Origin: Ignavibacteria bacterium
Lineage (GTDB): Bacteria > Bacteroidota > Ignavibacteria > Kapaibacteriales > UBA4661
Reading direction: 5' to 3'
Assembly (NCBI GenBank): GCA_014654705.1
Contig: JACVZY010000051.1
Span: 248,001 to 312,000, forward strand
Length of the DNA: 64,000 nt
Shown: in pieces, positions 1-64,000 of the stretch
Layout of the letters: every line of letters starts with the position of its first letter
How positions within the stretch are numbered: the stretch's first letter is position 1
Position numbers and translations under genes: made by a program
The notes under the pieces: model-generated
The model's database searches: none
Seen by the model: only the letters and a program-made list of their open reading frames with translations
What the model was told of the DNA's origin: nothing

Positions 1-147
1 ACCGTTTTCAGCCTTGACGGCTGCATCGAAGGCGTATTGAGGTCCAATTTCAATACCAACCTGATGTGTCCAGCGACCGGTTTGTGCAAAGGCGGTGCCG
101 CAAAAGCAGCAAATACCAACAAAACATAGAAGAAAAATGCGTTGCAT
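1..147 (-). CDS. Secreted or outer-membrane protein, N-terminal part only
   Basis: Reading the minus strand from the ATG at 147 gives 49 codons that stay open to the window edge, so only the N-terminus is present. The first 22 residues are a clear Sec signal peptide: a charged start (MQR), a hydrophobic Cys/Phe-rich core and a GTAFA-QT cleavage site. The mature part begins TGRWTHQVGIEIGPQYAF, which resembles the first strands of small outer-membrane beta-barrel proteins of Bacteroidota. That assignment is inference from very little sequence. It lies downstream of nuoG on the same strand, 61 bp after its stop, and may share its transcript. Confidence 0.6.
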   Translation of the reverse strand, partial: MQRIFLLCFVGICCFCGTAFAQTGRWTHQVGIEIGPQYAFDAAVKAENG

Positions 148-208
148 ATAGAAACTCTCAAAAAAGTGAATGGTGAAAAAGCAAAGTGATTAGGCAAATA
201 AGCAACAA

Positions 209-1993
209 TCAGTTTGGTTTTAGTGTATGGGATTCATATTCAAATACTTCAGCAAATTCTTTCTCTGCCTCACCCGAAACCACGCCTTTGCGCTCATCCA
301 GAAGCCCGTAGCTCATTCCGTTAAAGAATGGTACATTGTCGGCAATATCCTCGAACACATCTTCCGATGCGCGGTAGCGCCAAGCGTCCGATGCTCCGCC
401 CATTTCCTTTGCAAGCGTGGTGATAACGCGCCAGCTTTGGCGGCAACTGCGGCGCTCGCCTTGTGTCCAACGGTCGTTGTGAGCACCAAATTTGTCGAGG
501 CGGCTCATTTTCATGCCCATTCTGCGCTCGTTCTCGGTGGTAACGATAAACGGTTCAACGTGTTGAACGCGGTTTTGGAAGTTTGTGTATGTCCCTTCCA
601 ATTCTGCATAGGTAGCTGCGGCAAAGACCACGTGAGCTTTCTTTGCTGTCTCGGTGTGGTTCGCGGCATGAACAATCAAGACCGTGAGTTTGTCCAGTGC
701 TGCGGAGAGTTCGGGAGAAAGTGCGGCAATGTCTTCTTCCATCACGTAGAGTGCTTTGATAGCGCCGGACGTGATTTTTGCGGCAAGTTCTTTAGCCGAA
801 ACACCGCCCGAAGCGGGCTTTACGCCGACTTCCAAAGCACCGATGCTATTGGGGGTCATATCGCTGCGGCGCAAGTAATCATCGCCAAAAGATGCGTCTT
901 CGTGGCGGAAGAAATCAAGATTGGGTGTATTGAGAACTTCTTTTGCAAATCGGGCAAGTGCGAAGTTGTCTTCGTTGGTCGCTTTTGCCGAGCCGATAAC
1001 CGCGATTTCACTTGCTTTCACGGATTTGAGCAGTTCTGCTGCTTTTGCGCTTGCAGCGTCCCATTCTGTTTCCACCAAATCACCGCCCGTGCGCACGAGT
1101 GGCTTTACGACACGACCTTCGTTGACAAATTTGTATTGCGTCAGCCGTCCGTGATCACACATCCAGTATTGATTTACGTCTAGATTGGTATTCGGCTCAA
1201 GGCGCAAAATCTCGTTGTTGCGGCTTCCTGCCTGCGCATTACAGCCACGAGCACATCCGGTGCAAATAGTTTCATTGAACGACATATCCCAGACGCGAGC
1301 TTTGAAGCGGAAGTCTTGGCTGGTGAGCGCACCGACGGGGCAAATCTCAATAACGTTCATTGAGTACGGGCTGTCGAACTCTGTGCCGGGGAAGGTTTCA
1401 ATCGTAACATGGTCGCCTCTGTCCACGAAAGTCAAGACGGGCTGTTTTGCTTCTTCCTTTGCATAGCGGATGCAGCGCGAACAGGATATGCAGCGCTCAC
1501 CGTCGAAAAGAACGTTCGGACCAAGTGGGACGCGCTTATCTTTGTGATTCTTGCGTTCATCGAAGCGGCTTTCGCCTTTGGAGTGTTTGTAGCCGTATTC
1601 TTGGAGTTTGCACTGCCCAGCTTCATCGCAAATCGGACAATCAAGCGGGTGATTGATAAGCAAAAATTCCATCACCGCTTCCTGCGCAGGCTTTACTTTT
1701 TCGTGATTCAGCCGGACGACCATACCCTCGGTTACTTGAGTAGCGCACGCTATCTGGAGTTTGGGCATGAACATAATAATCGGTTTTCCTGCATCGTCCA
1801 GTGCCGAGGTGCGGTCGGGGTTCATCTTGGGCATTCCCACATCCACAAGGCACATACGGCAGTTACCCGCCACCGACAGCGACGGATGCCAGCAAAAGTG
1901 CGGTACGTCAAGACCGTGTTCCGTTGCGGCTTGAATGATAGTTTGTCCGGGTTTTGCTTCGATGGTGCGGTCGTCTATGGTAAAGGTCGGCAT
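209..1993 (-). CDS. nuoG: NADH-quinone oxidoreductase subunit G (complex I, iron-sulfur subunit)
   Basis: This is the large iron-sulfur subunit of respiratory complex I, which carries electrons from the NADH-oxidising tip towards quinone. The 594-residue protein shows an N-terminal 2Fe-2S ferredoxin domain (cysteines in HFCWHPSL and GNCRMC), the His-ligated cluster segment ([14 protein letters not shown]), a 4Fe-4S pair ([13 protein letters not shown]) and then the first cluster of the molybdopterin-oxidoreductase-like domain (CTGCARGCN). The last 300 residues are the degenerate molybdopterin-like domain and are short compared with the enterobacterial protein. A TTG lies 15 bp upstream in frame, but the ATG at 1993 directly precedes the conserved [12 protein letters not shown] start of the domain and is preferred. 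No other nuo gene is visible nearby; nuoG is first in its minus-strand transcript. Confidence 0.93.
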
Positions 1994-2112
1994 AGTGAAT
2001 ACTCGCAAGGCAAAGTGGGTTATGAAGTAATGTTTTGTTTCTCAGGTCGTAGTGAACGGTTTGTTCACACTTTTCAGGTGGTCGCGGCGTGTAGGCTGCG
2101 AAAATTGCAATT

Positions 2113-2145
2113 CTAAGATAGCAAGAATACGCCGAAATACACAAA
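2113..2145 (-). promoter_or_regulatory. Candidate Bacteroidota-type promoter for nuoG
   Basis: On the minus strand TTTG is followed after 21 bp by TATCTTAG, a 7 of 8 match to the TAnnTTTG element. It lies about 120 bp upstream of the nuoG start in the region shared with the divergent aspS. Pattern match only. Confidence 0.35.
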
Positions 2146-2319
2146 AAAAGTTCCCGTCATCGCAACAAAACGTGAATTTTTAAGAGAACAATAACGAGGA
2201 AACAGGCTATGGAGCGAATACATTTATGTAACCGTAAATGCCGATGCAATATCTGAGTGACACGCACAGAAGAAAAACGCACGTTCTTGCGTCCTGATGT
2301 GCGAGAAAACCGCGTTCTT

Positions 2320-2349
2320 TTTGCATTTTTCCGTACATTTATAGTCTTG
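2320..2349 (+). promoter_or_regulatory. Candidate promoter for aspS
   Basis: TTTG at 2320-2323 is followed after 18 bp by TAGTCTTG (2342-2349), a 7 of 8 match to TAnnTTTG. Transcription would begin near 2355, which supports the ATG at 2396 over the upstream ATG at 2357. The rest of 1994-2395, between the divergent nuoG and aspS genes, shows no gene. Confidence 0.35.
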
Positions 2350-2395
2350 TACAAAAATGAATACAAATTTTCTTATCACAACCGAAGGTTTTACC

Positions 2396-4168
2396 ATGAG
2401 TTTTTGGAAACGCACTGTTGATTGCGGTTTGCTTCGTGCCGAGAATGTTGGGCATGAAGTAGTGTTAAACGGCTGGATAGCGCGTGTGCGCGACCTTGGC
2501 GGCTTGATTTTTATGGATGTGCGCGACCGATACGGCATGACGCAGGTCGTCGTCATCCCCGAAACAGACGCACGAGTAACGGCAACCGCACGGGAGCTAG
2601 GAGCAGAATACGTCGTTGCCGTGAAAGGCATAGTTCGCACACGCGAAAGTATCAATCCGAATATGCCGACGGGTGATATTGAAATTTTGGCGAGCGATAT
2701 TCAAATTATTAATCGTGCCGAACTCCCGCCTTTTGAGATTGTGGAAGGCTCAGAAGCAGGCGAAGACTTACGTCTGACCTATCGCTATCTTGATTTGCGG
2801 CGTGCCGATTTGCAGCGCAATTTTATTGTGCGCAATCACCTCTACCGCATCACGCATGAATACTTTGCCGAGCACAGTTTCCTTGAAATCGAAACGCCAA
2901 CTCTGACAAAATCTACACCCGAAGGTGCGCGGGACTTCCTTGTGCCGAGCCGCCTGCACAAAGGCAAGTTTTATGCGCTGCCCCAATCGCCGCAGCTTTT
3001 CAAGCAGCTACTCATGGTCTCAGGTTTTGACCGCTATATGCAAATCGTGAAATGCTTCCGCGACGAGGATTTACGTGCCGACCGCCAGCCTGAATTTACG
3101 CAGATAGACGTGGAAATGTCGTTTATTGACCAAGACGATGTGCTGGCACTTATTGAGGGCTTGATTGCTCGTTTGTGGAAGGAAATTCTGGACGTGGACG
3201 TTCCCACGCCGTTTCGCCGCATGAGCTTTAATGAGGCATTGACGCGCTATGGCAGCGACAAACCCGATTTGCGCTTCGGTATGCACCTCTCGACCGTAAC
3301 TGACATTGTGAAGGACAGCACCTTCAGCGTGTTCACCGATGCTATCGCTGCGGGTGGTATTGTTGCTTGTCTGAACGCGGAAGGTTGTGCGGAATACTCA
3401 CGCAAGACACTGGACGAACTCACGGAATTTGCGAAGAAATATGGCGCAAAGGGTCTGGCTTGGATGAAGTTCACGCCCGAAGGTGTGAATTCTCCGATTG
3501 CGAAGTTTTTCACGGAAGCACAAATTGCTGCCATTAAGGAAACATCCGGCGCTAAAGACGGCGATTTGTTGCTTTTTGGTGTAGGCGAGTTTGAGCGGAC
3601 ATACACGATTTTGGGTGCGTTGCGCACGGAAATTGCCCGCCGTCAGGGTATTTTGGATGCTGTGAAGCACGTCTATTCGTTCCATTGGGTGCTGGATTTC
3701 CCGCTTTTGGAGTATTCCGACGAGGACAAACGCTATATTGCGCGGCATCACCCCTTTACCTCGCCCATGCACGAGGATATTCCGCTTCTGGACACAAAAC
3801 CCGAAGCCGCAAGAGCCATTGCGCACGACCTCGTTATCAACGGCTACGAAGCAGGTGGCGGCAGCATTCGTATTCATCAGAATCCTGTGCAGCAGCGTAT
3901 GTTTGAACTGCTTGGAATTGGGCGCGAGGAAGCACAAGCAAAATTCGGCTTTTTGCTGGATGCGCTTAAATACGGCGCTCCGCCGCACGGTGGCATTGCG
4001 CTTGGCGTTGATCGCCTCACGATGCTGCTTGCCGGAACGACGAATATACGCGACGTTATCGCCTTCCCCAAGACCGCAAGCGGGCTGTCGCTGATGGATA
4101 ATTGTCCTTCGGAAGTAGCCGATAAGCAGCTTACCGAAGTCGGTGTTGCACTTGCGGTAAAAAAATAA
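2396..4168 (+). CDS. aspS: Aspartyl-tRNA synthetase (class II)
   Basis: It charges tRNA-Asp with aspartate in the cytoplasm. The 590-residue length is normal for the bacterial type, which carries an extra GAD domain. The N-terminal OB-fold anticodon-binding domain (GWIARVRDLGGLIFMDVRD) is followed by class II motif 1 (EIETPTLTKSTPEGARDF), motif 2 (FRDEDLRADRQPEFTQIDVE) and motif 3 near the C-terminus (GIALGVDRLTMLLAG). The GAD insert is around residues 290-400. I chose the ATG at 2396 because GAAGG lies 7 bp upstream and the family begins here; an in-frame ATG at 2357 adds 13 unconserved residues. Whether the enzyme also charges tRNA-Asn cannot be decided from this sequence. Confidence 0.97.
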   Translation: MSFWKRTVDCGLLRAENVGHEVVLNGWIARVRDLGGLIFMDVRDRYGMTQVVVIPETDARVTATARELGAEYVVAVKGIVRTRESINPNMPTGDIEILASDIQIINRAELPPFEIVEGSEAGEDLRLTYRYLDLRRADLQRNFIVRNHLYRITHEYFAEHSFLEIETPTLTKSTPEGARDFLVPSRLHKGKFYALPQSPQLFKQLLMVSGFDRYMQIVKCFRDEDLRADRQPEFTQIDVEMSFIDQDDVLALIEGLIARLWKEILDVDVPTPFRRMSFNEALTRYGSDKPDLRFGMHLSTVTDIVKDSTFSVFTDAIAAGGIVACLNAEGCAEYSRKTLDELTEFAKKYGAKGLAWMKFTPEGVNSPIAKFFTEAQIAAIKETSGAKDGDLLLFGVGEFERTYTILGALRTEIARRQGILDAVKHVYSFHWVLDFPLLEYSDEDKRYIARHHPFTSPMHEDIPLLDTKPEAARAIAHDLVINGYEAGGGSIRIHQNPVQQRMFELLGIGREEAQAKFGFLLDALKYGAPPHGGIALGVDRLTMLLAGTTNIRDVIAFPKTASGLSLMDNCPSEVADKQLTEVGVALAVKK

Positions 4169-4231
4169 TCTTCTTTCTTGCATACTTTACACCTGCACAC
4201 TTTGCACTTGCACACCCAAAAACACTTTTCT

Positions 4232-5734
4232 ATGGTTTATTCTTTGCGCTCATTGTGGTTGCGAAGTACACTTTTATGCCTTCTTGGAGCATTTTGTTGT
4301 ACGGAAGAAGCTATTGCCCAAAAGAAGCGTACTTCCAAGCCAACGTCCCTCCCCATACCCAAGCCAACGGCGAATTATGCTGAGCGAAAAGATTCGCTGG
4401 AAAAACTCGCCAAGCCTGTGGTGGAACGCCTTGCAGTGATTCCTCCCGAAGACCATCTGGAGCGGGCAAAGGCAATGTTCACTCTTTTACGCCTAGAGCA
4501 ATACAACGCTCTTGTGAAAAACTTTGACACGACTATTGCGGGTCTGAAAGCGCCGCAGTTGGAGATACTGTGGTTCCGCGCCAGCAATATTGTGGGTGAT
4601 TTTCGCGGTGTGAAGCAAGTGTCAAGTGAACGTGTGGCTATCGGTGATGTGGTAACATTGGAAGCGCAATTTCAACATTCCGATTTGGATATTACGTTTT
4701 CGTTTAACGACAAGCACAAGGTCATTCGGTTCGCATACAGCCAAGCAAAGGCAAAATACGCTCTGCCGGACTATGCAGCGCCGGAGGATATCGAAGAACA
4801 AGCTGTCACAGTTACAACAGGCAAATTTGCAATGCCCGGATTGCTTGCTCTTCCTGCCAGCGTAAAGCAAACGCCCTCTAAGCGTGTTCCCGTTGCATTG
4901 CTCTTGCACGACCAAGGACCGCAGGACAAAGACCGCACAGACGGCGGTTATAAGCTCAGTAAAGATTTGGCGCTCGGCTTAGGGAAACAAGGCATCGCAA
5001 GCGTGCGCTACGACAAACGTATCCGTCTTTATCAACTCAGCGCCGATGAAGTAGAACGTTATACCGTACAGGAAGAAACCATTGCCGACGCAGCTTCGGC
5101 ACTAGAGTTGATACGTTCCCTCGCCCGAACGCTACCGCTTGATACGACCAAAATTATCATTATTGCTCCAACGCTTGCGGCAATGGTTCTGCCACGCATT
5201 GTGCGGATAGATTCCCTAAAGCATCCCTCTGCGCCGCGAATTGCAGGCGCGATAACGCTGGGATTAAATTATCTCAAGCTGTACGAACTCATGATGCCAC
5301 GGTTTGAACACTTTTTTGCCAAAGACGGCTTGACGGTGGATGAAACAAAGCAACAAGCAAGTATCAAGCGCCGAATTGAAGCGGTGGAAAGCCCGAAGCT
5401 GAGTCTCAAAACATCCGTGTACGACCTTCCCTACGGGATTCCGGCAAGTTACTGGATTGATTTGCGCTCCTATAACCACGTCGAAGCAATCAGCAAGCTC
5501 ACGCTGCCTTTGCTCATGCTGCACGGAGAGCAAGATCACGATGTAGATTTTGCGGGCAATGCTCTTCCATGGAAGGAGAAACTTGCCGGAAAAGCGTCCG
5601 TAGAATGGAAAGCGTACCCGAACCTATTTCATTTTTTTGCCGTCGGCAATGGCTCCTTGCGCGATTACACCCGCCCGGGCAATGTGGCTGCGGAAGTGGT
5701 AAACGATATTGCACAATGGATACAAAAACGCTAA
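4232..5734 (+). CDS. Exported alpha/beta-hydrolase-fold protein, probably non-catalytic
   Basis: The 500-residue protein starts with a signal peptide (LLCLLGAFCCTEEAIAQ). A DUF3887-like segment follows (around residues 85-165), then an alpha/beta-hydrolase domain resembling the family in which these two domains are joined. The strand and oxyanion region reads ALLLHDQGPQDKDRTDGG (about residue 222 on). The acid (LMLHGEQDHDV, Asp about 435) and the histidine (PNLFHFF, His about 467) are present. However, the nucleophile elbow, normally G-H-S-L-G-G, reads A-P-T-L-A-A (about residues 312-317), so the serine is replaced by threonine and the glycines by alanines. It may be a pseudoenzyme. It starts 63 bp after aspS. 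The first ATG after a run of short TGCACAC-like repeats (4180-4215) was chosen. Confidence 0.75.
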   Translation: MVYSLRSLWLRSTLLCLLGAFCCTEEAIAQKKRTSKPTSLPIPKPTANYAERKDSLEKLAKPVVERLAVIPPEDHLERAKAMFTLLRLEQYNALVKNFDTTIAGLKAPQLEILWFRASNIVGDFRGVKQVSSERVAIGDVVTLEAQFQHSDLDITFSFNDKHKVIRFAYSQAKAKYALPDYAAPEDIEEQAVTVTTGKFAMPGLLALPASVKQTPSKRVPVALLLHDQGPQDKDRTDGGYKLSKDLALGLGKQGIASVRYDKRIRLYQLSADEVERYTVQEETIADAASALELIRSLARTLPLDTTKIIIIAPTLAAMVLPRIVRIDSLKHPSAPRIAGAITLGLNYLKLYELMMPRFEHFFAKDGLTVDETKQQASIKRRIEAVESPKLSLKTSVYDLPYGIPASYWIDLRSYNHVEAISKLTLPLLMLHGEQDHDVDFAGNALPWKEKLAGKASVEWKAYPNLFHFFAVGNGSLRDYTRPGNVAAEVVNDIAQWIQKR

Positions 5735-5826
5735 TTTTGCGGGTGAATCGTTCATAGATTCAGGGCGCTATATTCTAGTGCCAGTTAAGTTCACAACCTA
5801 TCTCACTTTTTAGGAGTGTGTTTATT

Positions 5827-6645
5827 ATGAGTTCTTTTGGAAATTCTCGCAACAGCAACCAACAATTCCGCCAAACACCACGCTATAATGTTCCCTACAA
5901 GACCAGTAATCCTGCGCTTTCCGAGCGACGCTTCGCAGAACGCACATGGGACGGTGTGGGTGAGCGAATGACGCTGGAAGGCACAGCGAACAAAGTTGGT
6001 ATTTTGCTTCTTTTGTGCTTGGTCTCTGCGCTTTTTACGTGGAGCCAAGTCGGTATCACCAGTGGTGGTGAGGTCTATGGTGTGGGCGGCTGGCTGGTGG
6101 GTGGTGCGATTGGTGGCTTCATTGTTGCTCTCGTTACAACCTTCAAGCCCGAATGGTCAGGCGTAACAGCACCTTTGTATGCGCTGTTGGAGGGTTTGTT
6201 TATCGGCGGCTTCTCGGCGCTTTTGGAAATGCGCTATCCCGGTATTGCCGTTCAAGCAGCAGGCTTAACGTTTGGTGTTTTTATTTCCCTTTTGCTGGCA
6301 TACAAGACCCGCCTTATTCGCGTTACCGAGACCTTTCGTTCCGGTTTAATTGTTGCTATGATGGGTTTGGGCTTAGTGTATTTGGTCGGCTTTTTGCTCC
6401 GGATGTTTAGCGGCTATCAACTACCGTTCTTCCAAGGTGGTATTATCGGTATTGGTTTCAGCCTTGTGGTGGTAGCCATCGCAGCCGCAAATTTGCTCAT
6501 GGATTTTGATTTCATCGAAGCCGCAGCTGAGGAAGGCGCTCCCAAATACATGGAATGGTACGGCGCATTTGGGCTGATGGTAACGTTGGTCTGGCTTTAT
6601 ATTGAGATTTTGCGTCTCTTGGCAAAGCTCAGAAGCGACGATTAA
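5827..6645 (+). CDS. Bax inhibitor-1 / YccA family membrane protein
   Basis: A 272-residue integral membrane protein. About 50 polar residues at the N-terminus (LSERRFAERTWDGVGERMTLEG, a segment typical of the bacterial family) precede seven predicted hydrophobic segments, among them ILLLLCLVSALFTW, GGAIGGFIVALVTTF and LYALLEGLFIGGFSALLEM, and an acidic helix near the end (DFDFIEAAAEEGAPKYMEWY) that matches the family signature. Family members are implicated in ion or calcium leak and stress tolerance; the substrate here is unknown. AGGAG at 5812-5816, 10 bp upstream, supports the ATG at 5827. It stands alone, followed by its own terminator. Confidence 0.9.
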   Translation: MSSFGNSRNSNQQFRQTPRYNVPYKTSNPALSERRFAERTWDGVGERMTLEGTANKVGILLLLCLVSALFTWSQVGITSGGEVYGVGGWLVGGAIGGFIVALVTTFKPEWSGVTAPLYALLEGLFIGGFSALLEMRYPGIAVQAAGLTFGVFISLLLAYKTRLIRVTETFRSGLIVAMMGLGLVYLVGFLLRMFSGYQLPFFQGGIIGIGFSLVVVAIAAANLLMDFDFIEAAAEEGAPKYMEWYGAFGLMVTLVWLYIEILRLLAKLRSDD

Positions 6646-6672
6646 GTATTGGCAAATTGATGAAGAACTATA

Positions 6673-6710
6673 AACGAGAGTTTGATGTATCGTCAGGCTC
6701 TCGTTTTTTT
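6673..6710 (+). terminator. Rho-independent terminator after the BI-1 gene
   Basis: AACGAGAG (6673-6680) pairs with CTCTCGTT (6698-6705), with a 17-nt loop, and a run of T follows to 6710. It lies 28 bp after the BI-1 stop codon. Confidence 0.8.
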
Positions 6711-6848
6711 ATGGAGCTGTGCCGTACAATTCAAAGTGAATAAAATCCGTAGAAACATAGATATAGCCGTAAAGACACGCAAAAAAATTCCCGACTACCG
6801 TGAAACAAAATGATGTGTGCTGCGTTCAATTTCCCAGAGACAAAATTT

Positions 6849-6878
6849 TTGCTTTTTGTCCTTCCTCTTGAATACAAT
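6849..6878 (+). promoter_or_regulatory. Weak candidate promoter for the tolC-hlyD-ABC set
   Basis: TTGCTT, an 18-bp spacer and TACAAT lie 34 bp before the chosen start of the TolC-type gene. Pattern match only. Confidence 0.25.
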
Positions 6879-6911
6879 AATCTTTTTTATCAATGTTTCA
6901 CGGATGACGTT

Positions 6912-8297
6912 ATGAAAACTTTTCAACTCTTTTTGTTGGCGTGTTGCTGTTTTGCCTTTGGAATGAATCATCATGCTTCGGCACAACAAGTAGCGGGTGG
7001 CTCGGCAGTGCGCACAATGACCCTTGAGGAATGTCTTAAGATTGCTGCGGGAGATAATTTGGATGTGCAAAGTGCGTTGGCGCGTATTAACGGCGCTGCT
7101 GCTGATCTTAAGGCTGCTCAGGGGCAGTATTTACCGACAGCTAATGGTTCTGTGGGCTATGGACGCTCTATTCCTCTGAGCGGTACACAAACAACATTCC
7201 TTGGTGGTATTCCAATTACTCAGGAAGTGCAGCAAGAGCGTCTGAATTCTTTCAGTGCAAGTCTTAACATTGGCTATACTGCATTTGATTTCTTTCAGCG
7301 AGAAAACACAATTAGCCAACGTACGCATACATACGAGGCAGTCAATCAAAATGTTATCATTGCTCGCCAGCGTGCTTTGGCAAATGTCCGCTCGCAATAC
7401 ATTGGTGTGCTTCGTGCAAAGCAGGTCGTAAATGTTCGTCGCGAAGACTTAGAGGTTGGAAAAAAACAGTTGGATCGGATTAAGGCACAGCGCGATGCGG
7501 GTGTTGTTGCTGTGGCAGCTGTATTTGCGCAGGAAGCAGATTTGGGAACACGTGAACTGAATCTTGCACAGGCAGAAAATGATTTGGAAACGGCAAAAGG
7601 TACGCTTTTAACCACACTTGGTATGAATCCTGGTCTTTCCGTTGACATGACCGATACTGGCATTTCGACTGATATCAAGGTAGAGGATATTGCTTCGTTT
7701 CGTGCCATGTATAACAACTACAAAGCAGTTCTCGACCAAGCATTAAGCAAGCGTGTTGACCGTAGCGCTGCTCAGGAGACAGTCAAAGCAAGTGAAGCAG
7801 GTTTAGCCGCTGCAAAAGCAAGTTATTTCCCAACCATAGGGCTTGGTGCTGGTTGGAGTTGGGGAAATTATCAAATCGGTGGATTTGAAAATTCACGTCC
7901 GTTTGTTGGTGCTAATATTAGCTTTAACATTTTTGATGCCTTCCAGCGTGAGCAAGGCGTACAAAATACGCAAGTACAATTCTCACAGAACCAAATCCAA
8001 CTTCGTCAAGCCGAGCAACGCATTGCTGCTGATGTTCAGAATGCCTTTATTCAGTTGAATGCAAGCGAAAAAAACATCGACATCACTGCCCGTGGACTCA
8101 AAGCCGCGCAGCAAAACTTTGATGCTGCTGAAGAGCGCTTCAAAGTTGGTGCAGCGAACATCCTCGACCTTACCACAGCTAACGGCAACTTGGCAACCGC
8201 AAAGATCAATCGTATCAACGCACTCTACAACTACATCGCCGCCCAGTATCAAATGAAATTTGCGTTGGGAATACTGGACGAAGGGGAAGTAAAATAA
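6912..8297 (+). CDS. TolC-family outer-membrane efflux protein
   Basis: The outer-membrane channel of a tripartite export system. After a signal peptide (FQLFLLACCCFAFGMNHHASAQ) the 461-residue protein has two OEP repeats, each with long helices and heptad-like stretches. The first begins MTLEECLKIAAGDNLDVQSA, the usual TolC opening; the second includes SYFPTIGLGAGWSWGNY and ends with the typical IYNY/LYNYIAAQYQMKFALG segment. The start at 6912 was chosen because the residues encoded before it are not conserved and the signal peptide begins there. It is the first of three co-directional genes with an adaptor (104 bp downstream) and an ATPase. Confidence 0.92.
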   Translation: MKTFQLFLLACCCFAFGMNHHASAQQVAGGSAVRTMTLEECLKIAAGDNLDVQSALARINGAAADLKAAQGQYLPTANGSVGYGRSIPLSGTQTTFLGGIPITQEVQQERLNSFSASLNIGYTAFDFFQRENTISQRTHTYEAVNQNVIIARQRALANVRSQYIGVLRAKQVVNVRREDLEVGKKQLDRIKAQRDAGVVAVAAVFAQEADLGTRELNLAQAENDLETAKGTLLTTLGMNPGLSVDMTDTGISTDIKVEDIASFRAMYNNYKAVLDQALSKRVDRSAAQETVKASEAGLAAAKASYFPTIGLGAGWSWGNYQIGGFENSRPFVGANISFNIFDAFQREQGVQNTQVQFSQNQIQLRQAEQRIAADVQNAFIQLNASEKNIDITARGLKAAQQNFDAAEERFKVGAANILDLTTANGNLATAKINRINALYNYIAAQYQMKFALGILDEGEVK

Positions 8298-8401
8298 ATC
8301 AGCATGGAACCGAAATACGCTGAAATATAGCAAGGACTTATACGTCGGGACTGAAATTAGAATATAAATCAATCAACAACACTTACGAAACGTACACTAT
8401 C

Positions 8402-9697
8402 ATGGCTAAGAAAAATAACAAACGGCGCAATATCATTTTGCTCATCATTGGGCTTGTCATCGTTGGCGGCGGCATTACGGCTGCTGTTCTGGGCAAAAGC
8501 GAAAAATCGGTTGAAGTAACGATTGAGCAAGTCGGGAAGCGCACTATCACACAGACCGTTTCGGCTACGGGAAAGATTCAGCCGGAAATTTTGGTTAAAA
8601 TTTCGTCCGAGGTGAGCGGCGAAATTATCAATTTGCCCGTTAAAGAAGGTGATACTGTTCGCAAAGGCGACCTTTTGGTAAAAATTCAACCTGACCTTGT
8701 GCAAGCACAATTAGAACAAGCCCGCTACGCAGCAGAATCCGCAAAGTCGCAAATCAATACCGTGCGCGCTGACCTGGAACGCGCAAAACTTGAGTTTGAA
8801 CGTATCAAAGGTTTGTACGAAAAGCAGTTTGCTTCCAAGGGTGAACTCGACCAAGCGACTGCCGCTCTTGCAAGTTTTCAAGCACGATTTGAAGGAAGCC
8901 AAAAAGATTATGAGCGTTCGCAAGCTGTCGTTCGCCAATCAAGCGTAACATCCGGACGCACAACAGTCTATGCTCCCAACAATGGTATCGTCGTTGCGCT
9001 GCCCGTCGAAAAAGGCGAAAAAGTGCTGGGAACAGCGCAATTTCAAGGCACGGAGATTATGCAAATTGCTGACCTTTCGATTATGAATGCCGAAATTGAC
9101 GTGGATGAAAACGACGTGGTTATGATTTCCGTCGGTGACACGGCTCGCATTCGTATTGACGCCTTCCCGAATCGTGTTTTTCGCGGTTATGTCTATCAAA
9201 TGGGTAATTCAGCGAAACGTGCTGCTACCGGTACGCAAGAGGAAGTTGTCAATTTTGCCATCAAGATTCGTCTGCTTGACACCGATGCACGCTTGCGTCC
9301 GGGAATGAGTTGTGATGTGGACATCGAAACGGAGACACGTCCAAATACCATCGCCGTGCCGCTTCAATCGGTAACTATCCGCAAGCCACAAGAAAAAGAA
9401 GGCGAAGGCGAGGCGCTTGCTGCTAATACCCAAAAGCAGGAAAGCGCGAAGAAAAAAGCTGCTGAGAGCGCTGTTAATAAGCCACCGCAAGTAGTTTTCA
9501 TCAAAGAGGAAAACAAGGCAAAAATGGTTCGCGTGGAAACAGGTATCAGCGACGGTGGGTATATTGAAATTCTCAACGGCGTGAAAGAAGGGCAGACAGT
9601 GATTAGCGGCAACTTCCGCGCTATTAGCAAGGAACTTGAGGACGGTACGCTCGTGAAAGTGGACTCGCTCGGCTCGAAAAAATTTAAGAAAAAATAG
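8402..9697 (+). CDS. HlyD/MacA-type periplasmic adaptor protein (membrane fusion protein)
   Basis: It bridges an inner-membrane transporter and the TolC channel. The 431-residue protein has an N-terminal membrane anchor (IILLIIGLVIVGGGITAAVLG), a first lipoyl half (VSGEIINLPVKEGDTVRKGDLLVKI), a coiled-coil hairpin (about residues 95-180), the second lipoyl half (VYAPNNGIVVALPVEKGEKV), a beta-barrel domain with the common RPGMSCDVDI segment, and a membrane-proximal domain ending GVKEGQTVISG. A charged Lys/Glu/Ala-rich insert (about residues 325-360) lies between the last two. This resembles MacA, which works with MacB-type ATPases. Confidence 0.92.
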   Translation: MAKKNNKRRNIILLIIGLVIVGGGITAAVLGKSEKSVEVTIEQVGKRTITQTVSATGKIQPEILVKISSEVSGEIINLPVKEGDTVRKGDLLVKIQPDLVQAQLEQARYAAESAKSQINTVRADLERAKLEFERIKGLYEKQFASKGELDQATAALASFQARFEGSQKDYERSQAVVRQSSVTSGRTTVYAPNNGIVVALPVEKGEKVLGTAQFQGTEIMQIADLSIMNAEIDVDENDVVMISVGDTARIRIDAFPNRVFRGYVYQMGNSAKRAATGTQEEVVNFAIKIRLLDTDARLRPGMSCDVDIETETRPNTIAVPLQSVTIRKPQEKEGEGEALAANTQKQESAKKKAAESAVNKPPQVVFIKEENKAKMVRVETGISDGGYIEILNGVKEGQTVISGNFRAISKELEDGTLVKVDSLGSKKFKKK

Positions 9698-9756
9698 GAA
9701 TCTACTTCGTTCCTACCGATTAACACGAAACTCTTTCACATTTTGATTTTTATCTT

Positions 9757-10524
9757 ATGACTACCTCCACAGAACAAGAACAGCCGATGCTCATTGATAT
9801 TGAGCATATTGCGAAGTCCTACACAATGGGCGAGGAGACCGTTCATGCAGTAAAGGATATTTCTCTGAAAATTCGCAAAAATGAGTATGTTGCGATTATG
9901 GGACCGTCCGGCTCCGGCAAATCAACCCTGATGAACATTCTGGGCTGTTTGGATACGCCCACCAAAGGTTCGTATATTCTCAACAACAACGTGGTGAGCG
10001 AGATGGATGACAACGAACTTGCCGAAATTCGCAACAAAGAGATCGGCTTCGTTTTCCAAACGTTCAATCTTTTGCCACGGTATTCCACGCTCAAGAATGT
10101 CGAACTACCGCTTGTTTATTCCGGTATGCCCGCGGGTGAGCGCAAAGAGCGTGCTGAAAACGCTCTCCGCAATGTTGGCTTGGGTGACCGCATGGGACAC
10201 AAGCCCAACGAGCTTTCGGGCGGTCAGCGTCAGCGCGTCGCTATTGCGCGGGCGCTTGTCAACAGCCCCTCGATTATCCTGGCGGATGAACCGACCGGTA
10301 ACCTTGACACCAAAACCGGCGACGATGTGATGCGGATGTTTGAGGAATTGTGGCTGGCGGGCAACACAATTATCGTTGTTACGCACGAGCCTGATATCGC
10401 GGCACACGCACGCCGCGTCATACGGGTTCGTGACGGCATTATCGAATCTGATACGATCAACGAAAATCCTGTTTCTGCCATTGAAAAAGCACATGAAGCA
10501 GAACTCAGCGAAGCCGCAGTATAA
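9757..10524 (+). CDS. MacB/LolD-type ABC transporter ATP-binding protein
   Basis: The ATPase of a MacAB-like exporter. Its 255 residues include Walker A (GPSGSGKST), the Q-loop ([13 protein letters not shown]), the signature [15 protein letters not shown], Walker B ([12 protein letters not shown]), the D-loop and the switch histidine (VVTHEPDIA). LSGGQ followed by DEPTGNLD is the usual pattern of the lipoprotein, macrolide and peptide-export branch. It is a stand-alone nucleotide-binding domain: MacB proper is fused to, or sits next to, a FtsX-type permease, and no permease is found before the gene that converges from 13209. The partner must be encoded elsewhere or be lost. Confidence 0.92.
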
Positions 10525-10549
10525 GCGCAATTTGCTATTATGAATATCA

Positions 10550-10671
10550 CCACTTGTTCCTTAGGAACGGGTCAAAAACAAGTGGTCAAACTTTTCTTTG
10601 TGGCACAGACATTCTTGTCTGTGTAACTCTTGAACATCGCTTCAAACCTCACAGACAGGAATGTCTGTGCT
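10550..10671. repeat. Cluster of palindromic, REP-like repeats
   Basis: A 9-bp stem, CCACTTGTT (10550-10558) with AACAAGTGG (10577-10585), is followed by two related palindromes, CACAGACATTCTTGTCTGTG (10604-10623) and CACAGACAGGAATGTCTGTG (10650-10669). Each is self-complementary over 8 bp, and the two are inverted copies of each other with one mismatch in the 20-bp core. The layout of a pair of inverted, individually palindromic units is that of REP/BIME-type repeats. They lie between the ends of the convergent ABC ATPase and PorZ-like genes. Confidence 0.6.
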
Positions 10672-10830
10672 ACCGAAGCCAAAGAACTTTAGCAACTTAT
10701 TTTTCTGACGTTCCCTAAGTCTGATAACACGCGCCGATGAGCGCTTATAGCATTATTCTGTAGTGCTCAAACTACTCAGTTCTTGGGTAATTCCAAAATA
10801 ATTCCTTACTGTGCAGACTCTTCCTGCGGC

Positions 10831-10871
10831 AAAAAGCCGTACAAAGAGCTTATCTATGGGCTTTGTACGGC
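10831..10871 (-). terminator. Rho-independent terminator of the PorZ-like gene
   Basis: GCCGTACAAAG (10836-10846) and CTTTGTACGGC (10861-10871) form a perfect 11-bp stem. On the minus strand the stem is followed by TTTTT, 53 bp past the stop codon of the propeller gene. Confidence 0.75.
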
Positions 10872-10923
10872 TTCGATTACGTCAAAAATAAGTCAATAAT
10901 TGCGGCGTGAACTTATGCCGAAG

Positions 10924-13209
10924 TTACTTCTGAATCACCATTGCTTTAATCACCGCGTTCGCGCCAACGGTGTCCGAGTAGGCAGAAATGATATAGACAC
11001 CGCTCTGCACGGGGCGGCGCTGTTCGTCCAACCCATCCCAGACGACGGTGCGGGAGTTTGTCTGTGTAAATGCCCGCACGAGTAATCCATCAACGGTCGA
11101 GATCTTGACCTGCGTTCCTTCTGCCAGTCCGTCTATCACCAGTTCATTGTCTTGGGCAGGCACAAAAGGCTGCGGATAGCAGCGCATGGTCGTAAAATCG
11201 GTGTTTGGGCGAATCGAAAGCGTTGTTGCGACTGACATACCATTATCAGTGCCAAAATAGATTTTGCCGCTATTGTTGTCAATAGCAATCGAAAGTACAG
11301 TATTGCTGGCAAGCGGGGAATTATCGGTAGTGAAGCGGGCAAGAATCGTATCACGCTGGCTGTCGTACACAATGACACCGTTATTGGTGCCGAACCATTT
11401 GTAATTCAGCGCGTCCACCGCAATGGCGTTGTATGCTTGGTCAACAAGTTTGCGGGGCTTGTCAATAATCAGCGATTGATTGGATGCTTGCGTGAGCACA
11501 TAGCTTGGATTCACGATGGAATACATTGCACGGGGCGTTCCTACCCATATTCGGTCGTCTTTGTCGGCAGCAATGCAGCTTTGTCCTTCATTCAGTACGC
11601 CTGTCGGTACGCTGTACCACACGTCATCACTTGTGTTGTCGAAGGTACTGCGCTCATTGAATGCGAGCATCTCGGTGCCACGCCACGTGGAGAACCATTT
11701 TGTGCCGGAGCGGTCTATTGCCAAAAAATGGTAGCGGCGCTCTGCCACAGGACGGCTAAAGCCTTTGAATACACCTTGTGCCGTGCGAGCGATGATGATT
11801 TGGTCTGTACCGGTCTGGTAATTCGGTAGCCAGAGCGTTCCTGTGCGAGTATCGGTTTGTACTTGCCCCAGAACAGAGAAGGTGTCGCCCGCAGAAGGGA
11901 GAATATCTGTACCAATGGTATTAAAATTAGTCAAGCGGAAATTAGAATCCGGTTGAATAAGCAGCGTTCCACCGCCGTAACTCGATGCCCATACCGTGCC
12001 ATTCGGCTGGGCATCAATTTGGTAATACGAGTTTACCCTCATTGCGGGATGTGTCTCGGCGGTGAAAACGCGCCAAACGCTATCGCGGAAAACCGAAATA
12101 CCGGTGGAACTGCCGTCATTAGGGATGGCAGATTGCTGGCTTGATCCCGACACGCACCACACGCCGCCTTTGGTATCGACTGTGATAGAACGAAAGCGAT
12201 TGTCCACCGGCGAACTCAGGCGGATAAACTGCGACTGTGGCGATGTCCAAATTGCAAAGCCTTGACCGGTATTGACCGCAAGGCGCTTCTGTCCGGCGCT
12301 GTCTATCACCGTGAGCGAGTTCATCGTGCGGGCGCTGGTGGTCAAGCCTTCTTTAGCGGTGTTGTAGAGGAAATTTTCGGTGGCAATGAAAAGCTGATTT
12401 TGCACTGTAGCCAGACTGCGTATTGGCTCGAAGAATGTGGCGATGAGCTTCTCAAAGCGATTATTCGCCATTTGCCAGAGGTTCGCTCCCTGCGCGGTGT
12501 AGAGTACGCCTTGCACTTCCGCGATAGAAACCGTATTCATACCTGCCGCACCGACATCGCCCACAAACGGATGGAGCGTCCACGAAGCGGGATTTGCGTA
12601 TGAGCGTAGCCCCGCCGTGGCGGATACCACACCATTTTCCGTTGCTACCCAGATTCTGCCACCCGAAACGAGTATTTGTTTGGCAGCACTTCCGGGCTGA
12701 AGCGTTGAGAATCGCTGCACGGTCTCTGTGAAAACGCGGCGCTTGGGGTCGAATATCGTCAGCCCAAAGTCTCCGGCAATAAAAACAAGGGAATCTTGGA
12801 ACAGAAAACCGTTGATTTTCTTGCGCGTGAGATTAGCAGTGAGAATATCCGTAACGACGCTCCAGTTCTTGCCGTCGTACACATTCAGTGCCCCATTGAA
12901 GCCACCGGCATAAATGCTGCCATCCAAGGGACTAACGGCAATGGCGGTAATATCAATGCCGTAAAGAGCGTTGATATTGCGAAACTCCTGTGTGGAGCGA
13001 GTTTGGAGGTCGTACGAAAACACGCCGCCGGATGTGGCAGCCCAGACTTTACCTGTGCGGTCCGATGCGGTTGCACGGACATTCTGCAACGAAGAATAGG
13101 TTTGCCATTCGCTGACACGCACCTGAGCAAGTGTGGCGGAGGGCAGGAGAACAACGACACAAGCACACACGAGCGCCGCAAGGCGAAAAGCGCCACGCAT
13201 TGGGTTCAT
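10924..13209 (-). CDS. PorZ-like beta-propeller protein with a T9SS-type C-terminal domain
   Basis: After a signal peptide (LAALVCACVVVLLPSATLAQ) the mature protein opens with WQTYSSLQNVRATASDRTGKVWAATSGGVFSYD, which matches the start of PorZ, the cell-surface component of the type IX attachment complex. Short propeller repeats of the two-component-regulator type follow, with blades such as GTVWASSYGGG, RIWVGTPRAMY and YKWFGTNNGVIVYD. The last 85 residues (CYPQPFVPAQDN onward, ending SGVYIISA and KAMVIQK) form a FlgD/T9SS sorting-like domain. It could instead be an ordinary secreted propeller protein. Two tandem ATGs (13209 and 13212) and a third at 13200 are possible starts. It is transcribed alone and diverges from susC. 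Confidence 0.7.
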   Translation of the reverse strand: MNPMRGAFRLAALVCACVVVLLPSATLAQVRVSEWQTYSSLQNVRATASDRTGKVWAATSGGVFSYDLQTRSTQEFRNINALYGIDITAIAVSPLDGSIYAGGFNGALNVYDGKNWSVVTDILTANLTRKKINGFLFQDSLVFIAGDFGLTIFDPKRRVFTETVQRFSTLQPGSAAKQILVSGGRIWVATENGVVSATAGLRSYANPASWTLHPFVGDVGAAGMNTVSIAEVQGVLYTAQGANLWQMANNRFEKLIATFFEPIRSLATVQNQLFIATENFLYNTAKEGLTTSARTMNSLTVIDSAGQKRLAVNTGQGFAIWTSPQSQFIRLSSPVDNRFRSITVDTKGGVWCVSGSSQQSAIPNDGSSTGISVFRDSVWRVFTAETHPAMRVNSYYQIDAQPNGTVWASSYGGGTLLIQPDSNFRLTNFNTIGTDILPSAGDTFSVLGQVQTDTRTGTLWLPNYQTGTDQIIIARTAQGVFKGFSRPVAERRYHFLAIDRSGTKWFSTWRGTEMLAFNERSTFDNTSDDVWYSVPTGVLNEGQSCIAADKDDRIWVGTPRAMYSIVNPSYVLTQASNQSLIIDKPRKLVDQAYNAIAVDALNYKWFGTNNGVIVYDSQRDTILARFTTDNSPLASNTVLSIAIDNNSGKIYFGTDNGMSVATTLSIRPNTDFTTMRCYPQPFVPAQDNELVIDGLAEGTQVKISTVDGLLVRAFTQTNSRTVVWDGLDEQRRPVQSGVYIISAYSDTVGANAVIKAMVIQK

Positions 13210-13461
13210 CATAGAGCAAAAAAATAAAGTGAGCAAGGACGTATTCGCTCAAGACCAAGAGCTACCGAGAAACGGTGAGCAAAGAACGAATACAAAGAGT
13301 TGAAAATAGTGTAGGCTAATGCTTCATGCGGGTGCTTTGTGCAGATACTTTGCGCAGGCGCGTTTGGGGAAAATAACAGAGAGAACAAAAATACAAAAAG
13401 TCTTGGAAAACGCTGCGAAAAATTTCGCACTGAAAAAAGAGCTGTTTTGTTTATACAAAAA

Positions 13462-13493
13462 TTTGCCTCGCAATAAATATGTTCTTATATTCG
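13462..13493 (+). promoter_or_regulatory. Candidate promoter of the susC-susD operon
   Basis: TTTG (13462-13465), 20 bp, then TATATTCG (13486-13493), a 7 of 8 match to TAnnTTTG with the spacing known for Bacteroidota. The start point would be near 13500, leaving a leader of about 110 nt. Confidence 0.45.
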
Positions 13494-13500
13494 GCTTCTT

Positions 13501-13539
13501 GTTAAAAGTTGTTAAAAAACAGTTAAAATTCTGTTAAAA
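13501..13539 (+). repeat. Four GTTAAAA repeats at helical spacing in the susC leader
   Basis: GTTAAAA occurs at 13501, 13511, 13522 and 13533, spacings of 10, 11 and 11 bp. This puts all four copies on the same face of the helix. They lie just after the candidate promoter and 70 bp before susC. They may be a cooperative operator or phased A-tracts that bend the DNA. Confidence 0.6.
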
Positions 13540-13608
13540 TTATTTTCACCAACACCACCCTTGAATTTCCCCTAATTCATTTTATTTCACCTATTCTATA
13601 AAAGCGTT

Positions 13609-16600
13609 ATGAGAGGTAAAATACTTCTGGTTCTAGCTTTGTTGGTTGGCACGTTTGGCGTTGCGTTAGCGCAAAATGGTACCGTCAAAGGCAAAGTTTC
13701 GGACAAAAAAAATGGCGATGGCTTGCAAGGCGCACGTATTACATTGACCGCGCAGAGCAATCCTGCTACAAAGCTCGGCAAAATTGCCGGCAAAAATGGC
13801 GAGTATGAAATCAAAAACGTACCCGCAGGAAAATATTCGGTTGAGGTAAGTTATGTAGGTTATAAGTCTGCTGCACAAGGAATCTCCGTTGATAATGGCG
13901 CTTCGGTTGATGCAAATTTCCAACTCATCCTTGACGTTCGTGGTCTTGATGAGGTAGTGGTGACGGGCGTGGCTTCTCGGACACAAAAATCCGTTGCCGA
14001 AGTTGCCGTTTCTCGCGTCAATGCCTCTGAACTTACCGACAAAGTTGGCTACACCTCAGCTGGGCAACTTTTGCAGGGTAAGGTTGCCGGTGTTACCGTT
14101 ACCCCCGCTTCAGGCAATGTTGGCGGAGGTATTCGCTTTAATGTTCGTGCCGGTGCCGGTCTGCTTGGCGGGAGCCCTACCATTTTTGTTGATGGTGTTC
14201 GGATTGCTTCAGGCAACATTGATGGTTTTGGCGTAGGGGGACAACAGGTAAGTGCCCTTGCAGACTTAAATCCTAATGATATTCAAGACATTGAAGTTCT
14301 CAAAGGTCCGGCGGCAACAGCTCTCTATGGTCCTCAAGGGCAAAATGGTATTGTTCTTATTAAAACGAAGCGTGGACGCGGTATTGAGCAAGATCAGGTT
14401 ACTATTAACTATCAAGGTATTTTCGGCTGGAACGAAAATCATCGCAATTACACAGCCAAGGACATGGAGTCTTGGCGTGAGGTGAATAATATTTTCCGTC
14501 GCGGTCCGGTGCAACAGCACGGAGTGAATATACAGGGTAATTCTGGTATCTTTAACTATTTTGTTAGCTATGAAAATCGTGCAGAGCAGGGCTTTGTTGT
14601 TCAGAATGCTCTTGCGCGACAAGCTGTTCGTCTCAATCTTGATGCCGTTACATCGAAGAATTTTGCTATCTCGGCAAGTGCAAACTATACCGATAATAGT
14701 GTGGATCGTCCACAAAATGACAATAACACCCTCGGATGGCTCGTGAATACGGCTCTACAGTCACCGTTAACACCTCCCGTTGGAGATGCAGGTGCAATGG
14801 GGTTAAGAGTGCCAAACGGTTTTTCTGATCCAGTGGGCGGTCGGCGTTCAACATTCGCTTTTGGTGGTGTTGATAGTGCAGCGATTGCTGCTGCAGAAAA
14901 CTTCAATCGTACACAACGTTTTGTAGGTTCGATAGATTTGCGATACACCCCAGAATTTATTCAGGGTCTGAGTCTTTCCGGTGTTGTTGGCTACGATGTC
15001 CGCAACACAAATAGCAACATATTCTTTCCCGCAAATAGGACATATGCAGGCGTTACGCGCGGTAGCCGGGGTATTTTTGCCTTTTCAGCCGAACGTCTAA
15101 ATATTGATTTTAATGCCACATATGACTATACAATTATTGAAGGACTAAAAGCAAAAACAACTGCCGGAGCCCAAGCGTGGAACGAATTGACCCGATCTGT
15201 TCAAGCAAATGCTCAGCAATTCCCTACTGAACTTATTCGTGATGTTGGTGCCGGACTTGCTACGACGAGAGTTGTCGCTGAAGGGCTTGCTAATATCCGC
15301 AATGCCGGTTGGTATGTTGAGCAAAAATTTGATTACAAAGGAACGTTTTTCTTGACAGGTGCCATTCGCCAAGACTATGCTTCTTCATACGGCATTGAAG
15401 CTCCGAATATCTTTTATCCAGCTGTAAGTACGGCGGTGCGACTTGATAAATTGAACTTCTTGCCGGAAGCCGTCAATCTTGCGAAACTCCGTGTAGCATA
15501 CGGCGAAAATGGTCGTTTGCCTGGTTTTGCTGATGCGCAAGCGCTTCTTTGGACAGCTGGTACATCGCCATATGGTGCTGGTGCTACACGCAGTATTGCC
15601 GGCAATCCTGCGATTCAGCCCGAACGTACGCAGGAATTAGAAATTGGATTGGAAGCAGAGTTTGATAATGCATATGGCTTTGAAGCGACGTATTACATCT
15701 CCAATTCAAGACAGTCGTTGGTAACTGTTCCTCGTGCGCCTTCGACAGGCTTGGGTGGACAGCCCTCGAATCTTGCAAGCATCAACGGATGGGGTTTTGA
15801 ATCGCTGATTTACGCACGTCCTATTCAAACGGCTGATTACTCTTTGGATTTGAAGCTCATTTTCAATTATGCGGATAACCTTGTGCAAAGTTTAGGTTTT
15901 GCTGAAGGTGGACCTGCCTTCTTGCAAGACGGCTTTAATCGCAGCTTTTTGATACCCGGTCAGCGTCGTAGTCAGTTTATGGGTTTACGCCCAATCCAAC
16001 CACGTTTTCGTGCAGACGGTTATTACGATTGGGTTAATCAATCACGCGTTGGTATTGAACTTGATACGACAGGTGTTATCCGTACACCGCTTGGTGCTGT
16101 TGTCGGTTATTCGCTTGGTTCAGCAGTACCTCTCTATACAGGATCTTTCTCTATTGAGTTTCGCTTCTTGAGAGACTTCTCAATTTATGCTTTAGCAGAG
16201 TACGCTGTCGGTGGCAATGTTATGAACGTTACCCGTCAGTTTGGTACTGGCGTATCTTTCTATAATAACCCTGACTTCAACCGTCTTGCTACGCAACTTG
16301 GTATTTTTGGTTCCGGAGTTGCTGCTACAAATGGCGCTGCCGCACAAGAACGTGGACCGGCAGCACAACTGACAGTTGGTCGTGTTCCCGGGGTGAATGT
16401 CCTAACGCCTGGTACACCCGAATATCAACAAGCAGCCATAGCCTTCCAACGTTTGGAACCACGCCTTGCTAACCTGAATGTTCACAACTATATCGAGCGT
16501 GCTGACTGGCTTCGTATTCGTGAACTTAGTCTGCGATTTAATGCAACACGTATCTTTAATGAGATTACCGGCTTAAATATGAAAAACCTTGCGTTCACGG

Positions 16601-16752
16601 CAACGAGCAACAATTTTATGCTGTTTTCAACCTACTCCGGTCCGGAAGTAGAAATTAACGGTAACCCCGGTTCTGCAATTAGCGCTTCTCAAGATTTTCT
16701 GACGCTTATGCAAGCAAGAGTATATAACTTTATTGTTAGTGTTGGATTCTAA
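13609..16752 (+). CDS. SusC/RagA-type TonB-dependent outer-membrane transporter
   Basis: The barrel of a SusCD nutrient importer: it takes up a ligand captured by the SusD lipoprotein, driven by TonB. The 1047-residue protein has a signal peptide (ILLVLALLVGTFGVALAQ), a CarboxypepD_reg-like N-terminal extension (GTVKGKVSDKKNGDGLQGARI to VSYVGYKSAAQGISVD), a plug domain (LDEVVVTGVASRTQKSVAEVAVS, then LLQGKVAGVTVTPASGNVGGG and IQDIEVLKGPAATALYGPQGQNGIVLIKTK), and a barrel that ends in an aromatic residue (NFIVSVGF). No glycan-degrading enzyme is encoded nearby, so the substrate is open and could be a peptide, a glycan or something else. Confidence 0.95.
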   Translation: MRGKILLVLALLVGTFGVALAQNGTVKGKVSDKKNGDGLQGARITLTAQSNPATKLGKIAGKNGEYEIKNVPAGKYSVEVSYVGYKSAAQGISVDNGASVDANFQLILDVRGLDEVVVTGVASRTQKSVAEVAVSRVNASELTDKVGYTSAGQLLQGKVAGVTVTPASGNVGGGIRFNVRAGAGLLGGSPTIFVDGVRIASGNIDGFGVGGQQVSALADLNPNDIQDIEVLKGPAATALYGPQGQNGIVLIKTKRGRGIEQDQVTINYQGIFGWNENHRNYTAKDMESWREVNNIFRRGPVQQHGVNIQGNSGIFNYFVSYENRAEQGFVVQNALARQAVRLNLDAVTSKNFAISASANYTDNSVDRPQNDNNTLGWLVNTALQSPLTPPVGDAGAMGLRVPNGFSDPVGGRRSTFAFGGVDSAAIAAAENFNRTQRFVGSIDLRYTPEFIQGLSLSGVVGYDVRNTNSNIFFPANRTYAGVTRGSRGIFAFSAERLNIDFNATYDYTIIEGLKAKTTAGAQAWNELTRSVQANAQQFPTELIRDVGAGLATTRVVAEGLANIRNAGWYVEQKFDYKGTFFLTGAIRQDYASSYGIEAPNIFYPAVSTAVRLDKLNFLPEAVNLAKLRVAYGENGRLPGFADAQALLWTAGTSPYGAGATRSIAGNPAIQPERTQELEIGLEAEFDNAYGFEATYYISNSRQSLVTVPRAPSTGLGGQPSNLASINGWGFESLIYARPIQTADYSLDLKLIFNYADNLVQSLGFAEGGPAFLQDGFNRSFLIPGQRRSQFMGLRPIQPRFRADGYYDWVNQSRVGIELDTTGVIRTPLGAVVGYSLGSAVPLYTGSFSIEFRFLRDFSIYALAEYAVGGNVMNVTRQFGTGVSFYNNPDFNRLATQLGIFGSGVAATNGAAAQERGPAAQLTVGRVPGVNVLTPGTPEYQQAAIAFQRLEPRLANLNVHNYIERADWLRIRELSLRFNATRIFNEITGLNMKNLAFTATSNNFMLFSTYSGPEVEINGNPGSAISASQDFLTLMQARVYNFIVSVGF

Positions 16753-16789
16753 TTCACCGTTCAATTACCAAAAATTCCTTTGAAATAAT

Positions 16790-18109
16790 ATGAATAGGCT
16801 CATTAAAAAATATTGTGTTTTGTTGAGCATGATAGTAGCGGGAGCGGTGTTTACAAACTCTTGCGCTGAATATGCTCAGGGTGTGGCACGACCCATCGAC
16901 CTCATCACCGACGATCTACTTAATGATGAATCACAGGTACTGTTTTTGACTAATGGCGTTCAACGTCAGTTCTCGTTGGCATATGCTCAGATGACCACAC
17001 TGGCTGGCGTGCATGCAGACGAGTTTTTTTATGATACGCGCGTCCCTAACGCAACTTTCCCCACATTTGGGGAGATTGATTTAGGATTGATACAGCTTGA
17101 CAATAATTCTGTCAATAACCAGTGGGCAACCCTAGGCAATATGCGTTTTACAGCGGATAATTTTGCTGAACGTATTGAAAAAATCACCTTTTCAACACCT
17201 GCTGCAAAATCAGCCGCACTATACACAGCAAATTTGTATGGCGGTATCGTGCGCTTTTGGTATGCTGCGTACTACGGCTTCGAGCCGAATCGTGGCGGTG
17301 GTGTTATTAACGGTGGTCCGTTTGTGCCGTCGGCAGAAATGTACAATTTGGCTGTTGCAAAATTCCAAATTGCTCTTGCGAATGCTTCTACTGACTTGCA
17401 GCGCCGCACGGTGAATAGTCTTATCGCAAAAACGCAATTGGCTGCGGAGCGTTATGCCGAAGCGCGTACGGCTGCACAAAGCGGTCTGCGCCGTGGCGAT
17501 GCACCGCTCACTGCGTTGTATGACCTTGGCACCACCATCAGCAACCAGTGGTTCTTCGACGGCGGGCGGAATCGTTCGCAGATTGTCGCTGATGCCCGTT
17601 TTGCTGCATACATTGCAGCCGATTCACTTGAAGGTAGGGTCGCTCCGGCACGTGTGGTCGGCAGCGCTATCACTTATACAGGGACTGATGCTGAATTTAA
17701 CGCATCACTTACAACAAGGCGCTTGCTTTTGCATGGACCTGTTACTGCGGGTGGATTGACCTTTTACGTTCAGGGACGTTTTCCAAATCAAGACTCGCCG
17801 ATGCCGTTCATTACATGGCAGGAAAACGAGTTGATATTGGCGGAAACTGCCTTGCGCGTGGCAAGCAATTCCGATGCCGCACTGACCAGTGTGAACAACG
17901 TTCGCACGTTCCACAACCTTGCTGCTCGCACGGTAACGAATCTTGATTCGGTCTATATTGAGCGTGATAAGCAGCTCTTTGCAACCGGTATGCGCGTTAT
18001 TGACCAGCGCCGTTTCAATCGTTGGCACATCACCACCCCAAATGCGTGGCGCTTCTTGCCCATCGGGCAGCCGGAGCGAAATGTGAACAAAAACCTTCAG
18101 ACCCCGTAA
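16790..18109 (+). CDS. SusD/RagB-type nutrient-binding lipoprotein
   Basis: The surface lid lipoprotein of the SusCD pair, 37 bp downstream of susC. A lipoprotein signal (MIVAGAVFTNSCAEY, with Cys as the lipidation site) precedes a helical, TPR-rich domain. Segments such as NLYGGIVRFWYAAYYGF, AKFQIALANASTDLQRRTVNSLIAKTQL and FITWQENELILAETALRV fit the family; the last, with the WxExxLIxAEA-like motif near the C-terminus, is the most recognisable. At 439 residues it is a little shorter than typical SusD proteins. A terminator follows 28 bp after the stop. Confidence 0.88.
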   Translation: MNRLIKKYCVLLSMIVAGAVFTNSCAEYAQGVARPIDLITDDLLNDESQVLFLTNGVQRQFSLAYAQMTTLAGVHADEFFYDTRVPNATFPTFGEIDLGLIQLDNNSVNNQWATLGNMRFTADNFAERIEKITFSTPAAKSAALYTANLYGGIVRFWYAAYYGFEPNRGGGVINGGPFVPSAEMYNLAVAKFQIALANASTDLQRRTVNSLIAKTQLAAERYAEARTAAQSGLRRGDAPLTALYDLGTTISNQWFFDGGRNRSQIVADARFAAYIAADSLEGRVAPARVVGSAITYTGTDAEFNASLTTRRLLLHGPVTAGGLTFYVQGRFPNQDSPMPFITWQENELILAETALRVASNSDAALTSVNNVRTFHNLAARTVTNLDSVYIERDKQLFATGMRVIDQRRFNRWHITTPNAWRFLPIGQPERNVNKNLQTP

Positions 18110-18137
18110 GACTGATAGTTTATACGTCTAATTGTAT

Positions 18138-18170
18138 AGGCTGCTCTTTTTAAGAGCAGCCTGTTTTTTT
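18138..18170 (+). terminator. Rho-independent terminator of the susC-susD operon
   Basis: AGGCTGCTCTT (18138-18148) pairs with AAGAGCAGCCT (18152-18162), an 11-bp stem with a 3-nt loop, followed by GTTTTTTT. Confidence 0.9.
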
Positions 18171-18265
18171 ATCGTCATCCACACAATCTCATTTGCGTTT
18201 CTACCCGCGAAATGCGATATTGCCGCTATCCCAACACAATCCTTCCACGTTCAACCGTATATGCC

Positions 18266-18805
18266 ATGATTACCAACCTTCTCAATCGCCTTTTTCTTCT
18301 CCTGACCTCGCGTCCTGTTCTTATCGGCTTTGCGCTGGCGATGGTTATTGGCGCAGTCCCTATTATCAATGCTCAATGGCACTTTTTGCAGGGCTTTTGG
18401 AATACGCCGGTTACGGATGAAGTACTGGAAGAGATGGAGAGTATCATTGATGGTGTGGGCGGGATTCTGGTGGCGGGCGGTGTGTTTCTGGAAGAGCGCG
18501 AAACGCTACGCAAAATGGCACACCGTGTAGGGGAGAAGGTCGCGTCAGAGGAAGTAAGCCACACACAGGAATATCTGAATGAAATAGCGCATCAAAACGG
18601 CATGGGGCTGCTCTTGGTGGGGCTGTTTATGGAAATCGGTACGTTGCTCGTCAAAATGCCGTCGAAACTCCTTGATACCAACCAAAACGAAAAGTATATT
18701 TTTGCTGTTTGTCTCTTGCTCACGGGCGTAAGTTTATTTATCTTGGCAGACTTTCTGAAAGATTACATCAAAACGTACTTTCAGGCAGAATTTAAGCAGC
18801 ATTAA
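18266..18805 (+). CDS. Membrane protein of unknown function
   Basis: I do not recognise a family. The 179-residue protein has three hydrophobic segments: PVLIGFALAMVIGAVPII near the N-terminus, GMGLLLVGLFMEIGTLLV in the middle and IFAVCLLLTGVSLFILADF near the end. A charged helical stretch (VLEEMESIIDGVGGILVAGGVFLEERETLRKMAH) lies between the first two and may be partly membrane-associated. The ATG at 18266 was chosen because upstream in-frame residues look like leader sequence. It lies 36 bp before the TerC gene, with which it is probably co-transcribed. Confidence 0.7.
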   Translation: MITNLLNRLFLLLTSRPVLIGFALAMVIGAVPIINAQWHFLQGFWNTPVTDEVLEEMESIIDGVGGILVAGGVFLEERETLRKMAHRVGEKVASEEVSHTQEYLNEIAHQNGMGLLLVGLFMEIGTLLVKMPSKLLDTNQNEKYIFAVCLLLTGVSLFILADFLKDYIKTYFQAEFKQH

Positions 18806-18841
18806 CCACTGTTTTTCACCGTTCAACTCCTGATAAAATCT

Positions 18842-19573
18842 ATGCTGGAACTTCTCACTTCCCCTGCGGCATGGCTAAGTTTTTTCATGCTTTCGGTTAT
18901 GGAAATCGTGCTGGGCATTGACAATGTAATTTTCATTTCGATTGTTGTTAATCGGTTGCCACAGCTGCAGCGCGCGCAGGCACGGTACATTGGTTTGGGA
19001 CTTGCGTTGATATTTCGCCTTATTCTGTTATCATTTTTGTCCTATCTCTCCGGCATGACCACTCCGCTCTTTACCGTGATGGAGCATGGTATTTCAGGAC
19101 GTGACGCGGTGCTCTTTGCCGGTGGGCTTTTTCTCATGGCAAAAACCACGCGCGAAATTCACGACAGCGTAACAGACCACGACGCAGCCGGATCTATGAA
19201 AGAACGTTCTACGCTCTTGGGTGTGATTGTTCAGGTCGTCATTCTGGATATTGTCTTTTCTTTCGATTCTGTTTTGACGGCAATCGGTCTTTCCAATCAA
19301 ATCCCTGTGATGATGGCAGCGGTGGTTATATCGCTTATCGTTATGTTAGTGTTTTCAGGCGCTATCAGCGATTTTATTGAGCGGAATCCAACTATGAAAA
19401 TGCTTGCGCTCTCTTTTCTCATGCTGGTCGGTTTTTTGCTAGTGGCAGAAAGTTTCCATGTCGAAGTGCCGAAAGGATACATTTATTTTGCCATGGCATT
19501 TTCGTTCGTGGTCGAAATGCTGAACATACGGATTCGTGGGAAATCTGTGCCCAGCGCAACACAATCAGAGTAA
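18842..19573 (+). CDS. TerC-family integral membrane protein
   Basis: A 243-residue TerC/YoaE-type protein with seven hydrophobic segments. The family signature is plain: MEIVLGIDNVIFISIVVNRLP near the start, and DIVFSFDSVLTAIGLS after the central loop, both with the conserved membrane-embedded Asp residues. Members are tied to metal-ion export, notably manganese loading of exported proteins, and in plasmids to tellurite resistance. No tellurite gene set is present, so a housekeeping metal role is more likely. It is flanked by the small membrane-protein gene (upstream) and an acetyltransferase gene (36 bp downstream). Confidence 0.93.
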   Translation: MLELLTSPAAWLSFFMLSVMEIVLGIDNVIFISIVVNRLPQLQRAQARYIGLGLALIFRLILLSFLSYLSGMTTPLFTVMEHGISGRDAVLFAGGLFLMAKTTREIHDSVTDHDAAGSMKERSTLLGVIVQVVILDIVFSFDSVLTAIGLSNQIPVMMAAVVISLIVMLVFSGAISDFIERNPTMKMLALSFLMLVGFLLVAESFHVEVPKGYIYFAMAFSFVVEMLNIRIRGKSVPSATQSE

Positions 19574-19609
19574 ATTTTACCTATTTTTTACTTATTTCAA
19601 TTCTATATT

Positions 19610-20740
19610 ATGAGTGCTGTTACTATTCGCACCGTCGAAACCGAACAAGACCGTATGCGGTTTATCAAATCCCAATGGAATTTCTACAAGGGTGATAAAA
19701 ACTGGGTTCCACCGCTTATTGACGAGCGAAAAAAACTTCTGAGTGTGACGAAAAATCCTTTTTATCAGCACGCCAAACTGCGAATGTTTCTTGCTGAACG
19801 TGGTAGCGAGGTGGTGGGGCGTATTGCGGCTATCACGAATGACAATCACAACAAGCGTTTTAATGATAACGTAGGATTCATCGGTTTTTTTGAGAGCGAG
19901 AATAATCAAGAAACGGCAAATGCGCTTTTCCATGCTGCCGAAGCATGGTTAAAAGCAGAAGGTAAGGACATTGCGCGAGGTCCTGTGAATCCTTCGATGA
20001 ACGACGAAGCAGCACTTCTAGTGGATGGGTTTGATTCGCCACCGGTTATTTTAACCACCTACAACCCCACGTATTATCCGGCGCTGTTCGACAATGCCGG
20101 ATATGGGAAAGTCAAAGACAATTATGCGTACTTGCTGAAGCACGAGGATTACAAATCCGACAAAATGAAGCGCCTTCAGGAAGCTATCCGCGAGCGGAAT
20201 AAAATTACGATTCGAGAAGTGAACTTCAAGGACAAGGCACAATTCAAAAAAGACACCGATGCAATTAAAGTGATTTACAATGCCGCATGGCGTAATAACT
20301 GGGGTATGGTAGAGTTTACCGATGCCGAATGGGATGCACTGGTAAAAGATTTGAAGCCTGTCGCCGACCCGCATATTATCTTTTTGGCGGAAGTGGAGGG
20401 TAAGCCTGCAGGTTTTCTCCTTGCACTGCCGGACATTAACCGCGCCATGATTCACAACACATCTGGTTCATTGCTGGGAGCGGGATGGAACCTTCTGACA
20501 AGACAAAAAGAAGTAGATTTTTGCCGTATTGTCATCATGGGTGTTTTGCCGGAATACCGCAAAACAGGCGTAGATGCTGTGATGTACTACGAAATTGGCG
20601 ACCGCGCTTCAAAAAAATACCCCGCCGGTGGCGAGGCATCATGGATAGACGAAGCAAATGCAGATATGAATTTGGCATTGACGCGCACAATGAAAGGCAA
20701 GATTTACAAAACGTATCGTCTGTACGACAAGGCGCTGTAA
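19610..20740 (+). CDS. GNAT-like N-acetyltransferase family protein
   Basis: A 376-residue cytoplasmic protein with two GNAT-like halves. The N-terminal half (MRFIKSQWNFYKGDKNWVPPLIDERKKLL, RIAAITNDNHNKRF, VGFIGFFESENNQETANALFHAAEAWLKAEG, RGPVNPSMNDEAALLVDGF) is typical of a family often found in Bacteroidota. The C-terminal half has the acetyl-CoA loop region (RIVIMGVLPEYRKTGVDAVMYYEI). No substrate is known to me. It ends 18 bp from the end of the convergent IcmF-like gene. Confidence 0.8.
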   Translation: MSAVTIRTVETEQDRMRFIKSQWNFYKGDKNWVPPLIDERKKLLSVTKNPFYQHAKLRMFLAERGSEVVGRIAAITNDNHNKRFNDNVGFIGFFESENNQETANALFHAAEAWLKAEGKDIARGPVNPSMNDEAALLVDGFDSPPVILTTYNPTYYPALFDNAGYGKVKDNYAYLLKHEDYKSDKMKRLQEAIRERNKITIREVNFKDKAQFKKDTDAIKVIYNAAWRNNWGMVEFTDAEWDALVKDLKPVADPHIIFLAEVEGKPAGFLLALPDINRAMIHNTSGSLLGAGWNLLTRQKEVDFCRIVIMGVLPEYRKTGVDAVMYYEIGDRASKKYPAGGEASWIDEANADMNLALTRTMKGKIYKTYRLYDKAL

Positions 20741-20758
20741 TACTCGCTTTGTTCGTGC

Positions 20759-22168
20759 TTACGCCTCTTTGAGCGCTTCAAGAGCGCCTTCCAACTGATA
20801 CATCCGCCGTGCAAGTTTGACTTGCTCGGCGGTGTGCTTTTTATAGCGGTCGTGCTCGTCGGCAATTTCAGCAAGGTAGCGTGTGCGATTGGGCGGAATA
20901 ATGTAGATTTTTTTGCTCATTTCCTCCGATACCTCGAATCCTGTCTGAAGCTCTGCTCCAGTCTTTGTGGCAATCGTTTCCATCAGAACGCGGTAGAGCG
21001 TATTCATGCCTGGGTCGTTGAACTGCGAAGCCATTGTGCCGTACACGGGCATTTCGTCGGGCTTTTTGTCCCACAAGCCCCGTGCGCGTTGATATTGCTT
21101 TTTCACGTCCCTGAGTGCGTCCAGCGCACCCGCTTTGTCGAATTTGTTGAGCGCAATCACGTCCGCGTAATCAATCATATCAATTTTCTCCAACTGTGTG
21201 GCAGCACCAAATTCCGGTGTCATCACATAAAGTGATACATCCGCAATGTCGGTAATCTCCGAGCCGCTCTGCCCAATACCTGCCGTCTCGATGATAATGA
21301 GGTCGTAGCCCGCCAACTTGACCACTGGGAGCATTGCTTTGATACTTGTGCTAATGGCAGCGTTGGATTGACGCGTTGCAACCGAACGCATAAAAACTCG
21401 CGGGTTATGAATGGCATTCATGCGGATACGGTCGCCCAGCAAAGCGCCTCCCGTTTTGCGTTTAGAAGGGTCAACAGAAATAATTGCAATACGTTTGTTG
21501 CTAAAGTCCATGAGGAAGCGTCGTACCAGTTCATCCGTCAAGGAAGATTTGCCTGCGCCGCCTGTGCCGGTAATGCCGAGAATCGGTGTTTTGAGCGCAC
21601 TTGCTTCTTGCTCCATCGTCTGCAATGTTTCGCATTTGCCAAGTTCAATAAGCGTCAGAAGACGTGCCAGAGCCGCATTATTGCCTTGCTTTGTTTTCTC
21701 CAGCAATGCGGCTTCTGTGCCGTGCATAAGCGTGGCAGGTGAGAAGTCTGCCTGCTCTACAAGATTGTTAATCATCCCTTGCAAGCCCATTGTGCGCCCG
21801 TCTTCGGGTGAATAAATGTGGTTGATGCCGTAAGTATGAAGGTCGGCGATTTCCTCAGGCAATATTGTTCCACCACCGCCGCCGAAAATCTTGACGTGCT
21901 CTGCCCCACGTTCTGTCAGCAGGTCGCGCATATACGTGAAAAATTCATTGTGCCCGCCTTGATAGCTGGTAATTGCTACTGCTTGAGCGTCTTCTTGAAT
22001 CGCTGCGTCCACAATTTCTCCCACCGAGCGGTTGTGCCCCAAATGAATCACTTCAGCACCTGTGGACTGGATAATGCGGCGCATGATGTTGATAGCGGCA
22101 TCGTGCCCGTCGAAGAGCGAGGCAGCCGTAACGATACGGATGTTGTTTTTCGGTTGGTAGGCTTGCAT
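20759..22168 (-). CDS. B12-binding domain fused to a MeaB-type GTPase (IcmF front half)
   Basis: The 469 residues match the first two domains of IcmF, the fused isobutyryl-CoA mutase. A cobalamin-binding domain ([21 protein letters not shown] at 20-22; [16 protein letters not shown]-like [19 protein letters not shown]) is followed by a MeaB/ArgK G-protein chaperone domain with P-loop GTGGAGKSS (201-209), [31 protein letters not shown] and NKFD. In IcmF the catalytic mutase domain comes next. Here the frame stops after the linker ([12 protein letters not shown]) and nothing coding for a mutase follows before the convergent gene. It therefore either works with a mutase chain encoded elsewhere or is a remnant. 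Confidence 0.88.
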
Positions 22169-22227
22169 AATGCAATCAAGGAATGAAATGTGAAATAGTG
22201 GAATCGAAGTGAATCGGTGGAAATATA

Positions 22228-22935
22228 TTACTCCGTCGGCTTGAAATGCTCTTTGTATGCCACCTGTGCGGCTTCGTAGTCGTTCACGCGCCCGATGTCA
22301 AGCCAGTATTCGTGCATGAGATAGCGCCCGACTTTCATGTTCCGTGCCAGCAAATCCTTAATGAGCGTGTCAACGCCATAGTATGTATCATCGGGGATGA
22401 TGTCGAACAGCGCGGGCTTCAAGAAATAAATCCCGGACAATATCTCAAATTTGAAATCCGGCTTTTCCTCAACATTGGTGATATAATCACCTTCGGTCGT
22501 AATTTTCCCAAAGGCAAAGGGGGTAATAATTTCTTTGGTCATCACCACAAAATTTGCGTCCGATGCAAGCGCAAAGTTGTACGCTTTGGTGAAATCCAGC
22601 GCGGTCAGAATATCACCGTTCATTAGCAAAAATGGCTCTGTTAAGCGGTCTTTGAGCAAGGTAATTGGTCCGCAAGTGCCGAGCGGCTTGTCCTCTTGGC
22701 TAAAGGTCAGCTTGACGCCATATTTTGAGCCATCGCCCAGAAAAGCCTCGACCATCTCTGATTTGTAATTGGTGGCAACGTAAATTTCATCAAAGCCGTG
22801 CGTTTTTAGCATTTGGATTTGGACTTCCATCATCGCCGGCTCACCTTCGCCTAGTGGGAGAAGAGGCTTTGGAATAATGTTCGTAAACGGTCGGAGGCGT
22901 GTGCCTAAGCCGCCTGCAAGGATAACTGCTTTCAT
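22228..22935 (-). CDS. Sugar-1-phosphate nucleotidyltransferase
   Basis: It makes an activated NDP-sugar from a sugar 1-phosphate and an NTP. The 235-residue protein opens with the nucleotidyltransferase signature [30 protein letters not shown], has the acceptor segment [14 protein letters not shown] and [14 protein letters not shown] with the metal-binding Asp, and ends without a left-handed helix. The closest subfamilies are mannose-1-phosphate guanylyltransferases and glucose-1-phosphate nucleotidyltransferases; which sugar is used cannot be told. It lies near a sugar epimerase gene on the same strand, with a broken gene between. Confidence 0.88.
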
Positions 22936-22979
22936 GGTTGTTTTTCGTGCTTGAATACGTGATTAGCTGTTGATTGTAT

Positions 22980-23385
22980 TTATTCGTCGTCGCCTTCGCT
23001 CTCATCTTCTTCAAAGTCGGCATCTTCAAAAATTTCTGCGACCCTCAGCGTACAGCCTACAGAAGTCAGGGTGATACTCTCGGAAGCAACCTCAACAAAT
23101 GCAAGCCCTCCAGTATCATCACGGCGAAAAAGCATCACTTCTTGGCTGTGTGCGAGACAATGAGATACTCTTGTACCGAAGGAATTGCGTCATAGATGAG
23201 GAGTTTGGTTGTGCGGTCGTATTCCACACTACTGGGCAAAGTTACTTCTACGAGCAGCGTCGGATTGATGAGCGAATGATGCTTACAAAGCTCCGGCTTG
23301 CCGTAGATTACGACCACATCAGGATACAAATACGTGCGTTCATAGTTCTTACTTCCGCTCTCGTGCTTACTCGTGACGCGAATCC
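22980..23385 (-). pseudogene. Broken Uma2-family nuclease gene
   Basis: The segment YPDVVVIYGKPEL, NPTLLVEVTLPSSVEYDRTTKL and SVQEYLIVSHTAKK is the core of a Uma2 (DUF820, PD-(D/E)XK) protein, in a frame that stops at a TGA. In the next frame the expected continuation follows (EVMLFRRDDTGGLAFVEVASES, then an acidic tail ending DESEGDDE) and stops at 22980. One indel near 23160 therefore breaks the gene. The N-terminal third is also missing: the homologous part starts where the upstream epimerase gene ends, overlapping it by roughly 18 bp. Confidence 0.75.
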
Positions 23386-24359
23386 AGCTTATCTGCATAC
23401 CACGCGTACATTCGCGACAGACCTTCTTCAAGACCAATCTTCGGTACAAAACCCGTGAGTGTCTTGATTTTGCTGGTGTCTGGGCAGCGACGTGCCGGAG
23501 AGCCGGGCGTGTCGGGTAGTTGGTTCAAGGTGATTGTTTTGCCCATGACTTTCGCAATCGTTTTCACTAAATCGCATATAGCAATTTCTTGCTCCTGATT
23601 GCCAATGTTGATGATTTCACCCTGAGTTTGCTCGTGTTCCGTGACCAAGATTGTTGATTGTACGGCATCATCAATGTAGCAAAACGCTCGTGTATGCGAG
23701 GGCGAGGCAACGTCTATCGTGCTGCCGTCATTGTCTCGTATTTTGATGAACATTTCGGGAACAACGTGTAAAAATCCCATGCGCGGACCATAGACGTTGT
23801 GATAGCGTACTATCGTGAAAGGGATGTTATAGAGCCGCCCGTAGTTGAAGCAGATAGACTCGCCATACATTTTGCTGAGCATATAGGTAGTCCGTGGCGA
23901 AGAAATATCATCCAGCGTGAGCGGTTCTGTTTCAGGTGTTGGAACGGTAATGCCGAAGTGCTTGAGTGTTCCGGCGTAAATCTCGCTCGTGCTGGAAAAA
24001 AGAATCCGTTTCAAATTGGGCAGACGTTTTGCATATTCAAAGAGCAGCAGCGTCGAAATTGCGTTCACGTACAAGACTTTATCGGGTTTTTCCATGACGT
24101 TCCGAACACCAATGACCGCCGCGAGATGGTAAATATAGTCAAAATTGGTGGGGAGAGTTTCAAAAAAAGCAGCGTCGGTAACATCACCTTGGATAAATGT
24201 GACATTCGGGCGGTCAAGAACCGACTGTAAGTCGGCGTCTATGCGTCCGCGAGCGAAATTGTCCACGATGGTAATGGTATGAGACGGACTTTCGGAAAGA
24301 GCGCGTGTGATAGCTTGTCCGATAAAGCCCGCGCCGCCAGTGATGAGGATTGAAGCCAA
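23367..24359 (-). CDS. NAD-dependent sugar epimerase/dehydratase (extended SDR family)
   Basis: A 330-residue enzyme acting on a nucleotide sugar. It has the NAD-binding GGAGFIGQ motif at the start, the Asp that binds the NAD ribose (IVDNFARG), HLAAVIGV, SSTSEIYAG (catalytic Ser/Thr) and YMLSKMYGE (YxxxK), followed by VRYHNVYGPRMGF. This arrangement fits UDP-glucose 4-epimerase or UDP-glucuronate decarboxylase-like members. The last few codons overlap the broken Uma2 gene, so its C-terminus may have been altered by that event. With the nucleotidyltransferase it probably supplies a sugar for surface polysaccharide. Confidence 0.88.
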   Translation of the reverse strand: MASILITGGAGFIGQAITRALSESPSHTITIVDNFARGRIDADLQSVLDRPNVTFIQGDVTDAAFFETLPTNFDYIYHLAAVIGVRNVMEKPDKVLYVNAISTLLLFEYAKRLPNLKRILFSSTSEIYAGTLKHFGITVPTPETEPLTLDDISSPRTTYMLSKMYGESICFNYGRLYNIPFTIVRYHNVYGPRMGFLHVVPEMFIKIRDNDGSTIDVASPSHTRAFCYIDDAVQSTILVTEHEQTQGEIINIGNQEQEIAICDLVKTIAKVMGKTITLNQLPDTPGSPARRCPDTSKIKTLTGFVPKIGLEEGLSRMYAWYADKLDSRHE

Positions 24360-24389
24360 AATGTATGATGAATAATCGTAAAAAAACTG

Positions 24390-25841
24390 TTACTTCGTCT
24401 GCTTTTTTGCGCCCTGCATTTTTTCCAACAAATCGTTCAAATCCCGAAACTGCTCGGCGAGACGCAAACGAATAAGCATTGCTTGATTTTTGTTGATGTC
24501 CTGCCCAACGCCACTTGCAGTACCGGCACGTGTATCTTGCCCCGTTGTTTCCATGATGTAGAGGTCGTTGGCGGTATTCATAATGTTGTCCACCATTGTC
24601 CGCACCGTTGCATCGGGAACTTTGCGTAATTCCTCTTGCAGCACCTGTGCCACACAGCCGATATTGATTTGGCTGGGGCGCGACATCTCAAGCCGTTGTT
24701 TGTTGCAATCAAAGGGCGACATCATGCCGGGTGGGTTTTGAAAGGCAAAGGTGCTTGTTGGCAATACATTTTGCTGTTGCAATGAAGGATTGCCCACCAG
24801 CGCCGTTACGCGCCCCAACAAGCGACGTGAATCGGTCATGGCAATTTCGACACGGGAACGCCCCGCCGTGACCGTCACCGTCGGCATGGTGTAGCGGCGG
24901 AGCGAATCGAGATTGCCCACCACATCACAGTACTGCTCAATTAATGCCGCCGCCTGCGCGTATTTTAGCTCGTTTGCTTGCGAAAGATCTATGCAGCCGT
25001 CTTCGGTACGACCGCCCAGCATCTTCGCGTAGCCGCGCAGATAATAAGTTTCGCCGCTTTGGTCATTCAGACGCAGTGCGGCATCAAAATCAAAAATTGC
25101 TTCGGCGAATTTTCGGCGCTGAAAATGAAGACTTCCACGATAGAAAAATGCGTCGAAAGCAGCAATACTGCGCTTTGTGGCGCTGTCGGTAATGCTGATG
25201 GCGGCGTTAAAATCGTTCATCGCGTCGCTACTTTGCTTCAGCTTCATCGCGCAGAAGCCGCGCTGTGTCAGGACAGTCGCATTTTCACCGATACCCGTGC
25301 GCAGACATTGGGTGTAGTCGCGCCGTGCTTCCTCGAATTGCTGCATGGTTTGGTAGAGTGCCCCCCGCGAGTACCATGCCGACGGATTCAACGAATCCAG
25401 TGCTACAACCCGCGTCCAGTCTTGCAATGCGCCTTCGGTGTTGTTCAAATGCTCAAGCCGCAACTGCGCACGGCTTTGGTAGGCATAGACATTCTTCGGC
25501 TGCAAAGCGATGATTTTATCATAATCCCGCGCAGCATCGGCGAAGTTGTATAATTGCGTGTTCAAAGCGGCGCGGACGTTGTAGAGTGTTGCGTTTGCTG
25601 TGTCGCTGACTATCATTATGCTCACTTCGTTCAGCGCACCTCGAAAGTCGAGTTTGCTGATTTTGGGCGTGACGCGGCGTTGCAATTCCTCCTCCGTTGG
25701 GCTGAGTTTCGCAGCAGTCTTTGGAACAATCTTCATAGCTTGGTTGGATGCGGTTTTGGGTGTTTGTTGAGCATGGGCATTCAACATCGAAAGAGAACAA
25801 CACATTGCAAAAACACAGCGACCAATACGGACAAATTTCAT
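24390..25841 (-). CDS. Secreted TPR-repeat protein
   Basis: A 483-residue exported protein: a signal peptide (CVFAMCCSLSMLNAHAQ), then at least five tetratricopeptide repeats between about residues 60 and 310 (for example YNFADAARDYDKIIALQPKN, WYSRGALYQTMQQFEEARRDY and SGETYYLRGYAKMLGG, with the usual A/G spacing). The last 170 residues are not TPR and hold a helical region (CVAQVLQEELRKVPDATVRTMVDNIMNTAND) I do not recognise. TPR proteins are scaffolds, so the role is likely in an envelope assembly. It lies 229 bp after the GWxTD gene on the same strand. Confidence 0.8.
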   Translation of the reverse strand: MKFVRIGRCVFAMCCSLSMLNAHAQQTPKTASNQAMKIVPKTAAKLSPTEEELQRRVTPKISKLDFRGALNEVSIMIVSDTANATLYNVRAALNTQLYNFADAARDYDKIIALQPKNVYAYQSRAQLRLEHLNNTEGALQDWTRVVALDSLNPSAWYSRGALYQTMQQFEEARRDYTQCLRTGIGENATVLTQRGFCAMKLKQSSDAMNDFNAAISITDSATKRSIAAFDAFFYRGSLHFQRRKFAEAIFDFDAALRLNDQSGETYYLRGYAKMLGGRTEDGCIDLSQANELKYAQAAALIEQYCDVVGNLDSLRRYTMPTVTVTAGRSRVEIAMTDSRRLLGRVTALVGNPSLQQQNVLPTSTFAFQNPPGMMSPFDCNKQRLEMSRPSQINIGCVAQVLQEELRKVPDATVRTMVDNIMNTANDLYIMETTGQDTRAGTASGVGQDINKNQAMLIRLRLAEQFRDLNDLLEKMQGAKKQTK

Positions 25842-25928
25842 GGCAGAGTATGTGAATGTTGAGAGTTTCTAACAGTAATGCTCATGTGTTGCTCTTTGAG
25901 TGCCAGCTATGCTTTTCGCAAAATCGAA

Positions 25929-26003
25929 TCATCTTACGGAAATTTTGAGCTGATGACCCAAGTGTATTTCTTCGCTGGATTCTTCGATGAAGAGGCGCTT
26001 CAT
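25929..26003 (-). CDS. Possible 24-codon small ORF
   Basis: From an ATG at 26003 the minus strand encodes 24 residues (MKRLFIEESSEEIHLGHQLK and four more) ending at TGA. The same frame is open all the way back to the TAG of the GWxTD gene, so it could also be a read-through extension. No ribosome binding site or homologue is known to me. Nothing else was seen in 25842-26069. Confidence 0.2.
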   Translation of the reverse strand: MKRLFIEESSEEIHLGHQLKISVR

Positions 26004-26069
26004 GTCTTGATTATTGCCAGAATTTTCCGACACGCATGAGCAATATTGTTGCTTTGGTTGCGCGAAAAT

Positions 26070-27524
26070 CTACCGCCGATACCGATACCGCTCAAACGGC
26101 ATTCCCGACGTTAACCGAAAGTCGTTGCCAAAGCCCGTGTAATCGACAAAGACAAACTCCCGTCCGTAGGTCGGATACGACCACGTCCAGATAATACGTC
26201 CGTCGCGGCGAAAATCCCGCGTGTACTGCGGAGGACCAAAAATAATATAGACCATGCCCATATCGCTCATCCATCCGTCTCCAAAACTAATCGCACGAAA
26301 ATTACGATTCGCGTAATCCACACGCTGATAGTAGTCCTCAAATGCTTCGTTGCGAAGTGTAGCGGGCGTGGGGTCGAGGCGCTGCCAATACTCAAAAAAG
26401 CGGCGCTGTTTCTCCTCTTCGGTGCTGCTATTGTGCATGGCTGAAATTTCCTGTGGCGAAGCGACATAGCGCATTTGCCGGATTGCTTTGGTCAAGTCAT
26501 CGCCGCGCAGCATTGCCAACATTCCTAAGCCTTTCCAGTCGAGGCGCATTGTTCGAGCCGACGCTGCGATAACATCTCGCTCGGTGTATTTGGCTGATGT
26601 ATCGGTGCGGAGTGCCAGAAGTCTGAGCGTGTAGGAGCCAATGGGTAGTTGTGCCGGAAGCGAGATTTTAATATACTGCTGCTCTCGCGCCGCTGCTACT
26701 GAGCGCCGCAACCGTTTACTCAGGAAAGGGCGCAAGCCTTTGTCATCAATCACTTCATAGACAAAATCCAACGAGTCCAAACTTGGACCGAAAGCATTAT
26801 AGGTCTCAAAAAAAGCAAAAAAGCCCTCTTGTGTGAGCGGCGAAACATCATCAGCCAGATACGGAGTGAGATTGATACGCTGACCGTTGGGCACGACGGA
26901 ACTAGCAAACATCACACTGCTCATGGCAAATTGCGCGGCACCGGTGTTCAGTGCTTTGAAGGAACGTTGCAAATTGAAAGTGCGTTTGCTCAGAACGTCT
27001 GCAATTTCTGTTGTGATGGTATATGTGCCCGGTGTAACGCTAAGAGTTGTTTGTGTGTAGTCGAATACACCCGTGGAGCCGAGAGTTACTTCCAAGCGCT
27101 CTTCCTTTATTGGGTGTTCTTTGCGAATAGTCTGCACTTCCCTGCCGGACTGGTCTTTGAGAGTAATAGTCAAAATGTAATCGCCAATAAAAACGCTATC
27201 ACGCTTCATAAAGTTGAGCGATTGGTAGGGGACAACAACAAATACGTCCACACGCTGCGTGGAATCTTGATCACCCTTGAAGAATAGCACATCCATAAAA
27301 AACGCCTGTTGGCTCTGGGGCGGTTGTTCGGGCTGCAATGGTGCGCTTGGGGTCGTCAGCACACGATTAACCTGCGATTGCAAAGGAGTACAGCAAACGA
27401 TGAGAAAACATAAACAAAAAAAAGCAGGCTTCAGCATTCTGAACAAACCTGCTTTATACCGTTGTTGGCGTATTTCTGTCTCTTGCATCTGGAGCATCTG
27501 CACTTGTTCGGCGATTGTAGGCAT
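26070..27524 (-). CDS. GWxTD-domain exported protein
   Basis: A 484-residue protein with a signal sequence or lipoprotein-like segment (PAFFCLCFLIVCCTPLQSQ), a beta-rich middle and a C-terminal GWxTD domain. The name-giving motif is here GDGWMSDMGMVYIIFGPP, followed by RDGRIIWTWSYPTYGREFVFVDYTGFGNDFRL, the conserved end of the family. Thr is Ser in this copy. The domain is common in Bacteroidota/Chlorobiota and Acidobacteriota; its function is unknown. Two starts are possible: the ATG at 27524 (GAAGAAG upstream) or the ATG at 27437, directly before the hydrophobic segment, which gives a normal signal peptide. Confidence 0.82.
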   Translation of the reverse strand: MPTIAEQVQMLQMQETEIRQQRYKAGLFRMLKPAFFCLCFLIVCCTPLQSQVNRVLTTPSAPLQPEQPPQSQQAFFMDVLFFKGDQDSTQRVDVFVVVPYQSLNFMKRDSVFIGDYILTITLKDQSGREVQTIRKEHPIKEERLEVTLGSTGVFDYTQTTLSVTPGTYTITTEIADVLSKRTFNLQRSFKALNTGAAQFAMSSVMFASSVVPNGQRINLTPYLADDVSPLTQEGFFAFFETYNAFGPSLDSLDFVYEVIDDKGLRPFLSKRLRRSVAAAREQQYIKISLPAQLPIGSYTLRLLALRTDTSAKYTERDVIAASARTMRLDWKGLGMLAMLRGDDLTKAIRQMRYVASPQEISAMHNSSTEEEKQRRFFEYWQRLDPTPATLRNEAFEDYYQRVDYANRNFRAISFGDGWMSDMGMVYIIFGPPQYTRDFRRDGRIIWTWSYPTYGREFVFVDYTGFGNDFRLTSGMPFERYRYRR

Positions 27525-27608
27525 AATACTTCTTCAAAATGATGACAGTAAAAAAGTTTCAAAATGGTATTGATTTTTACCTGTACACAAGATTTATGGT
27601 GCCGGTAG

Positions 27609-29513
27609 TTATTGTACTGGCAGCGTTTCCACCGCTCCGCCCAGCGCATAGCTGTTTCCACCGCCATTGCTCACGATTCCATGTCCATTAGCAAGGTCAT
27701 CAGTGGCTGCATTTGCCAGCACAGTAGCCATCTCGTCCATGACGAGTTTCGTACGAAGCGGCTGCTCTTTGGTAAGAGCAATATCTTTGATGTAGAGTTG
27801 TAAACTCACACGCTGATGATGTAGGATTTCTTCAATAGTATAGACTATTGAGAGCGGTTCTCCGGCATTGCAGAGGTCTAGTTTATCGCCAAGATTAAAG
27901 CCAATTGCCTCAAAGACGATATTTTCTTGACGTGCGCGGAACCGAAGGTGATTCTTCCCAACAATGCTCGCTCTGCCGGAGACTTGAATGTTTTGGGTTA
28001 AAAAACATGGCTTGTTATTGCCATAGCCAAAAGGAGCAAATTGGCGCAGCAACGAAAGAAATTCGGGCGAAAGTTCGTTGAAATTCAGTTCTGAATCAAT
28101 AACCACTTCCGGCACGAGCATTTCTTCCGAAAGCATCGAACGGGCAATGCGGTCAAATTCATCACGAAGTGGCTTCACATTGATTTCTTCAAGTGACAAA
28201 CCTGCGGCGTACTTGTGTCCGCCGAATTGTCGTAGATATTTTTGACATTTTTTCAGTGCTGCATGAACGTCGAAATTTTTAATACTTCGTGCCGAGCCTT
28301 TTGCTATATTGTCAATGCTGGTCAGCATAATCGTTGGCAAATGGTACTTTTCTACAAGGCGCGAGGCAACAATGTTGATAACGCCCACGTGCCAATCAGG
28401 ATGATGCAAGACCAGTGAACGCCGATTCTCCCGCGCAATCAGGTCTTCCGCCATGCGTTGGGCTTCGGTAAACGTTTTATCATCAATAACTCGACGACGG
28501 TAATTCTTGCTTTCGAGGTCTTGTGCAAGTCGGAACGCTTGCAAGGGGTCCTCGGTAAGCATAAGTTCAACGGCACGCTCCGCATCACCCATGCGCCCAG
28601 CGGCGTTAATAAGGGGCGCAAGATTATAGACAATGGTTGAACTGGCAATAGTTCCCTGCTTGATGTTTGTACATTCCATCAAACCTTTCAAGCCCGGTAA
28701 AGGCTTGGCATTCATTTGTTGCAGCCCAAAGTGAACGAGTGTACGATTCTCACCGATAAGAGGCACCATGTCCGCAGTGGAAGCAATAGCGACTAAATCT
28801 AAATACTCGTGTGCTACTTCCGGTTCTCCACGACGTTCACAGAGCGCTTGGACGAGTTTGAAGGTAACACCACACGCGCAGAGATGCTTGAAGGGATACG
28901 GACAAGTTCCTTTAATCGGATTCAGGAGAGCAAACGCATCGGGGAGGGAGTCGGAAGGCTCGTGATGGTCGCAGACGATAACGTCAATATCCAAGTCGCG
29001 GGCATATCGAATTGCATCTATTGCCGTTACACCGGTGTCCACAGTAATCAGTAGCGATATACCGTCATTGTAGCATTCTTCTACGGTTTCTATTGAAAGC
29101 CCGTAGAATTCAGTGAAGCGCTTAGGAATATAATAATCTACTTGCGCCCCAATGCGGCGTAAGTAGCGGGTAAGCATTGCTGTGGTAACCGTACCATCCA
29201 CGTCGTAATCACCGTAAATACGAATATGTTCCCCTTGCGCAATTGCCTTTTCGATACGACCAAGCGCTGTATCCATACCATCCATGAGAAATGGCGAATG
29301 GAGATTCTCAAGCGCAGGCTTGAAAAAGCTATCTATGTCGTTTGTAGTCGTCATTCCACGCGAAATGAGTATTTTCGCAATGGGCGAGGGAAATGCGTTT
29401 GTGTCGGCGGTTGTTATATGGATGTTTGGGTTGTCACTTGCACGATTCAGTGTCCAGAGTGAGTTCAAAGAAATTTCTTTCAGTTTGTTGTTCAACTGCC
29501 ACAAAATTAGCAA
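27609..29513 (-). CDS. recJ: Single-stranded-DNA-specific 5'-3' exonuclease RecJ
   Basis: RecJ degrades single-stranded DNA from the 5' end in recombination and mismatch repair. The 634-residue length is near the usual 570-620. The DHH phosphoesterase motifs are present: GDYDVDGTVTTAM, the metal-binding DTGV, CDHHEPSD, NPIKG and GRMGDAERAVEL, followed by the DHHA1 region (GGHKYAAGLS) and an OB domain. No ATG lies upstream of the conserved region: the reading frame begins at TTG codons (29513 and further in, at about residues 7 and 16), so a TTG start is likely. It diverges from rsgA, 84 bp away. Confidence 0.93.
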   Translation of the reverse strand: MLILWQLNNKLKEISLNSLWTLNRASDNPNIHITTADTNAFPSPIAKILISRGMTTTNDIDSFFKPALENLHSPFLMDGMDTALGRIEKAIAQGEHIRIYGDYDVDGTVTTAMLTRYLRRIGAQVDYYIPKRFTEFYGLSIETVEECYNDGISLLITVDTGVTAIDAIRYARDLDIDVIVCDHHEPSDSLPDAFALLNPIKGTCPYPFKHLCACGVTFKLVQALCERRGEPEVAHEYLDLVAIASTADMVPLIGENRTLVHFGLQQMNAKPLPGLKGLMECTNIKQGTIASSTIVYNLAPLINAAGRMGDAERAVELMLTEDPLQAFRLAQDLESKNYRRRVIDDKTFTEAQRMAEDLIARENRRSLVLHHPDWHVGVINIVASRLVEKYHLPTIMLTSIDNIAKGSARSIKNFDVHAALKKCQKYLRQFGGHKYAAGLSLEEINVKPLRDEFDRIARSMLSEEMLVPEVVIDSELNFNELSPEFLSLLRQFAPFGYGNNKPCFLTQNIQVSGRASIVGKNHLRFRARQENIVFEAIGFNLGDKLDLCNAGEPLSIVYTIEEILHHQRVSLQLYIKDIALTKEQPLRTKLVMDEMATVLANAATDDLANGHGIVSNGGGNSYALGGAVETLPVQ

Positions 29514-29597
29514 ATTTTCATTGTTCTACAAAGAACATTTCACAAACAGAATCTATGACTTAGGCTGTAAAAGCCTGATTTTTCAAATGATAGAACT

Positions 29598-30746
29598 ATG
29601 GCGAGCAAAAAACACAATCCAAAGCAAGATACACTGTCAAAATCCCGACGCACGGCAAAATCGTGGACAAAAGCAAGCTCGGAAAAACAGTTTTACGAGA
29701 AAAAAACACACTGGAATAACGACGACGAAGCCGTTCCCGACCGCGCTGTATCTATGAGTCCACGACTGAAGAATATTCAACATAAAATCACTATTCCCAC
29801 GCAGAACACTTTTGAAGGATGGGTCATTGATTCAACGGGGCGGTCATTTATTGTTGAAAGATTGTCAGGTGAGGGTGAGCACGGTTCACACCTCTACGAT
29901 TGTGTTGTTTCGCGCAGCATTGTTTCCGAGAACCCCGCATCCACGCTCGTAGCGGTGGGAGATCGTGTTATTTGCCGCATTGAGCCTGTCTCCGGTGAAG
30001 TGCCAATGCTGCCGGGTGTGATTGTCGTAGTGAAGGAGCGCAAAACGAAACTTGCTCGTGAGTCTGCGGGACGCGACGGTATGGAGCAGGTCATTGTCAG
30101 CAATGTTGACCAGGTAGTAATCTTGATGTCGGCTGCCGACCCTTTCTATAACCGTCGCCTTATCGACCGCTACTTGGTTGCCATCGAACTTGGTGATGTT
30201 GAGCCGATTATCTGTATCAATAAAATGGACTTAATGGACGAGACATTTGTTCGTGAAGATGTGGCTATGTATGCAGAACACTTGGGAATTACAACGCTGT
30301 TTGTGAGCGCGGAGAAAAGAAAAGGCTTGGAAGCGCTTCATGCAGTGCTTCAGGGCAAGACCACGGTTTTTTCAGGTCCTTCAGGTGTGGGAAAGTCAAC
30401 GTTGGTTAATTTATTGCTTGGCGAGGAGGCACAAATAACGACCGAGGTGAGTGCGAAGACGCAAAAGGGCTTGCACACTACAACATTTAGCAAGGTGTTT
30501 CGGTTGCCGCACGGAGGCTATGTCCTTGACACGCCGGGTATCCGAGAATTTGGAATATGGGGCTTAGACAAAGAAGATTTGGCATACTACTTCCACGACT
30601 TCGATGAAGACCGACTGCAATGCAAATTCGCACCCTGTACGCATACGCACGAGCCGGGGTGTGCCGTCAAGGCTGCTTTAGAAGAAGGTGCGATAGACCC
30701 GGAGCGCTATGCAAGCTATCTGAACATCCTTGAGACGCTCCCTTGA
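29598..30746 (+). CDS. rsgA: Ribosome small-subunit-dependent GTPase A
   Basis: RsgA (YjeQ) helps late maturation of the 30S subunit. After a basic 50-residue leader it has an OB-fold domain (GWVIDSTGRSFIVER to VGDRVICRIEPVSGE), and a circularly permuted GTPase domain in which G4 (NKMDL) and G5 (VSAEKRKGL) precede the P-loop (GPSGVGKSTLVN), the T-rich switch (KTQKGLHTTTF) and G3 (DTPGIREFG). The C-terminal zinc site is CKFAPCTHTHEPGC. All key residues are intact. The 382-residue length includes a long polar N-terminal extension (KSRRTAKSWTKAS), common in Bacteroidota homologues. Confidence 0.95.
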   Translation: MASKKHNPKQDTLSKSRRTAKSWTKASSEKQFYEKKTHWNNDDEAVPDRAVSMSPRLKNIQHKITIPTQNTFEGWVIDSTGRSFIVERLSGEGEHGSHLYDCVVSRSIVSENPASTLVAVGDRVICRIEPVSGEVPMLPGVIVVVKERKTKLARESAGRDGMEQVIVSNVDQVVILMSAADPFYNRRLIDRYLVAIELGDVEPIICINKMDLMDETFVREDVAMYAEHLGITTLFVSAEKRKGLEALHAVLQGKTTVFSGPSGVGKSTLVNLLLGEEAQITTEVSAKTQKGLHTTTFSKVFRLPHGGYVLDTPGIREFGIWGLDKEDLAYYFHDFDEDRLQCKFAPCTHTHEPGCAVKAALEEGAIDPERYASYLNILETLP

Positions 30747-30774
30747 AACATTTGGTAAAGGCGGTAGGGGCAAT

Positions 30775-30911
30775 AAAAAAACAATGGGCAGAATCTACAG
30801 TTTCCCATAAATCCAGCCCATTGGGGTCTCCTATGCGATCTCGTTTCGTCTCCCCTGCGAGATAGTTCCTTGGTGTTGGATGAACGTGGTGGAGTCTTCG
30901 TGCTATTTTCT
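30775..30911 (-). ncRNA. Candidate small RNA with its own promoter and terminator
   Basis: On the minus strand TTGAAA (30941-30946), a 17-bp spacer and GATAAG (30918-30923) form a sigma-70-like promoter. About 137 nt later a hairpin, CAATGGGC (30816-30823) with GCCCATTG (30782-30789), is followed by seven T (30775-30781). A second hairpin, ATCTCG with CGAGAT, lies inside. No long ORF is in this strand here. It does not match tmRNA, SRP RNA, RNase P RNA or a riboswitch I know. Alternatively it is the long 3' end of the kinase transcript. The rest of 30747-31189 holds nothing recognisable. Confidence 0.4.
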
Positions 30912-30917
30912 GAGATA

Positions 30918-30946
30918 CTTATCGCATTGCGTTAAGTTCTTTTCAA
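30918..30946 (-). promoter_or_regulatory. Candidate promoter of the small RNA
   Basis: TTGAAA (5 of 6 to TTGACA), 17 bp, GATAAG (4 of 6 to TATAAT) on the minus strand. Predicted start near 30911. Confidence 0.35.
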
Positions 30947-31189
30947 TAGAGTTATTTCGTTTTGTAGTTTTCTTTTGTATGTTTTGAGAGAGTAGCGGGG
31001 TATCTGGCTACAAACTTTTTTATACACCAAGGAAGATAGTTGAGATAGTAGCTAGCAGAACATAGGGGTTTAGACAGTACATATACTCAGTAGCCTTCTG
31101 AAGTCAAATATACAAATTCTTTTTGATAATATTCAAGCAAATACTAAAAAAAATCTCAATTATTTGATAATTATCTCTGTGATGCTAGA

Positions 31190-32305
31190 TTACGTCGAGA
31201 AAAAAGGAGCTTCTAACGGCAGCGTAAGTTGCACGGTCGTGCCAGCGCCTTGCTCGCTTTGAATAAGAAATTTACCACTATAGAGATCCAGAATTTTCCG
31301 TACAAGTGCCAGCCCCAGCCCAACACCCTGTTGTTCATATTGCTGGCGGTCAAATTGCGTAAATGCTTCAATGCTCCTAATGTGCTGCTTAGAAATGCCG
31401 CGTCCTTTGTCTTGAACAATAATACTATAGTGTTCCGCTGTTTTCGACAAAACAATGCGAATAGGTGAGTCCTGTGGAGAAAATTTGAATGCATTATTAA
31501 GCACTTCTCGGACAATCATTTCCAGATAATAGGGCTTAATGGGGAGAATCGCATCGCCGATATTATCCTCAATAGCAATATCGTGATTTCGCCCGTTGCG
31601 GGTTGCTTCTTCAAGTGTAAATTCTCGGATGGTATCGCCCGAATACATTGTGAGTTGCGAATACAACTGCTTACGCCGCGCTGCGTCTGCTTCAATAAGC
31701 GTAAGCTGCGCATAGTGATTGAACTGTTCAATGAGGCGGTAAAGGCGGCGAACGGAGGTGTCAATTAACTCGCTGCACAAAAGAATTTCTTCTGTGTTGA
31801 GCGGGTCGAGATTGCGCTTGATTAGGTCGGCACAGCCCATGATAGCTGTCATGGGTGTTCGTAACTCATGGGGCATCGCGTAGGCAAGATTTTCTGTCAA
31901 CTGCTTGATTTTATCATGGACAGCCGATTGCATCATGGCGTGTTTGCTCAGGCGCGTCTTTATTGTCGTAACCAGCGAAGTCGGCGTAAAAGGCTTGGTG
32001 ATGTAGTCATCTGCACCCAAATTCATTGCAAAACGAATATCGTCGAAATCTGTCTTGGCAGACATAAAAAGAAACGGGATAAGTGCGGTGGCAGGGTCTT
32101 TGCGAAGCTCGTTCAGAAGAGTATAACCATCCATGCCGTCCATCATAATATCGGAGAGAATGACGTGTGGAAGATGAGTCTGTGCGAGCGGGATTGCTTC
32201 GAGACCATTCAGCGCTTGCAATACATTGTAGCCGTTTACCCGAAGGCTTTCGGCGATACTTTCCATAACAATGGCATTATCTTCTACTATGAGAATTGTT
32301 TCCAT
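31190..32305 (-). CDS. Response regulator-histidine kinase hybrid (receiver domain first)
   Basis: A soluble 371-residue two-component protein with a CheY-like receiver at the N-terminus (ILIVEDNAIVMES with the acidic pair; phospho-acceptor Asp in HVILSDIMMDGMDG; Lys in DDYITKPFTP) joined to a HisKA dimerisation domain (H-box MPHELRTPMTAIMG) and an HATPase domain (N-box VREVLNNAFKFSP, G1 DKGRGISK, G2 GVGLGLALVRK). There is no membrane segment, so it receives its signal as a phosphoryl group or from a partner. AAGGA lies 6 bp before the ATG at 32305; the longer frame to 32404 encodes a Pro/Ser-rich tail that looks non-coding. Confidence 0.9.
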   Translation of the reverse strand: METILIVEDNAIVMESIAESLRVNGYNVLQALNGLEAIPLAQTHLPHVILSDIMMDGMDGYTLLNELRKDPATALIPFLFMSAKTDFDDIRFAMNLGADDYITKPFTPTSLVTTIKTRLSKHAMMQSAVHDKIKQLTENLAYAMPHELRTPMTAIMGCADLIKRNLDPLNTEEILLCSELIDTSVRRLYRLIEQFNHYAQLTLIEADAARRKQLYSQLTMYSGDTIREFTLEEATRNGRNHDIAIEDNIGDAILPIKPYYLEMIVREVLNNAFKFSPQDSPIRIVLSKTAEHYSIIVQDKGRGISKQHIRSIEAFTQFDRQQYEQQGVGLGLALVRKILDLYSGKFLIQSEQGAGTTVQLTLPLEAPFFST

Positions 32306-32677
32306 AGAATCCTTAGAGTCTTTATTTGTGCGCAAAGCACCAAGCGGCGAAAAGGGCGAAAATCCCGATTGTGGTAAAGGGCTTGAAAATCCGAAAGGAA
32401 GCATATCTGAAAAATAATAATATGTAGTAACTCTATGCTATGAAATCATTAAGCATATACAAAACGCAATTTTCGTGATTGTCAAGCCTACAAATACCAA
32501 AGTGATAGCGTAATAACCAGCGTAAATAACATCAAAAGTACCGAGAGTAATCGCCAGAATGTGTAAAATAGCCATTCTTCGGTATTCTACCTAGTGTTTT
32601 TCTATTACTTTTTCGTTATTTGAAATACAAAAAACTTCTTTGTAGAAAAAAGTCATGTTGTTCAAGGGTTGGCGATA
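32306..32677. other. Intergenic region upstream of the hybrid kinase
   Basis: AT-rich. A perfect TTGACA -35 box on the minus strand (32480-32485) has only poor -10 matches at 17-18 bp. No gene or strong hairpin seen. Confidence 0.3.
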
Positions 32678-33097
32678 TCAGTTACGCTGCTCTTTTAGCC
32701 AGTATTGCGCCTCGGCAACCGACGAAACACGCTGAATGTTCATACCTTGCACTTGGCGCATCAGTACGTCCAGAGAGAGTTTGCCGATGAGTGTCTGTGG
32801 CGGAACAATGGCTAGATTGCGAACGCCGGCAGCTTGTAAGCGTGGGAACCACTCGTTAAGCGACCACTGCTCGTCTTCACTGGTTAGAAGAAGTAGATTG
32901 CTCATGTCGCCGATAATACTTGTGCTACCGTGCTCTTTTGCCATATCAAGCGTGCTGTTGAGTATATGACGGAGTTCACTGCCAAGAGTTGCAGCGTTCA
33001 CCAAATAAGGACTTGAAACGTCTTTATACGCCATTTGGACTGCTTGTGCAGTTGTATTCCACTCTATTGTCGCGAAGTCAGAATCAAAGTGTTTCAT
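32678..33097 (-). CDS. STAS/SpoIIAA-like domain protein
   Basis: A 139-residue cytoplasmic protein of one domain. The pattern YLVNAATLGSELRHILNSTLDMAKEHGSTSIIGDMSNLLLLTSEDEQWSLNEWFPRLQAAGVRNLAIVPPQ, with a strand-helix alternation, a central conserved D and WFPRLxAAGVRxxAxVxP, followed by AEAQYWL, resembles the STAS/SEC14-like proteins common in Bacteroidota. It may be an anti-anti-sigma-like regulator, but the usual phosphorylated Ser is not evident. It lies between a chemotaxis receptor and a hybrid kinase on the same strand, which suggests a signalling role. Confidence 0.65.
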   Translation of the reverse strand: MKHFDSDFATIEWNTTAQAVQMAYKDVSSPYLVNAATLGSELRHILNSTLDMAKEHGSTSIIGDMSNLLLLTSEDEQWSLNEWFPRLQAAGVRNLAIVPPQTLIGKLSLDVLMRQVQGMNIQRVSSVAEAQYWLKEQRN

Positions 33098-33289
33098 GAT
33101 GGTGAGAATGAAGAATAAAAGAGGCAGAATTATGAAGGTAGCGTGAAATGAGATGAATTGCTGGTGTTAGCATTTTCAATCATAACGTTTCACTATGCCA
33201 AATTATATGCCAAAAAGATTTTTAGTGCATTTAGCCCCAAAAAGCCTGTTGTTACGACAAAAAATATTGATTATTCTCATACCTCTCAT

Positions 33290-33319
33290 AAAAAACCTCT
33301 CATTTGTGAGAGGTTTTTT
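33290..33319. terminator. Bidirectional terminator after the chemotaxis receptor gene
   Basis: A6, CCTCTCA (33296-33302), loop TTTG, TGAGAGG (33307-33313), T6. The hairpin has a T tract on both strands; the minus strand use follows the MCP stop codon by 37 bp. It separates the MCP from the STAS-like gene. Confidence 0.8.
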
Positions 33320-33356
33320 GGAAGAAAATTCTGTATGCGACACAAGGTTAGAAAAA

Positions 33357-35114
33357 TTACCGAGGAAGTGGTCGTGCAGGAAGAGCTGCAAATCGTTTTT
33401 CTTGTCCTTGCGCAGAAGACAAAATAAATTGTCGTGTCAGTTGGTCTAAGTCTTCTGTCTGTTGGAGAAGAGCCTCAATGCTTTGTGCAATCGTTTGTAT
33501 GCCGCGAGTAGATTCTTTGACCACCGAGGATATTGCAGACATACTCCGCGCCATTTCTGCACTGGTGGCGGATTCTTCCTCGCTTGCGGCAGCTACTTGT
33601 GACATCACGTCTGAGACCTTATTTGTTCGATTCAGAATTTGCGTGAGCGCGTCAGACGTTTCCCCGACAAGTTTTTGCCCCTCTGCCACGAGACCTCGCC
33701 CTTCGGTCATGGTACTGACGACTTCCGTTGTGTCGCGCTGAATTGTACCTATCATACTCGAAATTTCTTTGGTGGCTTTTTGTGTGCGCTCGGCGAGTTT
33801 GCGCACTTCATCGGCAACAACAGCAAATCCGCGACCTGAATCACCAGCCCGTGCTGCTTCAATGGCTGCGTTCAGCGCCAAAAGGTTTGTCTGGTCAGCA
33901 ATTTCGTCTATCACGAGCACGATTTCACCGATTTTTTCGCTTGAAACGCCGAGAAGCGTGATTTTTTCTGCCGACTGTAAGACTACGTTGCTCAATTTTT
34001 CGACATTTTGAATCATGTTGTGCATGATTCGTTCGCTGCGTGCTGCATCATCATTCGCCTGTGAAGCCTCGTGTGCCGCAAGAGTGATGCGTGAGGTGCT
34101 TTCGCCGATAGTGATGGACATCTCTTCGACCGAACCGGCAACTTGCATTACTTCGGTGCTTTGTGTTTTTAGTCCGGTACTGATTTGTTCGGTTGCCGAA
34201 CTGATTTGCTCTACCGAATCAAGGGTCTCGCGTATTGATTCTACAACGCGCTCAAGCATTTGCCGCACATTCTCTACGCTGTTATTAAATCCCTCAAAGA
34301 CAAGTTTGATTTCATCATCACGCTCCGGTGTCAGGCGCATTGTCAGGTCTCCCTGTGCGAGGCTATTGGTGGCGCGAAGGATATGTTCTACATTACTCGC
34401 TAAATACTCGCGCTGCCGCTCCAGTCGGCGAACATTCTCGGCTGCGATACGCTCATTTTCCGCCTTGAGCGCCGCAAGCTGTTCGTAATCAGCCTTTGCG
34501 CGAGCAACAGAGTCATCGCGTAAGGTGTGAATTTCTAACAGTGTACGGTTTTTCTCTGTCTCGTACAGACGGATAATGAAATAACCCACGCTCACAATAC
34601 CAATTACCGACACCAAGCCCTTTGTGAGCTGTTGTGCCAATGTCATACTGAGCAGCGTATTTGGATAGTGCACAATTTCCAGTCGCGCACCCAGAAAAAT
34701 GAGAATGTTCCAAACAATGAGGGTAATAACCCAGTTCCGTCCTGATACTAAGCCATTAAAAAGCATCGCTACCATAGGAATTGTCCCAAACCAGTACTTG
34801 GAATAACTGACAGGACCGCCTTCAAAAATGACAATCGTGGAAAATGTCATGAGCAGCATCACACACATAAAGTTACCTGCCACGTTGAGCGACCCAGTCG
34901 AGCGCAGCACAAACGGCACCGACATCGAAAGCACCACAGCAATCCCCAGTGCGGCACCGGTAATCATCAACTTCATGCTGAAGTACTGAAACATATAGTA
35001 CAGCGCAAAGGCATCGAAAATAAGTGAAATACCGATGATAAGACGGGCACGACGGAATTCATCATGGTCGCCCCTCAGCGCATCGGGAATGAAACGGAGT
35101 ATGAAATTATTCAT
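33357..35114 (-). CDS. Methyl-accepting chemotaxis protein
   Basis: A membrane receptor of 585 residues. Instead of a periplasmic sensor domain flanked by two membrane helices it has a cluster of about six hydrophobic segments in the first 185 residues (for example [39 protein letters not shown] and [18 protein letters not shown]), so it may sense membrane or intracellular state. A HAMP-like stretch ([23 protein letters not shown]) and the long signalling coiled coil follow; the hairpin tip [36 protein letters not shown] is canonical. No CheA, CheW, CheR or CheB gene is nearby. The ATG at 35114 was chosen over TTG/GTG codons upstream. Confidence 0.92.
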
Positions 35115-35220
35115 GACACGCAAGAAACAAGTGAAACAAAGATTTCTTATTCAGTTTTGATATGAAATTGAACGGACACATATACACAGACAACCTCTGA
35201 TCCCTGACAAACCTGATACA

Positions 35221-35236
35221 ATGGTCTTTAGACCAT
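35221..35236. promoter_or_regulatory. 16-bp palindrome upstream of the chemotaxis receptor gene
   Basis: ATGGTCT TT AGACCAT is a palindrome with 7-bp arms, 107 bp upstream of the MCP start (minus strand) and 44 bp past the M16 protease stop. It is a possible operator. Confidence 0.3.
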
Positions 35237-35279
35237 AACTCTGTGTACAACGTTCAACGTACATTGGCTATTTTCATTG

Positions 35280-36617
35280 CTATTCTTCAGGAGGAATGCA
35301 CACCGTGTGCCAGTCCTGTTCACGAAGATATGTTTGCGCCAAAGCCAAAATATCGTGTTCGGTTACTGATTCTATCGCCGATACTTTTTCTGCAACGCTC
35401 TCGAAACGTCCCAGATAAAGCTCGCTCTTGGCTAAGAGCGTCATTCGCCCGGATAAACTTTCCAATCCCATGATTAAACTTGATTTTAACTGCTCTTTCG
35501 CACGGCGCAATTCCATTTTGCTAACAGGTTTTTCTAGGAGCAGGCGGAGTTCTTTCGTGACCAAACCCGTGACTTTTTCGCGTTGCGCTGATTCAAAGCC
35601 TGCATAAACGCTGAAGATGACACTCTGCCGAATTTCACTGAGGGCAGAATAAATACTGTACGATAGCCCATGTTTTTCACGTACAATCTGGTTCAAGCGA
35701 GAACTCATACCGTCTCCAAGGATAATGCTGAGTGCCGAAAGGGTGTAGTAATCGCGGTCGGACATTTGCGGTATAAGTGCACCAAGCGAAAGGTGCATTT
35801 GCTGGGTTGGCATAGCTTTCTCAAGGCTGCCGCCGCTTGTACGCTTGGGAAGCGGTATAGAACGGAGAGGCTTCCGAGTTTTCGGGCTTTCGGCAAAGAG
35901 CGTTTCGACGCTTCGCACCAGAGCGTCGTGGTCAATGTTCCCTGAAGCGCCAATAATAATGCGGTCTGCGGTGTAGTGCCGTGCATGAAACGCGCCAATA
36001 TCTTCTTTTGTAATAGAGCGCATTGTTTCTGCCGTGCCGCTTATCGGATGTGCGTAGGGATGCGCTTTTTTGCCTGAACCGAAGAGTAATTCGTCTAAAT
36101 AATCATTCATCATTTCTTCCGGCTCGTCTTCTAGGGATTTGACCTCTTCCAGAATGATACTACGCTCCTTCTCCACATCGGCTTCACGGAAGACCGGATA
36201 GATGCACATATCGGCAAGAAGCTCCAAAGAGCGCTTCAAATGGGCATCAAGAGCACGTGCATAATAACACGTATGGTCTTTCGTCGTAAAGGCATTGAGA
36301 TAGCCGCCGACGGATTCCAGTTCATTGGCTATTTGCAACGAGGAGCGTTTGCGTTTCGGCGAGGACGTTCCGCGAAAAACCAAATGCTCAATAAAATGCG
36401 TAATACCGTACTCGCCGGGGGCTTCATCGCAAGAGCCAACATCAATCCACGCACCAAGGGCAAACGACTGCGCCGAGGGCAGTTGCTCGCTGACAACACG
36501 TATCCCGTTCGAGAGCGTAGTTTTATGAGGTGTGTCGGCGTGCTTGTCGTCGGTTACGCTTTCGTGAGGTTTTGAAGATGAAGTACGTTTTGATGCTGTG
36601 TTTGAACGATGTTTCAT
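35280..36617 (-). CDS. M16-family zinc metalloprotease (processing peptidase type)
   Basis: A 445-residue single-chain M16 peptidase. The inverted zinc motif HxxEH is intact (HFIEHLVFRGT) and the distal Glu lies in the EERSIILEEVKSLED region downstream, as in active members. The second M16 domain (DRIIIGASGNIDHDALV onward) is the usual inactive half. The family includes mitochondrial processing peptidase and bacterial PqqF/YmxG-type proteins; there is no signal peptide, so it is probably cytoplasmic. The first 30 residues are basic and not conserved. Its ATG lies only 27 bp from that of the divergent queA gene. Confidence 0.92.
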   Translation of the reverse strand: MKHRSNTASKRTSSSKPHESVTDDKHADTPHKTTLSNGIRVVSEQLPSAQSFALGAWIDVGSCDEAPGEYGITHFIEHLVFRGTSSPKRKRSSLQIANELESVGGYLNAFTTKDHTCYYARALDAHLKRSLELLADMCIYPVFREADVEKERSIILEEVKSLEDEPEEMMNDYLDELLFGSGKKAHPYAHPISGTAETMRSITKEDIGAFHARHYTADRIIIGASGNIDHDALVRSVETLFAESPKTRKPLRSIPLPKRTSGGSLEKAMPTQQMHLSLGALIPQMSDRDYYTLSALSIILGDGMSSRLNQIVREKHGLSYSIYSALSEIRQSVIFSVYAGFESAQREKVTGLVTKELRLLLEKPVSKMELRRAKEQLKSSLIMGLESLSGRMTLLAKSELYLGRFESVAEKVSAIESVTEHDILALAQTYLREQDWHTVCIPPEE

Positions 36618-36644
36618 GGATGTTTTTTTCAAGGACAATCAATA

Positions 36645-37979
36645 ATGCAAGACCGCCAACATACAGAAAATTTACCGTTTATACCAACAATTCGCGTTCA
36701 CGATTACCGATATTCATTGCCCGAAGAGCGTATTGCAGCCTATCCGCTTGCCGAGAGAGATGCAAGCAAATTGCTCATTGCCGATATGCGGGGCAATGCT
36801 TCGGATGCCGTGCAAATTCGTCATTATACCTTTCGCCACATTGCCGACGAAATCCCTTCCGATGCGCTTCTTGTGGCAAACGATAGTCGCGTGATAGCCG
36901 CGAGAATCCGAATGCAAAAGAAAGCTACGGGCGGAAGTGCGGAAGTGCTGTGTTTGCAACCGCTCTCACCCTCGCCTGAGCCTGCGCTGGCGCTTCAATC
37001 CACGGGGCATTGCCGTTGGCAGTGCATGGTGGGTGGGCGAAAAATTGTAGTCGGTGATACGCTTATTGCCTCTACCGCTTATTCAACACTTACAGCAACG
37101 ATTGTTAGCAAAGAGGGCGCAGAAGCTGTGGTCGAGTTTTCGTGGCAACCGAAAGAATTAAGTTTCGCGGCTGTGCTAGAACACTTCGGTCATATACCGC
37201 TTCCGCCCTATATCAAGCGCGATGATGATGCCGACGACAAGCAGCGTTACCAAACCGTCTATGCCGCTCACGACGGCTCCGTAGCAGCACCGACCGCAGG
37301 TTTGCACTTTACTGAGCGTGTGCTCGAAGACTTAGCGCAAAAAGGTATTCGCAGAGCGCACGTAACCTTGCACGTCGGCGCTGGTACATTCAAGCCGATG
37401 AACGGCACGGAAGCCCGCGAACACACAATGCACGAGGAGCGTATTTTCGTCGGGAGCGACGTTATTGCCCAACTTGCCGAACAACTTGAGCGCAATGAGC
37501 AGAGTCCAGGTGGGGAGGGTCGTCAGGAGCCGATTATAGCAGTCGGTACAACCTCCTTGCGGACACTGGAATCGCTCTATTGGTGGGGAGTGCGCTTGCT
37601 GACCTCTGATGGTGATGCGCAAGAGCGGGATACGTTGGACGTTCGTCAATGGGATGCTCTCCGACTTCAGGATACATTCCGCGACAAACTCCCATCACCA
37701 GCTCTGGCAATGCGTACCATCCATGAATGGCTGCAAACAAGGCAAATGGATGTTCTGACAGGTGAGACGCAAATAATGATTACTCCGGGCTATTCATTTG
37801 CTGTTTGCGACGGTCTGATTACGAATTTTCACCAACCTGAAAGTACGCTCATGTTACTGGTAGCAGCGTTTCTGACGGCAAATAGCGAAACGCACTGGCG
37901 CACTGTCTATGACGCAGCGTTGGCGAATGATTATCGCTTTCTGAGTTACGGCGACTCCTCGCTTCTTTGGCGGGCTTAA
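36645..37979 (+). CDS. queA: S-adenosylmethionine:tRNA ribosyltransferase-isomerase
   Basis: QueA transfers a ribosyl group from SAM to 7-aminomethyl-7-deazaguanine in tRNA on the way to queuosine. The protein starts with the family signature (RVHDYRYSLPEERIAAYPLAERDASKLLI) after a 15-residue lead, and has AxNDSRVIxAR (VANDSRVIAARI), HFGHIPLPPYI, YQTVYAAHDGSVAAPTAGLHFT and TLHVGAGTFKPM, all highly conserved. An unusual Ser/Pro/Ala-rich insert (LQPLSPSPEPALALQSTG) lies in the first domain, which makes it longer than typical queA (444 against about 345 residues). AAGGA upstream supports the ATG at 36645. Confidence 0.95.
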   Translation: MQDRQHTENLPFIPTIRVHDYRYSLPEERIAAYPLAERDASKLLIADMRGNASDAVQIRHYTFRHIADEIPSDALLVANDSRVIAARIRMQKKATGGSAEVLCLQPLSPSPEPALALQSTGHCRWQCMVGGRKIVVGDTLIASTAYSTLTATIVSKEGAEAVVEFSWQPKELSFAAVLEHFGHIPLPPYIKRDDDADDKQRYQTVYAAHDGSVAAPTAGLHFTERVLEDLAQKGIRRAHVTLHVGAGTFKPMNGTEAREHTMHEERIFVGSDVIAQLAEQLERNEQSPGGEGRQEPIIAVGTTSLRTLESLYWWGVRLLTSDGDAQERDTLDVRQWDALRLQDTFRDKLPSPALAMRTIHEWLQTRQMDVLTGETQIMITPGYSFAVCDGLITNFHQPESTLMLLVAAFLTANSETHWRTVYDAALANDYRFLSYGDSSLLWRA

Positions 37980-38028
37980 TCGCTTTCTTTCGGTGCGTGG
38001 CATGAAAAATGCCAAATTGTCAAATTTT

Positions 38029-38060
38029 ATTGTACTAGCTAAAAAATTTGTATAGTTTTG
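38029..38060 (+). promoter_or_regulatory. Candidate promoter of the acyl-CoA ligase gene
   Basis: ATTG, 20 bp, then TAGTTTTG (38053-38060), a perfect TAnnTTTG match. Start near 38067; the gene begins at 38130. Confidence 0.45.
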
Positions 38061-38129
38061 CGCCATCCTTCCCGCTTCGTTGACAAGACAATATCCTTTT
38101 TTCTCACCCGTTTTTCAGGAGTTTGTGGT

Positions 38130-39695
38130 ATGATTTTCAAAAGCCCGTTTCCACCACTGGACTTGCCCGAAGTTCCGTTGCACGAATTTATCCTTGCTAA
38201 AGCGTCGCAATTTCCTGACAAACCAGCACTCATCGACGGTCCGTCGGGGCGAACTATCACCTACAAACAGCTTGCGGGCGGCGTTCATATGGTCGCTTCC
38301 AATCTCGTGAAACGCGGCTTGAAAAAAGGCGAAGTCGTTGCAATTTACAGCCCCAATGTTCCTGAATATGCCATCATTTTTCACGGTGTTATCAAAGCCG
38401 GTGGCACAAACACGACCATCAACCCGCTTTACACGGTGGACGAACTGACGCACCAACTCAAGGACGCAGGCGCGAAATTCCTTGTTACTGTTCCACTTTT
38501 CCTTACTCATGCCTTGGAAGCCGCCAAGCGTGCGGGCTTGCAGGAAGTGTTCGTGCTGGGCGAGGGCGAAGGCGCAACACCTGTTTCTGAATTGATGAAA
38601 GGCGACGGAGCATTGCCGGAAATTCAGTACGATGTCAAAAACGATGTTGTCGTGATGCCGTATTCAAGCGGCACGACGGGCTTGCCCAAAGGCGTAATGC
38701 TCACGCATCACAATCTGACGACAAACGTTCTGCAATTCATCCCGCTTGAGCAATTGAATGAAACAAGCGTCATGCTTGCCGTGCTGCCCTTTTTTCATAT
38801 CTACGCCATGACGGGTTTGCTCAATGGAGCGCTCGCCGCCGGCGGAACAGTAGTCTCCGTACCGCGTTTCGACCTTGAGCAAGTTTTGGGCATTATTCAG
38901 CAATACAAAGTAACGAACTTTTTCGTCGCTCCGCCCATCATGTTGGCATTTGCAAAGCACCCGATTATTGACAAATACGACCTTTCCAGCCTGAAAATTA
39001 TCACCTCCGGCGCAGCTGCAATGTCTGTGCCGATTGCCGAACTTTGTGCGCAGCGTATTGGTTGTGTGGTCAAGCAAGGCTACGGCATGACAGAAGCCTC
39101 GCCCGTAACAAACATGAATACGCCACTTCGGGAAATTAAAATTGCGTCGGTAGGTCCGCTTGTGCCGAATTTGGAAGGCAAAGTCGTTGACCTTATCACG
39201 GGCGAAGAACTCGGTCCGAATCAAAATGGCGAACTCTGCTTCCGAGGCGCAAACGTGATGAAGGGTTATCTGAACAACCCCGAAGCGACGGCAAACACGC
39301 TCAAAAACGGCTGGCTGCATACCGGCGACGTTGGTTATGTGGACGACGATGGCTATTTCTACGTAGTTGACCGCTTCAAAGAATTTATCAAGCACAAAGG
39401 CTATCAAGTGGCTCCGGCAGAACTTGAAGGCTTGCTTATCGGGCATCCCGCAATTGCTGATGCTGCGGTCATTCCTGTTCCCGACGACGAAGCGGGCGAA
39501 AACCCAAAAGCGTTCATCGTGAAAAAAGGTGAAATCAACGAGCAGGAAATTATGGATTATATCGCCGAAAAAGTCGCTCCATACAAGAAAATACGCGAAG
39601 TCGAATTTGTTCAAGAAATTCCAAAATCGGCTTCAGGCAAGATTTTACGCCGTGTTCTGATTGAACGTGAGCGTGAGAAATTGCGCCAGAATTAA
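38130..39695 (+). CDS. AMP-forming acyl-CoA ligase (4-coumarate-CoA ligase-like)
   Basis: It activates a carboxylic acid with ATP and CoA through an acyl-adenylate. The 521-residue protein has the ANL-family core motifs: the P-loop-like YSSGTTGLPKGVMLTHHN, AMP-binding GYGMTEASPVTNMN, and WLHTGDVGYVDDDGYFYVVDRFKEFIKHKGYQVAPAELE (with the A8 hinge), and the catalytic Lys near the end (PKSASGKILRR). The overall pattern is that of 4-coumarate or fatty-acid-CoA ligases; the acid used is unknown. AGGAG lies 9 bp upstream of the ATG. A hairpin follows the gene. Confidence 0.93.
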   Translation: MIFKSPFPPLDLPEVPLHEFILAKASQFPDKPALIDGPSGRTITYKQLAGGVHMVASNLVKRGLKKGEVVAIYSPNVPEYAIIFHGVIKAGGTNTTINPLYTVDELTHQLKDAGAKFLVTVPLFLTHALEAAKRAGLQEVFVLGEGEGATPVSELMKGDGALPEIQYDVKNDVVVMPYSSGTTGLPKGVMLTHHNLTTNVLQFIPLEQLNETSVMLAVLPFFHIYAMTGLLNGALAAGGTVVSVPRFDLEQVLGIIQQYKVTNFFVAPPIMLAFAKHPIIDKYDLSSLKIITSGAAAMSVPIAELCAQRIGCVVKQGYGMTEASPVTNMNTPLREIKIASVGPLVPNLEGKVVDLITGEELGPNQNGELCFRGANVMKGYLNNPEATANTLKNGWLHTGDVGYVDDDGYFYVVDRFKEFIKHKGYQVAPAELEGLLIGHPAIADAAVIPVPDDEAGENPKAFIVKKGEINEQEIMDYIAEKVAPYKKIREVEFVQEIPKSASGKILRRVLIEREREKLRQN

Positions 39696-39728
39696 TGTCA
39701 TTGTCGAACCCTTTTGCTACTTACTAAT

Positions 39729-39760
39729 CCCCTCGTTTGTCCCAAGCGATAAACGAGGGG
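39729..39760 (+). terminator. Terminator-like hairpin after the acyl-CoA ligase gene
   Basis: CCCCTCGTTT (39729-39738) pairs with AAACGAGGGG (39751-39760), 10 bp perfect, followed by TTGTGTGTTT. Confidence 0.6.
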
Positions 39761-39821
39761 TTGTGTGTTTCAAGCGTAAAGCTGTTTTCAATGGCTCCCT
39801 TTGTTTATTCTCTCTGAATTC

Positions 39822-40778
39822 ATGCGCTCTCTGAAGATTTCTGTTATTGTACCGCTTTTGAACGAGGAAGAATCCTTGCGTGAACTTGCTTCTCGCTTGG
39901 AAACTGTCCTTAGCGCCCTTGCTCACGATGCCTACGAAGTTCTGTTCATAGACGATGGCTCCACGGACGCTTCCTATCAGGTCTTGAAGGAACTTCATGC
40001 TGCAAACCCGCGCTTCCAAGCCATTCGTTTTCGCAGAAATTATGGGAAGTCTGCTGCGCTGGCGGTCGGTTTTGCGCGGGCAGAAGGTGAAATTGTTATC
40101 ACGATGGATGCAGACTTGCAGGACGATCCAAACGAACTTCCGGCGCTTTGCGCCAAATTGGACGAAGGTTTTGATTTGGTAAGTGGTTGGAAGAAAAAAC
40201 GCTACGACCCGTGGCACAAAACAATGCCCTCCAAACTGTTCAATGCCGTAACTTCTAAAATGAGCGGTGTTACGCTCCACGACTTTAATTGTGGCTTGAA
40301 AGCGTATCGGAGCGAGGTCGTGAAATCCCTCCAGATTTATGGCGATATGCACCGCTACATCCCTGCACTGGCGCATTGGGAAGGTTTCAAGGTAACGGAA
40401 ATTGCCGTGCAACATCACCCGCGCAAATTCGGAGTATCGAAGTTCGGTGCAAAGCGCTTTGTTACAGGTTTTCTCGACCTTCTCACTGTCGTTTTTACTA
40501 CCAAATACATCAAGCGCCCCTTGCATCTTTTTGGTGCGATTGGCGCAATCATGCTGGTCATCGGCTTGGGCATAGAGACAACGCTCACGGTGGAGTGGTT
40601 CATGGGGCTGACGTATTTTTCTAATCGCCCACTGGTACTCTTTGGCATTTTGCTTATTATTGTCGGCGTACAGCTTATTTCAATGGGCTTGCTCGGCGAA
40701 ATGCTTGTTAAAAATTCTTCCACAGGAACAGGGCAATATCTCATACGGGAGCAGATTGTACGCGGGGAAGACGTGTAG
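39822..40778 (+). CDS. Family 2 glycosyltransferase, DPM1/ArnC-like, membrane anchored
   Basis: A 318-residue enzyme with an N-terminal GT-A domain (ISVIVPLLNEEESLRELA, VLFIDDGSTDASYQVL, DADLQDDPNELP with the DxD metal site, GLKAYRSEV) and two C-terminal membrane segments (LFGAIGAIMLVIGLGIETTL and LVLFGILLIIVGVQLISMGLLG). This layout is shared by undecaprenyl-phosphate glycosyltransferases such as ArnC/GtrB, which load a sugar onto a lipid carrier at the inner face of the membrane. The ATG at 39822 starts the conserved domain; the earlier TTG adds 7 residues only. It is followed 30 bp on by a transporter gene. Confidence 0.9.
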   Translation: MRSLKISVIVPLLNEEESLRELASRLETVLSALAHDAYEVLFIDDGSTDASYQVLKELHAANPRFQAIRFRRNYGKSAALAVGFARAEGEIVITMDADLQDDPNELPALCAKLDEGFDLVSGWKKKRYDPWHKTMPSKLFNAVTSKMSGVTLHDFNCGLKAYRSEVVKSLQIYGDMHRYIPALAHWEGFKVTEIAVQHHPRKFGVSKFGAKRFVTGFLDLLTVVFTTKYIKRPLHLFGAIGAIMLVIGLGIETTLTVEWFMGLTYFSNRPLVLFGILLIIVGVQLISMGLLGEMLVKNSSTGTGQYLIREQIVRGEDV

Positions 40779-40808
40779 TTCGTTTTTTAGTCACCACCAG
40801 AGACCTTC

Positions 40809-41705
40809 ATGGAATCAAAACCATCACCTGCATTACCGTTTATTCTGCTTGCTGTTCTTTCGCTTATCTGGGGAAGTTCTTTTATCCTGATGAAGCGCGG
40901 GCTTATCGTTTTTACGCCTATGCAAGTAGCCGCGCTGCGTGTGGCTATTTCAGGCGTATTGCTTGCGCCATTTGCCGTGCGTGCGCTGCTCTCGCTTGAG
41001 AATAAGCGTCTTATCCCGTACTTTTTGCTCTGTGGGGCGCTTGGTAATGCTATTCCGGCAATACTTTTCACAACAGCGCAGAAATATATCAACAGTTCTA
41101 CTGGGGCGCTGCTTAATTCCTTAACGCCAATTTCAACGCTGCTTTTGGGGGTATTCATTTTCAAAATGCACACCAATAGGGCGCAAACAATCGGTGTTTT
41201 TATTGGTTTTCTTGGTGCGGTAGCCCTTGTGCTTGCGGCACGGGGTGAAATTGCTCCCGGCGAAACCTCGTGGTATGCGCTTTTGCCTGTGGTGGCAACG
41301 ATATGCTACGGAATGAATGCCAATCTCATCGGTCGTTATTTGAAAGGCGTTCCGTCGCTGACCATCAACAGCTTTGCGCTCTTTGGTATGACGCTGTTTT
41401 TTTTGCCATACTTGATTTTGAGCGGCTTTTTTACGGATGCATTGCCGATAGCGCAGATGCAGCCAATGTTTGGTATAGCGCTGATGAGCATCATTACGCT
41501 TTCGGTGCTGGGAACGGCTCTTAGTAATGCGCTTTATACGCGGCTTATCCAGATTTCCAGCCCTGTTTTTAGCTCTTCGGTTACGTACCTCATTCCTGTT
41601 GTGGCTATGGCGTGGGGCTTGCTGGATGGTGAACATCTTTCGGTGCTTCATTTTGTCGGCATTTTAATTATTCTTGCCGGAATTTATCTTGTCAACAAAC
41701 GTTGA
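40809..41705 (+). CDS. EamA/DMT-family transporter
   Basis: A 298-residue membrane protein with ten predicted segments in two EamA halves: SLIWGSSFILMKRGLIVFTPMQVAALR opens the first, with the conserved WG and glycine pattern; the second repeats the fold (VVATICYGMNANLIGRYLKG). The drug/metabolite transporter family exports metabolites such as amino acids, or takes up small molecules; substrate unknown. It lies 30 bp after the glycosyltransferase and 30 bp before the phosphodiesterase, probably one transcript. Confidence 0.9.
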   Translation: MESKPSPALPFILLAVLSLIWGSSFILMKRGLIVFTPMQVAALRVAISGVLLAPFAVRALLSLENKRLIPYFLLCGALGNAIPAILFTTAQKYINSSTGALLNSLTPISTLLLGVFIFKMHTNRAQTIGVFIGFLGAVALVLAARGEIAPGETSWYALLPVVATICYGMNANLIGRYLKGVPSLTINSFALFGMTLFFLPYLILSGFFTDALPIAQMQPMFGIALMSIITLSVLGTALSNALYTRLIQISSPVFSSSVTYLIPVVAMAWGLLDGEHLSVLHFVGILIILAGIYLVNKR

Positions 41706-41735
41706 CGTACCAATAACAAACGATAAGACGCTTGT

Positions 41736-42536
41736 ATGCTTACACTTCTTTTTATCGGCGATGTCGTCGGGCAGACCAGTCTGACTGCACTCTTGAAAGC
41801 GCTTCCGACGCTCAGTGCCCAATATCTGCCACACGGAATTATTGTCAACGGTGAAAATATTGTTGATGGCAAGGGTCTGAGCGAGCGCGAGGCAACAATG
41901 CTTTTCCAAGCGGGCGTTCACGTCATCACGACAGGCAACCACGTGTGGGAAAATTGGAAATCCCGACCGCTTCTTGTGAACGAGCCGCGTGTGCTGCGCC
42001 CACATAATTATCCGGCAGAAAACCCCGGAAGCGGAATTGTTGTAGCCACCATAGCAAACGGCTTTCGTGTGGGTGTGATTCAAGTGCAAGGGCGGACGTA
42101 TATGCAGACCATAGACTGCCCATTCAAAGCACTGGACGCAGCCATTGAAGCCGTCGCGGCAGAAACAAATGTTATCCTCGTGGATTTTCATGCCGAAGCA
42201 ACGGGCGAAAAAATGGCACTTGGTTACTACGCCGACGGTCGCGTCAGTGCTGTCCTGGGGACGCATACCCACATCCAAACTGCTGATGCACAGATACTGC
42301 CGGGCGGTACTGCCTACATTACTGATGTCGGCATGACCGGTCCTTCGGTATCGGTGCTGGGCATGAAAATTGACGTGGCACTCAATCGTTTTCTCCTTCA
42401 AACAGCGCATAAATACGAGATTGGTGAAGGCGTAACGCGCATATCGGGCGTTGTGCTGGAGGTGGACGAGACCACAGGACGGGCGCACAGTATTAAGCCT
42501 TTTTCACTTCCCGAATTCTCTTCGACGGCTCTCTAA
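41736..42536 (+). CDS. YmdB-family metallophosphoesterase
   Basis: A 266-residue member of the YmdB group, which hydrolyses cyclic nucleotides and is known in Bacillus as a regulator of biofilm and motility. All family signatures are here: LLFIGDVVGQ with the first metal Asp, IIVNGENIVDGKGLSE, TTGNHVWEN, HNYPAENPGSG, ILVDFHAEATGEKMALGYYADGRVSAVLGTHTHIQTADAQILPGGTAYITDVGMTG, and the C-terminal VLEVDETTGRAHSI. The metal ligands and the catalytic HxH are intact. Confidence 0.93.
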   Translation: MLTLLFIGDVVGQTSLTALLKALPTLSAQYLPHGIIVNGENIVDGKGLSEREATMLFQAGVHVITTGNHVWENWKSRPLLVNEPRVLRPHNYPAENPGSGIVVATIANGFRVGVIQVQGRTYMQTIDCPFKALDAAIEAVAAETNVILVDFHAEATGEKMALGYYADGRVSAVLGTHTHIQTADAQILPGGTAYITDVGMTGPSVSVLGMKIDVALNRFLLQTAHKYEIGEGVTRISGVVLEVDETTGRAHSIKPFSLPEFSSTAL

Positions 42537-42730
42537 TCATTGATTCTGTCGTGTTTTGAACACAGACAGCGCGGATTGGGCGGTTATTCACAGATGTGGG
42601 AGAAAAGACAAAAAGCGGATATATTGCTATCATTCCCTTCTAACAAAGCTAAATCCTTCTTCTTCCGCGTTCCGTAACAAAATGAGGATCTGCGCGGTAA
42701 CATTTTTTCTTGGTTATTTTTTACAACTTT

Positions 42731-43402
42731 ATGCCTCTTGGTGTACAATTACTCTGTATGGCGCTGGGCTACCTTATCGGTTCTTTCCCGACTGCGCACC
42801 TTTTTGCGCGGGCAATAGGGCGTACCAGCCTTGAAACGAGCGATATTGACGCAACGCCACAAAATGCTACTATCCAATATCTTTGGGAACGGCAAAAACT
42901 CCTTCGGACGCAGTTACTTGTTGCGCTAGTTGATGCTGCCAAAGGTTTTCTTGCGGTCAAGGTAGGCGCGATTCTTGGTGTAAGCCTCGGCGGTGCTGAT
43001 ACGTTTATTGCTCCTGCACTCACGGGGTTTTTCGCTGTTCTGGGGCATAATTACAACATGGTCTTTCGTACTGTGCAGCACTATGGGCGCGGTTTGTCGC
43101 TTGTGGCGGGCGTGATGCTGGCGATAAATATTGTTCCAGTTGTTATTTTTGTGCTGTGCTGGCTGACAGGATATTTTGTGATTCGTCGTAATCTTTATGT
43201 TGGCGTAATGACAGGCGCACTTGCAACACCAGTGCTGATGTACACCGCGCCGGAGCAGCTCGCACGGTCGTTTATGCAGGTTCGCTGCGATGCAATTGCA
43301 CCGTTTACGTTTTTTGTCTTTATTCTCGCACTGCAAGTATTTGTGCGGCATTTGGAGCCGATTCGCACGATGTTTGATGTAGATGAAAAAACGCCGGACT
43401 AA
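42731..43402 (+). CDS. Divergent PlsY-like membrane acyltransferase
   Basis: PlsY makes 1-acyl-glycerol-3-phosphate from acyl phosphate, the first step of phospholipid synthesis. The 223-residue protein has the PlsY fold: LGYLIGSFPTAHLFAR (usual GSIPxGxxxAR), DAAKGFLAV and GHNYNMVFRTVQHYGRGLSLVAG (usual GHxxPxFxxFKGGKGVAT). But the second signature, GSGNxGATN, is absent (SDIDATPQNATIQYLWERQ stands there), the catalytic GKG is GRG and the proline is lost. So activity as a PlsY is uncertain; it may be a paralogue with another role. The start at 42731 is the first ATG. Confidence 0.65.
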   Translation: MPLGVQLLCMALGYLIGSFPTAHLFARAIGRTSLETSDIDATPQNATIQYLWERQKLLRTQLLVALVDAAKGFLAVKVGAILGVSLGGADTFIAPALTGFFAVLGHNYNMVFRTVQHYGRGLSLVAGVMLAINIVPVVIFVLCWLTGYFVIRRNLYVGVMTGALATPVLMYTAPEQLARSFMQVRCDAIAPFTFFVFILALQVFVRHLEPIRTMFDVDEKTPD

Positions 43403-43437
43403 AAATACCCGACTATGATACTGTTTCCTACAAAACA

Positions 43438-44028
43438 ATGAACATTTCCCTCCGCAAGACATTCTTTTTCGACCGCGACGGCATTGTCAATCAGCGCATT
43501 ATGGGCGGTTATGTAACGAGCGTTGAAGATTTCGTCTTTCTGCCGGACATTTTTCCGTTGTTTCGGATGGTGAAAGATGCGGGTTTTCTCGCAATTTTGG
43601 TGACAAATCAGCAAGGAATCGGCAAAGGTTTGATGACTGAAGACGACCTTGCGGAGATTCATGCCCAGATGCAGGCACGTTTCAAAGACGAGACGGGAAG
43701 AGCTTTTGATGACATTTATTTTGCCGGAGAGCGCGATTTATCTTCCAGAAGCGGCTGCTGTGGCGATATTATGGCGGGAAGCCGCCGCAAGCCAAGTCCT
43801 GCAATGCTTTGGGAGGCGCATGAACGCTGGGGAATAGATTTTGCAGCGTCGTGGATGCTGGGAGACAGTCGCTCCGATGCAGAGGCGGGGCGCGCCGCCG
43901 GAGCGCGAACGATTCTCGTTGGTGATTTTCAGCAGGAAGAAGCAGATATTGTTGTTCCGTCGCTCCATGCGCTGCTTCCGCAAATTACTGAATTACTTGC
44001 TTCTGGGGCTACTTTTGCTCGAGGGTAA
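43438..44028 (+). CDS. HAD-IIIA phosphatase, GmhB/HisB-type
   Basis: A 196-residue HAD-superfamily enzyme. Motif I is FFFDRDGIVNQ, motif II VTNQQGIGKG, and motif III/IV LGDSRSDAEAGRAAGA, with the Lys/Arg before KPSPAMLWEA. This is the family of D-glycero-D-manno-heptose-1,7-bisphosphate 7-phosphatase and histidinol-phosphatase. The GmhB zinc-binding loop (Cys/His) is only partly recognisable (SGCCG), so the substrate is unclear. Adjacent lipid and sugar genes make LPS core heptose possible. It ends 16 bp from the convergent uvrC. Confidence 0.82.
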   Translation: MNISLRKTFFFDRDGIVNQRIMGGYVTSVEDFVFLPDIFPLFRMVKDAGFLAILVTNQQGIGKGLMTEDDLAEIHAQMQARFKDETGRAFDDIYFAGERDLSSRSGCCGDIMAGSRRKPSPAMLWEAHERWGIDFAASWMLGDSRSDAEAGRAAGARTILVGDFQQEEADIVVPSLHALLPQITELLASGATFARG

Positions 44029-44044
44029 CTAGTCTGTTGGGGGC

Positions 44045-46015
44045 TCAGACAGGACTTTCCTCCGATGCGTTGTCGAGCGTTTTTGTGTCTGTATTAGGAA
44101 CTTCTTGTGCCGCGAAATAGACGCGAATCTTTGCCACGTTCTTTGTTCCGGCTACTTTCAGTAATTCTTCATCTGAAGCCGTGCGTACGCCTTCGACCGA
44201 ACCAAATGCCACGAGCAGCTTTTTTGCTGTCGCCTCGCCGATACCGTCGATAATGGTGAGTTCCGTTTGCAATGTGCGTTTGTCGCGCAGGGAGCGGTGA
44301 AATTCGATGGCGAAACGGTGCGCTTCATCGCGGGCTTGCTGCAAGAGTTTTAGGCTGCTGGAGGTTTTGGGAAGTAAGAGCGTATCGGATTGGAAGGGGA
44401 ACACCACCTCTTCCAAGCGCTTGGCAAGACCGATAATAGGTATTTTGCCGTACAAACCCAGTTCTTGAAGAATTTCCACCGCATGGGAAAGCTGCCCCTT
44501 ACCACCGTCAATAATGATTAAATCTGGTTCATCAGTTTTTTCTTCCAGCATCCGGCGATAGCGCCGCCCAACGACTTCCTGCATGGACTTGAAATCATCA
44601 ATGCCTTCCACTGTTCTAATCTTGAATTTGCGATATTCCGATTTTTTTGGTTTGCCATCGACAAACACCACCATCGAAGAAACGGTTTCTGAGCCTTGAA
44701 AATGGGAGTTATCGAAGCACTCAATCCTACGCGGTGGCTTGGAAAGCCGCAAGTCGCGCTGCAATGATAGTACGGCGCGAGGAATCACCTTGTCTTTTTC
44801 CTGTTCGCGTTTCATGCGCTGCATAATCAGCTCTTTGAGCAAAAAGTCCGCGTTTGCAGCAGCCATATTGACGAGTTTGCGCTTGTCGCCTTGCTGCGGC
44901 ACGTGCAGATGGACTCGTGCGCCGCGCTTGGCAGTGAGCCATGTTTCCAGTGTTTGCATATCATCTATTTCGCTTGGCAAAAAGATTTCATCCGGTACGT
45001 CGTCACTTTCCAAATAAAACCTCTCGCACGTAGCCCGCACAATATCTGCCTCCGACGTGTCCTCCGACTGCGCCACGTAGAAATGCTGCTTGCCGATAAG
45101 TTTGCCGTCACGGATTTTGAGAATGACCGTGCAGGCATCTTTTTCGTTGCGCGCAAGCGCCAGCACATCGCGGTCAACGGGGTCAGTGGAAAGGACTTTT
45201 TGCTTGTCGGAATACTCTCTGAGCGCAGCGAGACGATTGCGTACAATAGCTGCCTTCTCAAACTCCATTTCCTCCGAAAGCCGCTCCATTTCTTGCTGTA
45301 AATCTTGTTCGACGCTTTTCGACTTGCCGCGAAGGATTTGTGCGGTCTGTTTAATCATCTCGTTGTAGCGCTCACGCCCCACGAAGCCCTCGCACGGACC
45401 TTCGCACTTTTTGATTTGATAATCCAAGCACACCTTAAATTTCCCTTTGGCAATAGATTCTTCGGTAAGTGCAAGCTCACAAGAGCGAATCGGGAACAGT
45501 GATTTGACGAGGTTCAGCATGACGTACATATACTTTGCCTCGGTATAAGGACCGTAGTATTTGCTGCCGTCGCGGATAATTTTTCTCGTTGGGAAAACGC
45601 GTGGAAATGCTTCGTTGGTGATGCAGATGTAAGGATACGATTTGTCGTCTTTGAGCAAAATGTTGTAGCGTGGTTGATGCTCTTTGATAAGAGTGTTTTC
45701 GAGAATAAGTGCTTCGACTTCTGTGTCGGTCAGAAAAAATTCCACATCTCGTATTTTGCTCACGAGGACGCGCGTTTTCGCATCGCGAGGGCGATTCTGC
45801 TGGAAGTAGGAACGGACGCGGTTGCGGAGGTTTTTTGCCTTGCCGACATAAATGATTTTTCCGTTTTCATCCTTGTGCAAATACACGCCCGGATTAGTAG
45901 GGATATTATGCAATTTCTCTGCTAATGATGCCGTTGGAACGAGCATCTCTGTGAGGTCGTTAGCAATCTTCTCGATTGTTTGTGGAGATGCTTGGTCTTG
46001 AGACTCGCTGTTCAT
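44045..46015 (-). CDS. uvrC: Excinuclease ABC subunit C
   Basis: UvrC makes both incisions in nucleotide excision repair. The 656-residue protein has the GIY-YIG nuclease domain (NPGVYLHKDENGKIIYVGKAKNLRNRVRSYF, with the motif as GVY/IIYVGKA), the region containing Cys-rich CELALTEES..CLDYQIKKCEGPCEGF, a UVR coiled coil (EMERLSEEMEFEKAAIVRNRLAALRE), the C-terminal RNase H-like nuclease (ECFDNSHFQGSETVSSMVVF, IIDGGKGQL) and the HhH repeat (ELTIIDGIGEATAKKLL and FGSVEGVRTAS). The ATG at 46015 was preferred; the longer frame to 46144 encodes a hydrophobic tail not found in the family. Confidence 0.95.
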   Translation of the reverse strand: MNSESQDQASPQTIEKIANDLTEMLVPTASLAEKLHNIPTNPGVYLHKDENGKIIYVGKAKNLRNRVRSYFQQNRPRDAKTRVLVSKIRDVEFFLTDTEVEALILENTLIKEHQPRYNILLKDDKSYPYICITNEAFPRVFPTRKIIRDGSKYYGPYTEAKYMYVMLNLVKSLFPIRSCELALTEESIAKGKFKVCLDYQIKKCEGPCEGFVGRERYNEMIKQTAQILRGKSKSVEQDLQQEMERLSEEMEFEKAAIVRNRLAALREYSDKQKVLSTDPVDRDVLALARNEKDACTVILKIRDGKLIGKQHFYVAQSEDTSEADIVRATCERFYLESDDVPDEIFLPSEIDDMQTLETWLTAKRGARVHLHVPQQGDKRKLVNMAAANADFLLKELIMQRMKREQEKDKVIPRAVLSLQRDLRLSKPPRRIECFDNSHFQGSETVSSMVVFVDGKPKKSEYRKFKIRTVEGIDDFKSMQEVVGRRYRRMLEEKTDEPDLIIIDGGKGQLSHAVEILQELGLYGKIPIIGLAKRLEEVVFPFQSDTLLLPKTSSSLKLLQQARDEAHRFAIEFHRSLRDKRTLQTELTIIDGIGEATAKKLLVAFGSVEGVRTASDEELLKVAGTKNVAKIRVYFAAQEVPNTDTKTLDNASEESPV

Positions 46016-46165
46016 CGGATTTTTGCTGATTGTGTGAAGAAGATGCTCTGCTTTTTGGAAAATCAGTTTTGGAAAAGTAGCTTCGGAAAAGCAGCAGGAT
46101 TGAAAAAATAGGAAAAAATGTCCATACGCCGTTATGATTCGCAAAAGAAAATTTTTGATAAAGAC

Positions 46166-46194
46166 TTGACTTTAGCAAAATTTCTCCGCATCTT
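46166..46194 (+). promoter_or_regulatory. Candidate promoter of the amidohydrolase gene, similar to the ilv leader promoter
   Basis: TTGACT (46166-46171), a 17-bp spacer and CATCTT (46189-46194), 27 bp before the ATG. The whole 29-bp stretch, including the spacer, is nearly identical to that at 49095-49123 (26 of 29 bases). Confidence 0.5.
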
Positions 46195-46221
46195 TATTTT
46201 TCCCACATTTCCTCATTTCCG

Positions 46222-47865
46222 ATGAACAAAACTTCTACAACTCTCGCCCTCATTGTGATTGCCCTGCACTGCGCTTGTACGCTTGCCGCTCAATCAAATT
46301 CACCAACCGCGCCCGCACCAACCGCGCCCACACCAACAGTTCCAAAATCGCCACCCCGCGCCGAAGGCGAAGGACCATTTAAGCGACTCATTATTCGTGG
46401 GGTAACGCTCATCAACGGCACGGGCGCACCGCCGCTTGGTCCGGTGGATATTGTCGTAGAAGGAAATCGTATCAAATCGGTGAAAACGGTCGGTTTTCCG
46501 GGACTGCCCATCAAGCCCGAAAGCCGCCCCAAAGCGAATGAGGGCGATAAAGAACTCAATGCCGAAGGAATGTATTTGTTGCCCGGATTTGTGGACACGC
46601 ACGGGCATTGTGGCGGTCTGGCGCAAGGAACAAGCGCGGAGTATGTCTTTAAGCTCTGGCTGGCGCACGGCATCACGACCGTCCGCGACCCATCGGCGGG
46701 CAATGGCTTAGAATGGACGCTTGAACACCGCGACAAAAGCGCGAAAAATGAGATTACCGCACCACGCATCAAGGCATATCCGTACTTTGGGCAGAATTCG
46801 GACGACCCGATTGCTACGCCAGAGCAGGCAAGAGCATGGGTGCGAGGCGTTGCCAAGAAAGGCGCGGATGGAATTAAGTTTTTTGGCGCAACGCCTGATG
46901 TCTTCAAGGCAGCATTAGAAGAAGCAAAAGTACAAAACCTCCGAACCGCCTGCCACCACGCCCAACTCGACGTAGCCCGCGCTAATGCGCTTCAAACCGC
47001 ACGGTGGGGACTCACCTCAATGGAGCATTGGTACGGGCTGCCGGAAGCACTCTTTGAAGACAGAACGGTACAGGATTATCCGCTTGATTACAACTACCAA
47101 AATGAACAGCACCGCTTTTCGGGTGCGGGCAAGCTCTGGAAACAAGCCGCAAAGCCATATTCCGAAAAATGGAACACCGTGATGAATGAGATGTTGAAAC
47201 TTGATTTTACGCTCGACCCCACGTTCAATATCTACGCCGCAAGTCGTGATTTGATGGCGGCTGCCGGGTACGAATGGCACGATGAGTACACGCTGCCCTC
47301 GCTCTGGGAATTTTTTCAACCCAATCGCGCTGCGCATGGCTCATACTGGTTTAATTGGGGAACCGAAGAAGAAGTGGCGTGGAAGGAGAATTATCGGCTG
47401 TGGATGACGTTTGTGAATGAGTACAAAAATCGCGGCGGGCGCGTAACGGTCGGCACGGATGCGGGTTTTATTTTCCAACTCTACGGCTTTTCCTATCCGC
47501 GCGAACTGGAAATGCTGCGCGAGGCGGGCTTCCATCCGTTGGAAGTAATTCGCTCGGCAACCTTGCACGGCGCACAGCTCTTGGGCATGGACAAAGACAT
47601 TGGTTCGGTCGAGGTCGGCAAACTGGCAGATTTCGTGATTGTGGAAGAAAACCCGCTTGCCAATCTCAAAGTGCTGTACGGTACTGGTGCGCTCAAAGTG
47701 AATGACGACAACAAAGCGGTGCGCGTGGGCGGCGTGAAATATACCGTAAAGGACGGCATTATCTACGACGCAAAAAAACTCTTGGAAGATGTGCGCCAAA
47801 TAGTCGCCAAAGCAAAGCAGGCGCGAGGTGGGTATCAGATGGTGATGCCGGGGGCGAAGAAGTAG
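46222..47865 (+). CDS. Secreted amidohydrolase-family protein
   Basis: A 547-residue exported hydrolase. A signal peptide (LALIVIALHCACTLAAQ) and a Pro/Ala/Thr-rich linker (SPTAPAPTAPTPTVPKSPPR) precede the amidohydrolase domain. Metal motifs are visible: LLPGFVDTHGHCGG (HxH), TACHHAQLDVA (His), MEHWYGLPE and VGTDAGFIFQLYGFSYPRELEML (Asp); SATLHGAQLLGMDKDIGSVEVGKLADFVI is the standard C-terminal signature. The family acts on cyclic amides, N-acyl amino acids or dipeptides; the substrate is not predictable. It is not followed by related genes. Confidence 0.9.
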   Translation: MNKTSTTLALIVIALHCACTLAAQSNSPTAPAPTAPTPTVPKSPPRAEGEGPFKRLIIRGVTLINGTGAPPLGPVDIVVEGNRIKSVKTVGFPGLPIKPESRPKANEGDKELNAEGMYLLPGFVDTHGHCGGLAQGTSAEYVFKLWLAHGITTVRDPSAGNGLEWTLEHRDKSAKNEITAPRIKAYPYFGQNSDDPIATPEQARAWVRGVAKKGADGIKFFGATPDVFKAALEEAKVQNLRTACHHAQLDVARANALQTARWGLTSMEHWYGLPEALFEDRTVQDYPLDYNYQNEQHRFSGAGKLWKQAAKPYSEKWNTVMNEMLKLDFTLDPTFNIYAASRDLMAAAGYEWHDEYTLPSLWEFFQPNRAAHGSYWFNWGTEEEVAWKENYRLWMTFVNEYKNRGGRVTVGTDAGFIFQLYGFSYPRELEMLREAGFHPLEVIRSATLHGAQLLGMDKDIGSVEVGKLADFVIVEENPLANLKVLYGTGALKVNDDNKAVRVGGVKYTVKDGIIYDAKKLLEDVRQIVAKAKQARGGYQMVMPGAKK

Positions 47866-47921
47866 GGTGTACTTCAAAAGTAGGACAGATTTTCGTATAT
47901 TTATGAGTTAGCGGTAAGATT

Positions 47922-47975
47922 ATGACCAATATTGAAAACTTGACTGATATTGCAAAAATAACAACGAAAAATGGG
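47922..47975 (+). pseudogene. Start of a small gene cut off by the MITE-like element
   Basis: From ATG 47922 the sequence encodes 18 residues (MTNIENLTDIAKITTKNG) up to the exact left border of the inverted repeat at 47976. A TATATTTA box lies about 25 bp upstream. No recognisable continuation is seen on the right side. Too short for a family call. Confidence 0.25.
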
Positions 47976-48177
47976 TCGTGTCCTAAAAGAGTTGCTATGT
48001 AGAATTGAAGCAGTTTACATCCGCACATTGAAGGGTAAAGTCTGATGCTTCGGGCGCAGGTAACATGATGAAAACACGATATAGCGTGTTTTTTACAACC
48101 AAAAGAGATAGACGATACCTTCTTCAACTACCTTGCGCACCGTACCAATTCAAGAAAGCAACACTTTTAGGACACGA
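47976..48177. mobile_element. MITE-like element with 21-bp inverted terminal repeats
   Basis: TCGTGTCCTAAAAGAGTTGC plus T (47976-47996) and its inverted copy (48157-48177) match in 20 of 21 bases. They enclose about 160 bp without a transposase; a short hairpin, AAAACACG-ATATAG-CGTGTTTT (48071-48092), lies inside. The size, the perfect-like ends and the lack of coding capacity fit a non-autonomous insertion sequence. A target duplication could not be made out with certainty. Confidence 0.6.
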
Positions 48178-48243
48178 TCTAAAATTGGTTAGCGACAATA
48201 GCAAAAAATAGATAAAAAGTAAAATCATAAACAACAAATAAAA

Positions 48244-48798
48244 ATGAAAAAAATAATTATAATCCTCATTGCTTTACTAATGAGTACAACCATAAATGCA
48301 CAAGATAAAGATCCTTGGACAAAATATATGACACCCAATAACATTCATAAAATGATTGGTGAATATGCAGGAGAGTTCAATATGGAAATTTCAATGTGGA
48401 TGACTGAGGGTAAAGCACCCGAAATTATTAATGTAAGTTCAAGCCATAAGATGTTATTAGGCAATAGATTTCTTGAAATGTCACAAACAGGAAATATGAT
48501 GGGAATGGATTATTCATCTATTTCAACCGTTGGCTATAATACAATCAATAAATCATTTAGTTTAACAACTTTGACCAATATGGGAACAGGAACTTTATAC
48601 CTAAATGGTTCTTGGGATGAAAAGAAAAAAATAGCAAATTTAAAAGGGACTATAATAAATCCTATGGATGGCAAATCAATAAGCGTTCGTCAGCAAATAA
48701 GTTTTATTGATAAAGATAATCTGCTAATAGAGAATTTTGACACCTACAAAGGTCAAAAAGAAAAAAAGAGTATTCAATATAAATTAGTTCGCAAATAA
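48244..48798 (+). CDS. DUF1579-family exported protein, AT-rich
   Basis: A 184-residue protein with a signal peptide (IIIILIALLMSTTINAQ) and a DUF1579-like domain: NIHKMIGEYAGEFNMEISMW opens it, MLLGNRFLEMSQTGNMMGMDYSSISTVGYNTINKSF and the GSWDEKKK/LKGT repeats follow. DUF1579 forms a lipocalin-like beta barrel; no function is known. Its base composition is very unlike the neighbours (15 G+C of 60 in 48601-48660, 20 of 60 in 48481-48540), which suggests recent arrival. It lies next to a MITE-like element and a nuclease gene remnant. Confidence 0.75.
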   Translation: MKKIIIILIALLMSTTINAQDKDPWTKYMTPNNIHKMIGEYAGEFNMEISMWMTEGKAPEIINVSSSHKMLLGNRFLEMSQTGNMMGMDYSSISTVGYNTINKSFSLTTLTNMGTGTLYLNGSWDEKKKIANLKGTIINPMDGKSISVRQQISFIDKDNLLIENFDTYKGQKEKKSIQYKLVRK

Positions 48799-48937
48799 TA
48801 GTCGAATATCTGTTCTAAATGATTTCAGCTGGTCGAAAAATCACAACTACTCACGGTGCAAGGTTTGAAAGAATCTTTGGAATAAGTAGTAGAACAGACC
48901 TTAATCACAAGCCAAAGTATACAACCTTGAGACAAGA

Positions 48938-49054
48938 ATGATTTTCGCAGACCCAATCTACGACACAATTTTTAGGCGAATGATGGAAAACGAATGTGTT
49001 ACGAAAATTTTCATTGGAACGCTTTTGGAGCAACACATCGAAACGGTCAAATAA
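48938..49054 (+). pseudogene. 5' fragment of an Rpn/PD-(D/E)XK nuclease-family transposase gene
   Basis: MIFADPIYDTIFRRMMENECVTKIFIGTLLEQHIE is the usual opening of the family of Bacteroidota proteins called PD-(D/E)XK nuclease family transposase (normal start ANPxYDxVFKxLMEDxxIAKxxIxxLL). The frame ends after 38 codons (TAA at 49052), where the full protein would have about 300. A 40-codon ORF (48819-48941) ends in an ATGA overlap with it. Confidence 0.55.
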
Positions 49055-49094
49055 TGGTGTAGCCTGGTAAAACAGCCATGAATTATTTCAACAC

Positions 49095-49123
49095 TTGACT
49101 TTGGCAAAAATTCTCCGTATCTT
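49095..49123 (+). promoter_or_regulatory. Candidate promoter of the ilv leader transcript
   Basis: TTGACT (49095-49100), 17 bp, TATCTT (49118-49123). The start would be near 49130, about 60 nt before the leader peptide. It is the near-copy of 46166-46194. Confidence 0.6.
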
Positions 49124-49190
49124 ACTGGGGCGTTGATAAACATTGATATATCAACTATCCCCAAAACATTACTTCAGCAATCGCACATTC

Positions 49191-49259
49191 ATGCTACTCT
49201 CAGCCTCATATATTATTATTGTACTATTTGTGGTCATCGTGGAACAACAACTCCGGTGA
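49191..49259 (+). CDS. Branched-chain amino acid leader peptide (attenuator)
   Basis: A 22-codon ORF too short for standard gene finding. It reads MLLSASYIIIVLFVVIVEQQ plus two residues (Leu, Arg), then TGA. Eleven of its 22 residues are Leu, Ile or Val (4 Leu counting the penultimate one, 4 Ile, 4 Val, of which the run from residue 8 to 17 holds most). Such runs of regulatory codons mark leader peptides of ilv operons. The stop codon (49257-49259) overlaps the 5' arm of a possible antiterminator. Translation needs no strong ribosome binding site here. The structural genes ilvD, ilvB, ilvN and ilvC follow from 50065. Confidence 0.75.
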   Translation: MLLSASYIIIVLFVVIVEQQLR

Positions 49260-49322
49260 GAGAAGAGCAGTACCTAAATTTTACAAAAGCCCTTTCTTAC
49301 CGACCGTAAGGAAGGGCTTTTT
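49255..49322 (+). promoter_or_regulatory. ilv attenuator: antiterminator arm and terminator
   Basis: The terminator is AAAAGCCCTTTCTTAC (49285-49300), loop CGACC, GTAAGGAAGGGCTTTT (49306-49321), a 16-bp stem with one G-T pair, ending in five T. The segment GGTGAGAGAAG (49255-49265), which starts at the leader stop codon, can pair with CTTTCTTACC (49292-49301), the same bases that form the 5' arm of the terminator. Stalling in the Ile/Val/Leu run would leave this segment free and let the antiterminator form; a ribosome at the stop codon would cover it and let the terminator form. Confidence 0.75.
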
Positions 49323-49370
49323 GCATTATGAAGGATGAATTATGAGATGGTTACCAGACTAATTCATTGG

Positions 49371-49380
49371 GTGTGCACAC
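49371..49380. promoter_or_regulatory. Palindrome before the antitoxin gene, possible operator
   Basis: GTGTGCACAC is a perfect 10-bp palindrome, 21 bp before the antitoxin ATG and after the attenuator. Toxin-antitoxin operons are often repressed at such sites by their own antitoxin. Confidence 0.4.
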
Positions 49381-49401
49381 ACCATAAACTAACAATCAGC
49401 T

Positions 49402-49611
49402 ATGCAAACACTGACCTTACATCTTAGTGATACGCTTGTTAAACGTTTGGCGAGACAAGCCGAACTTGAGCATACCTCAATAGAAGAAATTGCTCTGCGT
49501 AGTCTTGAAGCACTATCGGAAGTGAATTCAGCCAAGCAAGAACGTAGTGTTGAAGAGGGCATTGAATATGTTATTGCTAAGAACCGTGAACTTCTTCAAC
49601 GATTAGCGTGA
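49402..49611 (+). CDS. Antitoxin-like small protein of a Doc-type toxin-antitoxin pair
   Basis: A 69-residue protein with an N-terminal ribbon-helix-helix-like segment (MQTLTLHLSDTLVKRLARQAELEHTSIEEIALRSLEAL) and a C-terminal helix (EEGIEYVIAKNRELLQRLA) that is the part expected to bind and block the toxin. Its pairing with the Doc gene 10 bp downstream is the strongest argument. Such antitoxins also repress their own promoter. The gene lies between the ilv attenuator and ilvD. I cannot assign it to Phd itself; the N-terminal fold looks more like RHH than like Phd. Confidence 0.75.
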   Translation: MQTLTLHLSDTLVKRLARQAELEHTSIEEIALRSLEALSEVNSAKQERSVEEGIEYVIAKNRELLQRLA

Positions 49612-49621
49612 GCATTAGACA

Positions 49622-50008
49622 ATGCGCTTTTTAGCAATATCCGATGTTATGCTCCTTCACAAACGCCTTATTGAAGAAACAGGTGGTGGTGCGGGATTGC
49701 GCGATATTGCAGGACTGGAATCTGCACTCGCGCAGCCACAAATGACCTTCGGCGGTGAGGAATTGTATCCCGACATTACCGAAAAAGCAAGTGCACTCAT
49801 GTTTTCGCTTGTCCTCAATCATCCGTTTGTTGATGGAAACAAACGCGTCGGTTATGCGGCTGCGGAACTTTTTCTGTGGCTTAATGGCTACGAACTTCAA
49901 GTGGATATTGATACGGCAGAAGGAGTCGTTCTCAGTCTTGCCGCAGGTAATTTTGAACGTGAATCACTCACAGCATGGATTCAACAACATTGCATCCGAT
50001 TACAATAA
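49622..50008 (+). CDS. doc: Doc/Fic-family toxin
   Basis: A 128-residue Doc-type Fic protein. The Fic motif is HPFVDGNKRVGYAAAELFL, which has the catalytic His, the phosphate-binding Asn and the Lys-Arg pair; Doc proteins phosphorylate EF-Tu and halt translation. The G in GNKR (HPFxDGNKR) is the AMP-transfer-type spacing, while Doc usually has HxFx(D/N)ANKR, so the reaction (phosphorylation or AMP transfer) should not be assumed. Length and N-terminal ISDVMLLHKRLIEETGG fit the Doc family. The gene starts 10 bp after the antitoxin and ends 56 bp before ilvD. Confidence 0.88.
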   Translation: MRFLAISDVMLLHKRLIEETGGGAGLRDIAGLESALAQPQMTFGGEELYPDITEKASALMFSLVLNHPFVDGNKRVGYAAAELFLWLNGYELQVDIDTAEGVVLSLAAGNFERESLTAWIQQHCIRLQ

Positions 50009-50064
50009 ATTCAAGTAAAAACTCAACATTCAATATCTAAAACTCAACACTTTCCTACAAAACC

Positions 50065-51750
50065 ATGCTCAATAAATACAGCCGCGTCCTCACGCAAGAC
50101 GACACCCAACCCGCCGCACAAGCCATGCTCTACGCTATCGGCTTTTCTGACAATGATATGCAAAAAGCACAAGTCGGTATTGTTTCTACCGGATTCGAGG
50201 GAAATTCCTGCAATATGCACCTGAACGATCTCGCTGCGATTGTTAAAAAAGGCTTTGCTGCGCCGGAACTGAGCAAAGAAATATTGGGTCTCATTTTCCA
50301 TACAATCGGCGTGTCTGACGGGATGTCTATGGGGACACAGGGAATGCGGTATTCGCTGCCTTCGCGGGATGTGATTGCGGACAGTATTGAGACTGTTACC
50401 AACGCGCAGGCGTATGACGGCTTGGTAACGATTGTGGGTTGTGACAAAAATATGCCCGGTGCTATGATGGCAATGGGACGACTGAATCGTCCGTCCATCA
50501 TGGTCTATGGTGGCACGATTGCTTCAGGGAATTACAAAGGCAAAAAGCTGAATATCGTATCGGCGTTCGAGGCGCTTGGTGAGCGAGTTGCGGGGACAAT
50601 TTCCGATGAAGATTTTAAGGGCGTTATCCGCAATGCCTGTCCCGGAGCAGGCGCGTGTGGCGGGATGTACACCGCAAACACGATGTCGTCTGCCATTGAA
50701 GCGCTTGGAATGAGCCTTCCGCGTTCATCCTCAAACCCCGCCGTTAGCCCCGAAAAGCGTGATGAATGCTTGGAAGTCGCTGCCGCAATGCACAATCTCC
50801 TCAAGCTCGACCTCAAGCCCCGCGATATTGTTACCAAAAAATCCCTCGAAAATGCACTTGCAATGGTGATGGTGATGGGCGGCTCGACCAATGCCGTACT
50901 GCACTTTTTGGCGATTGCCCGTGCGTTTGAGATTGATTGGACGCTTTCGGACGTGCAGCGCATCAGCGACAAAACACCGTACTTAGCAGATTTGAAGCCA
51001 AGCGGAAAGTATTTGATGGAGGACATTCACACCATCGGCGGTACGCCTACGGTAATGAAATTTATGCTGGAAAATGGCTTTCTGCATGGTGATTGTATGA
51101 CTGTGACGGGAAAGACGATTGCTGAGAACCTTGCCACAGTGCCGCTTCTGGACGAGAAGCAAGATGTAGTGCGTTCTCTCGGAAATGCAATTAAACAAAC
51201 AGGGCACTTGCAAGTTCTCTATGGAAATCTCGCCTCAGAGGGAGCCGTGGCAAAAATCACAGGCAAAGAAGGTGAAAAATTTGTCGGCAAAGCACGGGTT
51301 TTCGAGAGTGAAGATGATGCAAACGCGGGTATTATGGCAGGCAAAGTGCAGAAAGGCGAAGTCATTGTTATTCGCTTTATCGGTCCCGCGGGTGCGCCCG
51401 GAATGCCGGAGATGCTTAAGCCTACGTCGCTTGTGATTGGTGCGGGCTTGGGCAATGACGTTGCGCTTATCACCGATGGTCGCTTTTCGGGCGGGACGCA
51501 CGGGTTTGTGGTGGGGCATATCACACCCGAAGCGCAGCGCGGCGGTTTGATTGGATTGCTGCAAGATGGCGATGAAATCACGATTGATGCCGTCAATAAC
51601 CGTTTAGAGGTAGCACTTTCCGATGCTGAAATCGCCAAACGCCGTGCAGCACAGACGCTTCCACCGCTCAAAGCCACCAGTGGATATTTGTACAAATATG
51701 CAAAAACGGTGTCGTCGGCGAGCGAGGGCTGTGTGACGGATACGTTTTGA
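50065..51750 (+). CDS. ilvD: Dihydroxy-acid dehydratase
   Basis: It dehydrates the dihydroxy acids of valine, leucine and isoleucine synthesis to their keto acids using an iron-sulfur cluster. Its 561 residues show the cluster cysteines in [21 protein letters not shown] and [16 protein letters not shown], together with the conserved [18 protein letters not shown] and [24 protein letters not shown]. This pattern is the class with three Cys. It starts 56 bp after the toxin gene, with no promoter seen between, so it should be read from the ilv leader promoter or one in the toxin-antitoxin cassette. Confidence 0.96.
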
Positions 51751-51779
51751 TTTAACCATTGACGTAATTTCTGAGAACT

Positions 51780-52229
51780 ATGACACCGCAAGATATACAT
51801 AATACCTACACTATCTCCACCGACCCACACAAAATGGACGTGGAGGCAATCTATAACTACCTCGCGCGCTCCTATTGGGCGGAAGGACGCACGATGGCTA
51901 CCGTTGAGAAATCTCTACGCAATTCGTTGAACTTTGGCGTGTTCGCGGGAACAGGCGCACAAGTAGGTTTTGCGCGAGTCATTACGGATTATGCCACATT
52001 TGCCTATCTTGCCGATGTCTATATTTTGGAAGAACATCGCGGCAAAGGACTGAGCAAATGGCTTATGAAGACAATTATGGCACATCCCGATTTGCAAGGC
52101 TTGCGGCGCTGGTCGCTCGCAACACGCGATGCACATGGCTTATATGCACAATTTGGTTTTACACCGCTTCCGAAGCCGGAGATTTGGATGCAGATTTTTG
52201 ATGCGGAAGCAAATCCTCCGATAGAATAA
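51780..52229 (+). CDS. GNAT-family acetyltransferase inside the ilv operon
   Basis: A 149-residue single-domain GNAT protein. The acetyl-CoA site is VYILEEHRGKGLSKWLMKTIM (R/Q-x-x-G-x-G/A); the second half, LATRDAHGLYAQFGFTPLP, is also typical. It lies 30 bp after ilvD and 109 bp before ilvB. Similar GNAT genes are not part of the pathway; substrate unknown. Confidence 0.85.
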   Translation: MTPQDIHNTYTISTDPHKMDVEAIYNYLARSYWAEGRTMATVEKSLRNSLNFGVFAGTGAQVGFARVITDYATFAYLADVYILEEHRGKGLSKWLMKTIMAHPDLQGLRRWSLATRDAHGLYAQFGFTPLPKPEIWMQIFDAEANPPIE

Positions 52230-52338
52230 CCAGCACATCTCTACGCACCCAGTGCAGTTTTAGACCTGTTCGCACAGAATAAACACAGAAAACATCATTT
52301 CAATATTTCGGTAATTTATTTCAGAATAGGAAATCGTT

Positions 52339-54072
52339 ATGTCCACCCAAGCCCCGCACACGGCGTACAAAATGAAAACGCCACCCCGCACTATGACCGG
52401 CGCAGAAGCTGTCGTCGCTTCGCTTCTCGAAGAAGGCGTTGACACAATTTTTGGCTATCCGGGCGGTGCGATTATGCCCGTCTATGATGCTTTCTACGAT
52501 TACCAAGACCGTCTTCGCCATATTCTTGTGCGCCATGAGCAAGGTGCTGTCCATGCGGCACAAGGTTACGCAAGGGTTTCCAATCGTGTCGGGGTTTGTA
52601 TTGCCACCTCGGGACCCGGTGCGACCAATCTTATCACAGGCATTGCCGATGCGCAGATAGATTCTACGCCGCTTGTGTGCATCACGGGGCAAGTCGGTTC
52701 GCACCTGCTTGGCACGGATGCCTTCCAAGAAACGGACGTTATCGGCATTTCGATGCCCGTAACAAAGTGGAATTACCAAATCACCAAAGCCGAAGAAATC
52801 CCAGCGGCATTTGCTAAAGCCTTCTACATTGCACGGAGCGGTCGCCCGGGACCGGTTTTGCTGGATATCACCAAAGATGCGCAGTTCAAGACGCTGGACT
52901 TTTCGTACGAGCCTTGTATTGGTATACGCAGCTATGCGCCGTACCCGAAATCACGCCCCGACGATGTCATTGCCGCCGCCGCACTCATCAATAGCGCGAA
53001 GAAGCCGTATATCCTCGCCGGGCACGGTATTTTGCTTTCACAAGCGCAGGAGGAATTTGCCGCTTTTGTGGAAAAAACGGGTATTCCGGTTGCTTCTACC
53101 TTGCTGGGGCTCTCAGCACTTCCTGGCGACCATCCGCTCTATGTGGGCTATTTGGGAATGCACGGCAACTATGCGCCCAACGTAAAAACCAACGAAGCCG
53201 ATGTTATCATCGCTGTCGGTATGCGCTTCGATGACCGCGTGACGGGTGATTTGGCGCGCTATGCCAAGCAAGCCCGCATCATTCACATCGAAATTGACCC
53301 GTCTGAAATCAATAAAAACGTTAAAGCGGAAGTCGCTATCAATGCCGATGCCAAAGAAGCACTGCTGGCACTCATGCCGCACGTGCAAAAACGCTCACAT
53401 GACGCATGGATAAGCGAGTTCAAAGCACTGGACAAAATTGAACATGAGAAAGTCATTGTCAAAGATTTTACTCTGCCAGAAAACAGTATTAAAATGGCAA
53501 ATGTTGTAGAGCGTATTTCTCGTAAAACTAAAGGGGAGGCAATTATCGTTACCGACGTCGGGCAGCATCAGATGGTTACCTCGCGGTATTATGCCTATCG
53601 CGGACAGGACAACAACGTTACCTCCGGCGGCTTAGGAACGATGGGCTTTGCGCTTCCGGCAGCGATTGGGGCAAAGTTTGCACGTCCGAATGAAGAGGTC
53701 ATTGCTATCATCGGCGATGGTGGCTTTCAGATGACCTTACAAGAACTCGGCACGATTTTTCAGGAGAATACAGGTGTGAAAATTGTTCTGCTGAACAATA
53801 ATTTCCTCGGAATGGTGCGTCAATGGCAGCAGTTATTCTTTGACCGTCGTTATTCGTCGGTGGAAATGAAAAATCCGAATTTTATCAAAATTACCGAAGG
53901 TTTTGGCTTGAAAGCACGCAAAATCGAGCACCCAAGCGAACTTGACGGCGCGATTGATGAAATGCTGGCACACGACGGTCCGTACTTCTTGGAAGTGGTT
54001 GTCGAGCGCGAAGAAAACGTTTTCCCGATGGTTCCTACGGGGGCATCGGTGGCAGAAATTCGTTTGGAGTGA
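52339..54072 (+). CDS. ilvB: Acetolactate synthase large (catalytic) subunit
   Basis: Thiamine-diphosphate enzyme that joins two pyruvates, or pyruvate and 2-oxobutyrate, the first common step to Val, Leu and Ile. The 577-residue protein has the catalytic Glu region (YPGGAIMPVYDAF, VRHEQGAVHAAQGYAR), the FAD domain (EIDPSEINKNV) and the ThDP motif GDGGFQMTLQELGTIFQENTGVKIVLLNNN, then LGMVRQWQQLFFDRRYSS. All key residues are in place. It forms a holoenzyme with the product of the next gene. Confidence 0.97.
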   Translation: MSTQAPHTAYKMKTPPRTMTGAEAVVASLLEEGVDTIFGYPGGAIMPVYDAFYDYQDRLRHILVRHEQGAVHAAQGYARVSNRVGVCIATSGPGATNLITGIADAQIDSTPLVCITGQVGSHLLGTDAFQETDVIGISMPVTKWNYQITKAEEIPAAFAKAFYIARSGRPGPVLLDITKDAQFKTLDFSYEPCIGIRSYAPYPKSRPDDVIAAAALINSAKKPYILAGHGILLSQAQEEFAAFVEKTGIPVASTLLGLSALPGDHPLYVGYLGMHGNYAPNVKTNEADVIIAVGMRFDDRVTGDLARYAKQARIIHIEIDPSEINKNVKAEVAINADAKEALLALMPHVQKRSHDAWISEFKALDKIEHEKVIVKDFTLPENSIKMANVVERISRKTKGEAIIVTDVGQHQMVTSRYYAYRGQDNNVTSGGLGTMGFALPAAIGAKFARPNEEVIAIIGDGGFQMTLQELGTIFQENTGVKIVLLNNNFLGMVRQWQQLFFDRRYSSVEMKNPNFIKITEGFGLKARKIEHPSELDGAIDEMLAHDGPYFLEVVVEREENVFPMVPTGASVAEIRLE

Positions 54073-54142
54073 TAGTTTCTTATCCACGTAACACATTGAA
54101 TTTTCTATACAACAGACTGTATCACAAAACTCAACGAATATC

Positions 54143-54709
54143 ATGCAAAAAAAACTTTTCACTATCATCGCGTTCACCGAAAACCGCATCGGGCTTCTGA
54201 ATCGCATCACGATTATCTTCACGCGGCGGCATATCAATATCGAATCGCTCACCACCAGTGAATGTGAAGTCGAAGGTGTTCACCGCTTTACGATTACCAC
54301 GCGCACGACCAAAGAGCGTGCCGTAAAAGTGGTACAGCAAATTGATAAACTCGTGGAAGTTATCAAAGCCTCGCTGCACGAGGAAGAAGAAACCGTGTAT
54401 CAGGAACTTGCTCTTTACAAAGTGGATGCACGGCAAATTGCTGAAAATGGCTTGTTTACGGCGTTCCTGAACACGATAAAAAAATATGATGCGCATATTC
54501 AAACGGCAACCGATGATTACATTATCATTGAAAAAGTCGGCAGGCGCGTTGAAGTCTTTATGCTACTTGATGCACTGAAGGAATATCACGTGCTGGAATT
54601 TGCCAAGTCCGGCAGAGTAGCCATGACACGCTCGGCAAACGACCTCGATCAATACCTACGCGATGTGGAAGCTCGCGTGGCAGAGGAAGCGCATGAAGTT
54701 GGCGTATAG
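54143..54709 (+). CDS. ilvN: Acetolactate synthase small (regulatory) subunit
   Basis: The valine-binding regulatory subunit of acetolactate synthase. The 188-residue protein opens with an ACT domain (FTIIAFTENRIGLLNRITIIFTRRHINIESLTTSE) and continues with the ALS_ss_C part (TEYVTVYQEL-like segment ETVYQELALYKVDARQ, and DDYIIIEKVGRRVEVFMLLDALKEYHVLEFAKSGRVAMTRS). It begins 70 bp after ilvB. Feedback inhibition by valine is therefore expected in addition to attenuation. Confidence 0.95.
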   Translation: MQKKLFTIIAFTENRIGLLNRITIIFTRRHINIESLTTSECEVEGVHRFTITTRTTKERAVKVVQQIDKLVEVIKASLHEEEETVYQELALYKVDARQIAENGLFTAFLNTIKKYDAHIQTATDDYIIIEKVGRRVEVFMLLDALKEYHVLEFAKSGRVAMTRSANDLDQYLRDVEARVAEEAHEVGV

Positions 54710-54713
54710 GAAG

Positions 54714-54743
54714 TTTGCTGTTTCTTAAAAATTTCTATATTTA
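54714..54743 (+). promoter_or_regulatory. Candidate internal promoter of ilvC
   Basis: TTTG (54714-54717), 18 bp, TATATTTA (54736-54743), 7 of 8 to TAnnTTTG, in the 134-bp gap after ilvN. ilvC could thus be expressed apart from the attenuated part. Confidence 0.4.
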
Positions 54744-54843
54744 GGACGAAATTTCGTATCATAACGAACTTTATTTGTTGATGATACTGACAGACATTAC
54801 TTATAATTCTTTACTTTTCAAAAATTTCAGAGAGATTGTATTT

Positions 54844-55893
54844 ATGGCAAAACTTAATTTCGGTGGCGTGGAAGAAAATGTCGTTACACGCGAGGAATTT
54901 CCGCTTGCAAAAGCGCAAGAAATCTTGAAAGATGAAGTCGTCGCTGTCATTGGCTACGGCGTACAAGGTCCCGGGCAGGCGCTCAATCAAAAAGATAATG
55001 GCATTAATGTCATCGTCGGGCAGCGCCAAAATTCAAAATCGTGGGATAAAGCTGTTGCAGACGGCTTTGTGCCTGGCAAAACACTTTTCTCACCGGAAGA
55101 AGCGGCAGAGAAAGGCACGATTATATGCTATCTGCTCTCCGATGCGGCGCAGATTGCTATGTGGCCCACCATTAAAAAACATCTTACCAAGGGGAAGGCG
55201 CTCTATTTCTCGCACGGCTTCGGTATTACCTATAAAGAGCAGACCGGTATCATTCCGCCGGACGATGTGGACGTAATCTTGGTTGCGCCCAAAGGCTCCG
55301 GTACGTCGCTTCGTCGCTTGTTTGTGGCGGGTCGTGGTTTGAATTCAAGCTATGCAATTTTCCAAGATGCCACCGGACGCGCTAAAGATCGCACCATTGC
55401 GCTCGGTATTGCCGTGGGGTCGGGTTACTTGTTTGAAACTGATTTCAAAAAAGAAGTCTATTCCGATCTTACAGGCGAGCGCGGTACGCTTATGGGCGCT
55501 ATACAGGGCATCTTCGAGGCGCAATACAATGTGCTTCGTAAACGCGGTCATACACCGTCGGAAGCATTCAACGAAACCGTCGAAGAACTGACGCAAAGCC
55601 TCATGCCACTTGTGGCAGAAAACGGTATGGACTGGATGTACGCAAACTGCTCCACTACCGCACAGCGTGGCGCTTTGGATTGGAAAAATAAATTCCGCGA
55701 TGCCGTTGCGCCAGTGATGGAAGACCTCTACGAGAGCGTTGCGACGGGCAAAGAAGCAGCTCGTTCCATTGCGACGAATAGTCAGCCCGATTACCGTGAA
55801 AAATTGGACGCGGAGCTTGCGGAATTGCGTGATTCGGAGATGTGGCAAGCGGGGAAAACTGTTCGCAGTTTGCGCCCTGAAAACAAGAAGTAA
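54844..55893 (+). CDS. ilvC: Ketol-acid reductoisomerase
   Basis: It isomerises and reduces acetolactate or acetohydroxybutyrate. The 349-residue protein has the NAD(P)-binding motif (VAVIGYGVQGPGQALNQKDNG; the cofactor loop is VGQRQNSKSWDKA), the catalytic part (FSHGFGITYKEQ, VDVILVAPKGSGTSLRRLF) and the metal site (SDLTGERGTLMGAIQGIFEAQYNVL with the conserved Asp and Glu pair, and EELTQSLMPLVAENGMDWMYANCSTTAQRGALDW). The ATG at 54844 starts the conserved region. A terminator closes the operon. Confidence 0.96.
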   Translation: MAKLNFGGVEENVVTREEFPLAKAQEILKDEVVAVIGYGVQGPGQALNQKDNGINVIVGQRQNSKSWDKAVADGFVPGKTLFSPEEAAEKGTIICYLLSDAAQIAMWPTIKKHLTKGKALYFSHGFGITYKEQTGIIPPDDVDVILVAPKGSGTSLRRLFVAGRGLNSSYAIFQDATGRAKDRTIALGIAVGSGYLFETDFKKEVYSDLTGERGTLMGAIQGIFEAQYNVLRKRGHTPSEAFNETVEELTQSLMPLVAENGMDWMYANCSTTAQRGALDWKNKFRDAVAPVMEDLYESVATGKEAARSIATNSQPDYREKLDAELAELRDSEMWQAGKTVRSLRPENKK

Positions 55894-55923
55894 TGCGGCT
55901 TCGTCCGTGAATGATTTGGAAAT

Positions 55924-55971
55924 GTCTGTGCTGCGGCGTTAGATTGCGTCTTGCAGCACAGACTTTTTTTT
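55924..55971 (+). terminator. Terminator of the ilv operon
   Basis: GTCTGTGCTGC (55924-55934) pairs perfectly with GCAGCACAGAC (55953-55963), 11 bp, followed by eight T. Confidence 0.9.
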
Positions 55972-56015
55972 GGGAATTATACAATTATTTTACTTTAACC
56001 ATTTGAGGAACAACA

Positions 56016-57119
56016 ATGATTTGGCGTTGCGATTTAGTACCCCAATACGAAGCATACAAAAGTGAAATTGACGCTGCTATTCAGCAAGTTCTCATGTCCG
56101 GCAGATATGTTCTGGCGGAAAACGTCGCGGCTTTTGAACAAGAATTTTCTGATTATGTCGGCGTGAAGCACAGCGTGGGCGTCAATAGCGGCACCGATGC
56201 GCTCATGATGCCGCTCTGGATGTGCGGTATTGAGCGGGGCGACGAGGTTATCACGACACCGTTTACTGCTATTCCTACCTTTTCCGCCATCCGTCACATC
56301 GGCGCAAAACCTATCTTTCTCGACCTTGAGCCGGATACATTCCTAATGAATCTGGAGCACTTACGCAGTAAAATCACCGAGCGCACCAAAGCTATCGTGC
56401 CTGTGCATTTGTTTGGTAATGCTGTTGATGTAGAGCAGATTCGGGATATCGTTGGTAACGATATGTTCATTGTTGAGGATTGCGCACAGTCGCACGGCGC
56501 AAAGGTTCGTGGCAAGATGACAGGTTCAATGGGGAACTTCGCAGCATTTAGCTTCTACCCGACCAAAAATCTTGGTGCCTACGGCGACGGCGGTTTGGTG
56601 GCAACCAACGACAAAGAAGCTGCCGACCTGATGAAAAAACGCCGAATGTACGGCATGATTAGCAAAGATGAATTTGTTACCGACGGCATCAACACTCGCT
56701 TGGACGAACTGCAAGCTGCTATTCTCCGCGTGAAACTGCGCCACTTGGACGCAATGAACAAACGCCGTCAAGAGCTTGCCGCTATTTATGCCGACTTGCT
56801 ACCGAAAGAACACATCAAACCACAGGCAGTCCGCGAGGGTATTGAATCTGTATGGCACGTGTACAGCGCCACCGTGAGCGGTCGCCGCGATGAACTTTTG
56901 CAATTCCTCGAAGCACGTGGCATTCAGGCAAATGTCTATTATCCAATGCCGACGACCAAGCAAAAAGGCTACATTGCGGCTTTTGGTGATAATGCACCTG
57001 TGCTGCCCGTAACGGAGCATCTTTCCAAACATATCATTGCGCTGCCATTTTATCCCGAAATGGAAGTCAAAACGATGGAAACGGTTGCTAAAGCAATTCG
57101 TGAGTTTTACGGGGTATAA
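56016..57119 (+). CDS. DegT/DnrJ/EryC1/StrS-family sugar aminotransferase
   Basis: A PLP enzyme that transfers an amino group to a keto-sugar of an NDP-sugar. The 367-residue protein has the family signature (GVNSGTDALMMPLWMCGIERGDEVITTPFTAIPTFSAI), the PLP-contacting DCAQSHGA, and the catalytic Lys in SFYPTKNLGAYGDGG. The preceding GAGGAAC is a fair ribosome binding site. Downstream lie an LpxD-like acyltransferase and a glycosyltransferase, so it may make an amino sugar for lipid A or a surface glycan, as in the GnnA/GnnB pathway; this is inference. Confidence 0.92.
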   Translation: MIWRCDLVPQYEAYKSEIDAAIQQVLMSGRYVLAENVAAFEQEFSDYVGVKHSVGVNSGTDALMMPLWMCGIERGDEVITTPFTAIPTFSAIRHIGAKPIFLDLEPDTFLMNLEHLRSKITERTKAIVPVHLFGNAVDVEQIRDIVGNDMFIVEDCAQSHGAKVRGKMTGSMGNFAAFSFYPTKNLGAYGDGGLVATNDKEAADLMKKRRMYGMISKDEFVTDGINTRLDELQAAILRVKLRHLDAMNKRRQELAAIYADLLPKEHIKPQAVREGIESVWHVYSATVSGRRDELLQFLEARGIQANVYYPMPTTKQKGYIAAFGDNAPVLPVTEHLSKHIIALPFYPEMEVKTMETVAKAIREFYGV

Positions 57120-57139
57120 ATAAATATTTGGAGGCATTT

Positions 57140-57946
57140 ATGGAAGAACCACGTGTAATGGAAGCAAGCGTCGCCGATTATGGCTACGTCCCGGAAATTA
57201 TCCACGAACTCGACATTAGTCATATCGAAACGGAGGACGGCAAGCCTTTGGACAATACATTTTCTGAGCGCCAGCAGCATTTGTTGGTGGACGCTCTTCA
57301 TGCTTCATGGCAGCCGCCAAAGAACAAACCGTTTGTGGCGCTTTCTAATGTCGGACTCTTCTACGGTCTCCATATGCCGCCAGTCGTGCCGGATTTTATG
57401 CTTAGTCTAGGCGTACATTTCCCGCAAAATGCGTGGGAAAAGCATAACCGCGCCTATTTCACATGGGAATATGGCAAACTGCCGGAATTGGTGGTAGAAA
57501 TTGTCTCCAATGTTCGCGGCAATGAATTGGACGACAAACTCGACCGTTATGCTTTTATCGGCATTAGGAACTATCTCGTGTTTGACCCGGCTGGACATTA
57601 TGGTCAAGACATCCTCCGTCTGTTTGTTTTGGATAATAACGAATATCATCGTTCAGACGACCTGACGTTCCAAGGCTTAGACCTTTGCTGCACCTTGTGG
57701 GAAGGCACATACAACAGTATGACCGACACATGGTTGCGCTGGGCTGCGCCGGACGGGAGTTTGCTTCTCACAAGTGCAGAACGCGCAGAACACGAGCGGG
57801 AACGCGCAGAACATGAGCGTGAACGTGCAGAACATGAGCGGGAACGCGCAGAAGAAGCCTTTGCTATTGCCACTGAAGAGCGCAGGCGTGCGGAGCGATT
57901 AGCAGAAAAACTTCGCGCGCTAGGTATTAATCCCGAAGAGGTATAG
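57140..57946 (+). CDS. Uma2-family (DUF820) PD-(D/E)XK protein with a heptad tail
   Basis: A 268-residue Uma2 protein. The nuclease core shows the expected active-site residues: VPDFMLSLG (D), LPELVVEIVSN (E) and DDKLDRYAFIGI (K). The fold is that of restriction-like nucleases; the role of Uma2 proteins is still debated. The C-terminal 50 residues hold a charged repeat of seven residues, three copies in tandem (AEHERER), a likely coiled coil. GGAGG lies 5 bp upstream of the ATG at 57140; the TTG at 57128 was rejected. It begins 20 bp after the aminotransferase, and an LpxD-like gene follows after 4 bp, so the three are probably one transcript. Confidence 0.85.
   Translation: MEEPRVMEASVADYGYVPEIIHELDISHIETEDGKPLDNTFSERQQHLLVDALHASWQPPKNKPFVALSNVGLFYGLHMPPVVPDFMLSLGVHFPQNAWEKHNRAYFTWEYGKLPELVVEIVSNVRGNELDDKLDRYAFIGIRNYLVFDPAGHYGQDILRLFVLDNNEYHRSDDLTFQGLDLCCTLWEGTYNSMTDTWLRWAAPDGSLLLTSAERAEHERERAEHERERAEHERERAEEAFAIATEERRRAERLAEKLRALGINPEEV
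57785..57847 (+). repeat. Three 21-bp tandem repeats in the Uma2 gene
   Basis: Three copies of a 21-bp unit beginning GCAGAACACGAGCGGGAACG (57785, 57806, 57827), encoding AEHERER each, with 1-3 base differences between copies. Copy number could vary between strains without a frameshift. Confidence 0.8.
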
Positions 57947-57950
57947 CGTC

Positions 57951-58862
57951 ATGCACCTTTCAGAACTTTCAGCATGGAATAGCCGCATTGAAACCGTTCA
58001 CAATGCGGCGTTTTATGCTTTAACCTTTGATGTCCGCAATTTGCTCCCGAACACGCTTACCTACTGCGGTGGAGTGCGTTATCTGGAACGTGCGCTTGCG
58101 GAAGAGCGCATTACTTCAGTGTTGACGACGCGCAGCGCACTGGAAGAATATTTGAAAACCGCATCTCTTCCTGCGGGCAAAGGTATTGCTGTTTCAGATG
58201 CGCCAAGAGCGGATTTTTTTGCTTTCCATAATTATCTTGCCAGCGAAACCGATTTTTACACTCGCCCGAACGAATCCAGTATTGGCGAGGGCTGTACGAT
58301 TGGGAAATTGGCAAGTATTGATGCGCACAATGTTGTCATTGGTCGTAACGTCGTCATCGAAGACTTTGTGCGGATTGGCGCAAATACGACGATTGGCGAC
58401 GGCACAATTATTCGCGCCGGCACGGTTATTGGCGGCGATGGCTTCCAGTTTATGCGCTTGCCGGACAGTATTGGGAAAGTTGCTCATGCGGGCGGTGTTC
58501 GCATTGGCGAAGGCGTGGAACTACAAGCACATTGCATGATTGACAAACACATCTTCGGCGGCGATACGCTTATTGGGGATGACACCAAACTCGCCGATGG
58601 CGCTCACGTGGCGCATTGCGCGAAAGTTGGCGCTCGGTGCTTAGTGGCGGCGGGAGCGATTATTTTGGGCAGCACGATTGTTGGGGATGATGTGTGGATT
58701 GGTCCCGGTGCAATTATTTCCAACGAACTTGATGTGGGCGACAAAGCATTCATCACGCTTGGAGCAGTGGTAACGCGGAACGTAGCACAAGGAGAGAAGG
58801 TGAGCGGCAATTTTGCGATTCCTCATGCACGATTTTTGGAACAACTCAAAGCGATTCGTTGA
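57951..58862 (+). CDS. LpxD-like acyltransferase with left-handed beta-helix
   Basis: A 303-residue protein: about 100 residues of uridine-binding-type N-terminal domain, then at least eight hexapeptide repeats (IGEGCTIGKLASID, IGRNVVIEDFVRIGANTTIGDGTIIRAGTVIGGDGFQF and on to VGARCLVAAGAIILGSTIVGDDVWIGPGAII). The GGDGFQF and HIFGGDTLIGDD segments resemble LpxD, which N-acylates UDP-3-O-acyl-glucosamine in lipid A synthesis. The canonical catalytic His motif of LpxD is not clear, so it may act on another amino sugar, perhaps the product of the aminotransferase two genes upstream. Confidence 0.8.
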   Translation: MHLSELSAWNSRIETVHNAAFYALTFDVRNLLPNTLTYCGGVRYLERALAEERITSVLTTRSALEEYLKTASLPAGKGIAVSDAPRADFFAFHNYLASETDFYTRPNESSIGEGCTIGKLASIDAHNVVIGRNVVIEDFVRIGANTTIGDGTIIRAGTVIGGDGFQFMRLPDSIGKVAHAGGVRIGEGVELQAHCMIDKHIFGGDTLIGDDTKLADGAHVAHCAKVGARCLVAAGAIILGSTIVGDDVWIGPGAIISNELDVGDKAFITLGAVVTRNVAQGEKVSGNFAIPHARFLEQLKAIR

Positions 58863-58940
58863 CGGTATTTTCCCAAGTTTCCGTATGTTTGTGTTCTTTG
58901 TTCTCAACTATCTTTCATCTGTTGATTTTTACTGTGTTGC

Positions 58941-59663
58941 ATGAGCCAGAACGCTATGAGCCAAACCACTACCTCCCTGTCCGTTATTATTCCGGTGTAC
59001 AACGAAGTCGAACTTCTTGGTGATGCCGTCAGGCAGATAGATTCTTTCGTCGCGCGCCATTTTGCGGAATATGAAATTGTCATTATTGAAAGTGGCAGCA
59101 CCGACGGCACGGGTGTGCTGTGCGACAACTTGGCGACAGAACTTGCCTCGGTGCGAGTGATTCACGAAGGCGGACGAAACGGTTTCGGCTCTGCGCTCAA
59201 GCGCGGCTATAAAGAAGCCACCAAAGATTGGGTCTGGTTTGTTACTGCCGATACGCCGTTCCCGTTGGAATCTATCGTGGAGGCGCAAAAACTATTCCCG
59301 CACTACGATTGCATTTTGAGCTATCGCTCGGAAGATACGCGCAAAAGTTTTTTCCGCAAGATACAATCGGTCGTCTATAATACGCTGGTGAAAACTGTGC
59401 TGGGACTGCGTGTAAAGCACGTCAATTCTGCCTTCAAAGTCTTCAAGCGCGAAGTGATTCAGTCCTTGCCGCTTATTTCCAATGGTTGGTTTATTGATGC
59501 CGAAACGCTGTATTGGCTCACTCAGCGTAAAGTACGCTATACCGAAATTCCTGTGCCACTGATTGACCGCACGGGCGGACACTCCACGATTACCCTTTCT
59601 ACGCCGCTTACACTCTTGAAAGAGTTACAGCGCTTTTTGCAAGAACGCAAAAAGTTTTTGTGA
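58941..59663 (+). CDS. Family 2 glycosyltransferase
   Basis: A 240-residue soluble GT-A enzyme: LSVIIPVYNEVELLGDAV opens it, EIVIIESGSTDGTGVLCDNL, FGSALKRGYKEATKDWVWFVTADTPFPLES hold the nucleotide-sugar and metal sites (the DxD reads TAD), followed by VNSAFKVFKREVI and WFIDAETLYWLTQR. No membrane segment. The sugar is unknown. It starts 78 bp after the LpxD-like gene. ATG 58956, five codons in, is also possible. Confidence 0.87.
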   Translation: MSQNAMSQTTTSLSVIIPVYNEVELLGDAVRQIDSFVARHFAEYEIVIIESGSTDGTGVLCDNLATELASVRVIHEGGRNGFGSALKRGYKEATKDWVWFVTADTPFPLESIVEAQKLFPHYDCILSYRSEDTRKSFFRKIQSVVYNTLVKTVLGLRVKHVNSAFKVFKREVIQSLPLISNGWFIDAETLYWLTQRKVRYTEIPVPLIDRTGGHSTITLSTPLTLLKELQRFLQERKKFL

Positions 59664-59856
59664 TGCTCCTCCGTTTATCCTATACCATTTTCGGGGGACG
59701 TGCTTCACGAAAGGCAAGGATAAAAATTGTGCGTTCTGAGACTTGGCAAAGAAGATACAGCAAACGGGCTGAAGTCGTCTTGTGCTACTGATTTTAGTAG
59801 TGCTTCTGTGCGTGACTGAGATCATAAAGCAAAAATACCTTTCCGGCTAAATCTAA

Positions 59857-60039
59857 GTGGAACTATTGGTTCTCTACAATGCACTTGGGCAAGAGGTTAG
59901 AACGATTGCGAATGAATTCCTTGCAAAAGGGAATCATACAATACCATGTAATGTACAAAATCTGCCGAACGGTATATTTTCCTATCGCCTAACAGTGAAT
60001 GGAAAAATGTTCGTACGCCAAATGGTCATTCTACGCTAG
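59857..60039 (+). pseudogene. Orphan T9SS sorting-domain fragment
   Basis: The 60 residues MELLVLYNALGQEVRTIANE..GIFSYRLTVNGKMFVRQMVILR are a complete T9SS type A C-terminal sorting domain, as found at the end of secreted cargo proteins, without a passenger. The frame opens at a GTG right after a TAA. In the next frame, bases just upstream encode IPFRLNLS, which is the usual beginning of this domain, so a frameshift has split it. The rest of 59664-60092 holds no gene. Confidence 0.6.
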
Positions 60040-60092
60040 ATTCTGTTTACCAACCACACTGTAAATTCAAATACAAAAATCCCAACTACACT

Positions 60093-62369
60093 ATGAAAAA
60101 AATAATATTGTATAATCTCATGGTATTACTCTTTTGGGTAATCATTCTTACAGGTATCGTTTCCCCATCGCTTTGCAATGGACAAGTAACCCAGTGGCAG
60201 CGTTTATCCGGACTGGAAGGTGTTATCTGTACATCTATTGCTGCTAATGACTCCATTACACTTGCAACCGGTTACGCAGGGCTTTATCGCTCAAATAATC
60301 AAGGCGCATCGTGGCAACAAATTCCGTTTGCTTCTGCGCCACAGCGAGGCTTTGTTACTTTGAGCAAGAACGGTACGTTTTTCTTTTTTGCTGATACTGC
60401 GTATCGTTCTACGGATAATGGAAGAACATGGCAATTGATTCCCTCATTACCTAGAAGAATACTTAGCAATCAATATTTTTATCCCCAATCAGGTGCTTTT
60501 ATAGCCTTTAGGACATTTGCCGAACTCAATAATAGTCTTTTTGTAGCTCATTACAACAATACCCTCTATCAATCTATTGATGATGGTGTTACGTGGAAAC
60601 CCTTACCCCCTGCTCCCTCACCCTTGAGTCAATTTACGTCATTAGGAACTATTGTCTTTGCCATAAAAGGGTATGCTATTGGGAACGCTTTGCCCGACGA
60701 TGGGATATTTCAATCAGATGATAATGGCACTACATGGAAAGTAACAAATCAGCGATTTATGGGTAAAAATGTTTCCTCACTGTTAAGCGCTCATGGTAAA
60801 CTTTATGCAAGTGTTGTTGATAGTGTTTATATGAGCTCCGATACCGGAAAAACATGGCGAGGGATAAACTCCGGTTTACCACGAGAAGACCTTAGAGCCA
60901 TGTTACATTTTCATAAAGGCACATTATTTCTAAGCAGAAGATATTCTTATCTAGACACAAGTAGCAGGCTTTTTCGCTTTATAGAGCAAGAATCTCGGTG
61001 GGTCAATGTTCCTGTGCCAACACCGCCTTTTACAACAATGATATTTTCAGGCGTAGCGGGTCCTTTGTTTGTACAGGGATATAATACATTATTCCGGTCT
61101 CTTGATACGGGACGAACATGGCAACCATCAAAAGTCGGTATGGAGGTATTGGCATTTGAAGCACTGGCATCTTCACGCTGGGGGATATTTGCAGGGAGCA
61201 GTGACGGAAACAAAACGTTTTTATCGAAGGATAAAGGACGAACGTGGATTGAAACACGTTACCCTCAAACTGGTTTGGCTCCCGGGCTGGTCAGGATGGC
61301 GTTTTCGCAAGATGTTGGTGTCGGCACAGATCGAAATATAAGTATAGGAACTCAAGACAGTGGGCGGCAGTGGCGAGAAATACCTGAGCCGGTACCACCG
61401 GAACGACCTTCTTTACAACCCATATTTAATGGTTCCGAGGAATTTGCAACTTTTAAGAACACAGTTTTTTGTTCTCGCCCCGTTGATCAAGGTTTTCTTA
61501 TTTTTTCACATGATGGAGGTGCAACATGGAGTACCGAGCCAAGTGATGCTCTCAGGGCATTAGGAGTTCGAGGAACTTATTATATTGTCACAGGCGCAAA
61601 AGATATTGTTTATACATTTGCAAATTCCGGTACGTTTCTATCGCGTGATGAAGGACGGACATGGGAACAACGAAGCCCTAACATTTTTAACAGACCAACG
61701 CAAATTTGGTATTCTGCTTGGGCAGTCAATGATTCTACAGTTTTGGCTTCCAGTTCAACATTGACAAGAAGTTCGGAGAATATTATTTCCCGCGATAGCG
61801 GCAGAACTTGGCGACCTCTTCTCCTACCAAGTGTTGATTCAACCCTTGAGTTACGACAAGTCCTTCATAGCAACCAACGATGGGTGCTACTTGCTTGGAA
61901 ACTTCCTTCGCAGTCCTCTGCACAATCCAGTGTGATTTATTCATCAACCGACCAAGGGCAAACATGGCAAACGGAAAGCACTAATTTACCGAATGGAGCC
62001 ATTTTGGATATTGCACTGGATGGTAATACGCTATTTGTATCCATTCGTGGACTTGGCTTATACCGTACCGACCTCACCACTGTCAGCATCCGCAAAGAGC
62101 CACAAAATACATTACTTTTTTCTTCCCCAGCCCCCAACCCCAGCACCGACTACACCGACCTCGCCTTCACGCTCCCGCGCGCCGCACAAGCGGGCGTAAC
62201 GCTCTACTCCACCTTCGGCACAGAGGTATGGCGCAGTGAGAGCGCAACCATGAGCGCAGGAGAGCAGCATATACGCATAGACACACGGCATCTGCCTACG
62301 GGCGTGTATGCGTACCGCCTTATGGTGGATGGGGTGAGCAGTGTGGGAAGAATAGTGGTGGTGCGGTAG
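60093..62369 (+). CDS. Secreted T9SS cargo protein with many Asp-box (BNR) repeats
   Basis: A 758-residue exported protein. After a signal peptide (YNLMVLLFWVIILTGIVSPSLCNG) it has about a dozen Asp-box repeats of the form S-x-D-x-G-x-T-W (YRSTDNGRTWQ, YQSIDDGVTWK, YMSSDTGKTWR, FLSRDEGRTWE, YSSTDQGQTWQ), typical of sialidase- or sortilin-like beta propellers. The last 90 residues (SPAPNPSTDYTDLAF onward, ending GVSSVGRIVVVR) are a T9SS sorting domain. Enzymatic motifs are not evident. The tail is far richer in G+C than the body (41 of 60 bases in 62161-62220 against 17 of 60 in 60901-60960). Confidence 0.85.
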   Translation: MKKIILYNLMVLLFWVIILTGIVSPSLCNGQVTQWQRLSGLEGVICTSIAANDSITLATGYAGLYRSNNQGASWQQIPFASAPQRGFVTLSKNGTFFFFADTAYRSTDNGRTWQLIPSLPRRILSNQYFYPQSGAFIAFRTFAELNNSLFVAHYNNTLYQSIDDGVTWKPLPPAPSPLSQFTSLGTIVFAIKGYAIGNALPDDGIFQSDDNGTTWKVTNQRFMGKNVSSLLSAHGKLYASVVDSVYMSSDTGKTWRGINSGLPREDLRAMLHFHKGTLFLSRRYSYLDTSSRLFRFIEQESRWVNVPVPTPPFTTMIFSGVAGPLFVQGYNTLFRSLDTGRTWQPSKVGMEVLAFEALASSRWGIFAGSSDGNKTFLSKDKGRTWIETRYPQTGLAPGLVRMAFSQDVGVGTDRNISIGTQDSGRQWREIPEPVPPERPSLQPIFNGSEEFATFKNTVFCSRPVDQGFLIFSHDGGATWSTEPSDALRALGVRGTYYIVTGAKDIVYTFANSGTFLSRDEGRTWEQRSPNIFNRPTQIWYSAWAVNDSTVLASSSTLTRSSENIISRDSGRTWRPLLLPSVDSTLELRQVLHSNQRWVLLAWKLPSQSSAQSSVIYSSTDQGQTWQTESTNLPNGAILDIALDGNTLFVSIRGLGLYRTDLTTVSIRKEPQNTLLFSSPAPNPSTDYTDLAFTLPRAAQAGVTLYSTFGTEVWRSESATMSAGEQHIRIDTRHLPTGVYAYRLMVDGVSSVGRIVVVR

Positions 62370-62412
62370 AGAATTCGTTTTGTTGCTCCGATAACGACCT
62401 CCCAAAAAAAAT

Positions 62413-62466
62413 GCCAAGCAAAATCCGTTCCAATTATTTGTTGGTAGCGGTTTTTGCTTGGCTTTT
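62413..62466 (+). terminator. Terminator-like hairpin after the Asp-box gene
   Basis: GCCAAGCAAAA..CCG (62413-62427) pairs with CGG..TTTTGCTTGGC (62448-62462), followed by TTTT. Confidence 0.75.
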
Positions 62467-62523
62467 ATGTGTTTTTTTTGCATTTTCGTAATTGAGCGAT
62501 ATGTCTATGCAAAATCCGTTCCA
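62418..62523 (+). repeat. 15-bp direct repeat before rpoN
   Basis: GCAAAATCCGTTCCA occurs at 62418-62432 and 62509-62523; similarity extends about 6 bases further (ATTATTTG against TATTTG). The second copy lies 83 bp before rpoN. Confidence 0.5.
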
Positions 62524-62605
62524 TATTTGCCCGCTATCCGTCCTGCACTACTTTCACATAAGCAACTATCGTTTTTTTTAGCATAATGAGAAAGCGTCAA
62601 TAATT

Positions 62606-64000
62606 ATGATAGGTCTCGGATTAGGACTTGAATTGGGCTTAGAGACAAAACTCACGCCCCAGCAAGTACAATATCTTAAACTTTTACAACTCACGGGCTT
62701 ACAGCTTGAACAGCATATCTCGCAAGAGTTGGAAATGAATCCCATGCTCGAAGAAGGTAGCTTGGAGTCAGACTTTGGCGATGATACCGAACTGAGTCCC
62801 GTCGAAACGATTGCCGAAGATGCCCCCAGCGATAGCGATGCCGACGACCGCGAAGAAGAGCGCATCTCGCGTGAGGATGACGATTTTGAAGTGTTCAATC
62901 CTGAAAACGGGGTGAACGACGAAGAGCAAACATGGGTAGATTTTATTGAAGATGAAGGCAGCACGGCGAAGTACAATAGCGACGATGAGGACGGCGAGGG
63001 TTTTCCGATGCCCGAATCACGCTCTGTGCTTGACGAAATTGAAGACCAGCTTCGTATGCTTAATCTCACCGAAGAAGAGCAGATTATTACTGAAGAAATC
63101 TTAGGAAGTATTGAACCGTCGGGATATTTGTACCGTGACCTGACGGAAATAGCGATTGCGGTGAATGAAAAAATTGATGCGCTCAACGAAGTGCGTCAGC
63201 ATGAAGCGAGCAATAGCAAAGCCTCCACAAACGGCTACAAGCGTGATTATAGAGATGCCTACAGCATATATGACGACGGTGATGATGATGTTGACGGTGA
63301 TGATTTCGAGTCCATAGACCTTTCGCCCGTAAAGAAGAAACCTGCCTCGCCTGCCCTCGCCCAAACAATCGCACAGCCCCCAGTTATCCTTCAGCCTGTA
63401 AATGTGGATATGGTGGAGGAAATTCTTTTTGAAATTCAAACCCTCGACCCGCCAGGAATTGGTGCGCGGGACTTGCGCGAATGTCTGCTGGCGCAGTTGT
63501 ACGCCCTGCCGAAGTTGAATGCGGCGCAGCAACTCGCAAAGATGGTGCTGGAGAAAGCATATGAGCCGTTCCGCATGAAGCATTACGAGGTTATCATGCG
63601 CGAACTCAAGGTGAGCGATGTTTATTTGCGAGAGGCGATAAAAGCTATTCGCTCGCTGAACCCGAAGCCGGGCGGGTTTTCGACCGGTGGCGGCACAAGT
63701 TCGATTATTCCTGATTTCCTGATTAGTTTCGATGAAGAAAAAAATGATTTTTTCATTCAGCTCAACGACACGCGCGTTCCCACAGTCCACGTGAACAAGA
63801 TGTATGAGCAGATGAAAAATCAAGTTCGCGAAGTAACGCAGCGCGGCATGAAGAGCCAGCGAATGAACAAGGACACTCGTCAATTTCTCAAGCAAAAATA
63901 TGACGACGCGAAATTTCTTATTCTGGCACTCAAGCAGCGCCGCCACACGATGATTCGCGTAATGACGGCGATAGTATTCCGTCAGCGAGAATTTTTCCTG
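62606..64000 (+). CDS. rpoN: RNA polymerase sigma-54 factor, N-terminal 465 residues
   Basis: The alternative sigma factor for enhancer-dependent promoters. From ATG 62606 the frame is open to the last base. Region I is LGLELGLETKLTPQQVQYLKLLQLTGLQLEQHISQELEMNPMLEE, the activator-contact segment. The following region II is long and acidic (SDSDADDREEERISREDDD). The core-binding region shows EILGSIEPSGYLYRDL and, after an unusually long insert (about 90 residues where some 20 are normal, including YDDGDDDVDGDDFE), VEEILFEIQTLDPPGIGARDLRECL. The DNA-binding region (RpoN box) would be beyond the window. Confidence 0.93.
   Translation, partial: MIGLGLGLELGLETKLTPQQVQYLKLLQLTGLQLEQHISQELEMNPMLEEGSLESDFGDDTELSPVETIAEDAPSDSDADDREEERISREDDDFEVFNPENGVNDEEQTWVDFIEDEGSTAKYNSDDEDGEGFPMPESRSVLDEIEDQLRMLNLTEEEQIITEEILGSIEPSGYLYRDLTEIAIAVNEKIDALNEVRQHEASNSKASTNGYKRDYRDAYSIYDDGDDDVDGDDFESIDLSPVKKKPASPALAQTIAQPPVILQPVNVDMVEEILFEIQTLDPPGIGARDLRECLLAQLYALPKLNAAQQLAKMVLEKAYEPFRMKHYEVIMRELKVSDVYLREAIKAIRSLNPKPGGFSTGGGTSSIIPDFLISFDEEKNDFFIQLNDTRVPTVHVNKMYEQMKNQVREVTQRGMKSQRMNKDTRQFLKQKYDDAKFLILALKQRRHTMIRVMTAIVFRQREFFL

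Follow-up and report, generated by a model that had tools for sequence, protein, structure and literature searches.

The classical leader-peptide attenuators of branched-chain amino acid (BCAA) genes are those of the enterobacterial operons ilvGMEDA, with the leader IlvL, and ilvBN, with the leader IvbL. According to a survey of 2010, which added the Firmicutes, leader-peptide systems had until then been known only from Proteobacteria and Actinobacteria (PMC2965389). For ilvBNC of Corynebacterium and Actinobacteria, three papers describe control ahead of ilvB, where a short ORF is located upstream and the attenuator is modelled with three hairpins (PMC1262725, PMC11857589, PMC10272879). For amino acid operons of Flavobacterium psychrophilum, upstream leader-peptide attenuation was inferred from transcriptomes in 2021, the proposal resting on mapped 5' regions and RNA structures (PMC9723704).

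The 64-kb stretch of DNA analyzed here, referred to below as the window, very probably contains a ribosome-mediated attenuator of transcription, of the classical type found at trp and ilv in E. coli, that senses the supply of Val, Ile and Leu. The parts of this element and the genes behind it are listed in Table 1. When the layouts are compared from general knowledge, it resembles the IlvL and IvbL systems in its Ile/Val/Leu-rich leader ORF, in the predicted helices 2:3 and 3:4 together with a candidate helix 1:2, in the terminator located before the ilv genes, and in a design where the position of the ribosome would decide the outcome. It differs from them in the gene order ilvD-GNAT-ilvB-ilvN-ilvC and in a toxin-antitoxin (TA) module inserted between the terminator and the first ilv gene. 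The corynebacterial and actinobacterial ilvBNC attenuator, as described in the papers cited above, shares with it the short ORF and the three-hairpin model and differs in phylum and operon order. The proposal for F. psychrophilum likewise concerns Bacteroidota, but the main text of that paper names no ilv leader.

Table 1. Features of the attenuator and of the downstream genes (positions in the window)
Feature	Position	Strand	Evidence
Promoter-like pair TTGACT (49095-49100) / TATCTT (49118-49123), 17-nt spacer	49095-49123	+	Consensus scan
Leader peptide ORF, ATG 49191, TGA 49257-49259; 22 codons and TGA	49191-49259	+	Sequence; frame kept in relatives
Region 1, TCATCG, within Val-Ile-Val codons; partner of region 2 (candidate protector/pause helix 1:2)	49234-49239	+	Complementarity
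Region 2, CGGTGAGAGA, candidate 5' arm of antiterminator; overlaps leader stop codon	49254-49263	+	Alignment of six genomes
Region 3, TTTCTTACCG, candidate 3' arm of antiterminator; overlaps terminator 5' arm, mutually exclusive	49293-49302	+	Complementarity
Predicted intrinsic terminator 3:4, 16 bp: 49285-49300 / loop CGACC (5 nt) / 49306-49321	49285-49322	+	Folding
Small antitoxin-like ORF, first gene past the terminator	49402-49611	+	Weak ParD_like/RHH similarity, below cut-off
Doc/Fic-family death-on-curing toxin gene	49622-50008	+	PF02661, E=5.6e-21; TIGR01550 above cut-off
ilvD, dihydroxy-acid dehydratase	50065-51750	+	TIGR00110 above cut-off
GNAT acetyltransferase gene, inside the operon, between ilvD and ilvB	51780-52229	+	PF13508, PF00583
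ilvB, acetolactate synthase large subunit	52339-54072	+	TIGR00118 above cut-off
ilvN, acetolactate synthase small subunit	54143-54709	+	TIGR00119 above cut-off
ilvC, ketol-acid reductoisomerase	54775-55893	+	TIGR00465 above cut-off

The promoter-like pair, the 22-codon leader rich in Leu, Ile and Val, the candidate antiterminator arm at the leader stop codon and the 16-bp terminator with T5 are all located where an earlier note on this DNA had placed them. The putative leader peptide, MLLSASYIIIVLFVVIVEQQLR, whose translation is predicted, has Ile, Leu or Val in 12 of its 22 codons; GGTGAGAGAAG (49255-49265) overlaps its stop codon, and the U-tract of the terminator in the window consists of only T5 (49318-49322). 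The predicted fold of the leader RNA is 4 SD better than those of dinucleotide shuffles. When all ATG ORFs of 10-40 codons on both strands of the window were scanned and a terminator was sought within 80 nt of each, the ilv leader showed the highest density of Ile, Leu and Val (9 of 10 residues, with a single runner-up at 8) and was the sole ORF above 6 of 10 to be followed by such a terminator. The second-best ORF with a terminator, at 6577-6642 (6 of 10), was rejected as the 3' end of a 275-aa ORF with its own terminator. A short ORF at 48938-49054, MIFADPIYDTIFRRMMENECVTKIFIGTLLEQHIETVK, has a similar stretch upstream in the related genome G001 and appears to be a leftover 5' portion of a longer gene.

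Six genomes of the genus have readable sequence before ilvD (G000, from which the window is taken, G001, G003, G005, G006 and G007), and the element is located upstream of ilvD in all of them; a covariance model added a seventh copy at a contig edge in G002. Applied to 123 genomes of the order, this model detected nothing comparable outside the genus, the copies within it scoring 89-119 bits versus about 31 bits for the best match elsewhere. A divergent ilvD (54% identical) occurs in G009 of the same family, where no leader was detected. A search of 51 genomes belonging to the order's other families gave no ilvD match, and in a single-gene tree the ilvD of the genus groups among Bacteroidota; taken together, these two observations raise the possibility that the ilv operon and its attenuator were acquired as a unit.

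The leader peptides of the relatives (MLLSPAYIIIVLFVVIVEQQLR in G001, MLISRSYILLVIFVVIVIT in G007, MLLSSAYILLVILVVIVVT in G006 and MTLPSAHLLFMLVVVVLIVIL in G003) retain the reading frame and the richness in Ile, Leu and Val, with exchanges among these three residues and in-frame indels. The earlier note had regarded loss of the leader with retention of the hairpin in close relatives as a refutation of attenuation. No such loss is seen in five of the six genomes, but in G005 (L013, G005:C10) the leader ATG reads AGG and nine in-frame bases, or three codons, are missing. In this genome the reading frame is nevertheless preserved, an internal ATG precedes a shortened Ile/Val run, and the promoter, region 2 and the terminator are retained. 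Given the AGG, initiation in G005 must occur at the internal ATG or at an upstream TTG, and its leader could be decaying, shortened or affected by a sequencing error.

The alignment that the earlier note had proposed, in search of covarying stems and a conserved run of Ile/Val/Leu codons, confirmed that this run is kept and that the terminator helix, paired in 92.9% of cells across the relatives, contains two pairs with compensatory double changes, but it revealed no double-sided covariation in helices 2:3 and 1:2. Both of these helices are nearly invariant, so that their support is complementarity and not covariation. Pairing of the antiterminator 2:3 was found in 95.2% of cells, compared with at most 71% when the helix is slid, and the overlap of region 3 with the terminator 5' arm upholds the earlier view that formation of the antiterminator excludes this arm. 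The sequence CGGTGAG of region 2 is invariant in the six genomes, even outside the coding frame (G003, G006 and G007). Helix 1:2 is paired in 100% of cells (at most 67% when slid) and encloses a constant 14-nt loop in the six genomes; TCATCG pairs with CGGTGA in all of them, except that G005 has TTATCG with a G-U pair. In only three of the six genomes does helix 1:2 prevail in the predicted nascent fold, and elsewhere other leader segments are predicted to hold region 2. For G003, the antiterminator is favoured in the minimum-energy fold that is predicted. The three-helix layout, as predicted from these complementarities, is that of a classical attenuator.

The effect of the ribosome position was calculated by masking the RNA to a point 12 nt past the A-site codon's first base; what remained, down to the end of region 3, was then folded. 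In G000, a ribosome stalled at any codon from M1 to V17 leaves 9-10 nucleotides of region 3 paired with region 2, and 9 nucleotides remain paired at Glu18, whereas none are paired from Leu21 through the stop codon. G001 gives the same result, and with the ribosome at the stop codon pairing is likewise abolished in G005. In G003, G006 and G007, a ribosome at the stop codon leaves 4-6 pairs, i.e. a partial occlusion, because the stop codon lies 6 nt ahead of region 2. The trend between stalling and the stop codon is the same in the other five genomes as in G000, and the calculated geometry is that of ribosome-mediated attenuation.

From this arrangement we infer the following course of events. 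RNA polymerase would start near 49130, and a ribosome would follow on the 22-codon leader. With ample charged Val-, Ile- and Leu-tRNA, the ribosome would reach the stop codon and cover region 2, so that the 3:4 hairpin could form and, given sufficient efficiency of termination, transcription would end near 49322. If one of these tRNAs were uncharged, as expected upon starvation, the ribosome would stall on the Ile/Leu/Val run and leave region 2 free; helix 2:3 would then form and block the terminator, and the polymerase would read into the toxin-antitoxin genes, ilvD, the GNAT gene, ilvB, ilvN and ilvC, presumably in a single transcript reaching ilvC. When the leader is not translated, region 2 would be held by upstream leader sequence, region 1 among others, which would make termination the default state.

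All four genes that the earlier note had named behind the element, ilvD, ilvB, ilvN and ilvC, were confirmed by Pfam and NCBIfam models, but the series is not uninterrupted, since the TA module precedes ilvD and the GNAT gene splits ilvD from ilvB. The translation start of ilvC probably lies downstream of the first TTG. Between the terminator and ilvD, both the antitoxin ORF and the toxin gene are found in G000, G001 and G007, the antitoxin ORF only in G006, and neither in G003 and G005, where ilvD directly follows the attenuator. In the ilvD tree, which does not contain G005 (split over contigs), G003 branches outside G006, G000, G001 and G007. This branching fits a scenario in which the TA pair would have been inserted after G003 split off and the toxin subsequently lost in G006.

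A like-placed TTGACTTT promoter-like pair was found in all six genomes of the genus, and the motif can be extended to TTGACTTTG-N13-GTATNTT. The 5.7-Mb genome has two exact copies of the extended form, one preceding the ilv leader and the other leuA (L134, G000:C59:85952-85980). With up to two mismatches it has 45 matches in its own genome, versus 7 for a reversed-pattern control, and thus looks like a general promoter form; from the shared motif, ilv and leu might be specially co-regulated. The upstream regions of leuA from seven genomes of the genus, when read by eye, showed no leader peptide of the ilv kind, and most of them contain a TTGACTTTG promoter-like motif resembling that of the ilv leader. 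Elsewhere in the window, the ilv leader promoter TTGACTTTGGCAAAAATTCTCCGTATCTT (49095-49123) has a near-copy, TTGACTTTAGCAAAATTTCTCCGCATCTT, at 46166-46194, ahead of an ORF at 46222.

The occurrence of similar elements was surveyed at 80 named ilvD loci, nearly all from Bacteroidota, by searching upstream of ilvD for an ATG ORF rich in Ile, Leu and Val with a terminator no more than 60 nt behind it. Such a pair was found at 41 of the 80 loci and at none on the reverse strand, a count that is not an estimate of prevalence, as these loci are the best matches to the ilvD of the window and the related genomes are not independent; it nonetheless speaks against the impression given by the earlier note that attenuators of this kind are exceptional. 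At 20 loci no more than 450 nt separate the hairpin from ilvD, and at 21 it is located farther upstream, mostly with an intervening ORF read as ilvE from its sequence. A first scan with looser settings, limited to the nearest 600 nt, had detected 27 of the 80 loci, and 160 dinucleotide shuffles gave none. An arm at or near the stop codon and complementary to the terminator is present at several loci (e.g. L097, L052, L088 and L105), and others are without a clear region 2. The order of leader ORF, terminator and ilvD or ilvE-ilvD recurs in Bacteroidota and in one Ignavibacteriota genome (e.g. L052, L058, L085, L088, L097 and L105), whereas the leaders themselves differ in sequence from that of the window and are mostly composed of Ile and Val with Ser or Asn. 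An Rfam scan of 13 named ilvD loci detected no known leader family; its only match was a SAM-II riboswitch (RF01726) in Gaetbulibacter (L103, 2333-2392, minus strand), on the strand opposite to ilvD and upstream of the ilv leader.

The hairpin could also be a plain terminator, ending a short constitutive RNA or an upstream transcript, with the TA and ilv genes driven by a promoter downstream of 49322 and the Ile/Leu/Val-rich ORF arising by chance. Toxin-antitoxin modules usually carry their own promoter, and an inverted repeat, GGTGTGCACACACC, is located ahead of the antitoxin ORF; however, a consensus scan for one promoter type found no sigma-70-like promoter on the plus strand between 49123 and 50100. 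Moreover, the promoter, leader frame, region 2 and terminator stay together in six genomes, two of which (G003 and G005) are without the TA module, the leader surpasses every other short ORF of the window in Ile/Leu/Val density, and the same layout recurs at 41 of the 80 best-matching ilvD loci, all of which renders such an explanation improbable.

Translation of the leader might instead control mRNA stability or Rho-dependent polarity rather than intrinsic termination, as could be argued from the poor U-tract of G003 (TTCATCGTTTT). The five remaining genomes, however, have a strong hairpin followed by a U-run, and helix 2:3, which excludes the terminator, is conserved, so that this is even harder to credit. 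Least plausible is an attenuator based on a regulator, a T-box or a riboswitch, in which the ORF would be incidental: a terminator with an alternative helix is common to all such systems, but conservation in the six-genome alignment is concentrated in the leader codons, region 2 and the terminator, and an Rfam scan of the window detected no family at the gathering score and none of note in the leader. Ribosome-mediated attenuation, as proposed in the earlier note, is supported by the parts and their order, by their mutual exclusion, by the footprint geometry and by conservation in six genomes.

Leaders of this type are already known as a kind of switch, and that of the window is another instance, sound but not of a new type. 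It is a leader-peptide attenuator with good support in an experimentally unstudied lineage, and Bacteroidota are thinly covered in the attenuation literature that we reached. The survey points to Ile/Leu/Val leader attenuation as a widespread device ahead of ilvD or ilvE in Bacteroidota. Finally, the locus offers a case of a toxin-antitoxin pair behind an amino acid attenuator. It is conceivable, though not the likelier case, that in this clade a Doc-type TA pair has become lodged behind the BCAA attenuator, ahead of ilvD, in such a way that BCAA starvation, via the stalled leader ribosome, would directly raise transcription of the TA pair together with that of the biosynthetic genes.
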